Source: Woeseiaceae bacterium
Lineage (GTDB): Bacteria; Pseudomonadota; Gammaproteobacteria; Steroidobacterales; Woeseiaceae
Direction of reading: 5' to 3'
DNA length: 64,000 bases
NCBI GenBank assembly: GCA_021773135.1
Contig: JAJFKP010000056.1
Coordinates: 1-64,000, forward strand
Shown here: in pieces, positions 1 to 64,000 of the stretch
How the letters are laid out: each line of letters opens with the position of its first letter
Numbering within the stretch: position 1 is the stretch's first letter
Position numbers and translations under genes: made by a program
The notes under the pieces: model-generated
What the model was told of the DNA's origin: nothing
What the model saw: only the letters and a program-made list of their open reading frames with translations
Database searches by the model: none

Positions 1-1
1 A

Positions 2-574
2 GAGATCATGCAGGTGCCGCCGATGTACTCGGCATTGAAGAAGGATGGCAAGCGCCTCTATGAATTAGCGCGCAAGGGTCTGGTGGTTGAGCGTGAGGCC
101 AGGCCGGTCACCATTCATGCGATCGAATTGATCGAAAGTCACGGCACGCGGCTCGTTCTTACGGTCAGCTGCTCAAAAGGCACCTATATCAGGACCTTAA
201 TTGAGGATATCGCGGTGGCAGCCGGCACGATCGCCCATACCGCAAGGCTGCATCGGGAAACGGTCGGCACGTTTCGGTCTGAGGATATGCTGGACATGTC
301 GGGCGCGGAACAGGCGGCCATTGACGGCCCGGCAGCGTTGCGTGAGCGGCTTTTACCGGCTGACGTGGCCCTTGCCTCCTGGCCGGCATGTAAGGTCAGT
401 GTTGCTGACGTTGAGCGTTTTTGCGGCGGTCAGGCGGTTCCCAGCGACGCGATTGGCGAGGGTTTGACCAAGGTATATGACCCGGAGCGTACATTCCTGG
501 GCATCGGCCAGTTGCGGGCAGATGGGGCAGTGCTGCCGAAGCGAATTTTCCATCGTCGGCAAGCTGGCGATTAA
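2..574 (+). CDS. truB: tRNA pseudouridine(55) synthase TruB, 5'-truncated by window edge
   Basis: The visible 191 codons are the C-terminal two thirds of TruB, which makes pseudouridine 55 in the T-loop of elongator tRNAs. The frame is open from base 2. It shows the family stretch QVPPMYSALKKDG at the very start, then the KGTYIRTLIEDI segment and a C-terminal PUA-like region. The catalytic aspartate lies upstream of the window, so it cannot be checked. The gene is followed by a hairpin terminator and rpsO, the usual gammaproteobacterial order rbfA-truB-rpsO-pnp. Confidence 0.95.
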   Translation, partial: EIMQVPPMYSALKKDGKRLYELARKGLVVEREARPVTIHAIELIESHGTRLVLTVSCSKGTYIRTLIEDIAVAAGTIAHTARLHRETVGTFRSEDMLDMSGAEQAAIDGPAALRERLLPADVALASWPACKVSVADVERFCGGQAVPSDAIGEGLTKVYDPERTFLGIGQLRADGAVLPKRIFHRRQAGD

Positions 575-582
575 TTTATGTC

Positions 583-608
583 TCAGGCAAAAAAAGCCTG
601 ATTTTTTC
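583..608 (+). terminator. Rho-independent terminator after truB
   Basis: The arms TCAGGC (583-588) and GCCTGA (596-601) enclose a loop of seven A and are followed by six T. The stem is short but the T-tract is clean. It separates truB from rpsO, so rpsO probably has its own promoter. Confidence 0.6.
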
Positions 609-619
609 GTGTTTTAGAC

Positions 620-648
620 TATGACTGGACGGGTTCTGACGCTAGAAT
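620..648 (+). promoter_or_regulatory. Candidate sigma-70-type promoter for rpsO
   Basis: TATGAC at 620-625 and TAGAAT at 643-648 are separated by 17 bp. The -10 is a 5/6 match and the -35 is weak. The position, between the truB terminator and rpsO (start at 705), fits the separate rpsO promoter known from other gammaproteobacteria. This is inferred from sequence only. Confidence 0.35.
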
Positions 649-704
649 AGCGCGCTCAAAATCAAGGGCCAAGAAATAGTAAGAACGATTGGAGTTTCTT
701 AGAA

Positions 705-974
705 ATGTCACTGAATAGTGAAAGCAAAAGCAAGATCGTCGCCGAGTACTCGCGTGGCGAAAATGACACCGGGTCACCTGAAGTTCAGGTCGCGCTGCTG
801 TCTGCACGAATTTCCGAGCTGACCGGACATTTCGGTGAGCACAAGAAAGATCATCATTCCCGGCAAGGGCTCTTAATGATGGTTAACAAGCGTCGCAAGC
901 TGCTTGACTACCTCAAATCCAGAGACCAGGACCGGTATCGCGAGCTGATTTCCAGGCTCGGTCTACGCCGCTAA
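705..974 (+). CDS. rpsO: 30S ribosomal protein S15
   Basis: At 89 residues this is the normal length for S15, which binds the central domain of 16S rRNA and helps form a bridge to the 50S subunit. The conserved segments [27 protein letters not shown] and [12 protein letters not shown] are all present, and the protein ends with the typical LGLRR. The start is ATG with GGAG about ten bases upstream. It lies between truB and pnp. In the family S15 represses its own translation; no leader structure was verified here. Confidence 0.98.
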
Positions 975-1077
975 TTAAACATTCGGCGCCTTCGGCATTG
1001 AGCAGATACAACTGACGGCCCAAACATGGGACGCTTCGTTCTGCTGTGCCTAATCAACACAAATCAGAGAATTTAAA

Positions 1078-3165
1078 GTGAAATCAACGAGAAAGAGTTT
1101 CCAGTTCGGGGAACATCAGGTCACAATTGATACCGGCGCAATCGCGCGTCAGGCAGACGGCGCGGTCATGGTCGATATGGCTGAAACGACGGTGCTGGTC
1201 ACCGCGGTCGGCAGGAAAACGGCAGATCCAGGTCGTGATTTCTTCCCGCTGACGGTGAATTACCAGGAAAAAACCTACGCCGCGGGCAAGATTCCGGGCG
1301 GTTTCTTCAAAAGAGAAGGCCGACCCAGTGAGAAAGAGACGTTGACGTGTCGGCTTATCGACCGACCATGTCGTCCGCTGTTCCCTAAGGGATTCAAAAA
1401 CGAAGTCCAGATAATCGCCACGGTTGTGTCGCTTAATCCTGATGTGGACCCTGACATCCCGGCAATGATTGGCGCATCCGCGGCGCTGGCCATCTCAGGC
1501 ATGCCCTTTGCTGGCCCAATTGGCGCCGCACGGGTCGGGTACAAAGACGGCAGCTACCTGTTGAATCCGGGCCTGGCTGCCCTGGAAAATTCCGATCTGG
1601 ACCTCGTCGTTGCGGGTACCGAGGACGCTGTATTAATGGTCGAGTCCGAAGCCGACATGCTTTCAGAAGAGGTCATGCTGGGCGCTGTGATGTTTGGCCA
1701 CGAACAATTGCAGGTTGCTATTAACGCGATCAAGGAACTGGCGGCCGAGGTAGGTAAGCCAGCTTGGGATTGGCAGGCTCCGCCTGTGGATCAAGATCTG
1801 GACGCTGCTGTCGCCGCTGCCGCCGAAGGCGGATTGGCGGATGCATACCGGGTCACCGATAAGGTTGCTCGTCAGGCTCAGGTTGGCGACGCGAAAGCAG
1901 CAGCGATCGAGTCACTGACTTCGGACGACGACTCACGCTGGTCGGCAGATGAAGTGAAAGGCGCACTTTCCAAGTTGGAAAAGACCATTGTCCGGAATCG
2001 CGTCATCGAGGGTGAACCTCGTATCGACGGTCGCGATACCATCACGGTCCGACCAATCGATGTCGAAGTTGGCGTACTGCCGCGCGCACACGGTTCAGCG
2101 ATTTTCACCCGTGGCGAAACCCAGGCGATTGTTGCGACAACGCTCGGCACCGGTCGTGATGCCCAGATAATCGATGCGATTGAAGGCGAGCGAAAAGAGC
2201 CCTTCATGCTGCATTACAACTTTCCGCCATACTGTGTAGGTGAAACCGGTTTCGTCGGCTCACCGAAACGACGTGAGATCGGACATGGCAAGCTGGCTCG
2301 TCGCGGTGTGCAGGCTGTAATGCCCAATATGGAAGACTTTCCGTACGTAATTCGCGTTGTCTCGGAAATAACTGAGTCCAACGGTTCCAGTTCTATGGCT
2401 TCCGTTTGTGGCACCAGTCTTGCGCTGATGGATGCGGGTGTGCCGACCAAAGCACCGGTCGCAGGCGTGGCCATGGGCCTCGTCAAGGAAGGCGACAAGT
2501 TTGCAGTTCTCACCGACATCCTGGGCGACGAAGATCATCTGGGCGATATGGATTTCAAAGTTGCCGGTTCCGAGGGCGGAATCACTGCGTTGCAGATGGA
2601 TATCAAGATCCAGGGAATCACGCAGGAGATCATGAGCGCCGCGCTTGACCAGGCGAAAGACGCTCGCTTGCACATACTCGATGAGATGAACAAGGTTATT
2701 GGCACCCATCGCGAAGAAATGTCTGAATGGGCACCGACGATAATTAATATCAAGATTGATCCGGAGAAGATCCGCGACGTTATCGGCAAGGGTGGCGCGG
2801 TTATCCGTGCGATGACTGAAGAGACTGGCGCGTCTATCGACATAGACAACGATGGCACCGTAAGAATTGCCTCGGTTGATGGCGAATCCGGTCGGGAAGC
2901 GCTGCGACGCATCGAGCTTATTACCGCTGACGTCGAAGTAGGCCGTATCTATGACGGTAAAGTGGCCCGGCTAATGGACTTCGGTGCATTCGTGACCATT
3001 CTTCCGGGCAAGGACGGTCTGGTGCATATCTCGCAAATTTCCAACGAGCGGGTCGAGAAAGTCAGCGACAAACTCGCCGAGGGTGATGAGGTCAAGGTGA
3101 AAGTGCTTGAAGTTGATCGCCAGGGCCGGGTGAGACTGTCTATGAAGGAAATTGAAGCCTCGTAA
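1078..3165 (+). CDS. pnp: Polyribonucleotide nucleotidyltransferase (PNPase)
   Basis: This 695-residue protein has the full PNPase layout: two RNase PH-like domains (roughly 1-210 and 315-545) joined by an alpha-helical linker, then a KH domain (about 555-615, with the IGKGG loop near 568) and an S1 domain (about 622-692, [21 protein letters not shown]). PNPase degrades RNA 3' to 5' by phosphorolysis and works with RNase E in the degradosome. The start codon is GTG, preceded by only a weak purine stretch. It follows rpsO by about 100 bp and ends at a strong hairpin terminator. Confidence 0.98.
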
Positions 3166-3183
3166 GAACTATGCCTTAAGCAA

Positions 3184-3222
3184 TAAAAAAAGCCCGGTGA
3201 TCAAATGATCCCGGGCTTTTTT
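3184..3222 (+). terminator. Strong Rho-independent terminator after pnp
   Basis: AGCCCGG (3191-3197) pairs with CCGGGCT (3211-3217). An inner GATC/GATC helix extends the stem. A-runs precede it and T-runs follow it, so it can work in both directions and may also end the convergent minus-strand aminotransferase transcript. Confidence 0.85.
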
Positions 3223-3245
3223 CTTGCCTGCCTTATAGCGCTTCT

Positions 3246-4361
3246 CTAGCCGAGAATCTTCTTGTATGCCTGGACGAAGTAACGCATTTCCTCGGGTTTT
3301 GCCATGCTGACGCGGAGCCAGTCTGTCATTGGCGGAAATGCGCGGCCGACCATGATGTTTTCCTGACGGAAAGCCTGCTGGAGTTCGACGACGTCGCGGC
3401 CGGTCTCGAAGAACGTGAAGTTGGCATTGGATTTGACGTAGCGCACCCCGCGTTCGTCCAGCATGCCCTCCACGATATCGAGCGATTCGCGATTTTTCCT
3501 GATCGTAAATTCCTGGAAGTCTTCGTCCAGATAGCTTGCCTTGGCGGCATTGATGCCCAATACGTTTAAGGCGCCGGTTTTCGCGCCGTTGATGCGCGTA
3601 ATTAGATCGGGATGAGCAAAGCCAAAGCCAACGCGCATGCCGGCAAGGCCGTGTATTTTTGACGCGGTCCGGGCTACGACTATGTTCTGGTGACCGTCAC
3701 GCACAAGGTCCATCATCGTCGCGTATTTCGAATTATCGACAAACTCGAAATAGGCCTCGTCAACGAAAACCATTCTGTCTTTGGCCACATCCACGACAAA
3801 ATCGCGCAGCGCATACTTGTCGATTATCGACGGAATAGGATTGTTCGGGTTCGCCAGGTATACGCATCGGGTATCCCGTCGAATCGCTTTGTGCATGGCA
3901 TCGAGGTCGACGTGCTTGGTGTCCGGGTCGACCGGAACCCGAATAATCTCGGAACCTGCCCGCTCCGCATAGCGCACCAGGTCGTGGTAGGTCGGGTCGG
4001 CACAAACAACTGAGCCGTTATCCATTCTGACCAACCTGCCGGCTGCCCGAAGAATTTCCCCGGACCCGGTGCCAATCGCCACGTGATCGTCGGGTAGATT
4101 GTTCATTCCCGCTACGATGCTGACCAGTGAGCGGCGATCACCGCCGTACTGATTCGTGTACTTGATGGAATCGACGATTGCCTGCAGCGCTACGCGCGAC
4201 GGTCCCCACGGGTTTTCGTTGGTCGCAGCTCGAATCATGTAATCGGGGCGGGGAATTTCCTCGCCAAATGCGGTGCTCATCAGTCCGCCGGCTGGAATCA
4301 TGCCCGCGCCGACAAGAGCGCCTCCCCCTAAAAGTACCTGTCGCCTGGAAACCGTACCCAT
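3246..4361 (-). CDS. Tat-exported class I/II aminotransferase, HisC-like
   Basis: This 371-residue PLP-dependent aminotransferase is similar to histidinol-phosphate aminotransferase. The PLP-binding lysine sits in ARTASKIHGLAGMRVGF, and the cofactor site NPNNP and VDEAYFEF are present. The N-terminus is unusual: MGTVSRRQVLLGGGALVGAG is a twin-arginine signal (SRRQVLL, then a hydrophobic core), so the folded, PLP-loaded enzyme is predicted to be moved to the periplasm. A cytoplasmic histidine-pathway role is therefore unlikely and the substrate is unknown. The gene stands alone, converges on the pnp terminator and has AGAGG 8-9 bases before its ATG. Fold confidence is high; substrate confidence is low. 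Confidence 0.85.
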   Translation of the reverse strand: MGTVSRRQVLLGGGALVGAGMIPAGGLMSTAFGEEIPRPDYMIRAATNENPWGPSRVALQAIVDSIKYTNQYGGDRRSLVSIVAGMNNLPDDHVAIGTGSGEILRAAGRLVRMDNGSVVCADPTYHDLVRYAERAGSEIIRVPVDPDTKHVDLDAMHKAIRRDTRCVYLANPNNPIPSIIDKYALRDFVVDVAKDRMVFVDEAYFEFVDNSKYATMMDLVRDGHQNIVVARTASKIHGLAGMRVGFGFAHPDLITRINGAKTGALNVLGINAAKASYLDEDFQEFTIRKNRESLDIVEGMLDERGVRYVKSNANFTFFETGRDVVELQQAFRQENIMVGRAFPPMTDWLRVSMAKPEEMRYFVQAYKKILG

Positions 4362-4603
4362 TGTCTGGTTACCTCTTTAAAATTGTCCTGAAATCCCGGC
4401 AGGCCTGCGGCATACCGGAGGTGAAATTAGCGCTCTGATCGAACGGAGCGTCGCCACAAAAGCACGCGATGTTTCGGCTTTAAAAACGACAACGAAACCC
4501 TAATGCCAATCGGGGTCCTATGCAAATACCTACCCGCAAAATCTCGCAAAAAAAAAGAGGAAATTCATTGCACAGGTAACCATGTGAATCACAAGCTGCG
4601 GGG

Positions 4604-4981
4604 CTATTTGAGTTCAATCTCGAGCCGGCTGCACTCCTGGACGACCTTGCTGGTCTCGCCACCGTGGGTCACACTCGCGGCCCAGACAACGTCGCCCAGT
4701 CGAAATGACTGCATCTCTTTTTGGCCGTCCAGGCCCGCTTCCATCCAGGCGCACGGACTCAGATAGACAACGAGCCGTTCAGGGTGGGCGTGCAGGGGAG
4801 GTGTTTCTCCGTTTCGTTCGGTCACCTTCAGTACCCGTAAATGGTCGTTCTCAAGGACATTTTCGAAAATATGCGGCGCTGCTTTGACGGGGTCGAGGGC
4901 CGAGAACTGGCCTTCCGCAAGGCCATACCCCAGCAGCCCGCCGAGCAGCAGCAAAATTGTGGGCTTTATTTCAAACGGCAT
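4604..4981 (-). CDS. Small cupin-fold protein with N-terminal membrane anchor or signal
   Basis: This protein of about 125 residues has a hydrophobic N-terminus (PTILLLLGGLLGYGLA) followed by a single cupin-like barrel with a PPLHAHPERLVVYL metal-site motif. I chose ATG at 4981 because TGGAG lies seven bases upstream. A GTG at 5008 would add nine residues and overlap the stop of the upstream hydrolase gene by four bases, so the two are translationally coupled or at least co-transcribed. The function is unknown. The anchor suggests action at the periplasmic face. Confidence 0.7.
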   Translation of the reverse strand: MPFEIKPTILLLLGGLLGYGLAEGQFSALDPVKAAPHIFENVLENDHLRVLKVTERNGETPPLHAHPERLVVYLSPCAWMEAGLDGQKEMQSFRLGDVVWAASVTHGGETSKVVQECSRLEIELK

Positions 4982-5004
4982 AACCAGTCTCCATGCGTCT
5001 TGCT

Positions 5005-6030
5005 TCACAGTCCGGGCATAGGACGGGAATGCCGCCCGGATTCGGAAATTTTTTCATCCAGATATTCAATGATTCGACCTGGCAGGTAGTAGTTTGGTTG
5101 CCATGGCAGGCCGCCCTCGACAAACCCTACGTGTCCACCGGATGTCGCAAGCTCTAACTGGACCGTTTCCGCAAGTTGGGCGAGATCGGGAACGGCGCCA
5201 GGTGTCATGAACGGGTCGTCCAGCGAGTTAATTATCAGTGTAGGTCGGCGAATGTCGTGCAGGAATTTGATGGAACTGCATCGATCGTAGTACTCGTTCT
5301 TTCCCTGGAAGCCATGCAATGGGGCTGTGAGGGCGTCGTCGAATTCTGCAAAAGTCCTGGCGGCCATTGCCCGGTTCCAATCAAACGCTGCGGTATGTTG
5401 GTCGAATTTTCGGGCCACCGCTTTCTTCATGCGCTTTATCAATAAGTATTGGTAAAACTTTGAAAAACCTGTAGATAAAGCTTCCGCCGAGTTATGTAAA
5501 TTAAGTGGTACGCTAACGGCTGCTGCTGCATCGAGAGGCGTTGAGGTGCCATTCTCACCGAGGTATTTCAGCAATACATTGCCGCCAAGCGAGTAGCCAG
5601 CAGCGACCATGGGCCCTTCGTGGCCCGCCGCGCGTAACGACTCAAGAAAGAACCGGATGTCATCCGTTTCGCCAGCGTGATAACGGCGTGGTAGTCGATT
5701 GCGATAGTCGCCGCAATCACGAAAGTGGAGAACGGCGGCCCGCCAGTGGTGATTGGCAGCAGCTTTGAGCAGCATGCGTGCGTATGGTGAATCCACAGAA
5801 CCTTCCAGGCCGTGCAGGATAACCAATATCGGCGCGCCCGAGTCCGGCGAAGGCCCTTCCTCCATCCAGTCAACGACAGTCGTGTCGCCGTCGGGCAAAT
5901 CGAGGAATTCCCGTCTTACGGCCTTTCGTGGCGCACCCGCCCACGGAAACGATGGGTAGATCGTTTGCGCGTGACGGTTCTTCAACCACCAGGCGGGTTT
6001 GAACCTGCTTGGAAATATTTTCGCTTGCAA
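5005..6030 (-). CDS. YheT family alpha/beta hydrolase
   Basis: At 341 residues this is normal length for the YheT/ABHD1-3 branch of alpha/beta hydrolases. It opens with FKPAWWLKNRHAQTIYPSF, a hallmark of the family. It has LHGLEGS (oxyanion region), the nucleophile elbow GYSLGGN, an acid in NSLDDPFM and a C-terminal histidine in GGHVGF. The physiological substrate of YheT proteins is not established; they are esterase-like. The start appears to be TTG at 6030, as no ATG fits the conserved N-terminus. The downstream cupin gene overlaps or abuts its stop. Confidence 0.9.
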   Translation of the reverse strand: MQAKIFPSRFKPAWWLKNRHAQTIYPSFPWAGAPRKAVRREFLDLPDGDTTVVDWMEEGPSPDSGAPILVILHGLEGSVDSPYARMLLKAAANHHWRAAVLHFRDCGDYRNRLPRRYHAGETDDIRFFLESLRAAGHEGPMVAAGYSLGGNVLLKYLGENGTSTPLDAAAAVSVPLNLHNSAEALSTGFSKFYQYLLIKRMKKAVARKFDQHTAAFDWNRAMAARTFAEFDDALTAPLHGFQGKNEYYDRCSSIKFLHDIRRPTLIINSLDDPFMTPGAVPDLAQLAETVQLELATSGGHVGFVEGGLPWQPNYYLPGRIIEYLDEKISESGRHSRPMPGL

Positions 6031-6186
6031 ATCAATACTCAGTGCACGTTGGGTTTATATCATTGAATCCGAATTGCGGCGCGGCCTACGCACACCTGTT
6101 GAACTTCCAAAGCATGAGATCATTGCCAGACCGGGCTAAACGCCAGCTCTTCACTTCTGTTGACGAGAGCTGCCCTTTGATTTACA

Positions 6187-6367
6187 ACGCCGCTCTCGGA
6201 CGTCCTGTCGTTGCGCCGGGCGTCCTGCCCGTCGCCCTTCGGGTCAACACCTTGCGGCGTTGACCAAAATCGTTCCCGACGATGTTGTCGCGGCATAGAT
6301 ACATCCCTGTATAAACGCCGCTCTCGGACGTCCTGTCCTTCGCGGCATAAATACATCCCTGTATAAA
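6187..6367. repeat. Interleaved direct repeats in the YheT-phaR gap
   Basis: Two repeat types alternate. A 23-base unit beginning ACGCCGCTCTCGGACG occurs at 6187-6209 and 6315-6337. A 27-base unit beginning CGCGGCATA and containing TACATCCCTGTATAAA occurs at 6289-6315 and 6341-6367 (one mismatch). The copies abut, so the block looks like a partly duplicated dispersed intergenic element. No transposase is present. The reading frames that cross it have only repeat-derived sequence and were not called. Confidence 0.75.
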
Positions 6368-6394
6368 AAAGGCCCCCCGGTTTCGCGGGGGGCC
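6365..6394 (-). terminator. Rho-independent terminator for the phaR side
   Basis: GGCCCCCCG (6371-6379) pairs with CGGGGGGCC (6386-6394). On the minus strand the stem is followed by six T. This is a very stable stem with a textbook U-tract. It ends either the phaR transcript or the candidate small RNA. Confidence 0.85.
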
Positions 6395-6456
6395 AGCCAT
6401 GGAGTACTAACTCCTTCAGGCTGCGACAGGGGGCGGGGGAGCGTTGCCCTGTCGCA
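6365..6456 (-). ncRNA. Candidate small RNA or structured 3'UTR downstream of phaR
   Basis: On the minus strand the segment reads: hairpin TGCGACAGGG/CCCTGTCGCA (6447-6456 with 6422-6431) with a C-rich loop, a small GGAG/CTCC hairpin (6401-6414), and a GC-rich terminator (6371-6394) ending in six T. A TTGACA at 6487-6492 with TAGTTT 18 bp downstream (6463-6468) would start the RNA exactly at the first hairpin. A TAGAAT at 6475-6480 is an alternative -10. It lies about 90 nt after the phaR stop, so it may instead be the phaR 3'UTR. No known RNA family is recognised. Confidence 0.45.
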
Positions 6457-6549
6457 ATACTCAAACTAGGCCAGATTCTACCCTTCTGTCAAGCGTCGCA
6501 AAGCGCCTGAATTTGCGCTAAAAAGTCGAGGAACGGCTTGAAAACTGGC

Positions 6550-7047
6550 CTATTTGCTATCCTGCGAGAGAAATTCGGCAGATCCGTCATCTGCACGGGC
6601 TGCACCGGCAAATCTTCGCAATACCTCGTCCTGAAGCGCTTTCCAGCGAGCAATGTTTTTCTGGGCAACATCAGCGACCGCGGCAAACGGATCGTCGCCG
6701 ACGACCCGCATTACCTGCGCGCGCAAATTTTTCTGCTGCGTCATGAATAATTTCATACTTTGTTCAAGATAGTTGGCGGCTGAGCTGGGAACCACTTTCC
6801 CGTAGGAGCGTATGACTTGCGACAGGAAATCCTGGCTCATCACCGCTTCCCCTTTCTGTTCCTGCTCTGTGATGACCTGGAGGAGAATTGAACGCGTTAT
6901 ATCCTCGCCATTTTTCTGGTCGATGACGACGAATTCGGTCTTGCCGATAACCAGGCTACGAACATCGGACAGCGTGATATACCGGCTCTCTTCAGTGTCG
7001 TATAGACGACGATTGGGGTACTTTTTGATCGTTCGGGCGGGTTGCAT
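6550..7047 (-). CDS. phaR: PhaR/PhbR-type polyhydroxyalkanoate synthesis regulator
   Basis: This 165-residue protein begins with the diagnostic PHB/PHA accumulation regulator DNA-binding domain (ARTIKKYPNRRLYDTEESRYITLSDV), followed by the phasin-like PHB-interacting segment (LLQVITEQEQKGEAVMSQDFLSQVIRSYG). In PHA-producing bacteria PhaR represses phasin and PHA genes and is released by binding polymer granules. No PHA synthase or phasin lies in this window, so its targets are elsewhere. ATG start at 7047; minus strand, followed by a hairpin region. Confidence 0.9.
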   Translation of the reverse strand: MQPARTIKKYPNRRLYDTEESRYITLSDVRSLVIGKTEFVVIDQKNGEDITRSILLQVITEQEQKGEAVMSQDFLSQVIRSYGKVVPSSAANYLEQSMKLFMTQQKNLRAQVMRVVGDDPFAAVADVAQKNIARWKALQDEVLRRFAGAARADDGSAEFLSQDSK

Positions 7048-7097
7048 CGATTGGGTCTCATGTTCTGATTGGTAGATAAGATAGCTGAAATCTCGCG

Positions 7098-8009
7098 TCA
7101 GCCATAGCCAAACTGCCGTGCGGGGATCGATTTAAGGCCCCGCAGTGGCGCGGTATCCCAGTGTTCCATGGCCCACTGCCAGATCGACTCCAGATTCGCG
7201 CCGGTAAGTGCCCCGGGTGGCTCCTGCCGCAGCGCGCGAAGTGCGGATAGCAGCGTGTTTCCTGGGCATGCGGCTGACAGTGCCTCCGCGCCGGTCAGTT
7301 TACTGAGCTTCTGGCCATGATCGTTGTTTGCGACGGGAATATGGAGGTATTGCGGCGTCGACAGGCCAAGCTGCTGCTGCAGATATATCTGTCGAGGAGT
7401 GGAATCCATCAGGTCAATGCCGCGCACAATTTCCGTAATGCCCTGGTCGAAATCGTCAGCGACCACGGCAAGGTGATAGGCAATCAAACCGTCCCGCCTC
7501 TTGATTACGAAATCTCCTGATTCGGATTCCAGGCGCTGCGATTGCGGCCCCTGGGCGGCGTCGACGAACTGAATTGGCTCGTCGTGGGTCCTGATGCGGA
7601 TTGATGTCTCGCCCGACAGGCAACCTTTGCGACAGGAACCGGGATATATCACGCCTAACGGACCGCGCGGCGCATTAGCCAGATCGCGTCTTGAACAGGA
7701 ACATGCATACGCTATGCCGGTTGCAAGCAGCTGGTCTACAAGCGCCTCATGGCGTGTGGTGGATTTGCTTTGATAGGAAATCGGACCGTCCCACTCGAAT
7801 CCGAATGCGGCCAGGATATCGATAATGAGTTGGTCGGCGCCAGGCTGTTCGCGCGGAGGATCAATATCCTCGATTCTGACCAGCCAGCGGCCACCGACGC
7901 TTCGTGCCTGCAGGTAGCTCGCGACTGCGGCCAGCAGGGATCCGAAATGCAGCGCTCCTGTGGGAGAGGGCGCGAACCGGCCCACGTAGCTGGCAGGTTC
8001 GCTTCTCAT
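7098..8009 (-). CDS. gluQ: Glutamyl-Q tRNA(Asp) synthetase
   Basis: This 303-residue GluRS catalytic-domain paralogue loads glutamate onto queuosine 34 of tRNA(Asp). It has GRFAPSPTGALHFGSL (HIGH-like motif), the zinc-site cysteines in YACSCSRRDL and YPGSCRKGC, and GQKLSK (KMSKS-like). It lacks the anticodon-binding domain of GluRS, as expected at this length. It lies immediately downstream of dksA on the minus strand with a 41 bp gap. The dksA-gluQ pair is a widely conserved operon in gammaproteobacteria. ATG start at 8009. Confidence 0.95.
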   Translation of the reverse strand: MRSEPASYVGRFAPSPTGALHFGSLLAAVASYLQARSVGGRWLVRIEDIDPPREQPGADQLIIDILAAFGFEWDGPISYQSKSTTRHEALVDQLLATGIAYACSCSRRDLANAPRGPLGVIYPGSCRKGCLSGETSIRIRTHDEPIQFVDAAQGPQSQRLESESGDFVIKRRDGLIAYHLAVVADDFDQGITEIVRGIDLMDSTPRQIYLQQQLGLSTPQYLHIPVANNDHGQKLSKLTGAEALSAACPGNTLLSALRALRQEPPGALTGANLESIWQWAMEHWDTAPLRGLKSIPARQFGYG

Positions 8010-8050
8010 GGAATACCGACTAGCGTTCCTGTCGGCCGGCGCAAACAGAA

Positions 8051-9016
8051 CTAACGGTAGCGATCGTCCCGATCCCGGAACTGGCGCTCCGCCATTTCCC
8101 TGCGCTCCTGTGCCTCAACACACAATGTGGCGACCGGTCGTGCTTCCAGGCGTTTCAGCCCGATTTCCTCGCCGGTCTCCTCGCAGTAACCGTAGGTGCC
8201 GTCCTCGACGCGCGCCAGTGCGGAGTTGATCTTGCGCAGTAATTTTCGCTCGCGGTCACGAGTTCGCAGTTCCAGACCGAATTCGGACTCTTGTGTCGCA
8301 CGGTCATTTGGATCCGGGAAGTTGGCGGCCTCGTCCTGCATATGATGCACGGTCCGATCAACCTCGATCATCAATTCGCTTTTCCAGGACTGCAAAATGG
8401 CATCGAAATGCTCGAGCTGCTCCTCGCTCATATATTCTTCACCGCGTTTGGGCGTATACGGCTCAATGCCGTGAATTGGCCCTGACAGCATGTCAGCAGT
8501 GCTGCGTGGCTTGCGCGGAGCCACTTTGCGTCGCGGCGGAACGTTCCTGGCAATCGGCTTCCGGCGAAAGGATGCTTTCTTTTTGCTTACTTTTTTCTTG
8601 GCGACCTTCTTGTTCGCCGCTGGTTTCTTCGTTGCTGCTTTCTTGCTCGACACTTGCTTTTTACTCGACTTTTTCTTCGCTACAGGTTTCTTCTTCGCCA
8701 CTTTCTTCTTGGTTGCTTTCTTAGCGACCTTCTTCTTGCTCGCCTTTTTCCTGGCAGCGGGCTTCTTCTTTGCGGCTTTCTTACGTGCAGCCGGCTTCTT
8801 CCGCGCTACCTTTTTCTTTGCGGATTTTCGGACAGCCGCCTTCTTACGGGCCGCCGACTTCTTTTTGGGGGATTTTTTCGCAGTTGACTTTTTCTTGGTC
8901 ACTTTACGTTTCTTTGCTGCAGGCTTCTTTTTGGCAGCGGGCTTACGCGTTACAGCCTTCTTCCGGAGGGCCTTTGCGCGTTTGGGCTTCTTGCTCGCAG
9001 TCTTTTTTGCGGGCAT
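8051..9016 (-). CDS. dksA: DksA-family RNA polymerase regulator with long histone H1-like N-terminal extension
   Basis: This is a 321-residue protein in which residues 172-321 are a normal-length DksA (coiled coil with tip DPNDRAT, keeping D238 and A240, which act at the RNA polymerase secondary channel). Residues 1-171 are almost only Lys, Ala, Arg, Ser and Thr in KKxAxKK-type repeats, like bacterial histone H1-like tails. The zinc finger is reduced: C278 and C299 remain, but the two partner cysteines are T281 and A302. DksA with ppGpp retunes transcription in the stringent response. TAGGAG precedes the ATG at 9016. Upstream of gluQ and divergent from smc. Confidence 0.9.
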   Translation of the reverse strand: MPAKKTASKKPKRAKALRKKAVTRKPAAKKKPAAKKRKVTKKKSTAKKSPKKKSAARKKAAVRKSAKKKVARKKPAARKKAAKKKPAARKKASKKKVAKKATKKKVAKKKPVAKKKSSKKQVSSKKAATKKPAANKKVAKKKVSKKKASFRRKPIARNVPPRRKVAPRKPRSTADMLSGPIHGIEPYTPKRGEEYMSEEQLEHFDAILQSWKSELMIEVDRTVHHMQDEAANFPDPNDRATQESEFGLELRTRDRERKLLRKINSALARVEDGTYGYCEETGEEIGLKRLEARPVATLCVEAQERREMAERQFRDRDDRYR

Positions 9017-9282
9017 TTTCTACTCCTACCGGTCCGAGAAAAACGCGCAATTATACATTGACTCGTTCGACATGGAAGCTTTAATAATTGCTTTTTACGA
9101 CGGCGCCATTCCGGCCTGATCCTGAGCTTGCCGCAGCGTCGATCCGAACCACACGAATCGCCCGCCAGCCAAGATATGGCGGGGGTTTCGGCAATAGTGT
9201 CTTTATCAAGCGACAATCGTTTTATGCCATCAATTGGATTACACTACGGCGCATTCTTTTGGCGTTGGGCAAACACCACCAC

Positions 9283-12200
9283 ATGCGACTCAGCAAGATC
9301 AAGCTTGCCGGCTTTAAATCATTCGTAGATCCGACCACGATTCCCTTCCCGAGCAGCCTCGTAGGCGTCGTCGGCCCTAACGGATGTGGCAAATCAAATG
9401 TAATTGACGCCGTTCGTTGGGTTATGGGCGAGAGCTCTGCCAGCCGGTTACGTGGCGATTCCATCACGGACGTCATTTTTAACGGCTCAAGTTCCCGAAA
9501 ACCCGTTGGCGCAGCCTCAGTTGAGCTGCTTTTTGACAATTCCGAGTCGACGCTCGAAGGGCAGTATGCGAAATACGCCGAAATTGCGATCCGTCGCGAG
9601 GTGTCGCGAGATGGAATATCGACCTATTTTCTAAATGGCACGCGCTGTCGGCGTAAGGACATCACGGGCGTCTTTCTGGGAACCGGGCTTGGTCCACGAA
9701 GCTACTCTATTATTGAGCAAGGCATGATTTCCCGCATTATTGAGGCGAAGCCGGAGGAAATGCGCACCTTCATCGAGGAAGCTGCCGGGATTTCGAAATA
9801 CAAGGAGCGTCGCAGGGAAACCTCGAACCGAATCAAGCATACCAAGGACAATCTGGATCGGCTGGCGGATGTGCAGGAAGAGGTAGAGAAGCAGATCAAG
9901 CATCTTGATCGGCAAGCGAAGACGGCCGAGCGGTATGGACGACTGAAAGACGACGAGCGCAAGACAGCTGCTGAACTGCTGGCATTAAGATTGCGTGACC
10001 TCGATGGCCGAGCTAAAGAGTCGACCAGCCAACTGCGCGACCAGGAAACCGCGCTCGAAGCGCAAATTGCAGATCAGCGGAGAATCGAAGCGAAGATCGA
10101 AGCGTCGCGAGTTCAGCATACCGAGCTTAACGACGCTTTTAATGAGGTGCAGGGTCGCTACTATAAAGCAGGATCGGAGATTGCCCGGGTCGAGCAGACT
10201 ATCGAGCATGCGCATGAACTGCGGGAGCGGCAGCAGCACGATCTGGAGCAAGCTATTCAGGCGGCCGGTGAAATCGCCGGTCACATTAACAAAGACGAAA
10301 CTGATATCGCACAACTGGAATTGTCGATCAATGAGTTGGTGCCGGGACTTGAAGAAGCGCGGTCCCAGCAAAGTCGATCGCAGTCGTCTCTCGAACAGGC
10401 GGAAAAGGCCATCGCCGAATGGCAGGTGCGATGGGACGACTATTTAAGTAAGGCAAACGAAGCAGAACAAACGCGAAACGTTGAGCAAACACGAACTGAG
10501 CAGTTGCAGTCGCGTCTCACAAGTCTGTCCGAGCGCCGCCGCAAACTAGAAGAATCGCAACAAAGCGCCAATCCACAGGAACTCAAGGAACGGTTCGAGA
10601 CACTGGCCGCTGCCGAGCAGCGCAAGCGCCAGGCACGAGAGGAGTTTGAGCGAGCAATTGCTGACGTCGCGGATAAGATTCACAAGCTGCGTGAGCAAGA
10701 CAAGAAATTGAGCCACCTTGTTGACGACCGGCGAGCGACGCTCCTGGATTCGCAGTCGAAGTATGCATCGCTCGAAGCAATACAAAAGGCCGCGCTCGGT
10801 GAGGGCGATGATGGCATTCAAAGTTGGCTCGAATCGTCCGGCCTGTTGAACAACCGCAGAGTCGCGCAGTCAATTTCCGTCGAAAACGGTTGGGAAACGG
10901 CTGTCGAAACTGTTCTTGGCGACTATCTGCAGGCAGTTTGTGTCAGCGATGTTGCTTCTGCAACTGCAAGTTTGTCCGAGCTGCGCGCAGGTAGTATGAC
11001 TATGCTGGTCGACTCTGCGGGCACATCGCCAGGTGGAGATTCCTCTTCCACGCTGGCTGCAAAAGTATCGAAGGCCCCGGCTGCGGTGCTCGAAATATTG
11101 CGCACCGTTCGGGTGGCGGAATCACTGAGTAAGGCACTGTCAATTCGTGAACAGTTGGGTGATCTCGATGTCGATGGATCCGTGATCACGGCAGATGGCG
11201 TGTGGTTGAGCAGAAACTGGCTGCGAGTTAATCGTGACAAGAATGCTCAGTCCGGTGTGCTTGGTCGCGAACACGATATGCGACGCCTCAAGAATGAAAT
11301 TCGTGAACAGCACGCACGGAGTGAGAGCGCCGCCAAACTGATGACGGACGGTCGCAACCGATTGCGACAGCTCGAAGATCGACGAGAAAAATTGCAGAGC
11401 GATGCCAGCGCACTTCTCGATGAGTATTCTGATATCAAGGCCAAGCTCGACACGGCGCGCTATCAGCTGGATCAGGCGACGGCGCGGCAGGAAGCCATAT
11501 CAGAAGAAAGCGGCGATATCGAAAAAGAACGTTTTCAGGCCGAAGAGCAAGCTCGAACGTCGAGCACACAATTCACTCAGGCCGTCAGCTTTTTGACTGA
11601 ACTGGATACGCAGCGCGAGGCGCTGGAAACCCAGCGCAGCGAGTTACGCGCGGAGCTGGAGCGTGTGCGGGCGCAGGCGGACGAAGATCGCATTGCAGCG
11701 CATGACCTGGCGATTCAGTTTGAAACACGCAGATCCAGCAAAGATTCCGCTGCTCAGAGTCTGGTTCGAATGCAGTCCCAACTGCGCCATTTTCGTTCCC
11801 GCGAACAAGACATCCGGCAGCAGCTTGAGCAGAGTGAAAGCCCGCTGGAATCTAACAAGCAGGAACTGGAAAAATTGTTGCAGGTGCGGGTTGCCGTGGA
11901 GAGCGAACTCTCTGAATCGCGACGGCTCGTTGAGAATATCGAGAACGAACTGCGGGAACTCGATCAGACCAGAATGCGCGATGAACAGCTCGTGGAGGAG
12001 GCTCGCTCCCGAGTGAACGATGCCAGAATGGTTGTGCAGGAAGTGAGCGTCAGGCGTGAGGGTTTTGCGGAACAGTTTGCGCAGACAGATTTTGACCTCG
12101 AAGAGTTGCTGGCGGAACTAGCCGAAGATGCAGCAATCGATAGCTGGGAGGAAAAGCTCGAGAAGGTGCGGCGGCGAATTGATCGGCTTGGGCCGATTAA

Positions 12201-12801
12201 CCTGGCTGCAATCGATGAATTCAAAGAACAATCGGAGCGCAAGGAATATCTCGATGCGCAATTGGCTGACCTGACGGATGCGCTGGATACGCTGGAGGGT
12301 GCGATTCGCAAGATCGACCGCGAGACGCGGACCCGATTCCGCGAAACGTACGCGAAAATTGACATCGGATTCAAGCGTCTTTTTCCGAAACTCTTTGGTG
12401 GTGGTCATGCCTATCTAGAATTGACCGGTGATGATTTACTATCGGCCGGTGTTACCGTGATGGCGCGTCCTCCCGGTAAACGGAACAGTACGATTCACCT
12501 GTTATCAGGTGGAGAAAAAGCGCTTACCGCCGTCGCATTGGTTTTCGCTATTTTTGAACTCAATCCAGCCCCGTTTTGTCTTCTCGATGAGGTTGACGCG
12601 CCGCTGGATGATGCAAACGTAACGCGTTTCTGTGAGATCGTTAAAGAGATGTCTGAAGTTGTGCAGTTTGTCTTCATTACACACAACAAAGTCACCATGG
12701 AGATGGCACGACAGCTCACTGGCGTGACGATGCAGGAGCCGGGAGTGTCTCGCCTGGTTTCTGTCGATCTTGACGAAGCGGTGAAGATGGCAGCCAGTTA
12801 G
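9283..12801 (+). CDS. smc: Chromosome segregation ATPase Smc
   Basis: This is a 1172-residue SMC: Walker A GPNGCGKS at 31-38, long coiled coil arms, a hinge around 500-650, and a C-terminal ABC signature LLSGGEKAL with Walker B FCLLDEVDAPLDD near 1075-1110. With ScpA and ScpB (encoded at 22-23.7 kb) it forms the condensin that organises origins and separates daughter chromosomes. I set the start at ATG 9283, because the conserved MRLSKIKLAGFKSF begins there; the frame stays open 65 codons upstream without family similarity. zipA and ligA follow in the same direction. Confidence 0.97.
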   Translation: MRLSKIKLAGFKSFVDPTTIPFPSSLVGVVGPNGCGKSNVIDAVRWVMGESSASRLRGDSITDVIFNGSSSRKPVGAASVELLFDNSESTLEGQYAKYAEIAIRREVSRDGISTYFLNGTRCRRKDITGVFLGTGLGPRSYSIIEQGMISRIIEAKPEEMRTFIEEAAGISKYKERRRETSNRIKHTKDNLDRLADVQEEVEKQIKHLDRQAKTAERYGRLKDDERKTAAELLALRLRDLDGRAKESTSQLRDQETALEAQIADQRRIEAKIEASRVQHTELNDAFNEVQGRYYKAGSEIARVEQTIEHAHELRERQQHDLEQAIQAAGEIAGHINKDETDIAQLELSINELVPGLEEARSQQSRSQSSLEQAEKAIAEWQVRWDDYLSKANEAEQTRNVEQTRTEQLQSRLTSLSERRRKLEESQQSANPQELKERFETLAAAEQRKRQAREEFERAIADVADKIHKLREQDKKLSHLVDDRRATLLDSQSKYASLEAIQKAALGEGDDGIQSWLESSGLLNNRRVAQSISVENGWETAVETVLGDYLQAVCVSDVASATASLSELRAGSMTMLVDSAGTSPGGDSSSTLAAKVSKAPAAVLEILRTVRVAESLSKALSIREQLGDLDVDGSVITADGVWLSRNWLRVNRDKNAQSGVLGREHDMRRLKNEIREQHARSESAAKLMTDGRNRLRQLEDRREKLQSDASALLDEYSDIKAKLDTARYQLDQATARQEAISEESGDIEKERFQAEEQARTSSTQFTQAVSFLTELDTQREALETQRSELRAELERVRAQADEDRIAAHDLAIQFETRRSSKDSAAQSLVRMQSQLRHFRSREQDIRQQLEQSESPLESNKQELEKLLQVRVAVESELSESRRLVENIENELRELDQTRMRDEQLVEEARSRVNDARMVVQEVSVRREGFAEQFAQTDFDLEELLAELAEDAAIDSWEEKLEKVRRRIDRLGPINLAAIDEFKEQSERKEYLDAQLADLTDALDTLEGAIRKIDRETRTRFRETYAKIDIGFKRLFPKLFGGGHAYLELTGDDLLSAGVTVMARPPGKRNSTIHLLSGGEKALTAVALVFAIFELNPAPFCLLDEVDAPLDDANVTRFCEIVKEMSEVVQFVFITHNKVTMEMARQLTGVTMQEPGVSRLVSVDLDEAVKMAAS

Positions 12802-12824
12802 TCGCCGGTCAATAGAGATTTCGT

Positions 12825-13481
12825 ATGGACGGTCTACGTTGGTTACTGTTGGGTTTCGGGCTGTTTGTCGTTGCAGGTGTATACCTGTACACACGCTATC
12901 AGCGAGGGCGCACGGAAACCCAGGAAACATCAGGGTTTTCTGGCGCGAAAGTTGAGCCGTCGCTGGGAGAGCTGGATGTCGTTAGCGAGGAGGAGGCATC
13001 CCCACTCGACGCAGACAGCGATACCCAGGTGCAGTCGAACGAGGACGCACCTGATTTGCCGCAAAAAATTGTTACGCTGCGCGTGATCGCGCGAAACAAT
13101 GGTGCGTTTGCCGGCGATGAGCTGGTCCTCAGTTTGCGTGGCATTGGTATGCGGCACGGCAAATTCGGAATTTTCCATCGATTTGAAGGCAGCGAAGAAG
13201 ACAAGGTCGTTTTTAGTGCAGCGAGTCTGGTCGAGCCTGGAAGTTTCGACCTGGAAAATATCAAAGAACAGAAAATTCCCGGCATCAGTCTGTTCATGGT
13301 CCTCCCCGGACCAATCGATGGTGCCGAGGCTTTCGATCTGATGATTGCGGCCTCTCGCGCATTGTCACAATCTTTGGGCGCTGAACTCCTGGACGAATCC
13401 GGAAGCACGCTGAGTATTCAGCGCGAGCGTTACCTGCGTGAAGAAATAATTCAGTATCAGCATAGCTCGATCGTTGTGTGA
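12825..13481 (+). CDS. zipA: Cell division protein ZipA
   Basis: At 218 residues it has an N-terminal membrane segment (LRWLLLGFGLFVVAGVYLYT), a short acidic linker (about 30-70) and the C-terminal FtsZ-binding domain (about 85-215, with RGIGMRHGKFGIFHRF and a MVLPGPIDG loop). ZipA tethers FtsZ to the inner membrane and is specific to gammaproteobacteria, which supports the class assignment. The linker is shorter than in E. coli (328 residues). It sits between smc and ligA with gaps of about 23 and 16 bp, so the three are probably one operon. Confidence 0.93.
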   Translation: MDGLRWLLLGFGLFVVAGVYLYTRYQRGRTETQETSGFSGAKVEPSLGELDVVSEEEASPLDADSDTQVQSNEDAPDLPQKIVTLRVIARNNGAFAGDELVLSLRGIGMRHGKFGIFHRFEGSEEDKVVFSAASLVEPGSFDLENIKEQKIPGISLFMVLPGPIDGAEAFDLMIAASRALSQSLGAELLDESGSTLSIQRERYLREEIIQYQHSSIVV

Positions 13482-13494
13482 ATCGGCATACTGA

Positions 13495-15528
<2,034 letters not shown>

Positions 15529-15709
15529 TTAACCAGCTTTTCATCGACGCCATGCAAGAAAACCCAACAAAATCAAGGCCTAAAACTAGGCAAGACTTTC
15601 ATAAGTAACTATCGTCCAAGGACATGTCTTATCGCAAAACTTGGGTCTTTTTTCCCATGTTGTCCATTTCGTTGACGAATATCATTCACGGTCAATATAT
15701 TTCGCGTCC

Positions 15710-16552
15710 ATGCAAGACACCATCCAGCAACAAATCCTTAGTGCGCTTCTGACAATGCTGCGTCCTCTGGCGAGGGCGCTCCTTCGCGCGGGTATTGGGC
15801 ATCGCGAATTCAATGAAATTTCAAAGTCTGCATTCGTGGATGTCGCAACGAAAGACTATGGACTGAGAGGAAGACCAACGAATATCTCTCGAGTCGCGGT
15901 CATGACCGGACTGACGAGGAAAGAAGTACGACGACTACGCAACAAGAATGAGGCTGGTGAAGAGACGGATATTAGCCGGAGGACGCCGATGGGAGTCGTC
16001 CTCCATCGTTGGTATACAGAGGCTGATTTTATCAGTTCGGATGGTTCTCCAAGGGTTCTTCAGTTTGATGGAGATGCAAATTCATTCTCTGATTTGGTTG
16101 GCCGATACGGTGGTGATATTCCGCCTGGCGCAATGAGGACGGAATTGAAACGGATTGGGGCTGTTTCTGAAGCAAGTGACGGACAGCTGACTGTGTTAAA
16201 ACGTAACGTTTCGAAGCCCGGCGTGCATGAAAAGCTGATTGATGGCTTATCTATAGTCATATACCCAGCCGTATTAGCGCTGGCCAATAATACTGATGCC
16301 AAAAATGCAGATGCGACTTGGGTAATGAGGACCGCTGCTACATCCCGAATTCGAGCGGGCGATGTTCCACGAATTCGACGAATTACGTCTGACCGATTGT
16401 CAGAGTTCGTAGAATCTGTGGATGATCTTTTTGCCGCATATGAAACTCTTCATGACGACGACATGTCGGAATCCAGCGATCAGTCAGTCGGAATTGGTGT
16501 ATTTTATTTTGAGGAGGACAAAGACGAATCGCACTTTTATAAGAAGGCGTAG
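15710..16552 (+). CDS. DUF6502-family protein, paralogue A
   Basis: This is a 280-residue protein from ATG 15710 (MQDTIQQQILSALLTMLRP). An ATG at 15641 would add 23 residues that match nothing in its paralogue. It aligns along its length with the protein at 16963: LRPLARALLRAGIGHREFNEISKSAFVDVA, then RVAVMTGLTRKEVRRL, which looks like a helix-turn-helix. I assign DUF6502 from memory of the family N-terminus; its function is unknown. The region is lower in GC than the neighbouring housekeeping genes. It may be a transcriptional regulator. Confidence 0.7.
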   Translation: MQDTIQQQILSALLTMLRPLARALLRAGIGHREFNEISKSAFVDVATKDYGLRGRPTNISRVAVMTGLTRKEVRRLRNKNEAGEETDISRRTPMGVVLHRWYTEADFISSDGSPRVLQFDGDANSFSDLVGRYGGDIPPGAMRTELKRIGAVSEASDGQLTVLKRNVSKPGVHEKLIDGLSIVIYPAVLALANNTDAKNADATWVMRTAATSRIRAGDVPRIRRITSDRLSEFVESVDDLFAAYETLHDDDMSESSDQSVGIGVFYFEEDKDESHFYKKA

Positions 16553-16719
16553 TGGTTTCGAATTGGCTAACTAGTGGCTAGAATCTCCTTTCCTGCGGCT
16601 GCGCAAAAAGTTTGCCTCCTATAGAGATTTGTCTCAATTTCACAAAATTTTGTCGTTTCTGACGATGGGTTAAATACCTATACGCGGTGATTGTCAACAC
16701 CTCTTTTTTTATTCTATAA

Positions 16720-16738
16720 ATAACTTTCGAAAAGTTAT
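16720..16738. promoter_or_regulatory. AT-rich palindrome, possible operator
   Basis: ATAACTTT (16720-16727) and AAAGTTAT (16731-16738) form perfect arms around CGA. The imperfect match continues outward into TATA-rich sequence on both sides. It could be a dimer-binding site for a helix-turn-helix protein such as the flanking DUF6502 products. There is no T-tract of terminator type. Confidence 0.4.
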
Positions 16739-16923
16739 ATAAACACCTAATAATAATAGATTAAAACGGACAATCTACTTGTCTTAACGGGCTGTTATTC
16801 ACAGTTTGTTCTCCAATTATTTCGTTAGCTTAGAATTCTCTGCGCGCGTTATCGCGTAACCCATTGATTTTTGGTACCGATTTCATTGCTCGAAATCGCA
16901 CTTAATGTTGACTGTTAGGTACT

Positions 16924-16941
16924 TCGGGAATAAATTCCCGA
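16924..16941. promoter_or_regulatory. Perfect inverted repeat just upstream of DUF6502 paralogue B
   Basis: TCGGGAAT and ATTCCCGA are exact inverted arms separated by AA, ending 21 bp before the ATG at 16963. The gene has no visible Shine-Dalgarno sequence between the repeat and the start. The repeat could be an operator, or an RNA hairpin that controls translation. Confidence 0.5.
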
Positions 16942-16962
16942 CTATGGCTATTATGTTGATAT

Positions 16963-17871
16963 ATGAGCGATTCAATCAAAGCAGCGCTACTGAGTGCATA
17001 TCAAGTTCTTCTCGGTCCACTCGTAAGAATATTGCTGCGACAGGGAATTTCATACGCTGAATTTTCAGAAGTGGCGAAGTCTGTCTATGTGGAAGTCGCT
17101 TTAAAAGATTTCAAAGTAGCAGGTCGAAAAGCAACTCGGACTCGGGTAGCTGTAATGACTGGGCTGACGAGAAAAGAAGTAAAACGAGTCATCGACGAGG
17201 CGTTAAAGGATCAATACGAACCTAACGCAAAGTTCAGTCGTCTCGGACGAGTACTTGTTGGCTGGCATACGGATACAGATTTTACCGGACCTTATGGTTT
17301 GCCATTGGAGCTTGAATATGAGGCAACTAAAGCCGGTGAGCCGACGTTCTCAGAATTGGTTAAGCGTCATAGCGGCGACATGTCGCCTCGATCAATTCTC
17401 GACGAGTTGATTCGTGTTGGGGCTGTAAGAGAAACGGATGTGGGTTGGTATCGAGTTTTAAGGCGAGACTACATCACAGACGCAACGGGTAGAGACACAT
17501 TTGAAAGAACTGGATTCATAGTAAGAAATTTTATTAATACCGTTGACTTCAATATGACGAAGTCAGCACCAGGAAAAGGAAGATTCGAACGGCACGTTTT
17601 TCCAGCAGATGGTATTCGCGCCAAAGATTTTGAGAAGTTTGACGAATATTTGCGAGATCGTTGTCAAGCACTACTTGAAGAGTTGGATAACTGGCTAACG
17701 AAACTACCGATTCCTGACCCAAAGAAAGGTGACGAAGTTATTCATACAGGAGTAGGCATGTATCACTACATGACTCATGTAGCTGACGACAGAAACCTGA
17801 AAGAAGTGTTGCGTGATGAAGGACTAATTCGGAATGGTCATTTGCAGGAAGCTGATGAACTAAACGAATGA
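16963..17871 (+). CDS. DUF6502-family protein, paralogue B
   Basis: This is a 302-residue protein. It shares with paralogue A the N-terminal LLGPLVRILLRQGISYAEFSEVAKSVYVEVA block and the exact core RVAVMTGLTRKEV, a likely recognition helix of a helix-turn-helix. The middle (GRVLVGWHTDTDFTGPYGLP...LVKRHSGDMSPRSILDELIRVGAV) also aligns, while the C-terminal thirds have diverged. Function unknown. An exact 8+8 inverted repeat lies 21 bp before the start. It ends about 50 bp before the octapeptide-repeat gene on the same strand, so the two may be co-transcribed. Confidence 0.75.
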   Translation: MSDSIKAALLSAYQVLLGPLVRILLRQGISYAEFSEVAKSVYVEVALKDFKVAGRKATRTRVAVMTGLTRKEVKRVIDEALKDQYEPNAKFSRLGRVLVGWHTDTDFTGPYGLPLELEYEATKAGEPTFSELVKRHSGDMSPRSILDELIRVGAVRETDVGWYRVLRRDYITDATGRDTFERTGFIVRNFINTVDFNMTKSAPGKGRFERHVFPADGIRAKDFEKFDEYLRDRCQALLEELDNWLTKLPIPDPKKGDEVIHTGVGMYHYMTHVADDRNLKEVLRDEGLIRNGHLQEADELNE

Positions 17872-17925
17872 AGATTAAACCGAAAATATAGATTTTTGTA
17901 TTCGAGACGTTGGAGAAGTCGAGAA

Positions 17926-18954
17926 ATGAGCGAGCGAAGAGCGACTATGAATAGTCGTCGGTCAGCAGTGGCCGGCGTCGCAATCGCATTGGTTTCGACA
18001 GGCGCTAGTGGTGCTATTACCGGTAGTGACGGTAGAGCAATCACCGGCAGCGATGTTCGAGCCATAACCGGTAGTGACGGCAGGGCGATCACGGGCAGCG
18101 ATGTTCGAGCCATAACCGGTAGTGACGGCAGAGCGATCACGGGCAGCGATGTTCGAGCGATCACCGGCAGTGATGGCAGAGCGATCACGGGTAGTGACGG
18201 CAGGGCGATCACCGGCAGTGATGGCAGAGCGATCACGGGCAGCGATGTTCGAGCAATCACCGGCAGTGACGGCAGAGCGATCACGGGCAGCGATGTTCGC
18301 GCGATCACCGGCAGTGATGGCAGGGCGATCACGGGCAGCGATGTTCGAGCAATCACCGGCAGTGATGGCAGGGCGATCACGGGCAGCGATGTTCGCGCAA
18401 TCACCGGCAGTGATGGCAGGGCGATCACGGGCAGCGATGTTCGCGCGATCACCGGCAGTGATGCCAGAGCGATCACGGGCAGCGATGTTCGATCGATCAC
18501 CGGCAGCGATGTTCGAGCGATCACCGGCAGTGACGGCAGGGCAATTACTGGCAGCGATGGCCGCCTACTACTTGTTGGCCAGGTCAATTACGTCGGCGAG
18601 GACTTTGTATCAGTACTTGGTCAAACCGTTCTCATGGACCGGTCAAGCGCACGTGGTATCCGGGTCGGGGCATCGGTCGCCGTTTACGGCTCGATTGATA
18701 TTGATACAGGGAGCATAGCTGGTGCATCCGTGGTTTCGCGCTCAAACGTCGACGGCGTGTCCTACCTGACAGGTGTGGTTGATTCCGTTGATACCGTGAA
18801 AGGTACTGCAGTAGTCAGCGGCATGAACGTTGACTACACGTCTCTGCTTGCTACCGGGTCAGCACCGGCAGTTGGTGACATGGTTGCAGTGACCGGACGT
18901 GAGTATAAAGGGGCAGGACTGCTGATAGCCGATCCGCAATTACGGGTGGATTAG
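17926..18954 (+). CDS. Secreted-looking octapeptide-repeat protein with DUF5666-like C-terminal domain
   Basis: This is a 342-residue protein from ATG 17926, chosen because GGAGA lies nine bases upstream; an in-frame ATG 30 bp earlier lacks this. Residues 1-29 look like a signal peptide (RRSAVAGVAIALVSTGASG). Residues 30-213 are 23 uninterrupted octapeptides of consensus AITGSD[G/V]R with no length variation. Residues 214-342 look like two small beta-barrel modules (VGQVNYVGEDFVSVLGQ..., TGVVDSVDTVKGTAVVSG...), resembling DUF5666. No catalytic motif is visible. It follows two DUF6502 genes. Role unknown; an extracellular or periplasmic structural repeat is the simplest reading. Confidence 0.8.
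   Translation: MSERRATMNSRRSAVAGVAIALVSTGASGAITGSDGRAITGSDVRAITGSDGRAITGSDVRAITGSDGRAITGSDVRAITGSDGRAITGSDGRAITGSDGRAITGSDVRAITGSDGRAITGSDVRAITGSDGRAITGSDVRAITGSDGRAITGSDVRAITGSDGRAITGSDVRAITGSDARAITGSDVRSITGSDVRAITGSDGRAITGSDGRLLLVGQVNYVGEDFVSVLGQTVLMDRSSARGIRVGASVAVYGSIDIDTGSIAGASVVSRSNVDGVSYLTGVVDSVDTVKGTAVVSGMNVDYTSLLATGSAPAVGDMVAVTGREYKGAGLLIADPQLRVD
18013..18564 (+). repeat. In-frame 24-bp tandem repeat, 23 copies, with 48-bp higher-order period
   Basis: Each 24-bp unit encodes AITGSDxR. Units with Gly at position 7 mostly use AGA/AGG for Arg and AGT for Ser. Units with Val use CGA/CGC for Arg and AGC for Ser. The two types alternate over most of the array, so growth was by 48-bp dimers. 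Breaks in alternation are at units 7-9 and 19-23. Most units contain GATC (16 sites in 552 bp). Confidence 0.95.
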
Positions 18955-18973
18955 CGGTAAAAGTTGCAGGCAT

Positions 18974-18999
18974 AAAAAAGTCGGCGTCCTTGCCGACTT
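18974..18999 (-). terminator. Rho-independent terminator, minus strand
   Basis: AAGTCGGC (18978-18985) and GCCGACTT (18992-18999) form the stem; on the minus strand it is followed by six T. The plus strand has no T-tract after the stem, so it does not serve the octapeptide gene. The only minus-strand gene upstream, the parvulin, has its own terminator at 19140-19162. That implies a separate short transcript in between. Confidence 0.75.
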
Positions 19000-19068
19000 A
19001 GGTCTCGTATCACACTAGGGAGATGCGAGGGTTGGAGAAGCCGTCCCTGAGCGATTAGGAACGACTCG
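18974..19068 (-). ncRNA. Candidate CRP-dependent small RNA
   Basis: This is a predicted RNA of about 95 nt between two minus-strand terminators, with no gene of its own to explain the second. Its -10 is TATAGT (19075-19080). A perfect TGTGA-N6-TCACA site is centred 41.5 bp before the predicted start, the class II CRP position. The middle has pyrimidine-rich, Shine-Dalgarno-complementary stretches (CTTCTCC, TCTCCC) and the 3' end is a canonical terminator. This resembles CRP-controlled base-pairing RNAs such as CyaR or Spot 42 in design, not in sequence. No homologue is recognised. Confidence 0.5.
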
Positions 19069-19074
19069 CGAGCA

Positions 19075-19117
19075 ACTATAGGAAGATCGTGAACTCAATG
19101 CTGTGACCGGTCTCACA
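19075..19117 (-). promoter_or_regulatory. CRP/Vfr-type site and -10 element
   Basis: TGTGA (19102-19106), six bases, TCACA (19113-19117): both half-sites are perfect. TATAGT on the minus strand (19075-19080) gives a start near 19068, 41.5 bp from the site centre. No good -35 is visible, as is normal for class II activation. Confidence 0.55.
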
Positions 19118-19137
19118 TTAAAAAATCCTGCAAAACA

Positions 19138-19164
19138 AAAGGGCGCCAATTGGCGCCCTTATTG
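19138..19164 (-). terminator. Terminator of the parvulin gene
   Basis: GGGCGCCAATTGGCGCCC (about 19141-19158, extended by AA/TT) is a perfect palindrome followed on the minus strand by TTTTGTTTTG. It lies about 40 bp after the stop of the minus-strand parvulin gene. Confidence 0.75.
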
Positions 19165-19198
19165 TTAAATAACGAAATATTAAGTTAAGCGATATCGA

Positions 19199-20002
19199 TT
19201 ATTCTTCTGATTTCGCCAACGATTCGATGTGCGCCTGAAACAAATCGTTAGCCACCTTTTGTCGCAGCTCTTCGACGGAACTGTCGAAAGGCGGCGGACT
19301 GGATTCTCTTGAATCCTCTCGCAGGATTACGTGCCAGCCAAATTGTGTTTGCACAGGCTCTTTTGTGAATTGACCGTCTTCGAGCTCAGCAACTGCGGCG
19401 GAGAATTCGGCAACCATCTGTGTCGGCGAAAACCAATCCAGGTCGCCGCCATTCGGTCCGGTAGGACCGGTAGATTTTTCTTTTGCCAGCTCTTCGAAAT
19501 TGCCACCATCATTTAGTTCGGCGATTACAAGTTCTGCCTCGCCCTGCGTTTCAACAAGAATGTGTCGTGCTTTGAAATCCAGGGGTGGGTAGAGCGCGAG
19601 CTGTGACTGGTATTCCGCTTGTAGTTGTTCATCGCTCACTTCGACTTTTTCAAAATAGTCGGCAGCGGCAGCCTGGAAAATGATGCTTTGTTTCTGCAAT
19701 TCGATCTGCGCGGCCACAACTGGGTCGTCGGCAAACTCGCTCGAAGACTCGTCGGTTGCCAATGCGTAAATATTGCGTAATTCAGTCATCAGGAACTCGC
19801 GTTGCTCCGGGGTCGCTGTCGCGCCCTGACCGCCGAGTCTGCTTTGGAAATACAGATCAACGACCGCACTGTCGACGTCGACACCGTTGATGGTGAAAAT
19901 GGTCTCGGCACCAGCCTGGCTGGCCGAAAATGCTCCTGCAGCCAGCAACGCGATCATAGGAATGCGCCTGCAACGCCTATAGGAACGGTTCAAAAAGTCC
20001 AT
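19199..20002 (-). CDS. Parvulin-type peptidyl-prolyl cis-trans isomerase, exported
   Basis: This is a 267-residue protein with a signal peptide (basic RSYRRCRRIP, then MIALLAAGAFSASQAGA, cleavage near AGA-ET). A SurA/PrsA-like N-terminal helical region follows, then a PpiC/rotamase domain at about 140-235 (FKARHILVET, GGDLDWFSPTQMVAEFSAAV, TQFGWHVILRED). It is expected to help fold proteins in the periplasm. It has no lipobox. The gene is the promoter-distal member of a minus-strand group with yciB, yciI and bolA, and ends at a strong palindromic terminator. Confidence 0.9.
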   Translation of the reverse strand: MDFLNRSYRRCRRIPMIALLAAGAFSASQAGAETIFTINGVDVDSAVVDLYFQSRLGGQGATATPEQREFLMTELRNIYALATDESSSEFADDPVVAAQIELQKQSIIFQAAAADYFEKVEVSDEQLQAEYQSQLALYPPLDFKARHILVETQGEAELVIAELNDGGNFEELAKEKSTGPTGPNGGDLDWFSPTQMVAEFSAAVAELEDGQFTKEPVQTQFGWHVILREDSRESSPPPFDSSVEELRQKVANDLFQAHIESLAKSEE

Positions 20003-20051
20003 GTTTAAGGTCCTTTGGTAGGGTGTAATATTTAAGTGGAAGGTTAGTGAA

Positions 20052-20324
20052 TTAGCGCTCAGACGGAGTCAATGCCTTGATCCGGAGCGCGTGAATATCA
20101 GTCTGCAATAGCTCAGTCAGCGCATCATAAACCATTCTATGTCGCGCAATCCGATTTTGGCCGTCAAATGCAGCGGATACGATGGTGATATCAAAGTGTC
20201 CTTTCCCGTCCTTGGCACCATCATGGCCTGCATGTAATTGACTCTGATCCTTTATCAATAGTTCCGCAGGTGCGAACCGGTTCTCCAGCGATTCTCTGAT
20301 TGAGACGATGCGCCGGTCGCTCAC
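20052..20324 (-). CDS. BolA family protein
   Basis: This 90-residue BolA-fold protein shows the family core: [41 protein letters not shown] and IHALRIKAL. BolA proteins partner with monothiol glutaredoxins in iron-sulfur handling, and some bind DNA. The histidine in the RHRMVY segment is the conserved one. The start is GTG, overlapping the yciI stop by four bases, so translation is coupled. yciB-yciI-bolA is a frequent neighbourhood in gammaproteobacteria. Confidence 0.9.
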
Positions 20325-20620
20325 GGCAATACTTTCTTGAATGGCTTGACCAAAACGCGCTGATATACGCCGGCGGCATTATACGGGTCGTCATCCGCCC
20401 AACGCTGAGCTTCCTCAAGGGACGGGAAGTCGACAACAACCAGACTGCCGCTGAATCCCGCGTCGCCCGGGTCAGTTGCGTCTATAGCCGGATGCGGTCC
20501 GGCAATCAGAAGTCTGCCCTCATCAACCAGATCGCTCAAACGCTTGAGGTGCGCGTCCCTTGCACCCATACGTTTGGCTAAGCTGTCTTCTACATCTTCG
20601 CTAATTATTGCGTACCACAT
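20321..20620 (-). CDS. yciI: YciI family protein
   Basis: This 99-residue protein has a ferredoxin-like fold with the YciI pattern: [13 protein letters not shown] at the N-terminus, [24 protein letters not shown] (conserved histidine and GP) and [21 protein letters not shown]. The biochemical role is not established; related proteins bind small ligands or act as dehydrochlorinases. It lies 3 bp after yciB and overlaps bolA by four bases. Confidence 0.9.
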
Positions 20621-20623
20621 GAG

Positions 20624-21178
20624 TCAGGACTCCGTTTCGCTGGATTGTGACTGATCGCCCCCGACTCTCGTCAGCCAGATTGCCTGTCCGATGATGAACA
20701 GCAGGCTAAGGCCCATCAGGCCAAAAACCTTGAAGTTCACCCAAATTTTCTCGCTGAAGGTGTACGCCACATAGATATTGAGTATGCCGGCGACCACGAA
20801 GAAAGTGACCCAGCTCAGATTGAGCCTGGTCCACTGGTCCGGACTCAGCTTTGCCGCTTCACCAAACATTCTTTGCACGATGGGCTTTGTGCCAACCCAT
20901 TGGCTGCCCAGGAAAACCAGGGCAATAATCCAGTTGAGCACGGTCGGCTTCCAGAAGAGGAAATAGGGATTACGAAAATACAGTGCTGCGCCGCCGAAAA
21001 TAAGCAGAGCGGCTGTTGAACCCAGGTACATCCGATCGAGTTTTCCGACCATAAGCCATTTGGCCACGAGGCCAATCGGCATGGCAGCCATGAGCACGAT
21101 GATCGCGAAATAGAGATCGTCGTAAATATAAGCGCCAAGAAACGCCAGGAGCGGCAGGAAATCTGCAAGAATTTGCAC
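20624..21178 (-). CDS. yciB: Septation protein A / YciB inner membrane protein
   Basis: This 184-residue protein has five or six membrane segments and the family motifs LADFLPLLAFLGAY, KPTVLNWIIALVFLGSQWVG and LNLSWVTFFVVAGILNIYVAY. YciB (IspZ) is linked to envelope synthesis and cell division in enterobacteria. The start is GTG at 21178, at the conserved MQILADF position. It is the first gene of the minus-strand yciB-yciI-bolA group and diverges from the yciO-like gene. Confidence 0.93.
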   Translation of the reverse strand: MQILADFLPLLAFLGAYIYDDLYFAIIVLMAAMPIGLVAKWLMVGKLDRMYLGSTAALLIFGGAALYFRNPYFLFWKPTVLNWIIALVFLGSQWVGTKPIVQRMFGEAAKLSPDQWTRLNLSWVTFFVVAGILNIYVAYTFSEKIWVNFKVFGLMGLSLLFIIGQAIWLTRVGGDQSQSSETES

Positions 21179-21289
21179 AGGTAGAGTTCGTTCTGGTCAG
21201 GTGGGCCGGAATAATAGCCTAAATTCAGCGTTAGTCGAAATCAGGCATTAATGCGGGCGTGTGGCCAATTGTGTCGTTACAATCCGCGC

Positions 21290-21910
21290 ATGGCGCGCAT
21301 AGTCGAAATTCACCCAGCGAACCCGCAGCAAAGGCTCATTGCGGAAGTCGCGGCGACGATTCGTGGTGGTGGGATAATCGCTTATCCAACCGATTCCAGT
21401 TATGCGCTCGGCTGCCATATTGGCGACAAACGGGCGATGGACCGTATCAGCCAGATCAGGCAAACGGACAAGAATCACAACTTCACTCTGATTTGCACGG
21501 ATCTGTCCGAAATCAGCCTGTTTGCCAAGGTTGAGAACTGGGCCTATCGCCTGATCAAATCCCTGACCCCTGGGCCGTATACATTCATCCTCATGGCAAC
21601 CCGTGAAGTGCCTAAACGCCTGCAGAACGCCCGCCGGCGCACGATTGGTCTGCGCGTTCCGAACCATGCGATTGTGCGCGCACTCCTGGATTCGCTTGGT
21701 GAGCCCATCATGAGTTCAACGTTGCTCCTGCCTGGCGACGACCTGCCACTAAATGATGTCTATGAAATAGAAGATCGTATCGGTAGCAGCATTGATCTCA
21801 TCGTTGCGGGCGGCTCGGCCGGGATCGAACCCACGACCGTTCTCGACCTGACTGAGGGCTCGATTGTGGTGTTACGCAAAGGGCTCGGCGACGTGAGCGC
21901 GCTGGCGTGA
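21290..21910 (+). CDS. YciO/Sua5 family L-threonylcarbamoyladenylate synthase-like protein
   Basis: This 206-residue YrdC-domain protein shows GGIIAYPTDSSYALGCHI, the KNHNFTLIC loop (equivalent to KxRxxP-type RNA or nucleotide-binding residues), LTPGPYTFIL and TIGLRVPNH. It belongs to the YciO branch, which has weak or unproven activity in t6A tRNA synthesis, rather than to TsaC. I place the start at ATG 21290; the ATG at 21251 would add 13 residues without family match. It is followed by scpA after about 70 bp. Confidence 0.85.
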   Translation: MARIVEIHPANPQQRLIAEVAATIRGGGIIAYPTDSSYALGCHIGDKRAMDRISQIRQTDKNHNFTLICTDLSEISLFAKVENWAYRLIKSLTPGPYTFILMATREVPKRLQNARRRTIGLRVPNHAIVRALLDSLGEPIMSSTLLLPGDDLPLNDVYEIEDRIGSSIDLIVAGGSAGIEPTTVLDLTEGSIVVLRKGLGDVSALA

Positions 21911-21979
21911 TTCAAAAAATGAACTGGACGCAGTCGCATGTAAGTAGGCTAAAATGCCGCTTCTTCGCTTGAGATTCCA

Positions 21980-22882
21980 ATGAAACCTGAACTGAAAGTG
22001 CTGACCAGCAAAGATGCCCCGAAACCGGCAGGGCAGGACGAGCAGCAGCCGGCTCAGGGAGAAATGCCCTTCGCTGTCGTTGATGGCGAGCCGGTCACCC
22101 AGCTTCCTCAGGATCTCTACATCCCGCCCTACGCACTCCAGGTTTTCCTCGAGGCATTTGAAGGTCCGCTGGACCTGCTGCTCTACCTGATTCGACGGCA
22201 GAATCTGGATATCCTCGACATACCTATCGCCGAAATCACGCGGCAATACGTGCAATACATTGAGCTGATGAAGGAAATGCAGCTGGAGCTCGCGGGCGAG
22301 TACCTGCTGATGGCCGCTATGCTTGCCGAGATCAAGTCGCGGATGCTGCTGCCGCGGGCCGAAATTGAAGAAGAGGAAGAGGATGATCCGCGCGCCGAGC
22401 TCGTGCGCCGGCTGCAGGAATACGAGCGCTTCAAGAAGGCTGCGGAAGAATTAAGTGACCTGCCACGCCTTGAGCGGGACGTGCATGTGGCCACGGTTGA
22501 AGCGCCGGAACGCAAAGTCAGCACCCAGCTGCCTGATGTCACATTGAAAGAATTGCTACTGGCGTTTCACGACGTTCTTAAAAGAGCGGAGATGTTTTCC
22601 AACCTGCATTTGCAGCGGGAACCATTATCTGTCCGGCAACGAATGTCCGAAATTCTCGTTCGTATCAAGGGCAATTCGTTTTCCTCATTCGCGGATCTTT
22701 TCGATGCTGAAGAAGGTCGCATGGGTGTGGCCGTGACGTTTATTGCAATTCTCGAGCTCCTGCGTGAGGCCGTCATCGAAGTAGTGCAGGCCGAGGCGTA
22801 TGCACCGTTGCACGTAAGAGTCGCCTCCAAGGTAAGACTGGTCGCCGACGAAGGCGAAAATGTTGACGCCGCGCCGAACTGA
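21980..22882 (+). CDS. scpA: Segregation and condensation protein A
   Basis: This 300-residue ScpA, the kleisin of the Smc complex, bridges the two Smc heads. After a disordered first 45 residues it has the hallmark FEGPLDLLLYLIRRQNLDILDIPIAEITRQYVQYI, then ELAGEYLLMAAMLAEIKSRMLLP, an acidic linker and a C-terminal winged helix (SFSSLFDAEEGRMGVAVTFIAILEL-type). scpB follows after 32 bp and smc is 9 kb upstream, so all three parts of the condensin are in this window. Confidence 0.95.
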   Translation: MKPELKVLTSKDAPKPAGQDEQQPAQGEMPFAVVDGEPVTQLPQDLYIPPYALQVFLEAFEGPLDLLLYLIRRQNLDILDIPIAEITRQYVQYIELMKEMQLELAGEYLLMAAMLAEIKSRMLLPRAEIEEEEEDDPRAELVRRLQEYERFKKAAEELSDLPRLERDVHVATVEAPERKVSTQLPDVTLKELLLAFHDVLKRAEMFSNLHLQREPLSVRQRMSEILVRIKGNSFSSFADLFDAEEGRMGVAVTFIAILELLREAVIEVVQAEAYAPLHVRVASKVRLVADEGENVDAAPN

Positions 22883-22914
22883 AAAACCAAATAAAGCGAA
22901 GAGACCAATCCGAA

Positions 22915-23739
22915 ATGGATGATAAGGAAATAAAATATTTTGTTGAGGCCGCACTGCTGGCAGCCGGGCGACCGTTGAGTATTGACCAGATTCAAAAACT
23001 TTTTGACCAGAGAAGTGTGCCCGAGAAATCGCAGATTCGGCAGGCAATTGCCGGCCTCATTGAGGATTACTCAGATCGGGGCATTACGGTCTCGGAAGTG
23101 GCGTCCGGATTTCGGATGCAAATCGAAGGTGACATGGTCGAAAGGCTGCAGAAGCTGTGGGAAGAACGGCCTCCGCGTTACTCCAGGGCGCTATTCGAGA
23201 CACTCGCATTGATTGCGTATCGTCAGCCAATGACGCGCGGCGAAATTGAGGAAATTCGTGGTGTTGCGGTGAGCACCAACATCATTCGATCGTTGATCGA
23301 ACGAGAGTGGATTCGCGTAGTGGGACACAGAGACGTGCCGGGGCGCCCGGCAATGTTCGGCACGACCAAGCAGTTCCTGGATTATTTCGGGCTCAAGAAA
23401 CTCGATGACCTGCCACCGCTGGCGGATCTGTCCGATTGGGAAAGTCTTCGCGTTCAGCTCAATCTTCCGGCGGTTGAAGAGGATGGATTGCCAGAGACTG
23501 GTGCTGCTCCGACAGAGGCACTGGACGTGCCACCGCCCTTTACAGAGGATGACCAGTCCGACGTCGTCGAAACTGACGACGCGGAGGAAGTCGCCGTCCC
23601 GGATATCGAACCGATTGCCGCCACAGAGTGGCCGGACCCGAACGAAAATGTTTCGATCGTAAGTCCTGGAGATAATAGCGAAGATGCCAATCGCATCGAT
23701 GAGCTAGAGAGTGCGGACGCGACGCAAACCGGGGCCTGA
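22915..23739 (+). CDS. scpB: Segregation and condensation protein B
   Basis: This 274-residue protein has two winged-helix domains (about 1-85 and 90-165) with [17 protein letters not shown] and [30 protein letters not shown], then [26 protein letters not shown]. The last 90 residues are acidic and probably unstructured, a longer tail than in Bacillus ScpB. It dimerises on ScpA to regulate Smc ATPase activity. Its stop overlaps the rluB ATG by one base (TGATG), so the two are coupled. Confidence 0.95.
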
Positions 23740-24563
23740 TGCCTGAAAGGGTTCAAAAGGTCCTGGCCGCAGCCGGTCACGGTTCGCGCCGGGAAATTGA
23801 AGGTTGGATAAGAGAGGGCCGCCTCGCGATCGACGGCCGGGCCGCTTGCCTGGGTGACCGTGTCGCCGGCAACGAGAAATTTGTTCTCGATGGCCGCCCC
23901 CTTAGAGTGCGGGCGACGCCGTCTCCGCACCAACACATCGTTTATCACAAGCCGGACAATGAGATCACCAGTCGCGCCGATCCGGAAGGTCGCCGCACCG
24001 TTTTCGAGTCGTTGCCGGAACTTAAGGGATCTCGTTGGGTGGCCGTTGGTCGACTTGATATGGCAACCACCGGTCTCCTGATTTTCACGACCGACGGAAC
24101 ACTGGCAAATGCACTGATGCATCCTTCATCGGAGCTGGTCCGGCGTTATGCCGTCCGCGTACATGGTGCGCCGTCAAAGTCCGAAATTGACAGGCTCCAA
24201 TCAGGCATAGATCTGGACGACGGACCCGCCGCGTTTGATTTAATCGAGGCTGCTGGCGGCGAGGGCGCCAATCGTTGGTTCACTGTCACTCTCAAGGAAG
24301 GACGAAATCGAGAGGTACGGCGAATGTGGGAGGCCGTCGGTTACCAGGTCAGCAGGCTTATGCGCGTAGGCTATGGTCCTGTTGAACTGCCGCGCAGTCT
24401 GCGGCGAGGAAAATACCAGGCCCTGACCCCCGGTCAGGTCAGGCAGCTGTATCGCGTTGCCGGGATCAAGATGTCAGCAACGTCCGCAGTACCAGTTGTG
24501 CGGCGTGGTGTTCGAAAATCACAGAAAAATAAACCTAAAAAACATTATAAATCAAAAAGATAG
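23739..24563 (+). CDS. rluB: 23S rRNA pseudouridine synthase RluB
   Basis: This 274-residue protein has an N-terminal S4 domain ([25 protein letters not shown]) and an RsuA/RluB catalytic domain with [18 protein letters not shown], whose aspartate is the nucleophile. [28 protein letters not shown] is typical. A short lysine-rich C-terminus ([15 protein letters not shown]) follows. RluB modifies U2605 of 23S rRNA. It follows scpB with a one-base overlap, the common scpA-scpB-rluB order. Confidence 0.95.
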
Positions 24564-24585
24564 TTTGCTTTTCTAAAGTGATATC

Positions 24586-25338
24586 TCATTGAGCGTCAAT
24601 GCTCTGCCCGGTAACCCCGTGGCTGTCCGGGCCGAGGAGATATACGTAGGCAGGCATGATGTCCTCGGGTCGTAACAGCGTGTCCCGGTCTTCGGCCGGG
24701 TAAGCCTCAAGGCGCATTTTGGTTCTGACAGGTCCGGGATTGATGCAATTCGAGCGTAGCGGCGTGTGCAAATTCTCATTCGCTATCATTTGTGACAACG
24801 ATTCCGTGCCGAACTTCGACACCGAATAGGCACCCCAGAAAGCTTTACCGACTCGTCCAACGCCACTGCTGGTGAATACTATGCTGGGGTCGGCCGCATT
24901 CTTGAGCAACGGCATCAATTGCTGTGTCAATACGAACGGCGCAGTGAGGTTGACATGCAATACCTTCTGCCAGTCGGTGATGTCATATTGTTCGATGGAC
25001 AGGCGGGGCCCCAGGATTCCTGCGTTGTGGACCAGGCCATCGAGTCGGCCGAATTCCTTGTCGACGCTGCCAGTCAACGCAGCATAGGATTCGCCATCAG
25101 CTGTCGACAGGTCCAGTACCGCGATCGAGGGACGTTTCGTGCCGTCAGTGGCCTCGATCTCATCGTAAATTTCCTCGAGTTTGCGCGTGTTCCGCCCGTG
25201 CAGAACCACCTGTGCGCCTAATTTTGCAGCGTGCAGCGCCAGTGCGCAACCGATGCCATCGCTCGCGCCGGTAATGAGGATAATGCGGCCTTCAAGTACG
25301 TCGTCGCCGTAGGTATATGTTTTTGGATCAATGCTCAC
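24586..25338 (-). CDS. yciK: YciK family short-chain dehydrogenase/reductase
   Basis: This 250-residue SDR has TGASDGIG (cofactor loop), NAG (HNAGILGP) and the active-site pair in FTSSGVGRVGKAFWGAYSVSKFG (Ser, Tyr-x-x-x-Lys). The CINPGPVRTKMR segment is typical of YciK. The substrate is unknown. The start is GTG with AAGGA six bases upstream. It is the last gene of the minus-strand run mtaD-ubiG-mupP-rmuC-yciK. In Pseudomonas the same order occurs without rmuC. Confidence 0.9.
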   Translation of the reverse strand: MSIDPKTYTYGDDVLEGRIILITGASDGIGCALALHAAKLGAQVVLHGRNTRKLEEIYDEIEATDGTKRPSIAVLDLSTADGESYAALTGSVDKEFGRLDGLVHNAGILGPRLSIEQYDITDWQKVLHVNLTAPFVLTQQLMPLLKNAADPSIVFTSSGVGRVGKAFWGAYSVSKFGTESLSQMIANENLHTPLRSNCINPGPVRTKMRLEAYPAEDRDTLLRPEDIMPAYVYLLGPDSHGVTGQSIDAQ

Positions 25339-25367
25339 TGGGGGTCCTTCAGGTATCGTGAATTAGT

Positions 25368-26684
25368 CTACTGAATCGTATTCTCGGCGGCCTCGTCATC
25401 GCCATCGGACTGCGGCTCGACAAGCGTGCGGGGCACTGCTTCCACTGACTCTATCGCTTCAATTTCTTTCTTGGGATGGATACCCAGTTCTACGAACTTG
25501 CGCGCGCCGGGCAAGACTTTGCGTTCGAGTGATCCCATGGCGCGATTGTAATTGTCTACGCTACTGGAAAGTTGTTTGCCAACTTTGTTCAGGTGGCCCA
25601 CAAAAATGCCCAGCCGACCGTACAGTTCTTCGGCGAGTTTACGAATCTCTTCGGCGTTGTCGGCGAGGGCAAGCTGACGCCAGCCGTAGGCCACGGCCTT
25701 CAACAATGCGACCAGGCTGGTAGGCGTAGCCAGAATGATTTGTTGCGACAACGCGGTTTCGATCAGGTCCGGATCTTCGTTCAGCGCAGCGCTCAAAAAC
25801 TGATCGCCCGGAATGAACAGGATGACAAATTCAGGACTTTTCGAAAACTGTTTCCAGTAGGCTTTGCTCGCAAGCATGCGGATGTGATTGCGCACGTTGC
25901 GTGCGTGCCGCGTCAATCCGAGTTGGCGCTGTGCATCATCTTTTGCCTCCACAGCCTCCAGGTAGGCGTCCAGGGGCGTTTTCACATCAACCACGAGTTC
26001 ACGCTGGTCAGGCATGCGAACGATCATGTCCGGCCGTATGCTTTTCTCGCCCGAAGCCGTGTGCACTTGCTCCTGGAAATCACAATGCTCGACCATGCCG
26101 GCGAGCTCGACCAGTCGCCTCAGTGTAATTTCGCCCCATCGTCCGCGCACTTCGGGGCGGCGCAGTGCTTTCACCAGGTTTTGCGTTTCCTGCGCAAGCG
26201 ATTGCTGGCTGGATTGCATTGATTCGAGCTGTGCCTTTATGCCGCCATAGGCTTCGCTTCTGGATTTTTCGAGTTCGGCTATCTGCGATTGCGATTGCTG
26301 CAGCGCGTCGCGAATAGGCTTAACAAGGTTTTCGACGGCCTGTTCCCTATCGCTCAACTCGCGTTTCGCCCGTTCCTGTTGAGTGCCGAGATTCTGCTCA
26401 GCCAAGCGCAGAAAGGTTTCGCTATTGGACTTGAGTGACTGATTCGCTAATTCGGAAAATGCGGTTGCAAGCCGGGTTGTGGCGGCGTCGTAAGCGGAAT
26501 CTCTCTCGGTCTGCAGGGCTTCCTGGTCCTTAATTCGGGTTGCCAGCAGGAGGTTGTTGTTTTCAAGCCTTTTGTGCCGCGACCGCGCGACCAGTACGGC
26601 GATCAGGACGCCAAGTAACAGACCGGCAGCCAATGCAGGAGCGCCGTATTCAATCCACAGTGGGTTTATCTGGATCGTTTTCAT
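25368..26684 (-). CDS. rmuC: DNA recombination protein RmuC
   Basis: This 438-residue protein has one N-terminal membrane helix (APALAAGLLLGVLIAVLVA), a long coiled coil (about 35-165) and the RmuC nuclease-like domain (VRGRWGEITLRRLVELAGMVEHCDFQEQV, RPDMIVRMPDQRELVVDVKTPLDAYLEA, FVILFIPGDQFLSAAL). The D-x-K-type residues fit a PD-(D/E)XK fold. RmuC limits inversions at short inverted repeats in E. coli. Its ATG overlaps the mupP-like stop by four bases. It has been inserted between mupP and yciK relative to Pseudomonas. Confidence 0.93.
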   Translation of the reverse strand: MKTIQINPLWIEYGAPALAAGLLLGVLIAVLVARSRHKRLENNNLLLATRIKDQEALQTERDSAYDAATTRLATAFSELANQSLKSNSETFLRLAEQNLGTQQERAKRELSDREQAVENLVKPIRDALQQSQSQIAELEKSRSEAYGGIKAQLESMQSSQQSLAQETQNLVKALRRPEVRGRWGEITLRRLVELAGMVEHCDFQEQVHTASGEKSIRPDMIVRMPDQRELVVDVKTPLDAYLEAVEAKDDAQRQLGLTRHARNVRNHIRMLASKAYWKQFSKSPEFVILFIPGDQFLSAALNEDPDLIETALSQQIILATPTSLVALLKAVAYGWRQLALADNAEEIRKLAEELYGRLGIFVGHLNKVGKQLSSSVDNYNRAMGSLERKVLPGARKFVELGIHPKKEIEAIESVEAVPRTLVEPQSDGDDEAAENTIQ

Positions 26685-27367
26685 GAGGCGTCCAGATTAA
26701 CGCCTTTCAGAAGTATCGTGGTGAGTTCACGCGTATCGTCGACAATCAAGTCGGCACCCCAGGACTGCGCATCCTCGTCGGACGGTATATATCCGTAACC
26801 GGCTGCAATTGTAAACATGCCAGCGGCTTTGCCAGCGTCGATGTCCCGTGCCGCATCTCCAATGTATACCGTGTTGTGGGGCGCAACGCCGGTTTGTTCG
26901 CAGGCCAGTAACATTGGCGCGGGGTGCGGTTTGCGTTCTGGAATCGTATCGCCACTGATCATGCAGGCAGCGCGACTGCTCAGGCCAAGTGCTGCCAGGA
27001 GTGGCGCGGTCATGCGGGCCGGTTTGTTGGTAACGATTCCCCACGGTATAGCCGCCTCCTCGAAAGTGTCCAGCAAACTATCCAGTCCCGGAAAAAGCAC
27101 CGAATCGACACATACCGCAGCTTCATAACGGTTGAGGTAGTCCGTGCGAAGTCGTTCGTGTTCAGCATCTGAAACATCGGGAAACGCCAGGTTAATAAGG
27201 CCGGCCGAGCCGTGCGATACGTTTGACCTCGCCAATTCAAAGTCGATTGGTTCGCGGCCCTCGTCACGCAGCTGCTCGAGCAGTACGCCGACCATATCCA
27301 GTGCAGTATCGATAAGCGTGCCGTCGAGATCGAACAGCACGGCCTCAAAACTCGGTGAGGTGCTCAA
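26681..27367 (-). CDS. mupP: HAD phosphatase, MupP (N-acetylmuramate 6-phosphate phosphatase) or Gph-like
   Basis: This 228-residue HAD hydrolase has motif I LFDLDGTLIDT (nucleophile and general acid aspartates), motif II/III region VTNKPARMT and the acidic motif GDAARDIDAGKAAGM. By sequence alone it could be phosphoglycolate phosphatase. Its place directly after ubiG and near yciK matches Pseudomonas mupP, where the enzyme removes the phosphate from MurNAc-6-P in peptidoglycan recycling. I favour MupP on that context. The start appears to be TTG, one base after the ubiG stop. Confidence 0.75.
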   Translation of the reverse strand: MSTSPSFEAVLFDLDGTLIDTALDMVGVLLEQLRDEGREPIDFELARSNVSHGSAGLINLAFPDVSDAEHERLRTDYLNRYEAAVCVDSVLFPGLDSLLDTFEEAAIPWGIVTNKPARMTAPLLAALGLSSRAACMISGDTIPERKPHPAPMLLACEQTGVAPHNTVYIGDAARDIDAGKAAGMFTIAAGYGYIPSDEDAQSWGADLIVDDTRELTTILLKGVNLDAS

Positions 27368-27368
27368 T

Positions 27369-28088
27369 CTATTCGGTGTCCGAACGCCGGAAATGCATCA
27401 TGTAATTCACATCCACATTATCTCCGAGCGAGTACTCACGTGTGATGGGATTGTAGTGCAGTCCGATACAGCTCTCTAATTCCAGCCCCGATGGTCGCGC
27501 CCATGCATCCAGCTCGGAGGGTCGGATGAATTTCTCGTATTCATGGGTGCCGGCAGGCAGGAGCTTTAGCAAATATTCTGCACCCACGATGGCCAACAGG
27601 AACGATTTGGGGTTGCGGTTAATGGTCGAAAAAAATACGTCTCCTCCAGGCCTGACAAGCCGCGTGCATGACTCGATCACGGTCTTCGGCGACGGCACAT
27701 GTTCGAGCATTTCCAGGCACGTAACGACATCGAATGCTGCGCTCATGTCGACTGCAAGTTCCTCCGCCGTCGATTGCCTGTAGTCGACGTCCGTACCGGA
27801 CTCTGCCTGGTGCAGCCTGGCAACCGCCAGCGGCTTTTCCGCCATATCAATACCGGTCACCCGGGCGCCGGCTTCCGCCATCGCCTCCGCTAGAATGCCG
27901 CCGCCACAACCGACGTCGAGCACATTCTTGTCACGCAGCGGCACTCTTTGGCGGATAAAATCCACGCGGAGCGGATTGATTTCATGCAGTGGTCGAAACT
28001 CACCGTGTGGATCCCACCAGCGCGATGCGAGTGCGTCGAATTTCGCGATCTCAGCCGGGTCCACGTTCTGCTGTGCGCCGCTCATCAT
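27369..28088 (-). CDS. ubiG: Bifunctional demethylmenaquinone-type O-methyltransferase UbiG (ubiquinone synthesis)
   Basis: This 239-residue class I SAM methyltransferase has motif [16 protein letters not shown], the acidic post-I segment [15 protein letters not shown] and [40 protein letters not shown] is the UbiG N-terminal signature. It carries out both O-methylations in ubiquinone synthesis. Two ATG codons occur in tandem at the start (28088 and 28085); the first overlaps the upstream deaminase stop by four bases. Confidence 0.95.
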
Positions 28089-29419
28089 GCTTCCTGTGTC
28101 AGTTTGGCGTTGATTCTATCCCGCCATTCGCTACTTCTTCGCACTATATCGGCCTCGCTGGTTTGTGATAACTCGCCGTTTTCGACCTGATGGCGTCCGG
28201 CGACCCAGACATCGCGGACCTGATTTGCATGGATAGCATAGACCAGCTGTGAGATCGGATCGTAGACAGGCTGGCTATTGAGGCGCGTCAAATCAATGGC
28301 ACAGAGGTCTGCCCATTTGCCGCTTTGCAGCGAGCCTACCTGGTCCGCAAGTCCCAGTGCGCTGGCGCCATCGAAGGTAGCCATACGCAGCGCGCTCGCA
28401 GCCGGCATTGCGGTGGCATCGTTCGCTTTTGTTTTGGCCAGGAGGGCCGCACTGCGCATTTCTCCGGGCATGTTGAGCAGGTTGTTACTGGCAGCACCAT
28501 CGGTGCCGAGTGCAACCACGATGCCGTTCGCCTGCATCTGCGCGACTTTAGCGACGCCGTCGGCCAGTTTGAGATTGGAATTCGGGCAGTGTACAACCTG
28601 CACACCGGCAGCAGCGAAACGGGAAATTTCCTCATCCGTCAGATGCACTGCGTGCACGGCGAGCAGTGACGAATTGATGAGACCCAGACGCTCAAGCCGG
28701 TCTATCGGCCTTTCCCCTGTCGCGGCCAGTGCATCCTCGATCTCCTGGGCCGATTCATGCAGGTGCAGCTGAATGGGTTTGTCGAGCTGATCTGCCAGCA
28801 CCCGCAGCGCCGTAAAGGATTCGTCTGAAACGGTCCCGGTCGAATGCGGCGCGAAGGCGCTGGAGATCAGGGCATGCTCTGCGAATCGATCATGCACAAG
28901 TTCTGTGCCCTTGCTCAGGTACTCGGCTGCATTATTTGCCCAGGGAGACGCAAACTCCAAGACTGGCGTCGCGACGACAGCGCGCATGTGCATGTTTTCT
29001 GCCGTTTCGGCCACGATCTCGGGATAAAAATACTGGTCGCTGAAGCAGGTACAGCCGGACAGGAGCATTTCTGCGATGGCCAGGCGGGTGCCGTCGCGCA
29101 CGAATTCAGTGCCTACCCAGCGATTCTCCGCAGGCCATATGGACTCTTTTAGCCATCTCTCCAGTGGCAGGTCGTCCGCCAAGCCGCGCAGGAGCGTCAT
29201 CGCCGCGTGGGTGTGGGCATTGACGAATCCGGGAATCAGCGCATGCCCGGGGCGCTCTATCGTCGTTCCTGCCGCATACAGGCTGCGTGCGTCAGCAGCT
29301 GGCAGGAGATCCACAATCCGACCATCGGTAATGGCTACAGCGTGGTCGTCCAGCACGATGCCGTGCGGCTCGACCGGAATGCACCAGCCGGCCAGAATCA
29401 GGGTGTCACAGTGCTGCAT
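28085..29419 (-). CDS. TRZ/ATZ family amidohydrolase (5-methylthioadenosine/S-adenosylhomocysteine deaminase-like)
   Basis: This amidohydrolase has about 444 residues from ATG 29419; the TTG at 29452 is less likely. The metal and catalytic motifs are [44 protein letters not shown] and [10 protein letters not shown]. It belongs to the MtaD branch that deaminates methylthioadenosine, S-adenosylhomocysteine or adenosine. In Pseudomonas the orthologue precedes ubiG. Here it is the first gene of the operon and overlaps ubiG by four bases, linking a SAM by-product enzyme to a SAM methyltransferase. Confidence 0.88.
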
Positions 29420-29672
29420 TTTCTCTGCTTTGGGTGGGCTTCGGGAGGGCAAGTATAGCGACCCGGCTAGAGACGTCTATATCGGGGATTTTTCGCCGCT
29501 AATCGATGCTGCGGAGCGGTTTACTGTGGTATTATTCGGGTCTTGAATCACGACGTTTCGACGCGCGGTTCATGTCCCGGAAAAACAGGAAATATTTCCA
29601 AAAAGCACCCAATTTTTGTCGCAGCTAATTCTCTGTTTCAGGCACGGAATTGCGTCGGCATGGTGAATATTT

Positions 29673-32216
29673 ATGTCTGAAGTTGGTCAGGAGATTCTGT
29701 CTGTAAGTCTCGAAGACGAGATGCAGCAGTCTTACCTTGATTATGCCATGAGCGTCATCGTCGGTCGGGCGTTGCCCGATGTGCGTGACGGCCTTAAACC
29801 TGTCCACAGACGGGTGCTGCACGCGATGCGTGAGCTCGGCAACGATTACAACAAAGCCTACAAGAAATCGGCGAGAGTCGTCGGTGATGTGATCGGCAAG
29901 TATCACCCGCACGGAGATTCTGCCGTATACGATACGATCGTGCGCATGGCCCAGCCGTTCTCGATGCGTTACATGCTGGTGGATGGACAGGGTAACTTTG
30001 GCTCGGTCGACGGCGATGCCCCGGCGGCCATGCGTTATACAGAAGTTCGCATGGCGAAGATCGCGCATGAAATACTTGCCGATCTGGACAAGGAAACCGT
30101 CGATTTCATAGAAAATTACGACGGCTCTGAATCCGAGCCGTCGGTAATGCCGACTCGCCTGCCGAACCTGCTGATCAACGGGTCGTCCGGTATAGCGGTC
30201 GGGATGGCCACCAATATTCCGCCACATAATCTGACCGAAATCGTCAATGCCTGTCTGGCAATGATCGAAAACCCGGCAATTGATGTACAGGGCCTGATGG
30301 AGCACATTCCCGGTCCGGATTTCCCGACAGCCGGCATAATCAATGGTGCCGGCGGCATTTACGCTGCCTACAAGACGGGTCGTGGTCGGGTGCACATGCG
30401 CGGTCGTGCGTCGATCGAAACGATCAATCAGCGTGGTAAGGAAGCAATCATCGTTACTGAGCTGCCTTACCAGGTGAACAAGGCAAGGCTGATTGAGAAG
30501 ATCGCTGATCTCGTGCGAGACAAACGCATCGATGGGATCAGCGAGCTGCGCGACGAGTCGGATAAAGATGGTATGCGCATCGTAATTGAGATTCGCACCG
30601 GCGAGATGAGCGATGTAGTGCTGAACAACCTCTACAAGCAGACAGCATTACAGAGTGTCTTCGGCATCAACATGGTCGCATTGCATGAGGGCCAACCAAA
30701 GCTCCTCAATCTGAAGCAGGTTCTTGAAGCGTTCCTGTCACACCGGCGCGAAGTGGTTACCCGTCGGACCATTTACGAACTGCGTAAAGCTCGCGACCGG
30801 GCGCATGTGCTGGAAGGACAGTCGGTGGCGCTCGCAAACATCGACGAGGTTATCGCGCTCATTAAGAAATCACCGTCACCGGCCGCGGCAAAAACGGGGC
30901 TGATGGCGCAAACCTGGTCGCCCGGAGCGGTCACCGGGATGCTCGAAAAAGCCGGGGCGACCGATACTCGACCCGATTTTCTCGAGGAGGGCTTCGGTCT
31001 TGACGGTGACAATTATCGCTTGTCCGAAGTTCAGGCGCAGGCGATTCTGGACTTAAGACTGCATCGCCTGACAGGTCTTGAGCAAGAAAAAATACTTAAA
31101 GAATACAAAGAGTTGTTAGGAAAAATTAAAGAGTTTTCTAATATACTTTCAGACCCCGATGAATTACTTCGGGTCATCCAGCAAGAACTGGTTGAAATTC
31201 GCGATACATATGGCGACGAGCGCCGAACGGAGATTAACCAGGACCACAGTGATCTGCAGGATGAAGACCTTATTCCTGAAGCCGAGGTGGTGGTGACGTT
31301 GTCGCACGGCGGCTATGCCAAGGCCCAGTCAATCGACGTTTACCAGGCACAGCGGCGTGGTGGAAGAGGGCGGTCTGCTGCAAGAGTAAAAGATGAGGAC
31401 TTTATCGATAACCTGTTCGTGGCGAATACGCACGACACGATTTTGTGTTTTTCCAGTCATGGCAAGATGTACTGGCTCAAGGTTTACCAGGTGCCGCAGG
31501 CAAGCCGCGGGTCGCGCGGCAAACCGATCGTAAACCTCCTGCCGTTGGGCGAAGGTGAGCGGATCAATGCAGTACTGCCGATTCGCGAATTCGACGAAAA
31601 CAGCTTCGTCTTCATGGCAACAAGTCGTGGCACGGTCAAGAAAACACCGCTCAGTCTCTTTTCACGACCGCGTTCCAGCGGCATCATCGCGGTGGATTTG
31701 CGCGATGGTGACAAGTTGGTTGACGTTGCAATCACCGATGGAAAACGCGAAATCATGCTGGTCGCCAGTCACGGCAAGGCAATTCGCTTTAGTGAAGCAG
31801 ATGTGCGGCCTATGGGGCGCGGCGCGGCGGGTGTGCGTGGAATCAAGTTGCCTGTCGGGCATGAGGTCATCGCACTAGCCATCGTTGGCGAGGGCATGAT
31901 TCTGTCGGCGACGGAAAACGGTTTCGGTAAACGTACGGCGATCGAGGATTTCCCGGTACAGGGACGTGGCGGACAGGGTGTTATTGCCATACAGACGACG
32001 GAGCGGAACGGTCGTACCGTTGGTGCGATACAGGTTGCCGACGAAGACGAAGTTATGCTGATCAGTTCTGGCGGAACGCTGGTCCGTACACCAGTAAGCG
32101 ATATCTCGATTATTGGGCGAAACACCCAGGGCGTGACGCTAATAAGAGTGGAAGATGGTCAGCGGCTGGTCGGGTTGGCGCGCATAGAGTTTATCGAGGA
32201 TGCCGGCGAAGAATGA
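29673..32216 (+). CDS. gyrA: DNA gyrase subunit A
   Basis: This 847-residue GyrA introduces negative supercoils with GyrB. The active-site tyrosine is Y122 ([10 protein letters not shown]), as in E. coli. The quinolone-determining region reads [19 protein letters not shown] with S83 and D87, the sensitive-type residues. The C-terminal beta-pinwheel carries the GyrA box QRRGGRG, which separates it from ParC. There is no long acidic tail. Start ATG 29673, divergent from the mtaD-ubiG operon; serC follows after 60 bp. Confidence 0.98.
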
Positions 32217-32276
32217 CGTTTCTGTAGTTTTGGCAAACCATGAATCTTCATTTTTGAATCGATAGGGACCTAATCA

Positions 32277-33359
32277 ATGTCGCGTGTTTTTAATTTTAGT
32301 GCGGGTCCGGCTGTCATCCCGGACGCTGTCCTCGGGCAGATTCGGCGGGACATTCCGGATTGGCGCGCGAGCGGCATGTCCGTAATGGAGATAAGCCACA
32401 GGAGCAAGGATTTCGTCGCGGTCGCCGAACAGGCGGAACAGGATCTGCGCGAGCTGCTCGCTATTCCCGATAACTACAGCGTAATTTTTGCTCAAGGCGG
32501 CGCGTCGTTACAGTTCGCCATGGCGCCACTGAATCTATCAGCCGAGGGGCAGGTGGTCGATTACGTGCAAACCGGGAGCTGGTCAAAAAAGGCCATTGGC
32601 GAGGCCAGCAAGTTTTGTGACGTCAATGTAGTGGCCGACAGTGCCGACAGGAATTTTACCTACGTGCCGGAAGAAAGCTGCTGGCAGAGGAATGATGCCG
32701 CCGCCTACCTGCATTATTGCGCCAATGAAACAATTGCAGGAGTTGAGTTTCCGTTTATTCCGGATTCCGGTGATACGCCGCTGGTTTGCGACATGTCCAG
32801 TACGATTTTGTCGCGGCCGATTGACGTGAGCCGGTTTGGTGTCATCTATGCCGGCGCGCAAAAGAATATCGGTCCCGCCGGAATAACGGTCGTGATCGTC
32901 AGGAGAGATTTGCTTGGCAATGCCAGACCGGGGACGCCGAGCCTGCTCGATTACGCCGTTTACGACAAGTCGGATTCGATGAGCAACACGCCGCCCGTGT
33001 TTGCCTGGTATGTCGCGGGTCTTGTTTTTGCACACCTGAAATCTCGTGGCGGGCTCGATGCTGTCGCCGCTATAAACGAGCGAAAGGCGAAGAAGCTCTA
33101 TGCTGCTATCGATGCGACCGGTTTTTACAGTAATCCGGTCGAAACCGGTTGTCGTTCCTGGATGAATGTTCCGTTTGTTCTTCGTGATGCCAGCCTTGAT
33201 GCCCGGTTTCTCAAAGAGGCGGCCGCAGCAGGCCTGTTCAACCTGAAAGGGCACAGATCTGTTGGCGGAATGCGCGCGTCTATATACAACGCGATGCCGG
33301 AAGACGGTGTCGATGCGTTGATCCAGTTCATGCAGGAATTCGAGCGGACGCGGGGCTGA
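32277..33359 (+). CDS. serC: Phosphoserine aminotransferase
   Basis: This 360-residue PLP enzyme converts 3-phosphohydroxypyruvate to phosphoserine and also serves pyridoxine synthesis. Signature stretches: VFNFSAGPAVIPDAVLGQI, GMSVMEISHRSKDF, FAQGGASLQFAMAPLNL, and the PLP lysine in YAGAQKNIGPAG. HRSVGGMRASIYNAM near the end is typical. It lies directly before a 3-phosphoglycerate dehydrogenase, the preceding enzyme of the same pathway, and after gyrA. Confidence 0.97.
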   Translation: MSRVFNFSAGPAVIPDAVLGQIRRDIPDWRASGMSVMEISHRSKDFVAVAEQAEQDLRELLAIPDNYSVIFAQGGASLQFAMAPLNLSAEGQVVDYVQTGSWSKKAIGEASKFCDVNVVADSADRNFTYVPEESCWQRNDAAAYLHYCANETIAGVEFPFIPDSGDTPLVCDMSSTILSRPIDVSRFGVIYAGAQKNIGPAGITVVIVRRDLLGNARPGTPSLLDYAVYDKSDSMSNTPPVFAWYVAGLVFAHLKSRGGLDAVAAINERKAKKLYAAIDATGFYSNPVETGCRSWMNVPFVLRDASLDARFLKEAAAAGLFNLKGHRSVGGMRASIYNAMPEDGVDALIQFMQEFERTRG

Positions 33360-33450
33360 GAAAAACCACACTTGCGTTAAGTACTGATTAACAGTGGCCG
33401 GGCATTCTGTATTGTCCAGCCTCACCATCCATCTACCAGAATCAATATCA

Positions 33451-34629
33451 ATGTTCAAAATACAAACACTGAATAACATCGCTGCCGCCGGTCTGGAGCG
33501 ACTACCCGCCGACTATTTCGAAATCGCCGATGATATTGCGAATCCGGACGCGATCATTCTGCGATCGCATAACCTGCATGACACGGAAATTCCGGATTCA
33601 GTCGCGGCAATCGGCAGGGCCGGAGCGGGCGTAAACAACATCCCGGTTGCAGCCTTAAGTGAGCGTGGTGTACCCGTTTTCAATGCGCCAGGCGCCAACG
33701 CAAATGCGGTGAAAGAGCTTGCAGTTGCCGGCATGTTGCTGGCGGCGCGCAACATATGCAGTGCGCGAGACTACGTAGATGGTCTGGTGGACGAAGGCGA
33801 CGCTCTGAACAAAGCTGTTGAAGCCGGCAAGAAACAGTTTGTTGGCTATGAGCTGCCCGGCAGGACGCTTGGTGTGATTGGGCTGGGCGCTATTGGTGTT
33901 GAAGTCGCCAACGTTGCCTTGGCGCTGGGAATGAAAGTGGTCGGATTCGATCCCGCGATCACGGTCCGGCGCGCGTGGCAGCTGTCTTCCGGCGTCGAGC
34001 AGGTAGAAACGCTGGAACAATTGTTCAAGGTCTCGGATTTTGTTTCTGTACATGTGCCGCTGATCGAAGCGACGAAAGGACTCATCGACGCGAAGGCAAT
34101 ATCTTTGATGGCAGATGGAGGGGTCATCATCAATTTTGCGCGCGGCGGCATCACCGATCATGACGCTATTATTGCCGCGCTGGACAGTGGCAAATTGCAC
34201 GCCTTCATCACTGATTTTCCGTCAACCGACCTTATCGGTCGTGCCGGTGTTATTGCGTTGCCACACCTGGGTGCGTCGACGAACGAGGCTGAGGTGAATT
34301 GTGCCGTAATGGTTGCCAACAATGTGCGTGACTATCTTATGAACGGCAACGTGCGATTCTCCGTAAACTTCCCGGAAGCGATCATGCCGCGCAATGGCGC
34401 TTATCGAATCACTGTTGCGAATGCCAATGTGCCGAATATGGTGGGGCAAATTTCGACGTGCCTTGCAGCGGCTAATCTCAATATCGAAGACCTGCTCAAT
34501 AAGTCTGTTGGCAACCTTGCCTATACAATTGTCGATCTGGACGGCCCGGTTACAGATGAGACTATCGAGTCATTGGAGCAGATTGACGGCGTATTGGCGT
34601 TGCGAAATCTTGGCAAGCCGATATCCTGA
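33451..34629 (+). CDS. serA: D-3-phosphoglycerate dehydrogenase
   Basis: This 392-residue protein from ATG 33451 (MFKIQTLNNIAAAGLE) catalyses the first step of serine synthesis. It has the NAD-binding GVIGLGAIGVEVANVA, catalytic arginine in NFARGGI and histidine in LPHLGAST. The usual catalytic glutamate region (DVFExEP) is replaced by ITDFPSTDL, as in the DFP-type PGDH subgroup found in anaerobes and some proteobacteria. The last 75 residues form an ACT domain, so serine feedback is possible. It sits between serC and pheA, an insertion relative to Pseudomonas. Confidence 0.93.
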   Translation: MFKIQTLNNIAAAGLERLPADYFEIADDIANPDAIILRSHNLHDTEIPDSVAAIGRAGAGVNNIPVAALSERGVPVFNAPGANANAVKELAVAGMLLAARNICSARDYVDGLVDEGDALNKAVEAGKKQFVGYELPGRTLGVIGLGAIGVEVANVALALGMKVVGFDPAITVRRAWQLSSGVEQVETLEQLFKVSDFVSVHVPLIEATKGLIDAKAISLMADGGVIINFARGGITDHDAIIAALDSGKLHAFITDFPSTDLIGRAGVIALPHLGASTNEAEVNCAVMVANNVRDYLMNGNVRFSVNFPEAIMPRNGAYRITVANANVPNMVGQISTCLAAANLNIEDLLNKSVGNLAYTIVDLDGPVTDETIESLEQIDGVLALRNLGKPIS

Positions 34630-34661
34630 ACAATCCGCGAATCGCGCCCGAGTAGACAGGT

Positions 34662-35777
34662 TTGGCCAAGAAAGACAAGAGCGTCGCTGCCACGATAGAC
34701 CTCGCTTCCATACGTGAGCGCATCGACACGGTCGATCGTGAAATTCAGGCCCTGATTAACGAGCGTGCCCGTTATGCCCAACAGGTTGGAATTTCCAAGG
34801 GAAAGCTGACTGCTGCCGTTGATTACTATCGTCCTGAACGAGAGGCAGAAGTGTTGCGTGCGGTACTAGAGCGCAACGAGGGTCCGCTGCGCGATGATGA
34901 AATGCTGCGGCTGTTTCGTGAAATTATGTCGGCCTGCCTTGCTCAGCAAGAACCGTTGAAAATAGGTTTTCTCGGCCCTGAGGGAACGTTTACTCAGACG
35001 GCCGTGTACAAGCACTTCGGGCATTCAGTCCGCGGCTTGCCATTTTCGACCATAGACGAAGTTTTCCAGGAAGTGGAAAGTGGTGCAGCCGATTTTGGTG
35101 TCGTGCCGATCGAGAATTCGACGGAGGGCACCGTCAACCACACGCTTGATATGTTCCTGACCTCCCCATTAAAGGTCGGCGGCGAGATAGAGTTGCGAAT
35201 CGAGCAGCATTTGTTGGGGAATATGGCAGGACTGCAAAACATTGAGAGAATTTGCGCACACGAACAGTCGCTGGCGCAGTGTCGCGGCTGGTTGCGCGAA
35301 TTCCTGCCCCAGGTTGAACTCATTGGCGTTAACAGCAATGCAGCCGGTGCGCGCCGAGCACGGGATGAGAAAGGCACGGCTGCCATCGGGGGCGAAGCGG
35401 CCGCAGAAGTTTACGATCTAAAGATCATGGTAAACAACATTGAAGATCAAACAGACAATTCCACCCGGTTTTTGGTCATCGGCCGAAAATTGCTGGCACC
35501 AAGTGGTGCCGACAAAACGACGGTGCTGGTTTCAACGACCGGTACGGGCGACGGCGCCGGCATCCTGCATTCATTGTTGCAGCCGTTTGCGACTCATGGC
35601 GTAAGCATGTCGCGCATTGAATCCCGTCCATCACGGCGCAAGAACTGGGATTACGTGTTCTTTATCGATATTGATGGACATGCTGAAGAATCACCATTGA
35701 AAGAAGCGCTGAAAGAATTACAGGAAAACAGCTCACTGTTTCGAATTGTAGGCGCCTATCCCAAAGCTATCCGATAA
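34662..35777 (+). CDS. pheA: Bifunctional chorismate mutase / prephenate dehydratase (P-protein)
   Basis: This 371-residue protein has an AroQ-type chorismate mutase domain (about 12-90, IRERIDTVDREIQALINERARYAQQVGISKGK-like), a prephenate dehydratase domain (about 98-275, GFLGPEGTFTQTA, VPIENSTEGTVNHTLD, DNSTRFLVIG) and a C-terminal ACT domain with the phenylalanine-binding ESRPSRR. It makes phenylpyruvate from chorismate. The start is TTG at 34662; no ATG lies near the conserved N-terminus and the Shine-Dalgarno is weak. Followed 12 bp later by aroA. Confidence 0.96.
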   Translation: MAKKDKSVAATIDLASIRERIDTVDREIQALINERARYAQQVGISKGKLTAAVDYYRPEREAEVLRAVLERNEGPLRDDEMLRLFREIMSACLAQQEPLKIGFLGPEGTFTQTAVYKHFGHSVRGLPFSTIDEVFQEVESGAADFGVVPIENSTEGTVNHTLDMFLTSPLKVGGEIELRIEQHLLGNMAGLQNIERICAHEQSLAQCRGWLREFLPQVELIGVNSNAAGARRARDEKGTAAIGGEAAAEVYDLKIMVNNIEDQTDNSTRFLVIGRKLLAPSGADKTTVLVSTTGTGDGAGILHSLLQPFATHGVSMSRIESRPSRRKNWDYVFFIDIDGHAEESPLKEALKELQENSSLFRIVGAYPKAIR

Positions 35778-35789
35778 GCGAAACACTAA

Positions 35790-37109
35790 ATGAATTTTGT
35801 TGTCGAGCCGTCTGCCCTTAAAAGCGACACGCTATCGGTGCCGGGAGACAAGTCCATATCTCACCGAGCGTTGATGTTAGGCAGCATCGCTGTCGGGCGT
35901 ACGCGCATCCATGGATTCCTGGCCGGCGAGGACTGTCTCGCAACATTGACTGCATTGCGGACTATGGGTGTCAGTATTGAACAGCCGGCGGCGGCTGAGG
36001 TCATTGTCGATGGCGTCGGCAAGCACGGATTGCGCGCGCCGGAAGTGCCGCTTCACATGGGAAACTCAGGTACAGCGATGCGTTTGTTTGCCGGCATGCT
36101 GGCCGGCCAGGCATTCTCGGCAGAGCTGCTCGGAGATGAATCGTTAAGCAGCAGACCAATGGATCGTGTCATCAAGCCGTTGAAAATGATGGGCGCTGAA
36201 ATACACTCAAACGACGGTAATCCCCCATTACAGATCAAGGGACGCCAGCTAAGTTCGGTTCTCTACCGGAGTCCCGTCGCAAGTGCGCAGGTAAAATCTG
36301 CGATTTTGCTGGCAGGGTTGTACGCAAACGGAGAGGTCACAGTTGTTGAACCGGCCATCACGCGCGATCATACGGAACGAATGCTGCGAAGCATGGGTGT
36401 TGAGCTCGGCATAGGCGAATCGCAGGTCATCATGCGGGGAGGACAGGATCTGGCCGGAGTCGATGTGCGGATTCCAGCAGATCTTTCATCTGCCGCTTTC
36501 GTCATCCTGGCAACTCTGCTGGCGACCGACGCTGAGGTAAAGATAACAGGTGTTGGTGTCAATCCGAGCCGCACCGGGGTGCTCGATATCCTGCAGGCGA
36601 TGGGTGCGGATATTTCACTGGACAATGCACAATACTACAGTGAAGAACCGGTCGCGGACCTGACCGTTCGTTCGTCGAAATTGCATGGGATTGACATCGA
36701 TCCGGACAAGGTTTCGCTGGCTATTGATGAGTTCCCGGTGCTCTTTGTTGCAGCGGCCTGCGCGGAAGGCAGGACCACGTTTACCGGAATCGGCGAGCTG
36801 CGGGTCAAGGAAAGCGATCGAATTGCCACGATGGCTGAAGGCCTAAAAGTGTTGGGTGTTGCTGTCGATGAGTCGCCGGATGGCGCAGTTATTCATGGCA
36901 GCAAATTCAGTGGCGGGTCGGTAAGGAGTCACGGTGATCATCGCATCGCGATGGCTTTTGCCGCAGGCGCAACCATCGCCCGAATGCCGGTCTATATTGA
37001 AGGAACTGACGCGGTCAACACGTCATTCCCCGGATTTGTTGCTTGCCTGAAGTCTCTGGGAGTTAACATAACCGAGCAACAGGGATCACCATCGGCCGCG
37101 CAATTGTGA
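35790..37109 (+). CDS. aroA: 5-enolpyruvylshikimate-3-phosphate synthase
   Basis: This 439-residue EPSP synthase joins PEP to shikimate-3-phosphate. It has PGDKSISHRALMLGSIAVG, MGNSGTAMRLFAGMLAGQ, SLSSRPMDRVIKPL, SAQVKSAILLAGLYA and GELRVKESDRIATMAEGL. The GNSGTAMRL motif differs from the GNAGTAMRP of E. coli class I enzymes, so its glyphosate response could differ. In Pseudomonas this position holds a fused tyrA-aroA; here aroA is free-standing and no tyrA or hisC is in the cluster. It overlaps cmk by four bases. Confidence 0.96.
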   Translation: MNFVVEPSALKSDTLSVPGDKSISHRALMLGSIAVGRTRIHGFLAGEDCLATLTALRTMGVSIEQPAAAEVIVDGVGKHGLRAPEVPLHMGNSGTAMRLFAGMLAGQAFSAELLGDESLSSRPMDRVIKPLKMMGAEIHSNDGNPPLQIKGRQLSSVLYRSPVASAQVKSAILLAGLYANGEVTVVEPAITRDHTERMLRSMGVELGIGESQVIMRGGQDLAGVDVRIPADLSSAAFVILATLLATDAEVKITGVGVNPSRTGVLDILQAMGADISLDNAQYYSEEPVADLTVRSSKLHGIDIDPDKVSLAIDEFPVLFVAAACAEGRTTFTGIGELRVKESDRIATMAEGLKVLGVAVDESPDGAVIHGSKFSGGSVRSHGDHRIAMAFAAGATIARMPVYIEGTDAVNTSFPGFVACLKSLGVNITEQQGSPSAAQL

Positions 37110-37801
37110 ATCGAAATAGTGCCAGAATCCCGGTAATCGCCATTGACGGACCCAGTGGGTCCGGCAAGGGCACAATCGCGCGGCGGGTCGCTGCCGTATT
37201 GGGAATGCACCTGCTGGATAGCGGCGCGCTCTATCGGTTGGTGGCTTTGTCGGTGTCCAGGCAGGGCAAATCCGGCGGAACGGCGGCGGAATTGGCCAAA
37301 ATTGCGGCGACTATGAATGTCCGCTTCGGGATCGACGCGGCAGGTGACGAGGAGATCTGGCTGGACGGTGATGAGGTCAGCGGTGCGGTCCGGACTGAGG
37401 AATGCGGTCGTTTGGCATCCGAGGTTGCCGCAATTCCGGCAGTTCGCGAGGCGCTTCTGGCGCTGCAGCAGAGCTTCCGCAAAGCGCCAGGACTGGTGGC
37501 GGATGGCCGAGATATGGGCACTACGGTCTTTCCCGACGCGACGTTGAAAATATTCCTTACAGCGGGCGCCGAAGAACGTGCGCGAAGGCGTCATAAGCAG
37601 TTGAAAGACAAGGGTATTGATGTTAGCCTTGCCGCCCTTTCGCGGGACATCGAGGATCGTGACCGCCGGGACTCCGAAAGATCGGTAGCCCCGTTGCGAC
37701 CTGCAGCGGATGCCCGATTGCTGGATTCCAGCAACCTGACGATCAATGAGGTCACCCGGACCATTCTGGACTGGGTGGAATCGATCGAGCTTCGCGAGTA
37801 G
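37106..37801 (+). CDS. cmk: Cytidylate kinase
   Basis: This 231-residue kinase phosphorylates CMP and dCMP. The P-loop is AIDGPSGSGKGTIARRVA, followed by LDSGALYR, the CMP-binding insert, and DGRDMGTTVFPDATLKIFLTAGAEERARRRHKQ. The start is GTG inside the aroA stop (GTGA overlap). cmk-rpsA is a widely conserved pair, and the ribosomal protein S1 gene begins 116 bp downstream. Confidence 0.97.
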   Translation: MNRNSARIPVIAIDGPSGSGKGTIARRVAAVLGMHLLDSGALYRLVALSVSRQGKSGGTAAELAKIAATMNVRFGIDAAGDEEIWLDGDEVSGAVRTEECGRLASEVAAIPAVREALLALQQSFRKAPGLVADGRDMGTTVFPDATLKIFLTAGAEERARRRHKQLKDKGIDVSLAALSRDIEDRDRRDSERSVAPLRPAADARLLDSSNLTINEVTRTILDWVESIELRE

Positions 37802-37916
37802 AGATTAAACGTGAGTCGGACATGAAGTCTGGCTCTTTTTCGTTAACAACCGTCTGCCACAGGATGTGGGACGACGCATGGGTGAGGGTCGCTTTGATCC
37901 TCTTGGTTTAAATCTA

Positions 37917-39599
37917 ATGTCAGAAAGTTTTGCAGAGTTATTTGAAGAGAGTTTTGCCAGTCAACAGATAAAACCCGGTGCCATCATCACCGGTACCGTC
38001 GTTGCCGTAAACGACGATGTGGTTCTCATCAGCGCGGGTCTCAAATCCGAGGCCGTAATTCCGATAGATCAGTTTTACAACGATAAGGGCGAAGCCGAAG
38101 TATCCGTTGGTGACGAATTTGAGGTTGCACTGGATGCGGTCGAGGACGGTTTCGGTGAAACGAAGCTTTCACGTGAAAAGGCCGTACGTGCGCGTACCTG
38201 GATCGAGCTTGAGAAAGCGTTTGAGAAAAGCGAAGTCGTTACGGGCATCATTAACGGCAGAGTTAAAGGTGGTTTCACCGTCGAAATTGACAATGTGCGG
38301 GCCTTTTTGCCGGGGTCGCTCGTCGATGTCCGGCCAGTGCGTGATCCCGCCTACCTCGAAGGCAAGAGCCTCGAATTCAAGGTTATCAAGCTCGACCAGC
38401 GGCGTAATAACGTTGTGGTGTCGCGCCGGGCGGTCGTTGAGCAGGAGTACAGCGCCGAACGCGAAGAGTTGCTTGAGAGTCTGCAGGAAGGCAACACGGT
38501 TAAGGGCATCGTCAAGAATCTGACCGACTACGGTGCATTCGTGGATCTGGGCGGCATTGACGGATTGCTGCACATAACGGATATGGCGTGGAAACGCGTT
38601 AAGCATCCATCTGAAGTCGTCAACGTTGGCGACGAGATCGACGTAAAGATCCTTAAGTTTGACCGAGAACGTCAGCGCGTCTCACTTGGCATCAAGCAGC
38701 TTGGTGATGATCCGTGGCATGATCTCGCACGTCGTTATCCACCGCAAACACGCTTGTTCGGCAAGGTAACCAACATTGCTGATTACGGCTGTTTCGTAGA
38801 GATAGAAGAGGGTGTTGAAGGCTTGGTCCACGTTTCTGAAATGGACTGGACCAACAAGAACGTTAACCCGGCGAAGGTCGTTTCTATCGGCGAAGAAGTC
38901 GAAGTGATGGTCATCGAGATTGACGAGGAACGGCGACGTATTTCACTGGGCGTCAAACAGTGCCAGTCGAATCCTTGGGCAGAGTTCTCATCTACGGTTA
39001 ACCGGGGCGACAAAGTTGCCGGACAGATTAAATCCATCACCGACTTCGGCATTTTCATCGGTCTCGATGGCGGTATCGATGGCCTGGTGCACCTGTCGGA
39101 CATTTCCTGGGACCTGCCGGGCGAAGAGGCAGTGCGTAATTACACGAAGGGTCAGGAAATCGAGGCAAGTGTTCTCGCAATCGACTCAGAGCGTGAGCGT
39201 ATTTCGCTTGGCATTAAACAGCTCGACAAAGATCCGTTCTCCGGCTGGCTTGCTGCACATCCGAAAAATTCGGTCGTGAAGGGCACGGTCACCGAGGTTG
39301 ATGTCCGCGGTGCGACGATCGATCTGGGAGATGGAGTGACCGGAACGCTTCGTGCGTCAGAACTGGCACGCGGCCGCGTCGAGGATGCTCGTACCATGAT
39401 CAAGGTGGGCGACGAGGTCGAGGCGAAATTCACCAATGTGGATAGAAAGAATCGCAGTGTTGCTCTTTCGATCAAGGCCAAGGAAGTTCATGAGGAGGCC
39501 GAGGCACTCTCAAGCTACAAGTCTGAGACCGGGGCCAGTTCCAGTGGTACTACACTTGGTGAGCTTCTGAAGGAAAAGATGTCTGGGGGTTCTGAATAA
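37917..39599 (+). CDS. rpsA: 30S ribosomal protein S1
   Basis: This 560-residue protein has six S1 repeats; it brings mRNA to the 30S subunit. Start ATG 37917 ([13 protein letters not shown]) matches the family N-terminus, while an upstream in-frame ATG at 37866 does not. Repeats three to six are easy to see through the motifs [41 protein letters not shown] and [21 protein letters not shown]. It follows cmk and is followed by a 51-bp triplicate, then ihfB. Confidence 0.98.
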
Positions 39600-39610
39600 T
39601 CAGGTATCCG

Positions 39611-39751
39611 CTTTGTGCGCCAACCAGCTATAGAGTGGGTTTTGAGCAAGCTAATGAGTCACTTTGCAGGCTAACCAGCAATCCGGTGGGTTCTCAGGAG
39701 ATCAAAGACTCACTTTGTGCGCCATCCAGCTATCGAGTGGCTTCAAAGTAG
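39611..39751 (+). repeat. 51-bp tandem repeat, almost three copies, between rpsA and ihfB
   Basis: Units start at 39611, 39662 and 39713, each with CTTTG, then (T/C)(G/A)GCxAxCCAGCxAT and GTGGxTT. The period is exactly 51 bp and the third copy is truncated. The units differ by many substitutions, so the array is old but kept its spacing. No start codon or ribosome site serves it. Each unit can form a small hairpin (for example GCCA/TGGC in copy three). Confidence 0.8.
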
Positions 39752-39754
39752 AAA

Positions 39755-39801
39755 AAAAAGTAGCCCGGGCCTCGCGGTCCGGGCTATAATTCCTTTATAA
39801 T
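39755..39801 (+). promoter_or_regulatory. Hairpin and twin TATAAT boxes upstream of ihfB
   Basis: TAGCCCGG and CCGGGCTA (39761-39786) form a GC-rich stem preceded by eight A. It lacks a plus-strand T-tract but would have one on the minus strand. TATAAT occurs at 39785-39790 and again at 39796-39801, suggesting a separate promoter for ihfB just after the hairpin. No good -35 was found. Confidence 0.4.
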
Positions 39802-39848
39802 CGGTAGCTTATGAGATGGGCCAAGCAGGAAATTGAGCGAAGCGCATT

Positions 39849-40151
39849 ATGACAAAATCAGAACTCATTGAAATGATCGCCAGAAAGCAGAAGCATCTGC
39901 CCGCAAAGGATGTTGAGCTTGCCGTTAAGCACCTGCTGGATCTGATGAGCGATTCTCTTGCTCGCGGCGAACGTATCGAGATTCGCGGGTTTGGCAGTTT
40001 TTCGCTCCACTTTCGACCGCCCCGAATTGGACGTAATCCCAAAACCGGCGAAGCTGTAGCGCTGTCCGGGAAATACGTGCCGCACTTCAAGCCGGGCAAG
40101 GACCTGCGCGAACGCGTCAATTCCAGTCGTCATCTTCCCATTAAGAACTAG
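39849..40151 (+). CDS. ihfB: Integration host factor subunit beta
   Basis: This 100-residue HU/IHF-family protein begins [35 protein letters not shown] and carries the DNA-bending arm region [24 protein letters not shown]. With IhfA (encoded at 56.9 kb in this window) it forms the heterodimer that bends DNA at specific sites. The position after rpsA is conserved across gammaproteobacteria. Confidence 0.97.
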
Positions 40152-40237
40152 CCCTTAACTGAACCCGTCAGAAGCAATACACTATCGCGGCAATGCAGGC
40201 TGGCGAGCTTCTTTGCTGACTGCTTCGGAGTAGGTGC

Positions 40238-40534
40238 ATGCTGAAGAAAATTGGCGTTGGACTGTTAGTCATTATCATATTCGTGGTGATGCTCTGGTTT
40301 ACCAGCAACAATCCAGGGAGCGTCGAGGTCGACCTCGCTTTTCGAACGATCACTTCCACCATTCCAATCGCTTTCTTGTTCCTGTTTGTCATGGGTTGGG
40401 CCTTTGGACTGCTATGCGCCAGCGTTTTTATTCTGCGCCTGCTAAATGAGAGGCGACAACTGCGCCGTACCTTGCGGCACACCGAATCGGAAGTCTCAAG
40501 CCTTCGAAATCTGCCTCTAGTCGATGCCGACTGA
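40238..40534 (+). CDS. lapA: Lipopolysaccharide assembly protein LapA
   Basis: This 98-residue LapA/DUF1049 protein has two membrane helices (VGLLVIIIFVVMLWFTSNN and IPIAFLFLFVMGWAFGLLCASVFILRL) and a basic cytoplasmic tail. It works with LapB in control of LPS synthesis through FtsH and LpxC. It overlaps lapB by 11 bases, and the rpsA-ihfB-lapA-lapB order is conserved. Confidence 0.92.
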   Translation: MLKKIGVGLLVIIIFVVMLWFTSNNPGSVEVDLAFRTITSTIPIAFLFLFVMGWAFGLLCASVFILRLLNERRQLRRTLRHTESEVSSLRNLPLVDAD

Positions 40535-41729
40535 ATCGACTTTTCTACTCGCCGGGTTATTCCTGCTGCTGGCAGCGGCGGGGTGGGCACTCGGCCGCTT
40601 TGGTGAACGGGATGAAGACGAGGATGCGCCGCCGCCACTCAACATTGATTACCTGAAAGGGCTAAATTTCCTGCTAAACGAGCAGACCGACCAGGCGTTG
40701 GAGCATTTTCTGAAGATGGTCCGTGTCGACGACAAGACAATAGAAACGCACTTTGCGCTTGGCAGCCTTTTCAGGCGCCGCGGCGAAGTGGATCGTGCGA
40801 TTCGAATCCACCAGAATATTATTGCCCGACCTGATCTTGCTGCTGAACAGCGGGATCAGGCGATGTACTCCTTAGCGAAGGACTATCTGCGCGCCGGCCT
40901 TCTTGATCGGGCCGAGAACATTTTTGGGCAGCTTGCGGCAGGGTCGCGTTACCAGGTCGAAGCACTCGAAAACCTGTGCAAGATTTACGAACAGGAAAGA
41001 GAGTGGCAGCGGGCCATCGAGTCCGGCCAGAAGCTCGAAGTTCTTAGCGGGCAATCACTGGCGCTGCAGATCGCCCATTACTATTGTGAGCTTGCTGAAC
41101 AGGCGTTGTCCAAAAAGGATTTCAATGCCGCACGTGCGTTCGTCAAGAAGGCGCAGAGTGGCAGGCCAAGAACGCAGCGTGGCGCATTGACCCGTGCTCA
41201 TATTGCGCATGAGACCAATGACAGTAAAACAGCACTGCGCCTGTATCACAGGATTATTGACGAGAATACCTATCTAATTACCGAAGCACTGCCGGCGCTG
41301 GTCAAGATCTACGAAGATGAATCCTCGATCGGGCAACTGGACAAATCGTTACGGGCTCTGCTGACCAAGATGCCGGAAATGAAAACGGATGTCGCCTACA
41401 CCGCAATCGTCAATGACATCGGCGGCATTGATATCATTGATGAATGCGTCGAGGAGTACATGCTCAATGAGCCAACTTTGACTGAATTTGTCGATATTCA
41501 GGCTGTTAATGCCTCCAGCGCAGCGGATCGCAGCTTGGCGCTTGCGAAAGTGCGAGCGGCGCTCAGCAAACTCGCGTCGACGATTCCCCGCTATCAGTGC
41601 AAGGAATGCGGGTTCTCCAGTCAGCGATTGTTATGGCAGTGTCCCAGCTGCCGTGATTGGGAAACGCAGCGTCCTTTCACCACAGTTAGTTTCGACACAC
41701 TGCTCCAGCGAAGCTCTGGCAGCGTCTGA
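40524..41729 (+). CDS. lapB: Lipopolysaccharide assembly protein LapB (YciM)
   Basis: This 401-residue protein has an N-terminal membrane anchor (LLAGLFLLLAAAGWALGRF), then TPR repeats across about 35-350 (YLKGLNFLLNEQTDQALEHF, THFALGSLFRRRGEVDRAI), and a C-terminal rubredoxin-like metal site with two CxxC pairs (YQCKECGFSSQRLLWQCPSCRDW). LapB adapts LpxC for degradation by FtsH and so sets the LPS level. It is coupled to lapA by overlap. Confidence 0.95.
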   Translation: MPTESTFLLAGLFLLLAAAGWALGRFGERDEDEDAPPPLNIDYLKGLNFLLNEQTDQALEHFLKMVRVDDKTIETHFALGSLFRRRGEVDRAIRIHQNIIARPDLAAEQRDQAMYSLAKDYLRAGLLDRAENIFGQLAAGSRYQVEALENLCKIYEQEREWQRAIESGQKLEVLSGQSLALQIAHYYCELAEQALSKKDFNAARAFVKKAQSGRPRTQRGALTRAHIAHETNDSKTALRLYHRIIDENTYLITEALPALVKIYEDESSIGQLDKSLRALLTKMPEMKTDVAYTAIVNDIGGIDIIDECVEEYMLNEPTLTEFVDIQAVNASSAADRSLALAKVRAALSKLASTIPRYQCKECGFSSQRLLWQCPSCRDWETQRPFTTVSFDTLLQRSSGSV

Positions 41730-41835
41730 ATCCTGTTTCAATACGGTTTCCTTATTTATGGCAGCGGCCAGGGCAGACGTGTGCGCCTATGCTCCTCCTG
41801 GTTCCAATTACGGACATCCAAATAAGGAGCTCTCA

Positions 41836-42117
41836 ATGTCGAAAATCAGAGAAACGATCGTTTTAGTCGCTGTAGCCTTGGCCTGGGCCGGCGCGGCCAT
41901 TGCCGGCCCGGTGAATGTCAATACTGCCGATGCGGAGACCATATCTGCCGAATTAAAGGGGGTTGGCATCTCGAAAGCGATAGCGATTGTGGAATATCGC
42001 AAGGCGAACGGCCCCTTTCAAAGCGTTGATGATCTTGCACGTGTCAAAGGCATAGGCGAAAGAACGGTAGAAATTAACCGCGCCAACATCCTGGTTGCCG
42101 CCAGGAAGAGCAAGTAG
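41836..42117 (+). CDS. ComEA-like helix-hairpin-helix protein, exported
   Basis: This 93-residue protein from ATG 41836 has AAGGAG eight bases upstream. It has a signal peptide (IVLVAVALAWAGAAIA-GP) and a ComEA-type double helix-hairpin-helix (VNVNTADAETISAELKGVGISKAIAIVEYRKANGPFQSVDDLARVKGIGERTVE spans it). Such proteins bind DNA in the periplasm; some support natural transformation, others have no known role. It follows lapB by about 105 bp. An orphan type IV pilin at 46.7 kb could belong to the same pathway. Confidence 0.88.
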   Translation: MSKIRETIVLVAVALAWAGAAIAGPVNVNTADAETISAELKGVGISKAIAIVEYRKANGPFQSVDDLARVKGIGERTVEINRANILVAARKSK

Positions 42118-42271
42118 TCGATTATTTGACTGGCACCGTTGCTGCGTCGGCCTCGGCCGGCGCAGCGGTGTCTGCGGGGATTGGTGTTGTTCACTGATGT
42201 GACGGGCTGCGCGTTATTCGGCCGTCGAATTTCGTTATCATCCCGGATTCAAATAATTCCGGGGTTTTCTC

Positions 42272-43144
42272 TTGACCAAGACTGTTCGAGTTGCCGTTTT
42301 TCCCGTGGCCGGTCGTGGCACACGTTTCCTGCCTGCCACCAAGGCCAGTCCGAAAGAAATGTTACCGGTTGTTGATAAACCGCTGATCCAGTATGCCGTG
42401 GAAGAAGCCATTGCTGCCGGAGTTACCAAACTTGTCTTCGTCACGGGCGCTTCGAAGCGCGCGATCGAAGATCATTTCGATACAGACCCTGAGTTGGAAC
42501 GGGCGTTGACCGACGGCGGCAAGACGGAACTACTTGAATCAATCAAGAACATAATTCCGCCCCATGTTTCCTGCATCTATATCAGGCAGGGTGAGCCGCT
42601 TGGTCTCGGACATGCGGTCCTGTGTGCCCGTCCCGCTGTTGGCGATGAACCTTTTTTCGTTCACCTGGCGGACGATCTGATTGTTGGAGAACCAGCCTGC
42701 CTGGCACAGCTGGCTTCCGAGTACGCCAGACATGGCAGCAGCGTCGTTGCGGTCGAAGAAGTGCCACATGAGACCACATCAAGCTACGGAATCGTCGCTG
42801 TCGATAAGACCGACGAGGGACAGAAATTGACCCGAATAGTCGAGAAGCCTGCACCAAAAGACGCGCCGTCCAATCTGGCTGTCGTGGGCCGCTACCTCCT
42901 GGCGCCCGAGATTTTCGACAAGCTGGAGTCGACAGGCCGCGGCGCAGGGGGTGAAATCCAGCTTACGGACGCTATATCGGATCTCTTGAGTGATGCTGCC
43001 GTATTTGCGCATCCATTTAGTGGAGACCGCTACGATTGCGGCAGCAAGTTGGGGTATCTGCAAGCAACCGTGTCATGCGGACTGGCGCATGCCGAAGTTG
43101 GCGCAAACTTCAGAGCGTATCTGGAAAATTTGCTCGCAGACTAG
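42272..43144 (+). CDS. galU: UTP-glucose-1-phosphate uridylyltransferase
   Basis: This 290-residue nucleotidyltransferase makes UDP-glucose. [33 protein letters not shown] is the GalU signature, and [15 protein letters not shown] and [17 protein letters not shown] are conserved. The start appears to be TTG at 42272 ([16 protein letters not shown]), without a closer ATG. The gene converges with typA and their stop codons overlap: galU ends at 43144 while typA ends at 43141. Confidence 0.95.
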
Positions 43145-44964
43145 GCGCGCAGGCGTGAATCGCGTTTGCGCTCGACTTCTGTCAGGAGTTTCTTGCGCAG
43201 CCTGATGCGCACTGGTGTGACTTCAAGCAGTTCGTCGTCGTCGATAAATTCGAGAGCCTGTTCCAGCGAATATCGAATCGGCGGCGTCAATACGATGTTC
43301 TCGTCGCTTCCCGCCGCCCGTATGTTCGTGAGTTGCTTGGCCTTCGTAGGATTGACGATCAGATCGTTCTGGCGACTGTGGATGCCGACAATCATACCTT
43401 CGTACACTTCGTCGCCATGGCTGGCCATGAGTTTGCCGCGTTCCTGCAGGTTATAGAGCGCATACGCGAGCGCTTTGCCCTGCACCATGGATACCAGTAC
43501 ACCGTTATTTCGTTGCCCGAGTTCCGTTGTGATATAGCGGTCATATTTCTCAAAAACGTGGTACATGAGCCCGGTGCCAGATGTAGCAGTGAGGTATTCG
43601 GTTCTAAAACCAATCAGCCCGCGTGTCGGGATTCGGTAGTCGAGGCGCACACGGCCCTTGCCATCGGGCACCATAGCCAGGAGATCGCCTTTCCTATCGG
43701 CAAGGCGCGTCATGACGCCTCCCTGGTAGGTTTCCTCGAAGTCGACGGTCAATTGCTCCCACGGCTCGAGCTTTACGCCATTCTCTTCATGAATGATGAC
43801 TTCAGGGCGCGATACTGCGAGTTCGAATCCTTCGCGACGCATCGTCTCGATAAGGACTGAAAGATGTAATTCGCCACGTCCGGAAACGCGAAATTTGTCA
43901 GGATCGCTCGTTGGCTCGACACGCAGCGCGACGTTGTGCTTCAGTTCCTGATCCAGTCGTTCGCTAATTTGGCGGCTGGTTAAAAACTTGCCTTCCTTTC
44001 CCGCGAACGGAGATTTGTTGACCTGAAAAGTCATGCTAATCGTCGGCTCATCCACGGCGAGCGCCGGCAGACCTTCGGGGTGGTCCCTGGGGCAAAGCGT
44101 ATCCGAAATAGCAAGATTGTCGATGCCGCTAAACACGATAATATCGCCAGCGCTGGCAGACTTGATTTTGCGCCGCTCAAGCCCGTGAAAACCGAATAGT
44201 TCCAGAACGCGCCCGTTGCGGATACTGCCGTCTGCTGCGACGATGCTGACCGGCGCATTGACATCAATTCTGCCGCGCTGAATGCGGCCTATGCCCAGCA
44301 CCCCTACGTAGGAATCGTAGTCGAGGCTCGAGACCTGGAGCTGCAGCGGGCCCTCTGCATCGACGGCAGGTGGCGGGACATTACTGACGATCGCTTCAAA
44401 CAGTGGCGTCATATCGCCATCGCGCTGGGTGGAGTTATTGCTCGAATAGCCTTCAAGTGCCGAGGCGTATACAACCGGAAAATCCAGCTGCTCATCGGTG
44501 GCGCCCAGCCTGTCGAAAAGGTCGAATGTCTGGTCCAATACCCAGTCGGGTCGAGCACCTTCCCGGTCAATCTTGTTTATCACGACTACCGGAACCAGGC
44601 CACGGGCAAATGCCTTCTGGGTAACAAACCGCGTCTGCGGCATTGGGCCCTCAACCGCGTCCACAAGTAAAAGAACGCTGTCGACCATGGAAAGGACGCG
44701 CTCGACTTCGCCGCCGAAATCCGCGTGACCCGGCGTATCAACGATGTTGATGCGGTAGTCATTCCATTTTAGCGATGTATTTTTGGCAAGAATCGTAATG
44801 CCACGCTCGCGCTCGAGATCGCTGGAATCCATCAACCTGTCGGGCACGGCGGCTCGGTCACCAAGGGTGCCGGACTGTTGTAACAGCTGGTCGACCAGGG
44901 TGGTTTTGCCATGGTCAACGTGCGCAATGATGGCGATATTGCGAAGTCGCTCGATATCAGACAT
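43141..44964 (-). CDS. typA: Ribosome-dependent GTPase TypA/BipA
   Basis: This 607-residue translational GTPase starts at ATG 44964 ([28 protein letters not shown]). The frame stays open another 68 codons upstream, but without similarity. The G motifs are [23 protein letters not shown] and [12 protein letters not shown]. The EF-G-like C-terminal domains include [16 protein letters not shown] and the BipA-specific [25 protein letters not shown]. BipA helps 50S assembly and stress or cold adaptation. It converges with galU. Confidence 0.97.
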
Positions 44965-45283
44965 AGGGGTCGTTCTGGAGGGTGGCGCTGAAGAGGCGCG
45001 CATTATAGAGAGAGAGACGGAGAAATGATACGGCTCCGGGCTTGAATTCGGCAATACGCAATTACTGATGCGCTGGTCGCCAGGACTTTTTGTCGACCGA
45101 GTGACAAGATTCTCACAAAGTAGGCAATAGGCTCGGAGCCCAAAGAGGATTTCACTCGGCGGATCCATACGGGGCCATAGGAGTTGAATTTCGTAATAAA
45201 CACGATCTCCGACTGGTCATTGTGCAGAGGTCGGCGGGCTGGTTTTCACCCAATCCAGCGATGAACTTCTTGAGGAGGAAATT

Positions 45284-45700
45284 ATGGTTAGCATTTTGGA
45301 TGCATTTAAACCCCGAGCGCATTGGTTACCGCGTGTTGGCATCGCGTCGGTATTCCTGTTTCACGGCATCGGCAAGCTCGTTAGTCTCGGAGGATTTGCA
45401 CAGATGATGGGGCTTCCGTATTCCGTTGCAGCGTTGGTGACATTTGCTGAACTTGCCGGAGGGATTGGAATTATCGTAGGTGGATTTACTAATGACCTGA
45501 TCACGCGATTGGCAGCGCTCGCGATGGCGCCAGTCCTGTTAGGCGCGATCTTCATGGTTCACTGGGGACGCTGGAGTTTTACGCCTGCCGAAGGCTACCC
45601 GATGGGCGGTATGGAATTTCAGGTCGTGCTTCTGCTTACAGCGCTGTACTTTCTGGTCGTCGGAAATAATTCCGCAAGTCAGGCAGAGAAGTCGAGTTAA
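45284..45700 (+). CDS. DoxX family membrane protein
   Basis: This 138-residue protein has four membrane helices: RVGIASVFLFHGIGKL, ALVTFAELAGGIGIIVGG, LAALAMAPVLLGAIFMVHWG and MEFQVVLLLTALYFLVVG. The R-x6-F-x2-HGxxK pattern of the first helix is typical of DoxX/DoxD-like proteins. Their role is unclear; some are linked to redox or thiosulfate metabolism. A strong GAGGAGG lies seven bases before the ATG. No partner gene is adjacent. Confidence 0.85.
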   Translation: MVSILDAFKPRAHWLPRVGIASVFLFHGIGKLVSLGGFAQMMGLPYSVAALVTFAELAGGIGIIVGGFTNDLITRLAALAMAPVLLGAIFMVHWGRWSFTPAEGYPMGGMEFQVVLLLTALYFLVVGNNSASQAEKSS

Positions 45701-45772
45701 CGTCGCAGGTTCAGGCCGCTGCCTTCTGCTGTTATTACAATGCTCAGCTTAGAAGGGAAACGACCGGGTTCG

Positions 45773-46387
45773 CTAGCGGGTTATCAACGCAACTCGCAAG
45801 CCCAATGCAACCAGCACAACTCCGAACACGCGCTGCAGGAGAGACCCACTACGCTCGAAAATTCGTTTCACGCCAGCAGTATCGAGCGTTTGGACAAGCG
45901 CTACCCAGAACAATGCACACATCAGGATCATTATCGCTATAAGAACGGTGGTTGTCAGAATGGATGTTTCGGGCGTGATGACGGCTGTAAATACACCCAG
46001 GAAAAAAAGCGTTCCCTTGGGATTAAGGATATTGTTTATAAAGCCTTCTGCAAACCAACGGCGAGCGGGTTGACCTTTGTTCACAGGAGTTGTGTTGAGA
46101 ATTGCGTTCTTCTGTCGCAAGCTCGATATACCAAGATATACAAGGTACGTGGCGCCAGCGTACTTCAGAATGCTGAATGCGACGACGCTTTTCGAGATTA
46201 CCCAGCCGATTCCCACAACACAGTATGTAATGTGAACCAAGTTGCCTGCCAAAATTCCAAGGGCAGTTTTGTAGCCCGCCGACTTCCCGCTCACAACGGT
46301 ATTCCGGACGACCATGACCATGTCCGGTCCCGGCGCAATCAGCACCAGGAACGTCACGCCAATAATGATTAGAATTTGGTCGAACAA
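45773..46387 (-). CDS. LysE/RhtB family amino acid exporter
   Basis: This 204-residue protein has about six membrane helices and the family N-terminus ILIIIGVTFLVLIAPGPDMVMVVRNTVVSGKSAGYKTALGILAGNLVH. F-INNILNPKGTLFFLGVF is the second conserved block. It exports amino acids or derivatives such as homoserine or threonine; the substrate cannot be read from sequence. The start seems to be TTG at 46387. It diverges from the pilin gene and converges with doxX. Confidence 0.9.
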   Translation of the reverse strand: MFDQILIIIGVTFLVLIAPGPDMVMVVRNTVVSGKSAGYKTALGILAGNLVHITYCVVGIGWVISKSVVAFSILKYAGATYLVYLGISSLRQKNAILNTTPVNKGQPARRWFAEGFINNILNPKGTLFFLGVFTAVITPETSILTTTVLIAIMILMCALFWVALVQTLDTAGVKRIFERSGSLLQRVFGVVLVALGLRVALITR

Positions 46388-46710
46388 CCGTTTAATCCGC
46401 TAAGCTCGATCTGTAGTGGAGTCTGTGACAGGTCCGCTGCTCGGGCAAGCTCATTCACTGGCAGGGACATCCTGATAGTGTGGGTCAGTATTCCGGACAG
46501 TCGGGTAACAATAATCCGTAATTGTTGTGGAATAGCGCACAAACCGCCGGCTCAAAACATTAAACCGTGATTCTAATCAACGATTTCCGTGTGACGTTGT
46601 TGGACAATGCAACTGTGAAATCGGGCAGTCCTGGGCAAGCAGACAAGCTTCATATGCACCCTTGGCGCCAAACGTGTGACAACATCCTCGACATATGTGG
46701 CGGGCTGGGC
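46388..46710. other. Gap between lysE and the pilin gene
   Basis: These 323 bases should carry both divergent promoters. I looked for a sigma-54 site (GG-N10-GC) upstream of the pilin, as pilA genes often have one, and found no convincing match. An open frame extends the pilin upstream to 46567, but that part has no pilin features. Nothing else was recognised. Confidence 0.4.
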
Positions 46711-47139
46711 ATGAAGAAAACTGAATCAGGATTTACCTTAATTGAGTTGATGATCGTCGTTGCCATCATTGGCATTCTGGCAACCCTGGCGATGTCCGCT
46801 TTTCAGTCGTACTCGGTAAGAGCGCAGGTGTCAGAAGGCCTGAGCCTGGCGAGCCCTGTGCAGTCTGCTATTGCAGAATTCAATAATGACCGTGGCTTGT
46901 TTCCAGCCAACAATACACAGGCCGCTTTGCAGGCACCGGGAAATTACGCCGGCAAGTACGTGTCGCAAATAACAGTAACCGGTGCTGTGGTTTCTATTCA
47001 GTATGGCAACGATGCCAGTGCCCAGATTTCCGGCGAAACCGTCACCTTGACCGCGCAAAATGTCGGCGGCGCCGTGGTTTGGGATTGCGCATCGGGTGGC
47101 GTCATTCCTGCAACCTATCTACCTGGCGTTTGCCGCTGA
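46711..47139 (+). CDS. Type IV major-pilin-like prepilin (PilA-type)
   Basis: This 142-residue protein starts at ATG 46711. The class III leader MKKTESG is followed by FTLIELMIVVAIIGILATLAMSAFQSY, with cleavage expected between G7 and F8 and the conserved Glu at mature position 5. Two cysteines near the C-terminus (WDC...PGVC) can close the pilin D-loop. The short leader and the PilA-like length suggest a structural pilin. No pilus assembly genes are nearby, so it is an orphan. It lies just upstream of a decayed tRNA-Asn duplication. Confidence 0.9.
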   Translation: MKKTESGFTLIELMIVVAIIGILATLAMSAFQSYSVRAQVSEGLSLASPVQSAIAEFNNDRGLFPANNTQAALQAPGNYAGKYVSQITVTGAVVSIQYGNDASAQISGETVTLTAQNVGGAVVWDCASGGVIPATYLPGVCR

Positions 47140-47329
47140 TCGTCGACGGCATCGCTGCCGGTTTCCCTACATAACTCATCCAATTGCGTGTCATCAGTTC
47201 TCAGATCTCAATTGGCCTGAGCCAGCATTAGCTGATATCTGGATCGGTGCCGGTTGATTCTTAGTCGCTCGATCAGAACAAAGTTGCGGAATGAGCCCTG
47301 GTGAGTTCGGTCTGGGACTGCAAATACAA

Positions 47330-47351
47330 AAGGCCCCGAGAGGGGTCTTTC
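47330..47351 (-). terminator. Terminator of the decayed tRNA copy
   Basis: AAAGGCCCC (47330-47338) pairs with GGGGTCTTT (47343-47351) through one G-U pair. It is the counterpart of the functional tRNA-Asn terminator 224 bp away. Confidence 0.6.
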
Positions 47352-47413
47352 TGGTATTACTCTCTCATTTCAACATGCTCGCATTCGACGATTGCTGCGG
47401 GACCCTGTCGTGT

Positions 47414-47434
47414 CCCGACCCGGACTCGAACCCC
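47414..47434 (-). pseudogene. tRNA-Asn 3' fragment (T-arm and acceptor)
   Basis: The minus strand reads GGTTCGAGTCCGGGTCGGGA, nearly identical to the T-arm and acceptor strand of the intact tRNA-Asn. The D-arm and anticodon arm cannot be found next to it. It is a truncated gene copy. Confidence 0.65.
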
Positions 47435-47553
47435 AATCGGCCTGCATACATATGAAAAAGCGTTCGAGATCGGTGCCGATTGATCTTTAGTCGATCGATC
47501 GGAATTCAGACATCGAATAAACCCTGGTGAGATCGGCTTGGGTCCCAAAAGAT

Positions 47554-47576
47554 AAAGCCCCTCATCGAGGGGCTTT
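47554..47576 (-). terminator. Terminator of tRNA-Asn
   Basis: AAAGCCCCTC (47554-47563) and GAGGGGCTTT (47567-47576) form a perfect 10-bp stem with a three-base loop, just after the tRNA 3' end on the minus strand. It is symmetric and could stop transcription from both sides. Confidence 0.85.
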
Positions 47577-47584
47577 AAGTCGTT

Positions 47585-47660
47585 TGGCTCCCCGACCCGG
47601 ACTCGAACCAGGGACCAATTGATTAACAGTCAATCGCTCTACCAACTGAGCTATCGGGGA
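47585..47660 (-). tRNA. tRNA-Asn (anticodon GTT)
   Basis: This is a 76-nt cloverleaf on the minus strand: acceptor TCCCCGA paired with TCGGGGA, discriminator G and encoded CCA. The D-arm has AGCTCAGTTGGTAGAGC, the anticodon loop has CTGTTAA, and the T-arm has GGTTCGAGTCC. All arms pair. Confidence 0.97.
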
Positions 47661-47763
47661 ATAATTTCAGGCTTTAATTACGCCGGGCGGCATTCTGATT
47701 CAGGGCCAATCGCAAGTCAAGGAAGCAATCGGACCGCTTTTCAGTCTGCTGTGGCCATGCATT

Positions 47764-48945
47764 TTACACCAATGCGGCCCGGATTCGATCAATTGCCTTT
47801 TTGAGTTCCTCAATCGAGCAGGCGAATGACAGGCGTACGTATCCAGGTGCGCCAAACGGCGTTCCTGGCACCATGACGATATCGCCACTTTCCAGCACGA
47901 GCTTGACCAGGTCAGCATCTGTTTCCAGTCCCTTGGCGGCCATCGCACCTGTTACCTTGGGGAACGCATAAAAGGCACCTTCACCCTCGCGACATTCGAA
48001 ACCGGGAATATCGTTCAATGCGGCAACAATGTAGTCACTTCGGGACTTGTAGGCTGTCAACATATCGGCCATGCACTGCTGATCCCCGTCAAGCGCTGCC
48101 GCCGCGGCGACCTGCGACACGCTGCAGGGGTTCGAAGTGATCTGGCTTTGTATGGTCTTCATTGCCTTGATCACTTCTTTGGGCCCACCGGCGTAGCCAA
48201 CTCGCCAGCCGGTCATGGCATAGCACTTGGAAACGCCATTGATCGTAACGACCTGATCGTAAAGTGCGGGGCAGGCAGTCACGATGCTGCAAAATGGTTC
48301 GTCTGCCCAATGGATGTGTTCGTAGATGTCGTCGGCGAGCACAACGATATTGGGGTGCTGCAGGAGCACCTCACCCAGTTCGGCCAACTCCTGCCGGGTG
48401 TAGCAGCTACCGGTCGGGTTCGATGGACTGTTTAGGAATAACAGTCGCGTTTTCGCTGTTATTGCCGCCTTCAGTTTTTCCGGGGTGACCTTAAACCCAT
48501 CTTCGATGCCGGTTTCGATGATGACGGGTTCGCCTTCGGCAACGCGCACCATATCGGGGTAGGAGACCCAATAAGGAGCTGGAATGATCGCCTCGTCGCC
48601 GGCGCTTAATATGCCCATGCAGGCGTTGAAGAGCGTGTGTTTAGCGCCAACGGATACGAGAATCTGGTCGGCTGCGTAACTTAGCTCGTTGTCGCGCTCG
48701 AACTTGCGCTGTATGGCACCCTTAAGCTGACTGGTGCCGTCGATCGCCGTATATTTCGTGTGCCCGTCGCGAATGGCCTGAATTGCGGCTTCCTTGATGT
48801 GATCCGGCGTGTCGAAGTCCGGTTCGCCCGCACCGAGACTGATGACGTCACGTCCGGCCTCCCGCAGTTCTGCGGCGAGACCAAGGACGGCGCTAGTCGC
48901 AGAGGGCATAACGCGACTCATTCTTTCTGAAACTGATAAACTCAC
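47764..48945 (-). CDS. Class I aspartate aminotransferase-like enzyme
   Basis: This 393-residue PLP aminotransferase of the AspC Igamma type has SLGAGEPDFDTPDHIKEAA, LNSPSNPTGSCY, VLADDIYEHIHW and the PLP lysine in TINGVSKCYAMTGWRVGYA. I place the start at GTG 48945 because GGGAGG lies seven bases upstream and MSRVMPSATSAVLGL follows; the open frame further upstream overlaps uvrB. It probably interconverts aspartate and oxaloacetate, with alanine or prephenate as other possible substrates. It is divergent from uvrB by 26 bp, as in Pseudomonas. Confidence 0.92.
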   Translation of the reverse strand: MSLSVSERMSRVMPSATSAVLGLAAELREAGRDVISLGAGEPDFDTPDHIKEAAIQAIRDGHTKYTAIDGTSQLKGAIQRKFERDNELSYAADQILVSVGAKHTLFNACMGILSAGDEAIIPAPYWVSYPDMVRVAEGEPVIIETGIEDGFKVTPEKLKAAITAKTRLLFLNSPSNPTGSCYTRQELAELGEVLLQHPNIVVLADDIYEHIHWADEPFCSIVTACPALYDQVVTINGVSKCYAMTGWRVGYAGGPKEVIKAMKTIQSQITSNPCSVSQVAAAAALDGDQQCMADMLTAYKSRSDYIVAALNDIPGFECREGEGAFYAFPKVTGAMAAKGLETDADLVKLVLESGDIVMVPGTPFGAPGYVRLSFACSIEELKKAIDRIRAALV

Positions 48946-48971
48946 AGGTTGCCTCCCGGAAATGAACGCGC

Positions 48972-51047
<2,076 letters not shown>

Positions 51048-51112
51048 ATCGAAACAGGGCGGTGACCTGGTCTTCGTTTCGGCGCGCTGGGGATCAGTTA
51101 ATCGCGGCAAAA

Positions 51113-51134
51113 GCCGCACCTGCGGCCGGTTTTA
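51113..51134 (+). terminator. Weak terminator after uvrB
   Basis: GCCGC/GCGGC with a four-base loop (51113-51126) is followed by CGGTTTTAT. The stem is short and the T-run is not immediate. Confidence 0.35.
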
Positions 51135-51221
51135 TATAGTTATTGCACCTTTGAGGACGCTTGCGTATCTTTGTCGCCCGTTTCGCCGTCGAACGCCGGT
51201 TTAATCGCCGAACGTAGCCGG

Positions 51222-51341
51222 CACATGGCAGGCAAGAATGAGGGGCGATTAGCTCAGGGGGGTGCCAGGCCAGGGCACGAACGTATTCGTTTGGCAGATT
51301 TGTTGACCGAATGAAGCAGACACATGGCAGAACAGAATGTA
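51222..51341. repeat. 99-bp tandem duplication at the 5' side of tRNA-Val
   Basis: CACATGGCAG-like leader plus GGGCGATTAGCTCAGGGG appears at 51222-51260 and again at 51321-51359. The offset is exactly 99 bp. The second copy runs into the full tRNA-Val; the first stops after the D-arm. Confidence 0.75.
51243..51260 (+). pseudogene. tRNA-Val 5' fragment
   Basis: GGGCGATTAGCTCAGGGG is identical to the acceptor and D-arm start of the tRNA-Val 99 bp downstream. The following bases do not continue the cloverleaf. Confidence 0.65.
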
Positions 51342-51416
51342 GGGCGATTAGCTCAGGGGTAGAGCGCCACGTTGACATCGTGGAGGTCGGTGGTTCGAGA
51401 CCACCATCGCCCACCA
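51342..51416 (+). tRNA. tRNA-Val (anticodon GAC)
   Basis: This is a 75-nt cloverleaf: GGGCGAT paired with ATCGCCC, discriminator A and encoded CCA. The D-arm has TAGCTCAGGGGTAGAGC, the anticodon loop has TTGACAT and the T-arm GGTGGTTCGAGACCACC. All stems pair. Confidence 0.97.
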
Positions 51417-51453
51417 GACAATAAAAGGGGCCGCTGGCCCCTTTATATTGTCT
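51417..51453 (+). terminator. Terminator of tRNA-Val
   Basis: AAAGGGGCC (51424-51432) and GGCCCCTTT (51436-51444) form the core. The outer arms AGACAATA and TATTGTCT extend it to a stem of about 17 bp, beginning directly at the tRNA 3' end. Confidence 0.85.
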
Positions 51454-51596
51454 GGACGGATGGTGATTTCACCACTGTTGGCGGCGGTCGCGACGGAAGT
51501 GGTATCCCCTTGTCTGTTGGGTTCTTGCGGAGAGCAGGGCTACCCGATGGGATTCATGTTTAAGTCTGTGGTTGAAATCGTAGTTAAATCAGGCCG

Positions 51597-51617
51597 GGTT
51601 CGAGACCACCTCCTCCA
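51597..51617 (+). pseudogene. tRNA-Val 3' fragment
   Basis: GGTTCGAGACCACC followed by TCCTCCA resembles the T-arm and CCA end of the tRNA-Val 180 bp upstream, with a damaged acceptor. No matching 5' half precedes it. Confidence 0.5.
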
Positions 51618-51625
51618 TAAGAACG

Positions 51626-51820
51626 ATAAGGCCATCGCCTGGCACCCTGTCAGTCAAGCCAGCAAGGCGCCCCCAGATAACTGCTCGTTTTCAACGATTT
51701 TGCGCCGTTGACCTCGTCCAGCACCTAGAATCGACCGGCCAGACCTATCGATCGTTAATAAGGCCATCGCCTGGCACTCTGTCAGTCAAGCCAGCAAGGC
51801 GCCCCCAGATAGCTGCCCGA
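51626..51820. repeat. 132-bp-offset direct repeat of unknown nature
   Basis: A stretch of about 60 bases beginning ATAAGGCCATCGCCTGGCAC occurs at 51626 and 51758 with two or three differences, and the similarity fades after GCGCCGTTGA. It matches none of the genes here. It may be a dispersed element or a further by-product of the tRNA-region duplications. Confidence 0.75.
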
Positions 51821-52171
51821 TTTCTGCGAGGTGGCGCCGTTGAGGCCGGCCGATAGTAAGTTTCGACCGGCTCCAGGCACCGATCATCAGCGCCTAACAG
51901 AAGACGCAGTGCCGAGCGCGCCCTGAACACCGCGGGCACCAGTTGCATTGCCGGGACGACGGTCCCGTGAGGCAGGGCTACCGACCGGTAGCTGAAATGA
52001 AGCAGCCGCAAAGACCAAAAACCGCAGGAGGACGCGATAAAGCGCAGATTTTCTGCAATACGCCGATAGATTGGCGGGCAGGCAACGAGCTATTATCAGC
52101 CGCAGGATTTTGTCTTTGGGGGCACAACCGTGCCATCTCGCACAAAAATCGTCGATATGGCTCGAAGTTTC

Positions 52172-52201
52172 TTGCAAATCAGGCATTTCCGGCTTTAAAA
52201 T
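52172..52201 (+). promoter_or_regulatory. Candidate promoter of the infC operon
   Basis: TTGCAA (52172-52177) and TAAAAT (52196-52201) are 18 bp apart. The predicted start near 52208 would give a leader of about 70 nt before the infC start at 52280. It is the best match in the gap. Confidence 0.45.
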
Positions 52202-52279
52202 TCGCGTCCCGCGTTACTGGACAGTCCTGCATCGGCCTGTTCGGGTCGCGGTTATTGTTTTTGGCAGGAGGATTTAAAT

Positions 52280-52798
52280 ATCGCAGCAACAAAGCGAGTC
52301 CGGCGTAATGAAGAAATCGATGCCGTTCAAGTGCGGCTTATCGATTCGGCAGGTGAGCAGCGAGGTGTAATGTCGCTCCCCGATGCGCTGGAGATAGCCA
52401 GGGGTGAAAGTCTGGATCTGGTAGAGGTTTCGCCAAATGCTGAGCCTCCGGTTTGCCGGATCATGGATTTCGGTAAGTTCCTCTTCGAGCAGAACAAGAA
52501 GGCACAGTCTGCCAAGCGCAAGCAAAAGCAGGTTCATGTCAAAGAAATAAAGTTTCGTCCCGGAACGGACGAGGGTGATTACAAGATCAAACTCAGGAAA
52601 CTGACCGAGTTTCTTGAGATTGGCGATAAAACCAAAGTTACACTAAGATTCCGCGGTCGGGAGATGGCGCACAAGGAATTGGGCGCACAGCTTCTGGCAA
52701 GGGTCAGAGATGACCTGGAAGAATTGGCAGTCGTGGAGCAAATGCCGCAGCTGGAAGGTCGGCAGATGATCATGGTCCTGGCGCCAAAGAAAAAGTGA
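52280..52798 (+). CDS. infC: Translation initiation factor IF-3 with ATC start
   Basis: This 172-residue IF-3 begins at a rare codon. AGGAGG (52266-52271) is followed after eight bases by ATC at 52280, and the frame then reads [22 protein letters not shown], the conserved IF-3 N-terminus. The first GTG (52331) would delete this conserved segment. The C-terminal domain includes [25 protein letters not shown]-3 rejects non-AUG starts, so a poor start codon allows self-repression, as with AUU in E. coli. It heads infC-rpmI-rplT-pheS-pheT-ihfA-merR; thrS is not upstream. Confidence 0.93.
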
Positions 52799-52895
52799 GT
52801 AACGGCTGTACGAACCCAGGTTTGTGACAGCCAATACCCGCCTGTAGCGGCAGCTTAAGCTGTACGTAGCAAGGCTAGAAAATACGGAGACAACA

Positions 52896-53093
52896 ATGTC
52901 TAAGATGAAGACCAACCGGGGCGCTGCCAAGCGCTTCCGCCGGACGGGTAAGGGCGGTTTCAAGCGTTCCCAATCCCACCTCAATCACATTCTGACGAAG
53001 AAGAAGTCAAAACGTAAACGCCAGCTGGGACTGACCCAGCAAGTCGCTGAGTGCGACGTAAAAAGCGTTAAGCGCATGCTTCCTTACAGCTAG
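52896..53093 (+). CDS. rpmI: 50S ribosomal protein L35
   Basis: This is a 65-residue, highly basic L35: [37 protein letters not shown] and VKRMLPYS are the family pattern. A GGAG lies six bases before the ATG. It lies between infC and rplT. In E. coli the three genes are controlled together by L20 binding the rpmI leader; the roughly 100-bp infC-rpmI gap could host such a site but I did not verify a structure. Confidence 0.97.
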
Positions 53094-53106
53094 AGAGGAT
53101 TGAGAA

Positions 53107-53469
53107 ATGGCAAGAGTTAAACGTGGCGTAGTCGCCAAAGCTCGGCACAAGAAAGTCCTCAAGAAAGCGAAGGGCTATTACGGTGCGCGCAGCAAGCTTT
53201 TCAAAACCGCAAAGCAGGCGGTTATCAAGGCAGGTCAATACGCTTATCGCGACCGTCGCCAGCGCAAGCGCCAGTTTCGTGCGCTGTGGATCACCCGCAT
53301 TAATGCCGCAGCAAGGCTGCATGGCATGTCATATAGTCGACTGATCAATGGTCTCAATCGTGCAGAAATTGAGGTTGATCGCAAGGTATTGGCCGATATT
53401 GCTGTGCACGATCCTGAAGCATTTGGTGCGATCGCCGCACAGGCGAAGGCTGCATTGGCTGAGAGCTGA
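53107..53469 (+). CDS. rplT: 50S ribosomal protein L20
   Basis: This 120-residue protein begins [28 protein letters not shown] with the long basic N-terminal tail that enters 23S rRNA, then [36 protein letters not shown]. It is essential for early 50S assembly and is the usual autoregulator of this operon. It starts 13 bp after rpmI. Confidence 0.98.
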
Positions 53470-53515
53470 TTCCGCGGTCCGCGCGCGTCGCGCGCAAGCC
53501 TGACAGGTACTCCTG

Positions 53516-54499
53516 ATGCAGTCACTGAGCGAGCTTCAAAAACAGGCGGAAGCCGAGATTGCGGCTGCGCGTGACTTGTCCGCGCTGGATACCGTGCGCG
53601 TCAAATATCTTGGCAAAAAGGGCGAGCTCACCGCACGCCTGAAAGGCTTGAGCAAGTTGTCGGCTGCGGACCGGCCGGCGGCTGGTCAGGAAATCAATAA
53701 AGCGAAAAAGGCATTGCAGGAGGCGCTCAATGGTCGCCGCGACTCGCTGCAGCGCGAAGCACTTGCCGAGAAGCTGCGTGCGGATGCGGTTGACGTATCG
53801 CTCCCAGGCCGCGGGTTAGGGATTGGTGGCCGGCACCCGGTGTCGCGTGCATCGATTCGCATAGAAAAGATCTTTCGGGATGCCGGATTTGGCATCAGAA
53901 CCGGTCCTGAAATCGAAGACGATTTCCACAATTTCACAGCGCTGAATATTCCCGAGAATCATCCGGCACGTGCACTGCATGATACGTTCTATTTTCCAGG
54001 TGGAAATCTATTGCGAACGCACACGTCTCCGGTGCAAATTCGCTCCATGGTCGAGGAAGGCGTGCCTATCCGCATCATAGCGCCGGGCCGGGTGTATCGT
54101 AGCGATTCCGATCAGACCCACACACCAATGTTTCAGCAGGTCGAAGGCCTGGTCGTTGATCGCGACGTCAGTTTTGCCAATCTGAAAGCAGTGTTACATC
54201 AGTTTGTAGAGAATTATTTCGAACGCCAAGCCGAACTTCGATTTCGGGCGTCGTATTTTCCGTTCACAGAACCGTCCGCCGAGGTAGACGTCGAGTGGGG
54301 AGAAGGAAAGTGGCTGGAGATCCTGGGCTGCGGCATGGTTCACCCAAACGTCCTCAGAAACGCGGGCGTCGACCCGGAGGAATTCACAGGGTACGCATTT
54401 GGCATGGGCGTGGAACGGCTTGCCATGCTTCGCTACGGCGTGCAGGACCTTAGAACATTCTACGAGAACGATTTGCGCTTCTTGCGCCAGTTTAACTAG
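53516..54499 (+). CDS. pheS: Phenylalanyl-tRNA synthetase alpha subunit
   Basis: This 327-residue subunit has an N-terminal coiled coil that grips tRNA (about 1-85) and the class II catalytic core: [29 protein letters not shown] (motif 1 region), [23 protein letters not shown] (motif 2) and [17 protein letters not shown] (motif 3). The AFGMG alanine is the residue that shapes the phenylalanine pocket. It is followed by pheT after 14 bp. Confidence 0.98.
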
Positions 54500-54513
54500 G
54501 ACCTGCAGACGCG

Positions 54514-56898
54514 ATGAAGTTTTCGGAAAAATGGTTACGCGAGTGGGTCGACCCAGCGCTTGATACGGCAGAACTGGCCCATCGCCTTACGATGATTGGC
54601 CATGAAGTCGACGCTGTAGAATCCCACGGTACCGGACTCGCAGGCGTTGTTGTTGGTGAGGTGCTCGATGTTAAAAAACATCCGGATGCCGACCGGCTTA
54701 GCGTTTGCCAGGTCTCAACCGGCGATGCTGAAGTGGTTGAAGTTGTCTGCGGCGCTCCAAACGTTTCGCAGGGGATGAAGAGCCCGTTTGCGCCTGCGGG
54801 CACCAAGCTTCCCAACGGCGTCAAGCTTCGCAAGTCAAAAATTCGCGGCGTCGTTTCCAACGGCATGCTTTGCTCGGCGATCGAACTCAACCTGGGAGAG
54901 GAATCAGATGGAATTATTGAATTGCATTCCGACGCACAACCCGGGCAACCGTTGAATGAGTATCTGAATTTGCCGGATCACTCGTTTGATCTCGATCTGA
55001 CACCGAATCGTGGCGACTGCTTTAGTGTTCTAGGGGTCGCCCGGGATGTTTCAGCTGTCACTTCAACTGAACTCAAGACGCTGCAGATTTCACCTGTTGC
55101 GCCAACCATAAAAGATGAACACCCGGTCGAACTCGTGTTGCCCGAAGGTTGCCCAAGATTCGCTGCCAGGGTCATTCGAAACATAGACCTCTCATCGCGG
55201 TCTCCGGTGTGGCTGATCGAGCGTCTGCGGCGTAGTGGGCTCCGGGAGATACATCCTGTTGTCGACATTACGAATTACGTCATGCTGGAACTCGGACAAC
55301 CTTTACACGCATACGATTGCAGGCTCCTGAACGGCCCAATTCGACCCCGGCTCGCCAAACAGGGCGAACGGTTGACCTTGCTCGATGAGAAGCAGGTTGA
55401 GTTGCTGCCGAACACAATGGTAATTACGGACGATTCGGGCCCCATCGGTATGGCAGGGATTATGGGTGGCCTCTCCACTGCAGTGACCATTAATACAACT
55501 GATGTATTTTTTGAGGCCGCATTCTGGCCGCCGGAGTTTATGGCGGGCAGGGCACGCCAATACGGTATGCACACGGACGCGTCACTACGATTCGAACGCG
55601 GTGTTGATGCGGATTTGCAAGCAAGGGCGATTGAGCGTGCGACTGAATTGCTGATTTCGATTTCGGGTGGAGAGGCAGGTCCGTTGGTGGACCATGTTTG
55701 TGTTGAGCATCTTCCGACGTGTGCGCCACTGAGATTACGCAAAAAGCGATTGCTGCAAGTTCTCGGAACAGAAATAGATGCGGACCGGGTAACGGAAATC
55801 CTGGTCGCGCTCGGTTTCGATACGACCGCCGATGATGCTGGTTGGGATGTCGATATTCCGAGCTACCGCTTCGACATCGATGTCGAGGACGCGCTGGTTG
55901 AAGAGGTTGCCCGAATTTACGGCTACGACGAGATTCCCGAAGCGACGGCGATCGCCGAGACACCGCTGGCCAGGGCCAGCGAATCCAGAATTGACCTGAA
56001 TCTTGTTGGAAATGTGCTGGTTGCGCGTGATTACCAGGAAGTAATTACCTATAGCTTTATCGATCATGAAGCCAACACACAGATAACCGGCGAATCTTCG
56101 AAATTAGTGATAAGTAACCCGATCTCGTCTGAAATGTCGGTGATGCGTGGCTCAATGTGGCCCGGCTTGTTAACCGCAGCATCGACGAACTTTTCGCGAC
56201 AACAGGAACGTGTCCGATTTTTTGAAATCGGCAAAACGTTTCATGGCTCATTGGAAACGCCGGAAGAAGTCGTTCGTGTTGCAGGTTTGATTGCGGGAGA
56301 TGTTGTTGCTGAGCAGTGGGCGAGCCCGTCTCAGGCAGTTGATTTCTTTGACATAAAATCAGACGTTGTCGCGCTGTTAGGTATGACCGGTTGTGCAGGA
56401 GATTTTAGTTTTGTTGCGGCCGAACATCCGGCTTTGCAACCGGGGCAAACTGCAAACGTTGTGCGCGGCTCGGAAGTTGTTGGCGTGATCGGAAAACTTC
56501 ACCCAATGCTGGCGCAAAAATACAATCTTGATAAGGGTGCGTTGTTATTTGAACTTGATGCAGAAAAAACCTTTGCGGCGCGTGTCCCGTTAGCAGAATC
56601 AGTTTCTAAATACCCGGCAATTCGACGCGATATTTCTGTGATCGTTGCGGAGGATGTCATCACATCGGATCTCCTGCAGTCAGCAGAGGAAGCCGCCCCC
56701 GCAATTGTCAAAAGCGTCAGGATTTTTGACATTTATCGGGGCGCAGGAGTAGAAGCTGGGCTAAAAAGCATAGCTTTAGGCTTGATTTTGCAGGAAACAT
56801 CCCGCACCCTTACTGACGACGATGCAGATGCCGCGATGGCTGCGGTAATCAGCAATCTGGAGCAGAATTTCGCCGCAGTACTAAGAGATAAGAATTAA
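54514..56898 (+). CDS. pheT: Phenylalanyl-tRNA synthetase beta subunit
   Basis: This 794-residue subunit has a tRNA-binding OB domain (about 40-150, [23 protein letters not shown]), B3/B4 editing domain (about 200-375, with the [22 protein letters not shown] stretch), B5 domain, a catalytic-like core and a C-terminal ferredoxin-fold anticodon domain ([14 protein letters not shown]). With PheS it forms the heterotetramer and edits mischarged tyrosine. Its TAA overlaps the ihfA ATG by one base. Confidence 0.97.
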
Positions 56899-57179
56899 TG
56901 GCACTGACAAAAGCAGATATGGCGGAATCTCTATTCAACGAGCTCGGGTTGAACAAACGCGAAGCTCGGGAACTCGTCGATCTGTACTATGAGGAGCTGC
57001 GCGCATCGCTCGCAGTTGGGGAGCAAGTCAAACTTTCCGGTTTCGGGAATTTTGACCTTCGGGATAAAAATGAACGTCCGGGACGAAATCCAAAAACGGG
57101 TGAAGAGATTCCAATCACTGCCCGCCGAGTTGTGACTTTCCGACCAGGACAAAAACTAAAAGCCCGAGTAGAGGCCTAA
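56898..57179 (+). CDS. ihfA: Integration host factor subunit alpha
   Basis: This 93-residue protein begins [34 protein letters not shown] and has the DNA-binding arm [41 protein letters not shown]. It partners with IhfB from 39.8 kb. Start ATG overlaps the pheT stop (TAATG). The pheT-ihfA-merR order is conserved in gammaproteobacteria. Confidence 0.97.
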
Positions 57180-57180
57180 G

Positions 57181-57534
57181 CTGGAACCGGGGAATAACGA
57201 CGAATTACCACCAATCCCAGGAAAACGCTATTTCACCATTGGTGAGGTGAGCGACCTGTGTGCTGTAAAGCCGCATGTTCTGCGTTACTGGGAGCAGGAA
57301 TTTCCGCAACTGAAGCCGGTAAAGCGACGAGGTAATCGCCGCTATTATCAACGTCAGGACGTGTTAATAATCCGACAGATTCGGAGCCTTCTGTATGACG
57401 ATGGGTTCACGATCGGTGGTGCGCGACAACGATTGACTGGCGATCAGGCTAAGGAAGACGTTAGCCAAAGCCAGCAGATCATCAAGCAGCTTAGAATAGA
57501 GCTTGAGCAAGTTCTGAAGATCCTGCGTCGCTAA
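57181..57534 (+). CDS. MerR-family regulator of the pheT-ihfA cluster, apparent CTG start
   Basis: This 117-residue MerR-type protein has KRYFTIGEVSDLCAVKPHVLRYWEQEFPQLKPVKRRGNRRYYQRQDVLIIRQI (winged helix) and a short coiled coil. As I recall, Pseudomonas orthologues start MLEPSHNDELP, and here the frame reads LEPGNNDELPPIPG from 57181 with AAG, not ATG, just before it. GAGG lies six bases before the CTG, making CTG the likely start. A GTG at 57247 would cut off the first helix. No cysteines of a metal sensor are seen; the ligand is unknown. Confidence 0.85.
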   Translation: MEPGNNDELPPIPGKRYFTIGEVSDLCAVKPHVLRYWEQEFPQLKPVKRRGNRRYYQRQDVLIIRQIRSLLYDDGFTIGGARQRLTGDQAKEDVSQSQQIIKQLRIELEQVLKILRR

Positions 57535-57551
57535 CTAAAGCTTTTCAGAGT

Positions 57552-57581
57552 CGAGGGCGGCAAGTATCATTGCCGCCCTCG
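57552..57581 (+). terminator. Hairpin after merR
   Basis: CGAGGGCGGCAA (57552-57563) and TTGCCGCCCTCG (57570-57581) form a perfect 12-bp stem with a six-base loop. It lacks a strong T-run (CTTCGTTG follows). It may end the infC-merR operon before tRNA-Pro. Confidence 0.6.
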
Positions 57582-57608
57582 CTTCGTTGTATGCATGAAC
57601 AACACGGT

Positions 57609-57685
57609 CGGGGCGTAGCGCAGCCTGGTAGCGCACCACAATGGGGTTGTGGGGGTCGGAAGTTCGAATCTTCTCGCCCCGACCA
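57609..57685 (+). tRNA. tRNA-Pro (anticodon GGG)
   Basis: This is a 77-nt cloverleaf: CGGGGCG paired with CGCCCCG, discriminator A and encoded CCA. The anticodon loop is ATGGGGTT-centred with GGG, and the T-arm has GGAAGTTCGAATCTTCTC. The position after merR matches many gammaproteobacteria. Confidence 0.96.
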
Positions 57686-57703
57686 TTTTTGGCGTAAAAA
57701 AAA

Positions 57704-57739
57704 GTGGCTTCCTCGCAACTCGCGGGAGGCCTTTTTTTT
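57704..57739 (+). terminator. Terminator of tRNA-Pro
   Basis: GGCTTCCTCGC pairs with GCGGGAGGCC across a small loop, followed by eight T. Outer sequences TTTTTGGCG and CGCTAAAAA extend the symmetry. Confidence 0.85.
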
Positions 57740-57823
57740 GCGCTAAAAATGGTTGGCTAAGATGGAACTGACAGGAAGTTTGCTCCGAGGTCGACGAAGT
57801 CGACCGACAGGCGCGCAGCGCCC

Positions 57824-57841
57824 ATCTTCTCGCCCCGACCA
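57824..57841 (+). pseudogene. tRNA-Pro 3' fragment
   Basis: Eighteen bases identical to the tRNA-Pro T-arm/acceptor end with CCA, in the second copy of the 156-bp duplication. No D-arm or anticodon arm precedes it. Confidence 0.75.
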
Positions 57842-57858
57842 TTTTTAGCGTAAAAAAA

Positions 57859-57892
57859 GTGGCTTCCTCGCAACTTGCGGGAGGCCTTTTTT
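57859..57892 (+). terminator. Duplicated copy of the tRNA-Pro terminator
   Basis: GGCTTCCTCGCAACTTGCGGG continuing to GAGGCC, then six T: the same hairpin as at 57704 with one loop-side change. It gives the locus two consecutive terminators. Confidence 0.8.
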
Positions 57893-58023
57893 GTTGCGCT
57901 AAAAATGGTTGGCTGAGATGGAACTGAATGCCGGGTCGTCCCGAGATCGAACGATTGCCAACTGTTCATTCTTGATAGCACTTACTGCAGAGACTGGTTG
58001 TCTGCCGGCGATCCGGCCGGAGA

Positions 58024-59286
58024 CTATTCTGAATGCTTTGCTGCAGTTCGGTTGACGCGCATTAGCAGCGCGGCATCCTCGATCCCGAGCAAAATAGGCG
58101 GGGCCGTAGCACGATAGATGTTTATCTTGGCGTTATAAGCAGAGCGTGTCAGGCCGTGCTTATCCTTGATATTCAGTCTGCGAATATTGAACTCGCCACT
58201 TTCCAGTCTTTCTCCGGTCAGGTAACATTTAATAGCCGTAACTCGCTCGCCGGAAAGTTCTAATCCGGTCAGCTTGGTCAGATTATTCTGCGCCCTGTGA
58301 AGAAATGAGACGGCATCGAGGTTGACCTGAGACTCGCTGGCCTCCGTCATCTGATCACTCAAATCTGCCATGAAGTCGCCGACCAGAATCTGGCCCGGCA
58401 AAGCGGCTTCGATCATACGTGCAAGTTCGATGGTGACATCGCCAACTATAAAATCGTGCACAGTCGGATTGAGCCCCTCTGCCTGGTGAAACTCGTAGCA
58501 GCTTCCTACATGGAAACAGGCTCTCAGTTCCGGTACCGACTTGCTGGCAGATTTGCTTTGTGCAAGCGCATTATCTGCCAGGACAAGATGCATGAAGTGA
58601 TAGAGATTGACGTTTGCCTCGATGCCGTGATCACGATTCCAGATGTAGAATCCGTCGCCACTTGATGAACGCGCGAAATTAATTCCCACATCGAGCTCCA
58701 GCATTTTCGCATGTGCCGAATTTAGCGAATAAGAGAGACTGTTCAACTGGGTCATTTGTTGGAAAGGTGTCAACAAACCGAATCCGACGATATCGAAGAG
58801 GGTTACTGCACGGCTGTCGACGTAGTTGATGCCGTACCGGCGCACCATCTTTTCGACAATTTGTGTTTCGACCGGGTGATCACTCAACGGCTGGCGAAGC
58901 GCGATGAACTTGGGTTCAACGCTTAGCAGGCGTGCGACCTTCTGCATTTGTGACTGTCGCAGCTGGCGATCGCCGGAAATCAATTCCGTAATGAATCGGG
59001 CCGAGACCCGCTGCGGCATGGCGGGATCGGAATCAGGTGCGGCCGTGTATTCGGCGATGGCATAGTGCGGTACAACGAGGACCAGGATGCCGTCGTCCAG
59101 CGGGCACCAACTAAGAATGCTGTTTTGACCGAGCGACCACTCTGTATTCAGGCAGCGCTCCAGGTGCACCAGGTTGCTGCGCTGCCGAAGTCCCATTTCA
59201 TTTGCAAAACCGGCGAGTTGGTCCAGGTAGGGCGAATAGTTGGCGATTCGCCGAATGCCGGATTGCGAAAGATCGTCAAATTCCAT
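58024..59286 (-). CDS. Protein with diverged class III nucleotide-cyclase-like domain
   Basis: This protein has 420 residues from ATG 59286 (a TTG at 59325 would add 13). I know no named family. Residues about 158-310 follow the class III adenylate/guanylate cyclase pattern: VTLFDIVGFG (metal Asp D165), SSGDGFYIWNR (second Asp D211) and HDFIVGDVTIELARMIEAALPGQILVGDF. The arginine R290 is kept but the usual transition-state asparagine position reads Ile, and long inserts are present. It may be an inactive sensor or an enzyme of altered specificity. No membrane segment. It stands alone, divergent from the dehydratase gene. Confidence 0.6.
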   Translation of the reverse strand: MEFDDLSQSGIRRIANYSPYLDQLAGFANEMGLRQRSNLVHLERCLNTEWSLGQNSILSWCPLDDGILVLVVPHYAIAEYTAAPDSDPAMPQRVSARFITELISGDRQLRQSQMQKVARLLSVEPKFIALRQPLSDHPVETQIVEKMVRRYGINYVDSRAVTLFDIVGFGLLTPFQQMTQLNSLSYSLNSAHAKMLELDVGINFARSSSGDGFYIWNRDHGIEANVNLYHFMHLVLADNALAQSKSASKSVPELRACFHVGSCYEFHQAEGLNPTVHDFIVGDVTIELARMIEAALPGQILVGDFMADLSDQMTEASESQVNLDAVSFLHRAQNNLTKLTGLELSGERVTAIKCYLTGERLESGEFNIRRLNIKDKHGLTRSAYNAKINIYRATAPPILLGIEDAALLMRVNRTAAKHSE

Positions 59287-59490
59287 TAGTTCGCCAAGTT
59301 GACCGTAATCACTGCCCGGTGACAACGTTATAGAGTGCGTGGGAGTTAGCCTGATTGAAAGTAATCAACAATTGTAGATAGCGCAAGTATTATCAGGAAA
59401 CGGCTGTAGGTGTTTCAAATTGCAATTAATGCTGGGTATAGGTCGATACAATGCTTTACATAATATCAGCGCAGGGCGTCGAGTAGTAAA

Positions 59491-60468
59491 ATGGCTGCTG
59501 CACCATCCATTGAAGAGGTCCGTCAACTCCAAGGGGAATTGGGCCAGTGGCTGCTGGAAACGCCGGTTATGCGCTGCCGGAATCTCGAACACGCGCTCGA
59601 TACAGACACCGAAATCTGGGGCAAACTCGAATTTCTGCAACAAACCGGTACCTTCAAGCCCCGCGGCGCCCTGTCCGTGGCACTCAGTCTGAACGAGGAT
59701 CAGCGAGCAGCAGGAATTACGGCAGTGAGTGCGGGGAATCACGCGATTGCTGCATCGTTTGCGGCGCGTGCCATCGGCGCGAGCGCAAAGGTTGTGATGA
59801 TAGGGAGCGCAAGTCCGGCAAGGATTGCCGCTGCCGAGGGTTTTGGTGCGGAGGTTGTGCTTTGTGAAAACGTGCACGACGCGTTCGCGATGGCAGAGAA
59901 AATTCGAGACGCAGAGGGACGCTTCCTGATACACCCGTTTGAAGGGCCTAAGGTGGCTGCTGGAACGGCGACGGTTGGCCTGGAAATTTGTAAGCAGGTT
60001 GACGATTTCGATATTTTGATCTGTCCGATTGGCGGCGGCGGGCTTTGCGCGGGCATTTCCTCAATCGTTAGGCAGCTCAAGCCGGGTTGCATGATTTACG
60101 GCGTCGAGCCCGAAGGCGCTAATTCAATGCAACTAAGCATACGTGCCGGAGAACCGAGGCGCCTCGATGCGGTCAACACCATTGCAGATAGTCTTGCTGC
60201 TCCGTACGCGCTGCCATATTCGTTTGAGCTGTGCAGACAGAATGTCGACGATGTTGTCCTGGTAAGTGATGCCAATTTGCGTGATGCCATGGGCTTGTTA
60301 TTTAGTGCGATGAAGTTTTCAGTCGAGCCTGCATGCGCGGCGACTACGGCAGCTATTATGGGGCCACTCAGAAATACGATTCGAGGAAAAAAAGTGGTGC
60401 TTGTTTTCTGTGGCAGTAACATTGATCACACTACCTACCTCATGCAGGCAGCAATAACACAATGCTGA
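59491..60468 (+). CDS. PLP-dependent threonine/serine dehydratase family enzyme
   Basis: This 325-residue fold-type II PLP enzyme has the cofactor lysine K56 in TGTFKPRGAL, the SAGNHA substrate loop and the phosphate-binding GGGGLCAG. CGSNID near the end is the serine-type PLP N1 contact. It lacks the regulatory ACT domains of IlvA, so it is of the catabolic dehydratase / serine racemase type; the substrate could be threonine, serine or a hydroxy-aspartate. It overlaps the next gene by seven bases, so it is coupled to a 2-hydroxyacid dehydrogenase. Confidence 0.88.
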   Translation: MAAAPSIEEVRQLQGELGQWLLETPVMRCRNLEHALDTDTEIWGKLEFLQQTGTFKPRGALSVALSLNEDQRAAGITAVSAGNHAIAASFAARAIGASAKVVMIGSASPARIAAAEGFGAEVVLCENVHDAFAMAEKIRDAEGRFLIHPFEGPKVAAGTATVGLEICKQVDDFDILICPIGGGGLCAGISSIVRQLKPGCMIYGVEPEGANSMQLSIRAGEPRRLDAVNTIADSLAAPYALPYSFELCRQNVDDVVLVSDANLRDAMGLLFSAMKFSVEPACAATTAAIMGPLRNTIRGKKVVLVFCGSNIDHTTYLMQAAITQC

Positions 60469-61850
60469 TCGAAAAACTTAAACGCATTGTCGGCGACGGC
60501 AATTTCACAACTGACAGCCACGAACTCGAGCCACATTTGCGGGAGTGGCGCGACATCTGGACGGGACGTACGCTCCTGTTGGTCAGGCCGGATACGACGC
60601 GCAAAGTGTCCGAAGTGGTCCGAGCATGTCACGAATCGAACACGTCTGTTGTTCCGCAGGGTGGCAATACCGGACTGTGCGGCGGAGCCATTCCCGATGA
60701 CAGCGGAGAACAGGTGCTGCTGTCACTGTCAGGCATGAACAAAATTCGTGCGTTGTCGGCAAATGACTATACCGTCATTGCGGATGCTGGCTGCACACTT
60801 GCCGCAGTCCAGAACGCAGCGGCGGATGCTGACCGATTTTTTCCGTTGAGTCTGGCCGCGGAAGGGAGTTGCCAGATAGGCGGCAACCTGTCGACCAACG
60901 CCGGTGGTATTAACGTCCTGCGCTACGGCACTGCCCGAACGCTGGCCCTGGGACTCGAGGTCGTTCTGGCTGACGGAACCATCTGGGATGGACTTCGTGC
61001 GCTTCGAAAAGACACAGCCGGCTATGACCTGAAACAATTTTTCATCGGCGCTGAGGGTACACTTGGTGTCATTACCGCGGCTTGCCTACGACTGTTCCCG
61101 GCCGTGCAGAATCCGCAAACCGCTTTCGTTGCCGTCAGCTCGCCTTCGGCTGCCGTTTCCCTTCTTGCAGAATTGCGACAACAGCTCGCCGATCAGTTAC
61201 AAGCTTTTGAGTTAATTCCTGATCGGGCCATTCGATTTGTTCACCAGCATATTCCTGACACCCGTGCGCCAATTGCAGATAGCTCGCCGTGGTATGTGCT
61301 CATCGAGGTAGCCAATCTCGCGACCGAAGAGCTGCTCGAATCAGCTCTGATGAGCTGCTTCGAGCGCGGCTTGATAACAGAGGCGACGATCGCCAAGAAC
61401 CGTGGCGAAGCCGCGTCGCTCTGGGCTGTGCGACATGCTATTTCGGAGGCGCAGAAAAAAGAGGGTGCCAGTCTCAAGCATGATGTCTCGGTGCCCGTCG
61501 CGGAGGTCGGAAATTTTGTGGAAATGGCAAGCAGATTCGTCGAAGACTACCTGCCCGGTATACGTCCGGTGGCGTTCGGACATGTCGGCGACGGTAATAT
61601 CCATTTCAACCTGAGCCAACCGATAAACGGCTCGCCAGAGGCGTTTCTTGCCGAGCGGGAGCCACTTGCGGCGCTTGTATATGGATGTGTCGACCAATTC
61701 GATGGCAGCATCAGCGCTGAGCACGGCATCGGTCAGGCAAAAAAAGCGGATTTACGAAAGTATCGTGGAAACCTTGAAGTCGATCTCATGCGCAAGGTCA
61801 AAGGTGCCTTTGACCCGCGTAACATCATGAATCCGGGAAAGGTATTCTGA
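60462..61850 (+). CDS. FAD-linked 2-hydroxyacid dehydrogenase (D-2-hydroxyglutarate / D-lactate type)
   Basis: This 462-residue protein has the PCMH FAD-binding fold (LLVRPDTTRKVSEVVRACHE, VPQGGNTGLCGGAIP, GNLSTNAGGINVLRYG) and the C-terminal FAD-oxidase domain with FGHVGDGNIHFNL (zinc-site histidines) and SAEHGIGQAKK. Close relatives are D-2-hydroxyglutarate dehydrogenase, GlcD and D-lactate dehydrogenase. In gammaproteobacteria D-2-HG is a by-product of SerA, so a role clearing it is possible. Translationally coupled to the dehydratase upstream. Confidence 0.9.
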   Translation: MLIEKLKRIVGDGNFTTDSHELEPHLREWRDIWTGRTLLLVRPDTTRKVSEVVRACHESNTSVVPQGGNTGLCGGAIPDDSGEQVLLSLSGMNKIRALSANDYTVIADAGCTLAAVQNAAADADRFFPLSLAAEGSCQIGGNLSTNAGGINVLRYGTARTLALGLEVVLADGTIWDGLRALRKDTAGYDLKQFFIGAEGTLGVITAACLRLFPAVQNPQTAFVAVSSPSAAVSLLAELRQQLADQLQAFELIPDRAIRFVHQHIPDTRAPIADSSPWYVLIEVANLATEELLESALMSCFERGLITEATIAKNRGEAASLWAVRHAISEAQKKEGASLKHDVSVPVAEVGNFVEMASRFVEDYLPGIRPVAFGHVGDGNIHFNLSQPINGSPEAFLAEREPLAALVYGCVDQFDGSISAEHGIGQAKKADLRKYRGNLEVDLMRKVKGAFDPRNIMNPGKVF

Positions 61851-61899
61851 CGACCAGTTCCCACTGACAGGGCACCCATCGGGCTAGAATACGCCGAAT

Positions 61900-64000
61900 A
61901 TGAGCACGGATAAGGCTAAAAACAGCGCGCAATCCTACGAGGAGCAGCTTTCAAACCTGGAAAGCCGCCTGCAAGGTCACGCCGGTGACCAGGACATGCT
62001 GTCTGATCTCGGCATGGCGATGCGAACGTTGTTATCCAACGATGGAGAGACTGAAGCGCACATTCGCGCGACGCTGCAGAAACAATTCGACAACGGGATC
62101 CTGCGCAAGGAAACCTATGAACTCGTACAAAATCTTCTCGGCAAGATCGTTACGGAAGAAATTGCCCGGGCACCGTTGCCGGAATCCAGCCTGATGGCTG
62201 ACGAAATTTTCGCCGCCACGGCGGTCATCGAAGACCAGGCGCAGGCGCAGGTGGCCGCACAGGTCGCGGCACAAAAGCAGGTGGTACGAGAAGAACCGGC
62301 CCCACGCGCTGAAAACAATCTGCAGGTGGGTTCGGTTCTGCGCGATCGATTTCTTCTAAAAGAACGCGTTGCCGAAGGAAGTATGGGTGTCGTTTACAAA
62401 GCGCTTGACCGACGCCTGGCCGAGGCAGGTGAAGAAGCCTGTTATGTTGCGATCAAAGTCCTCAGTCCGAAATTGTCAGGAAACGGCACCGCGTTGCGTG
62501 CACTGCAGCAGGAAGCAGCCAAAGGTCGCTGCCTGACTCATCCGAATATCGTCCGCTTCATCGACCTTGACAGGGAAGATGACCTGTACTTCATTATCAT
62601 GGAGTGGATTGACGGGCGATCATTGTCGAGCATTCTCGACGAAAATGGCGGCAACGCGCTGGATGTTGATACTTCGCTGCGCATCGTACGCCAGACCGGC
62701 AGTGCACTGGACTATGCGCATCAACGTGGCGTCGTGCATGCCGATGTCAAACCCGGAAATATTGTCATCACGCCTGCGGGAGATGTAAAGCTGATCGATT
62801 TCGGCGTTGCACGGGTGCGTCAGAAACAGCATGAGAACAAGCCAAGGTTTGACCCGGCCGCGCTGCAGACCGGCGCGCCCGCATATTCAAGCATGCAGGT
62901 TTTAACCGGTGAAGAGCCCGTGCCGGCGGACGATGTATTTTCACTGGCGTGTCTGCTTTACAGACTGATTGCCGGCTACCGTGTCTACGGACCGAGAAAT
63001 GCGGCGCAGGCAGCAGAGGACGGGATGGAGCCGCAGCAGCCGCAAGGTCTGAACGCCGCACAGTGGCAGCCGTTGAAGAAAGCGTTGTCCTATTCTCGCG
63101 TAACGCGCTTCCCGACGCCCGAGGCATTCATCAACGCGCTGGACGCGGTGACCAGCAGTGCGGCAAATGTGCAAAGTGTGCGACCGACAAAAGAACAAGC
63201 CGAAGACGCCATCGATTTGGCGGCCCCGGTAGCGATGGAAAAGAAAGCTGTGATCGCCGAGCCCCAAAGCGAAAACGCGGATGCCGGCGCGACAGACCTG
63301 CTTGCGACCCGGGAGTTTCCGCAGCCGAAAAAAAATACGATCAGAGCAATTCGTGCTGAGAACGAATCGATCATGTACGAGCGGGAAGACGACGCGCCGC
63401 GGGTATCTTTAGCGAGAGTCACGATTTTTGCAGCAATCGCGGTGGCGGCAGCTTTCATTGCTTCTCGGGACGACCTCGTCGACCGTATCGGTCAATTCAT
63501 TGAATCGAGCGACGTGACGGTTATCACCGCTGCCTTTAATCCTGACCCTGAAATTATCGATGCGCCGGTAATCGACGAATCATTACAGGATATCGCGGAA
63601 TTCGTACCCGCCGGAGAGGTGTCAGATGCGAATGCTGATCCAGCTACGGATGAGGCACCTGAAGCGCTTCAGACACAGCCGGAAATTGCGGCTACCGCGG
63701 TTGTCGGGACAGAATCCGGGGAAACAGAAGTTGCGGTTGCTACAGAAGAAGTAGCGGTAGCGGCAGAAGACCTGATCGACTGGTCGTCGCTGCCACCGGC
63801 GACAGTGACGATTACGCTGCCACCTGCTGGCAGCACCGCCGCGCTGACAAGCCTGGCAATACGTGAGGACAGCGGACCGGCTTTCGTGGATTTTCTGCGC
63901 ACAGACAGCACGGAAGAATTAACCATCAAATTGTCGGAAGCAGAATTTACCGGCAATAGATCTCCACTTGAGACCGGTCAATACGCACTTGATAGCGGCG
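61900..64000 (+). CDS. Membrane-anchored serine/threonine protein kinase, 3'-truncated by window edge
   Basis: The open frame from ATG 61900 runs to the window end (700 codons seen). A helical N-terminal region of about 140 residues leads into a Hanks-type kinase: glycine loop VAEGSMGVVYKA (157 onward), K186 in VAIKV, catalytic loop HADVKPGN with D282, and DFG at 300-302. The HRD arginine is Ala, so this is a non-RD kinase. The activation segment ends GAPAYSS rather than GTPxYM. One membrane helix (about 508-522) follows an acidic linker, and a low-complexity Glu/Ala/Val region then a beta-rich C-terminus would be periplasmic. Target unknown. Confidence 0.9.
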   Translation, partial: MSTDKAKNSAQSYEEQLSNLESRLQGHAGDQDMLSDLGMAMRTLLSNDGETEAHIRATLQKQFDNGILRKETYELVQNLLGKIVTEEIARAPLPESSLMADEIFAATAVIEDQAQAQVAAQVAAQKQVVREEPAPRAENNLQVGSVLRDRFLLKERVAEGSMGVVYKALDRRLAEAGEEACYVAIKVLSPKLSGNGTALRALQQEAAKGRCLTHPNIVRFIDLDREDDLYFIIMEWIDGRSLSSILDENGGNALDVDTSLRIVRQTGSALDYAHQRGVVHADVKPGNIVITPAGDVKLIDFGVARVRQKQHENKPRFDPAALQTGAPAYSSMQVLTGEEPVPADDVFSLACLLYRLIAGYRVYGPRNAAQAAEDGMEPQQPQGLNAAQWQPLKKALSYSRVTRFPTPEAFINALDAVTSSAANVQSVRPTKEQAEDAIDLAAPVAMEKKAVIAEPQSENADAGATDLLATREFPQPKKNTIRAIRAENESIMYEREDDAPRVSLARVTIFAAIAVAAAFIASRDDLVDRIGQFIESSDVTVITAAFNPDPEIIDAPVIDESLQDIAEFVPAGEVSDANADPATDEAPEALQTQPEIAATAVVGTESGETEVAVATEEVAVAAEDLIDWSSLPPATVTITLPPAGSTAALTSLAIREDSGPAFVDFLRTDSTEELTIKLSEAEFTGNRSPLETGQYALDSG

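Follow-up and report, generated by a model that had tools for sequence, protein, structure and literature searches.

A predicted small RNA gene convergent with an octapeptide-repeat gene

Within the window (the whole 64,000-nucleotide stretch of DNA that was analysed), a candidate small RNA gene lies between ppiC and a gene for an octapeptide-repeat protein. It runs tail-to-tail with the latter, its 3′ end falling about 20 nt from the octapeptide gene's stop codon. The features of the locus are as follows.

17909–17918, plus strand: target site 1, GTTGGAGAAG, overlapping the Shine-Dalgarno sequence of the octapeptide gene mRNA
17926–18954, plus strand: octapeptide-repeat protein gene (ITGSDGRA units and variants), the convergent neighbour and predicted target
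17927–17933, plus strand: target site 2, TGAGCGA, overlapping the start codon, ATGAGCGA
18974–19068, minus strand: small RNA of about 95 nt with three hairpins, start and end predicted
18978–18999, minus strand: GC-rich intrinsic terminator hairpin, followed by a T-run to 18974
19031–19040, minus strand: unpaired linker CUUCUCCAAC, proposed seed for the target Shine-Dalgarno region; the conserved block runs on to 19027
19048–19054, minus strand: hairpin-1 loop UCGCUCA, proposed from conservation, accessibility and pairing as seed for the target start-codon region
19075–19080, minus strand: −10 element TATAGT, 21 nt after TCACA
19102–19117, minus strand: perfect CRP operator TGTGA-GACCGG-TCACA, centred at −41.5, a class II position
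19139–19160, minus strand: terminator of the ppiC gene, between ppiC (19199–20002) and the small RNA gene

The upstream ppiC gene, whose product contains a Rotamase domain, has its own terminator at 19160–19139, and the small RNA thus constitutes a separate unit. A preliminary description of this DNA had placed here an RNA of about 95 nt with a clean terminator, preceded by a perfect TGTGA-N6-TCACA site 41.5 bp from the start predicted by TATAGT. These coordinates hold (site at 19117–19102, −10 element at 19080–19075, start at 19068), and the terminator, a hairpin at 18999–18978 plus T-run, is distinct from that of ppiC. The RNA folds better than 200 of 200 shuffled sequences (z −3.3), forming three hairpins and a CU-rich unpaired linker. 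Over the 72 of 79 copies (home copy and relatives) that carry both exact motifs, the mean unpaired probability is 0.73 for the linker and 0.96 for the loop (lowest loop value 0.00).

Several established categories were considered for the locus. A protein-coding role was rejected, as the RNA contains no ATG, two overlapping GTGs and no notable reading frame. A search of Rfam returned no family above the gathering threshold at the locus and only three tRNAs in the window. The best sub-threshold match at the locus, MicX, scored 23.8 against 75 bits and includes the ppiC terminator; scores likewise fell below the gathering threshold for CyaR, which we take to be Rfam RF00112, and for other families. 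Unlike a cis-antisense RNA, the RNA has no overlap with the opposite-strand coding region of its target, and its predicted target is a 342-aa repeat protein rather than the short hydrophobic toxic peptide of a type I toxin-antitoxin system. Among the matches listed from open PubMed Central, none describes a small RNA from Woeseia or other Woeseiaceae. Together with the comparisons below, this constitutes strong sequence evidence and indicates a real, uncatalogued small RNA whose gene is under predicted CRP control.

A CRP site at constant distance from the −10 element

Even when one mismatch is tolerated, the 64-kb window contains no CRP-site match other than the operator, TGTGAGACCGGTCACA. 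Chance alone would produce 1.7 one-mismatch matches per window, so that a single site has no significance by itself. Since one perfect site could well arise by chance over 64 kb, we examined conservation, and it is from comparison that the locus gains significance: the CRP site, the 21-nt spacing, the three hairpins and the single-stranded core are conserved among 79 copies.

Upstream DNA is available for 78 of these 79 copies. A perfect TGTGA-N6-TCACA is found in 71/78 and a site with one mismatch in the other 7/78, while the N6 spacers of the perfect sites take 44 different forms. Exactly 21 nt separate TCACA from the best −10 hexamer in 73/78 copies, ties between hexamers having been settled in favour of 21. 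Relative to the start at 19068, which is itself predicted from the −10 element, the site is centred at −41.5 and covers the −35 region, as in a class II promoter. Class II CRP promoters do not require a −35 hexamer.

The home genome encodes the CRP gene presupposed by this arrangement, an orthologue on G000:C43 (E 1.5e-78 to a solved CRP). In the segment that we take to be the recognition helix it reads CSREMAGR against CSRETVGR in the solved protein, and the segment PDAMTHPDGM, presumably activating region 1, is identical. A Crp-family match and an hfq gene were detected in 5/5 genomes searched, with the home genome among the hfq carriers. From these features we infer that CRP-cAMP activates the small RNA.

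Distribution and structural conservation

A DNA search identified the RNA in 24/60 genomes and 10/30 genera, home genome included, and the 24 copies were aligned (RNAalifold) to build covariance model R1. Searches of more than 40 genomes ran with stricter filters, at the cost of weak matches, and incomplete genomes were numerous; within these bounds R1 recovered the RNA in 69/107 Woeseiaceae genomes and 9/12 genera (home included), and in 79/396 genomes sampled from the order (home included), which adds 10 genomes in three other families. In a class sample of 369 genomes, just two gave a match, the home genome and another of the Woeseiaceae. Three core-pattern matches outside the lineage (Acidovorax, Rokuibacteriota and Bacteroidetes) had no covariance-model match and were taken as chance.

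The final alignment, A3, comprises 79 copies, one per genome with home included, of which 78 are distinct and four are shortened by contig ends. Double compensatory changes occur at 16/24 pairs and are present in all three hairpins. Standard pairs fill 98.0% of paired cells, compared to a shuffled mean of 92.4% and 23–49% for slid structures, and the covariation score of 0.262 was reached by 0/500 shuffles, with the qualification that A3 was fitted to the structure, which favours pairing scores, and that the shuffles leave relatedness in. In alignment rows that extend as far as helix 3, the terminator, this helix is 100% paired. The linker core CTCCAAC[CT]CTC is intact in 67/69 family copies and mutated only in G002 and G005. 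In one relative (L097, genome G067, around 1290–1330), the RNA's own terminator hairpin has been replaced by a different hairpin (GGCCACCGAAGTGGCC), possibly through a deletion that brought a neighbouring terminator alongside.

The preliminary description had tied its case to conservation of the CRP site and terminator in close relatives and had proposed a covariance search of related genomes; conservation of both elements and the family-wide distribution of the RNA now speak in its favour. The CU-rich, Shine-Dalgarno-complementary stretches that it had described as exposed prove to be among the most conserved unpaired parts. Comparative genomics, in the form of a conserved promoter and a conserved structure, thus supports its suggestion of a CRP-activated small RNA.

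The octapeptide-repeat protein

The neighbouring gene encodes 342 aa in the window, and the corresponding open frames in relatives span approximately 200–540 codons. By eye the N-terminus resembles a signal peptide, and the protein is presumably exported. The C-terminal region is DUF5666-like, with a match of 23.4 bits that lies under the 27-bit cut-off. A DUF4774 match over the repeats (27.5 against a cut-off of 25) is probably a repeat artefact. A single-sequence fold model has a mean pLDDT of 52, with beta-strand repeats mostly at 65–78, and found no PDB match at E<=0.001. DUF5666 is named in at least four papers of open PubMed Central, among the matches listed, and DUF6502, the domain of the upstream genes, is named in no paper of that collection.

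The repeat unit encoded at 18031–18570 (plus strand) varies among relatives (L004–L023, L067–L108), taking forms such as ITGSDGRA, ISGGDVxG, IDGTDALG and ITSGGSRA, and the C-terminal region remains recognisable while the units change. The relatives' metagenome contigs (L005, L006, L007, L097–L100, L113 and others) often stop inside the repeat gene and so often show it only in part. Upstream of the octapeptide gene, two DUF6502 paralogues occupy 15641–16552 and 16963–17871 (plus strand). In family f9, too, the repeat gene has a DUF6502 gene in front of it, which suggests that DUF6502 and the repeat gene form a conserved module.

Association of the RNA with the repeat gene

A scripted motif search identified a convergent open reading frame with the repeat protein's C-terminal motif beside the RNA in 55/69 family copies. 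Among the other 14, seven have less than 100 nt beyond the RNA, five (L012, L070, L101, L103 and L256) have a repeat open reading frame, and in G002 and G005 other genes adjoin the RNA. We further searched 28 chosen genomes with a profile of the C-terminal region (A2), which was built from proteins beside the RNA and is biased toward co-occurrence for that reason. Matches above 60 bits were obtained in 8/28 genomes, 8/8 of them carrying the RNA, and in 0/15 RNA-less genomes; six RNA-less genomes gave weaker matches of 28–47 bits in other proteins. Five genomes (G002, G005, G040, G051 and G145) contain the RNA and no A2 match above 60 bits. The linker is mutated in G002, and both linker and loop are mutated in G005.

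In family f9 the RNA and the repeat gene share a strand, with the repeat gene about 1.4 kb further downstream, where it overlaps the end of the DUF6502 gene, and the encoded protein has its repeats (SIGGGDSPL) at the C-terminus instead. This gene lacks GTTGGAG, and inspection by eye revealed only a short possible match, GGGGGTT...TGAGC. The RNA and the repeat gene are thus an old, linked pair, f9 included.

Complementarity to the start of the repeat gene at two sites

Beyond the claims of the preliminary description, the CU-rich stretches and the hairpin loop match the start of the neighbouring octapeptide gene. Its start region, GTTGGAGAAG-TCGAGAA-ATGAGCGA (17909–17933), is complementary to linker plus loop, with linker CUUCUCCAACCCUC and loop UCGCUCA matching the target sites in antiparallel order.

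The register of this match differs between genera. Leaving aside genus g11 and G016, eight genomes are readable; in all eight the gene begins with ATGAGCGA, and the linker site, 8–10 bp long in seven genomes and 7 bp in G013, overlaps the Shine-Dalgarno region. In g11, the largest genus, the linker site is the GAGGGTTGGAG block where it is long (13 bp in G097) and mostly ends 19–28 nt upstream of the ATG (74 nt in G097), while the loop matches a separate Shine-Dalgarno, AGGAGCGA, downstream of the linker site. Since g11 keeps the linker complementarity away from the Shine-Dalgarno, the linker site is not merely a Shine-Dalgarno sequence.

We scored the two sites against 500 dinucleotide shuffles of the UTRs in 31 genomes, comprising adjacent repeat genes with a readable start plus G036 and G091. 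The score reached p<0.05 in 28/31 genomes, in which a conserved unpaired seed accordingly faces a conserved complementary target, and p<0.01 in 25/31, in a test that leaves relatedness among genomes in. For G036 and G091 the start is on a different contig and was located by searching for the motif; excluding both gives 26/29. GTTGGAG is present in 26/31 targets versus 1.3% of shuffles, GAGCGA in 29/31 versus 12.7%, and both motifs in 25/31 versus 0.2%. Three of the 31 readable targets (G016, G071 and G090) showed no significant two-site pairing. A first run had returned p<0.05 in 24/26 genomes; of five starts added to it, G030, G129 and G073 were positive and G090 and G071 negative, and the start of G121 was redefined for the 31-genome test after inspection of its sequence.

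The target was also the best among 115-nt windows of the same loci in 22/26 genomes, and in the home window 0/2195 other windows were as good. In the remaining 4/26 (G016, G116, G121 and G079), background windows matched or outdid the target. Whole-RNA duplex energy was dropped as an unspecific measure: it gave p<0.05 against shuffles in 15/26 genomes, including G016, which has no seed match, and its positives also included a G013 row scored against another genome's UTR. G020 has an extra GTTGGAG...GAGCGA pair (C1:424812-424831), which lies about 100 nt further upstream than the main site of its repeat gene.

Candidate targets elsewhere in the genome

The strongest competing explanation is that the CRP-activated RNA governs a broad regulon in which the neighbour is one target and the anti-Shine-Dalgarno linker acts on many mRNAs. 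We consider this somewhat unlikely. It draws on family f9, which keeps the core of the RNA although its repeat gene lacks GTTGGAG, and on the home genome, where GTTGGAGA-N(3-14)-ATG has 31 matches versus 10 for the reversed control. Besides the octapeptide gene, these matches fall at a plausible gene start in at least L029, L037, L053, L057 and the C58 gene. Apart from the C58 gene, the matches of the Shine-Dalgarno type in the home genome, named by eye, include a short-chain dehydrogenase-like gene, a lipoprotein-like gene, a small L037 protein and the L029 open reading frame.

Longer matches speak against a broad regulon. Across 16 genomes, the 11-mer GAGGGTTGGAG has 26 matches, 15 in the RNA gene, 6 in a repeat-gene UTR and 5 elsewhere; the control has 6 matches. 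Across 15 whole genomes, all previously seen to carry the motif, GTTGGAG-N(3-33)-GAGCGA has 83 matches: 15 RNA genes, 15 target UTRs and 53 others, which were inspected in part and show no excess over the 53 of the reversed-pattern control. One inspected extra match, at a contig end in G019 (L308, G019:C95), belongs to a second ITGSD-repeat gene, an unlinked paralogue that has the same two-site start and runs off the contig. The best additional home candidate encodes a 100-aa membrane protein on contig C58 (GTTGGAGAAGTACCAATGAGCGA), with a homologue in 5/21 genomes, home included. Its site is absent in L313, the one relative in which the start was read, and the C58 protein is accordingly a weak candidate for a second target.

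A model for regulation of the repeat protein by carbon status

The RNA's conservation and structure, its CRP site with the constant spacing, and the retained complementarity are facts of the sequences themselves. We propose that they reflect a stand-alone, CRP-cAMP-activated small RNA of the Woeseiaceae whose main target is the convergent gene beside it, which it would repress, and assign this reading a probability of roughly 80%. When cAMP is high, on poor carbon, CRP bound at −41.5 would recruit RNA polymerase in class II fashion, and an RNA of about 95 nt ending at the intrinsic terminator would be made. Its loop and linker CUUCUCCAACCCUC, presumably with the help of Hfq, would pair with the start-codon/Shine-Dalgarno region of the octapeptide mRNA and the sequence just upstream and thereby block 30S loading. 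The repeat protein would thus be produced on plentiful carbon and switched off on poor carbon.

The RNA may further belong to a dedicated CRP-small RNA-target module, devoted essentially to one neighbour gene and its paralogues, with a two-point loop-plus-linker contact that, from genus to genus, has shifted its register between start codon and Shine-Dalgarno, and with seeds that are lost along with the gene. We regard the odds for this narrower version as even.

The same contacts could in principle serve activation, with the RNA opening an inhibitory structure in, or shielding, the neighbour's mRNA. In g11 the linker site is upstream of the Shine-Dalgarno, a position compatible with such a role, and CyaR is described in PMC9002310 as able to activate a target. 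The home sites, however, overlap both Shine-Dalgarno and start codon, and the g11 loop still covers the Shine-Dalgarno; we therefore judge activation improbable and infer repression.

It is far less probable still that the likeness between the RNA's complement and the UTR is the remnant of an inverted duplication, with unselected pairing. Read on one strand, 17909–17933 and 19031–19054 do contain the two blocks in identical order, but by eye the pairing blocks alone are shared, and they are kept across genera while the UTR around them changes and the mRNA register moves. The CTCCAAC core, intact in 67/69 copies, is moreover mutated precisely in G002 and G005, the two family genomes where the RNA occurs without a match to the repeat-protein profile. 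The idea that the locus holds no small RNA at all, just a terminator/attenuator tail or antisense stretch of neighbouring genes, has its position downstream of ppiC and tail-to-tail with an octapeptide transcript that may read through it in its favour, yet is scarcely credible against its own conserved CRP promoter, its own terminator, the separate ppiC terminator and compensatory changes in three hairpins.

The repressor model, if true, would put a fast-changing repeat protein under the influence of carbon status in a group, the Woeseiaceae, that is widespread in marine sediment. The evidence from sequence for this new RNA family is unusually complete, covering promoter, structure, terminator and target, and natural variants make the two-site small RNA-mRNA contact directly testable.

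Relation to known small RNAs

In IstR/TisB and OhsC/ShoB, an RNA gene adjoins the gene that it regulates, and the RNA pairs with the 5′ region of that gene's mRNA and silences a short toxic peptide. The Woeseiaceae RNA similarly adjoins its predicted target and is complementary to the target's 5′ region, rather than antisense to the coding region. It differs in its predicted target, a protein of about 200–540 aa, and in the CRP site of its promoter.

CyaR is of similar size to the Woeseiaceae RNA and also has an unpaired Shine-Dalgarno-complementary sequence and an intrinsic terminator. In E. coli and Salmonella, CyaR is controlled by CRP-cAMP, as stated in PMC9002310, and such control is predicted for the Woeseiaceae RNA as well. 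Unlike CyaR, the Woeseiaceae RNA falls below every Rfam threshold, belongs to another lineage and is predicted to act mainly on the convergent gene beside it, through contacts at two sites. Small RNA genes of Yersinia pseudotuberculosis are also preceded by TGTGA-N6-TCACA, with direct CRP binding for some, according to PMC4376681. The Woeseiaceae system is distinguished from these by a CRP site held at constant distance from the −10 element over dozens of species and by a predicted target. Judged from sequence comparison, the Woeseiaceae RNA thus most likely works like CyaR-type CRP-dependent small RNAs, yet represents a separate family.
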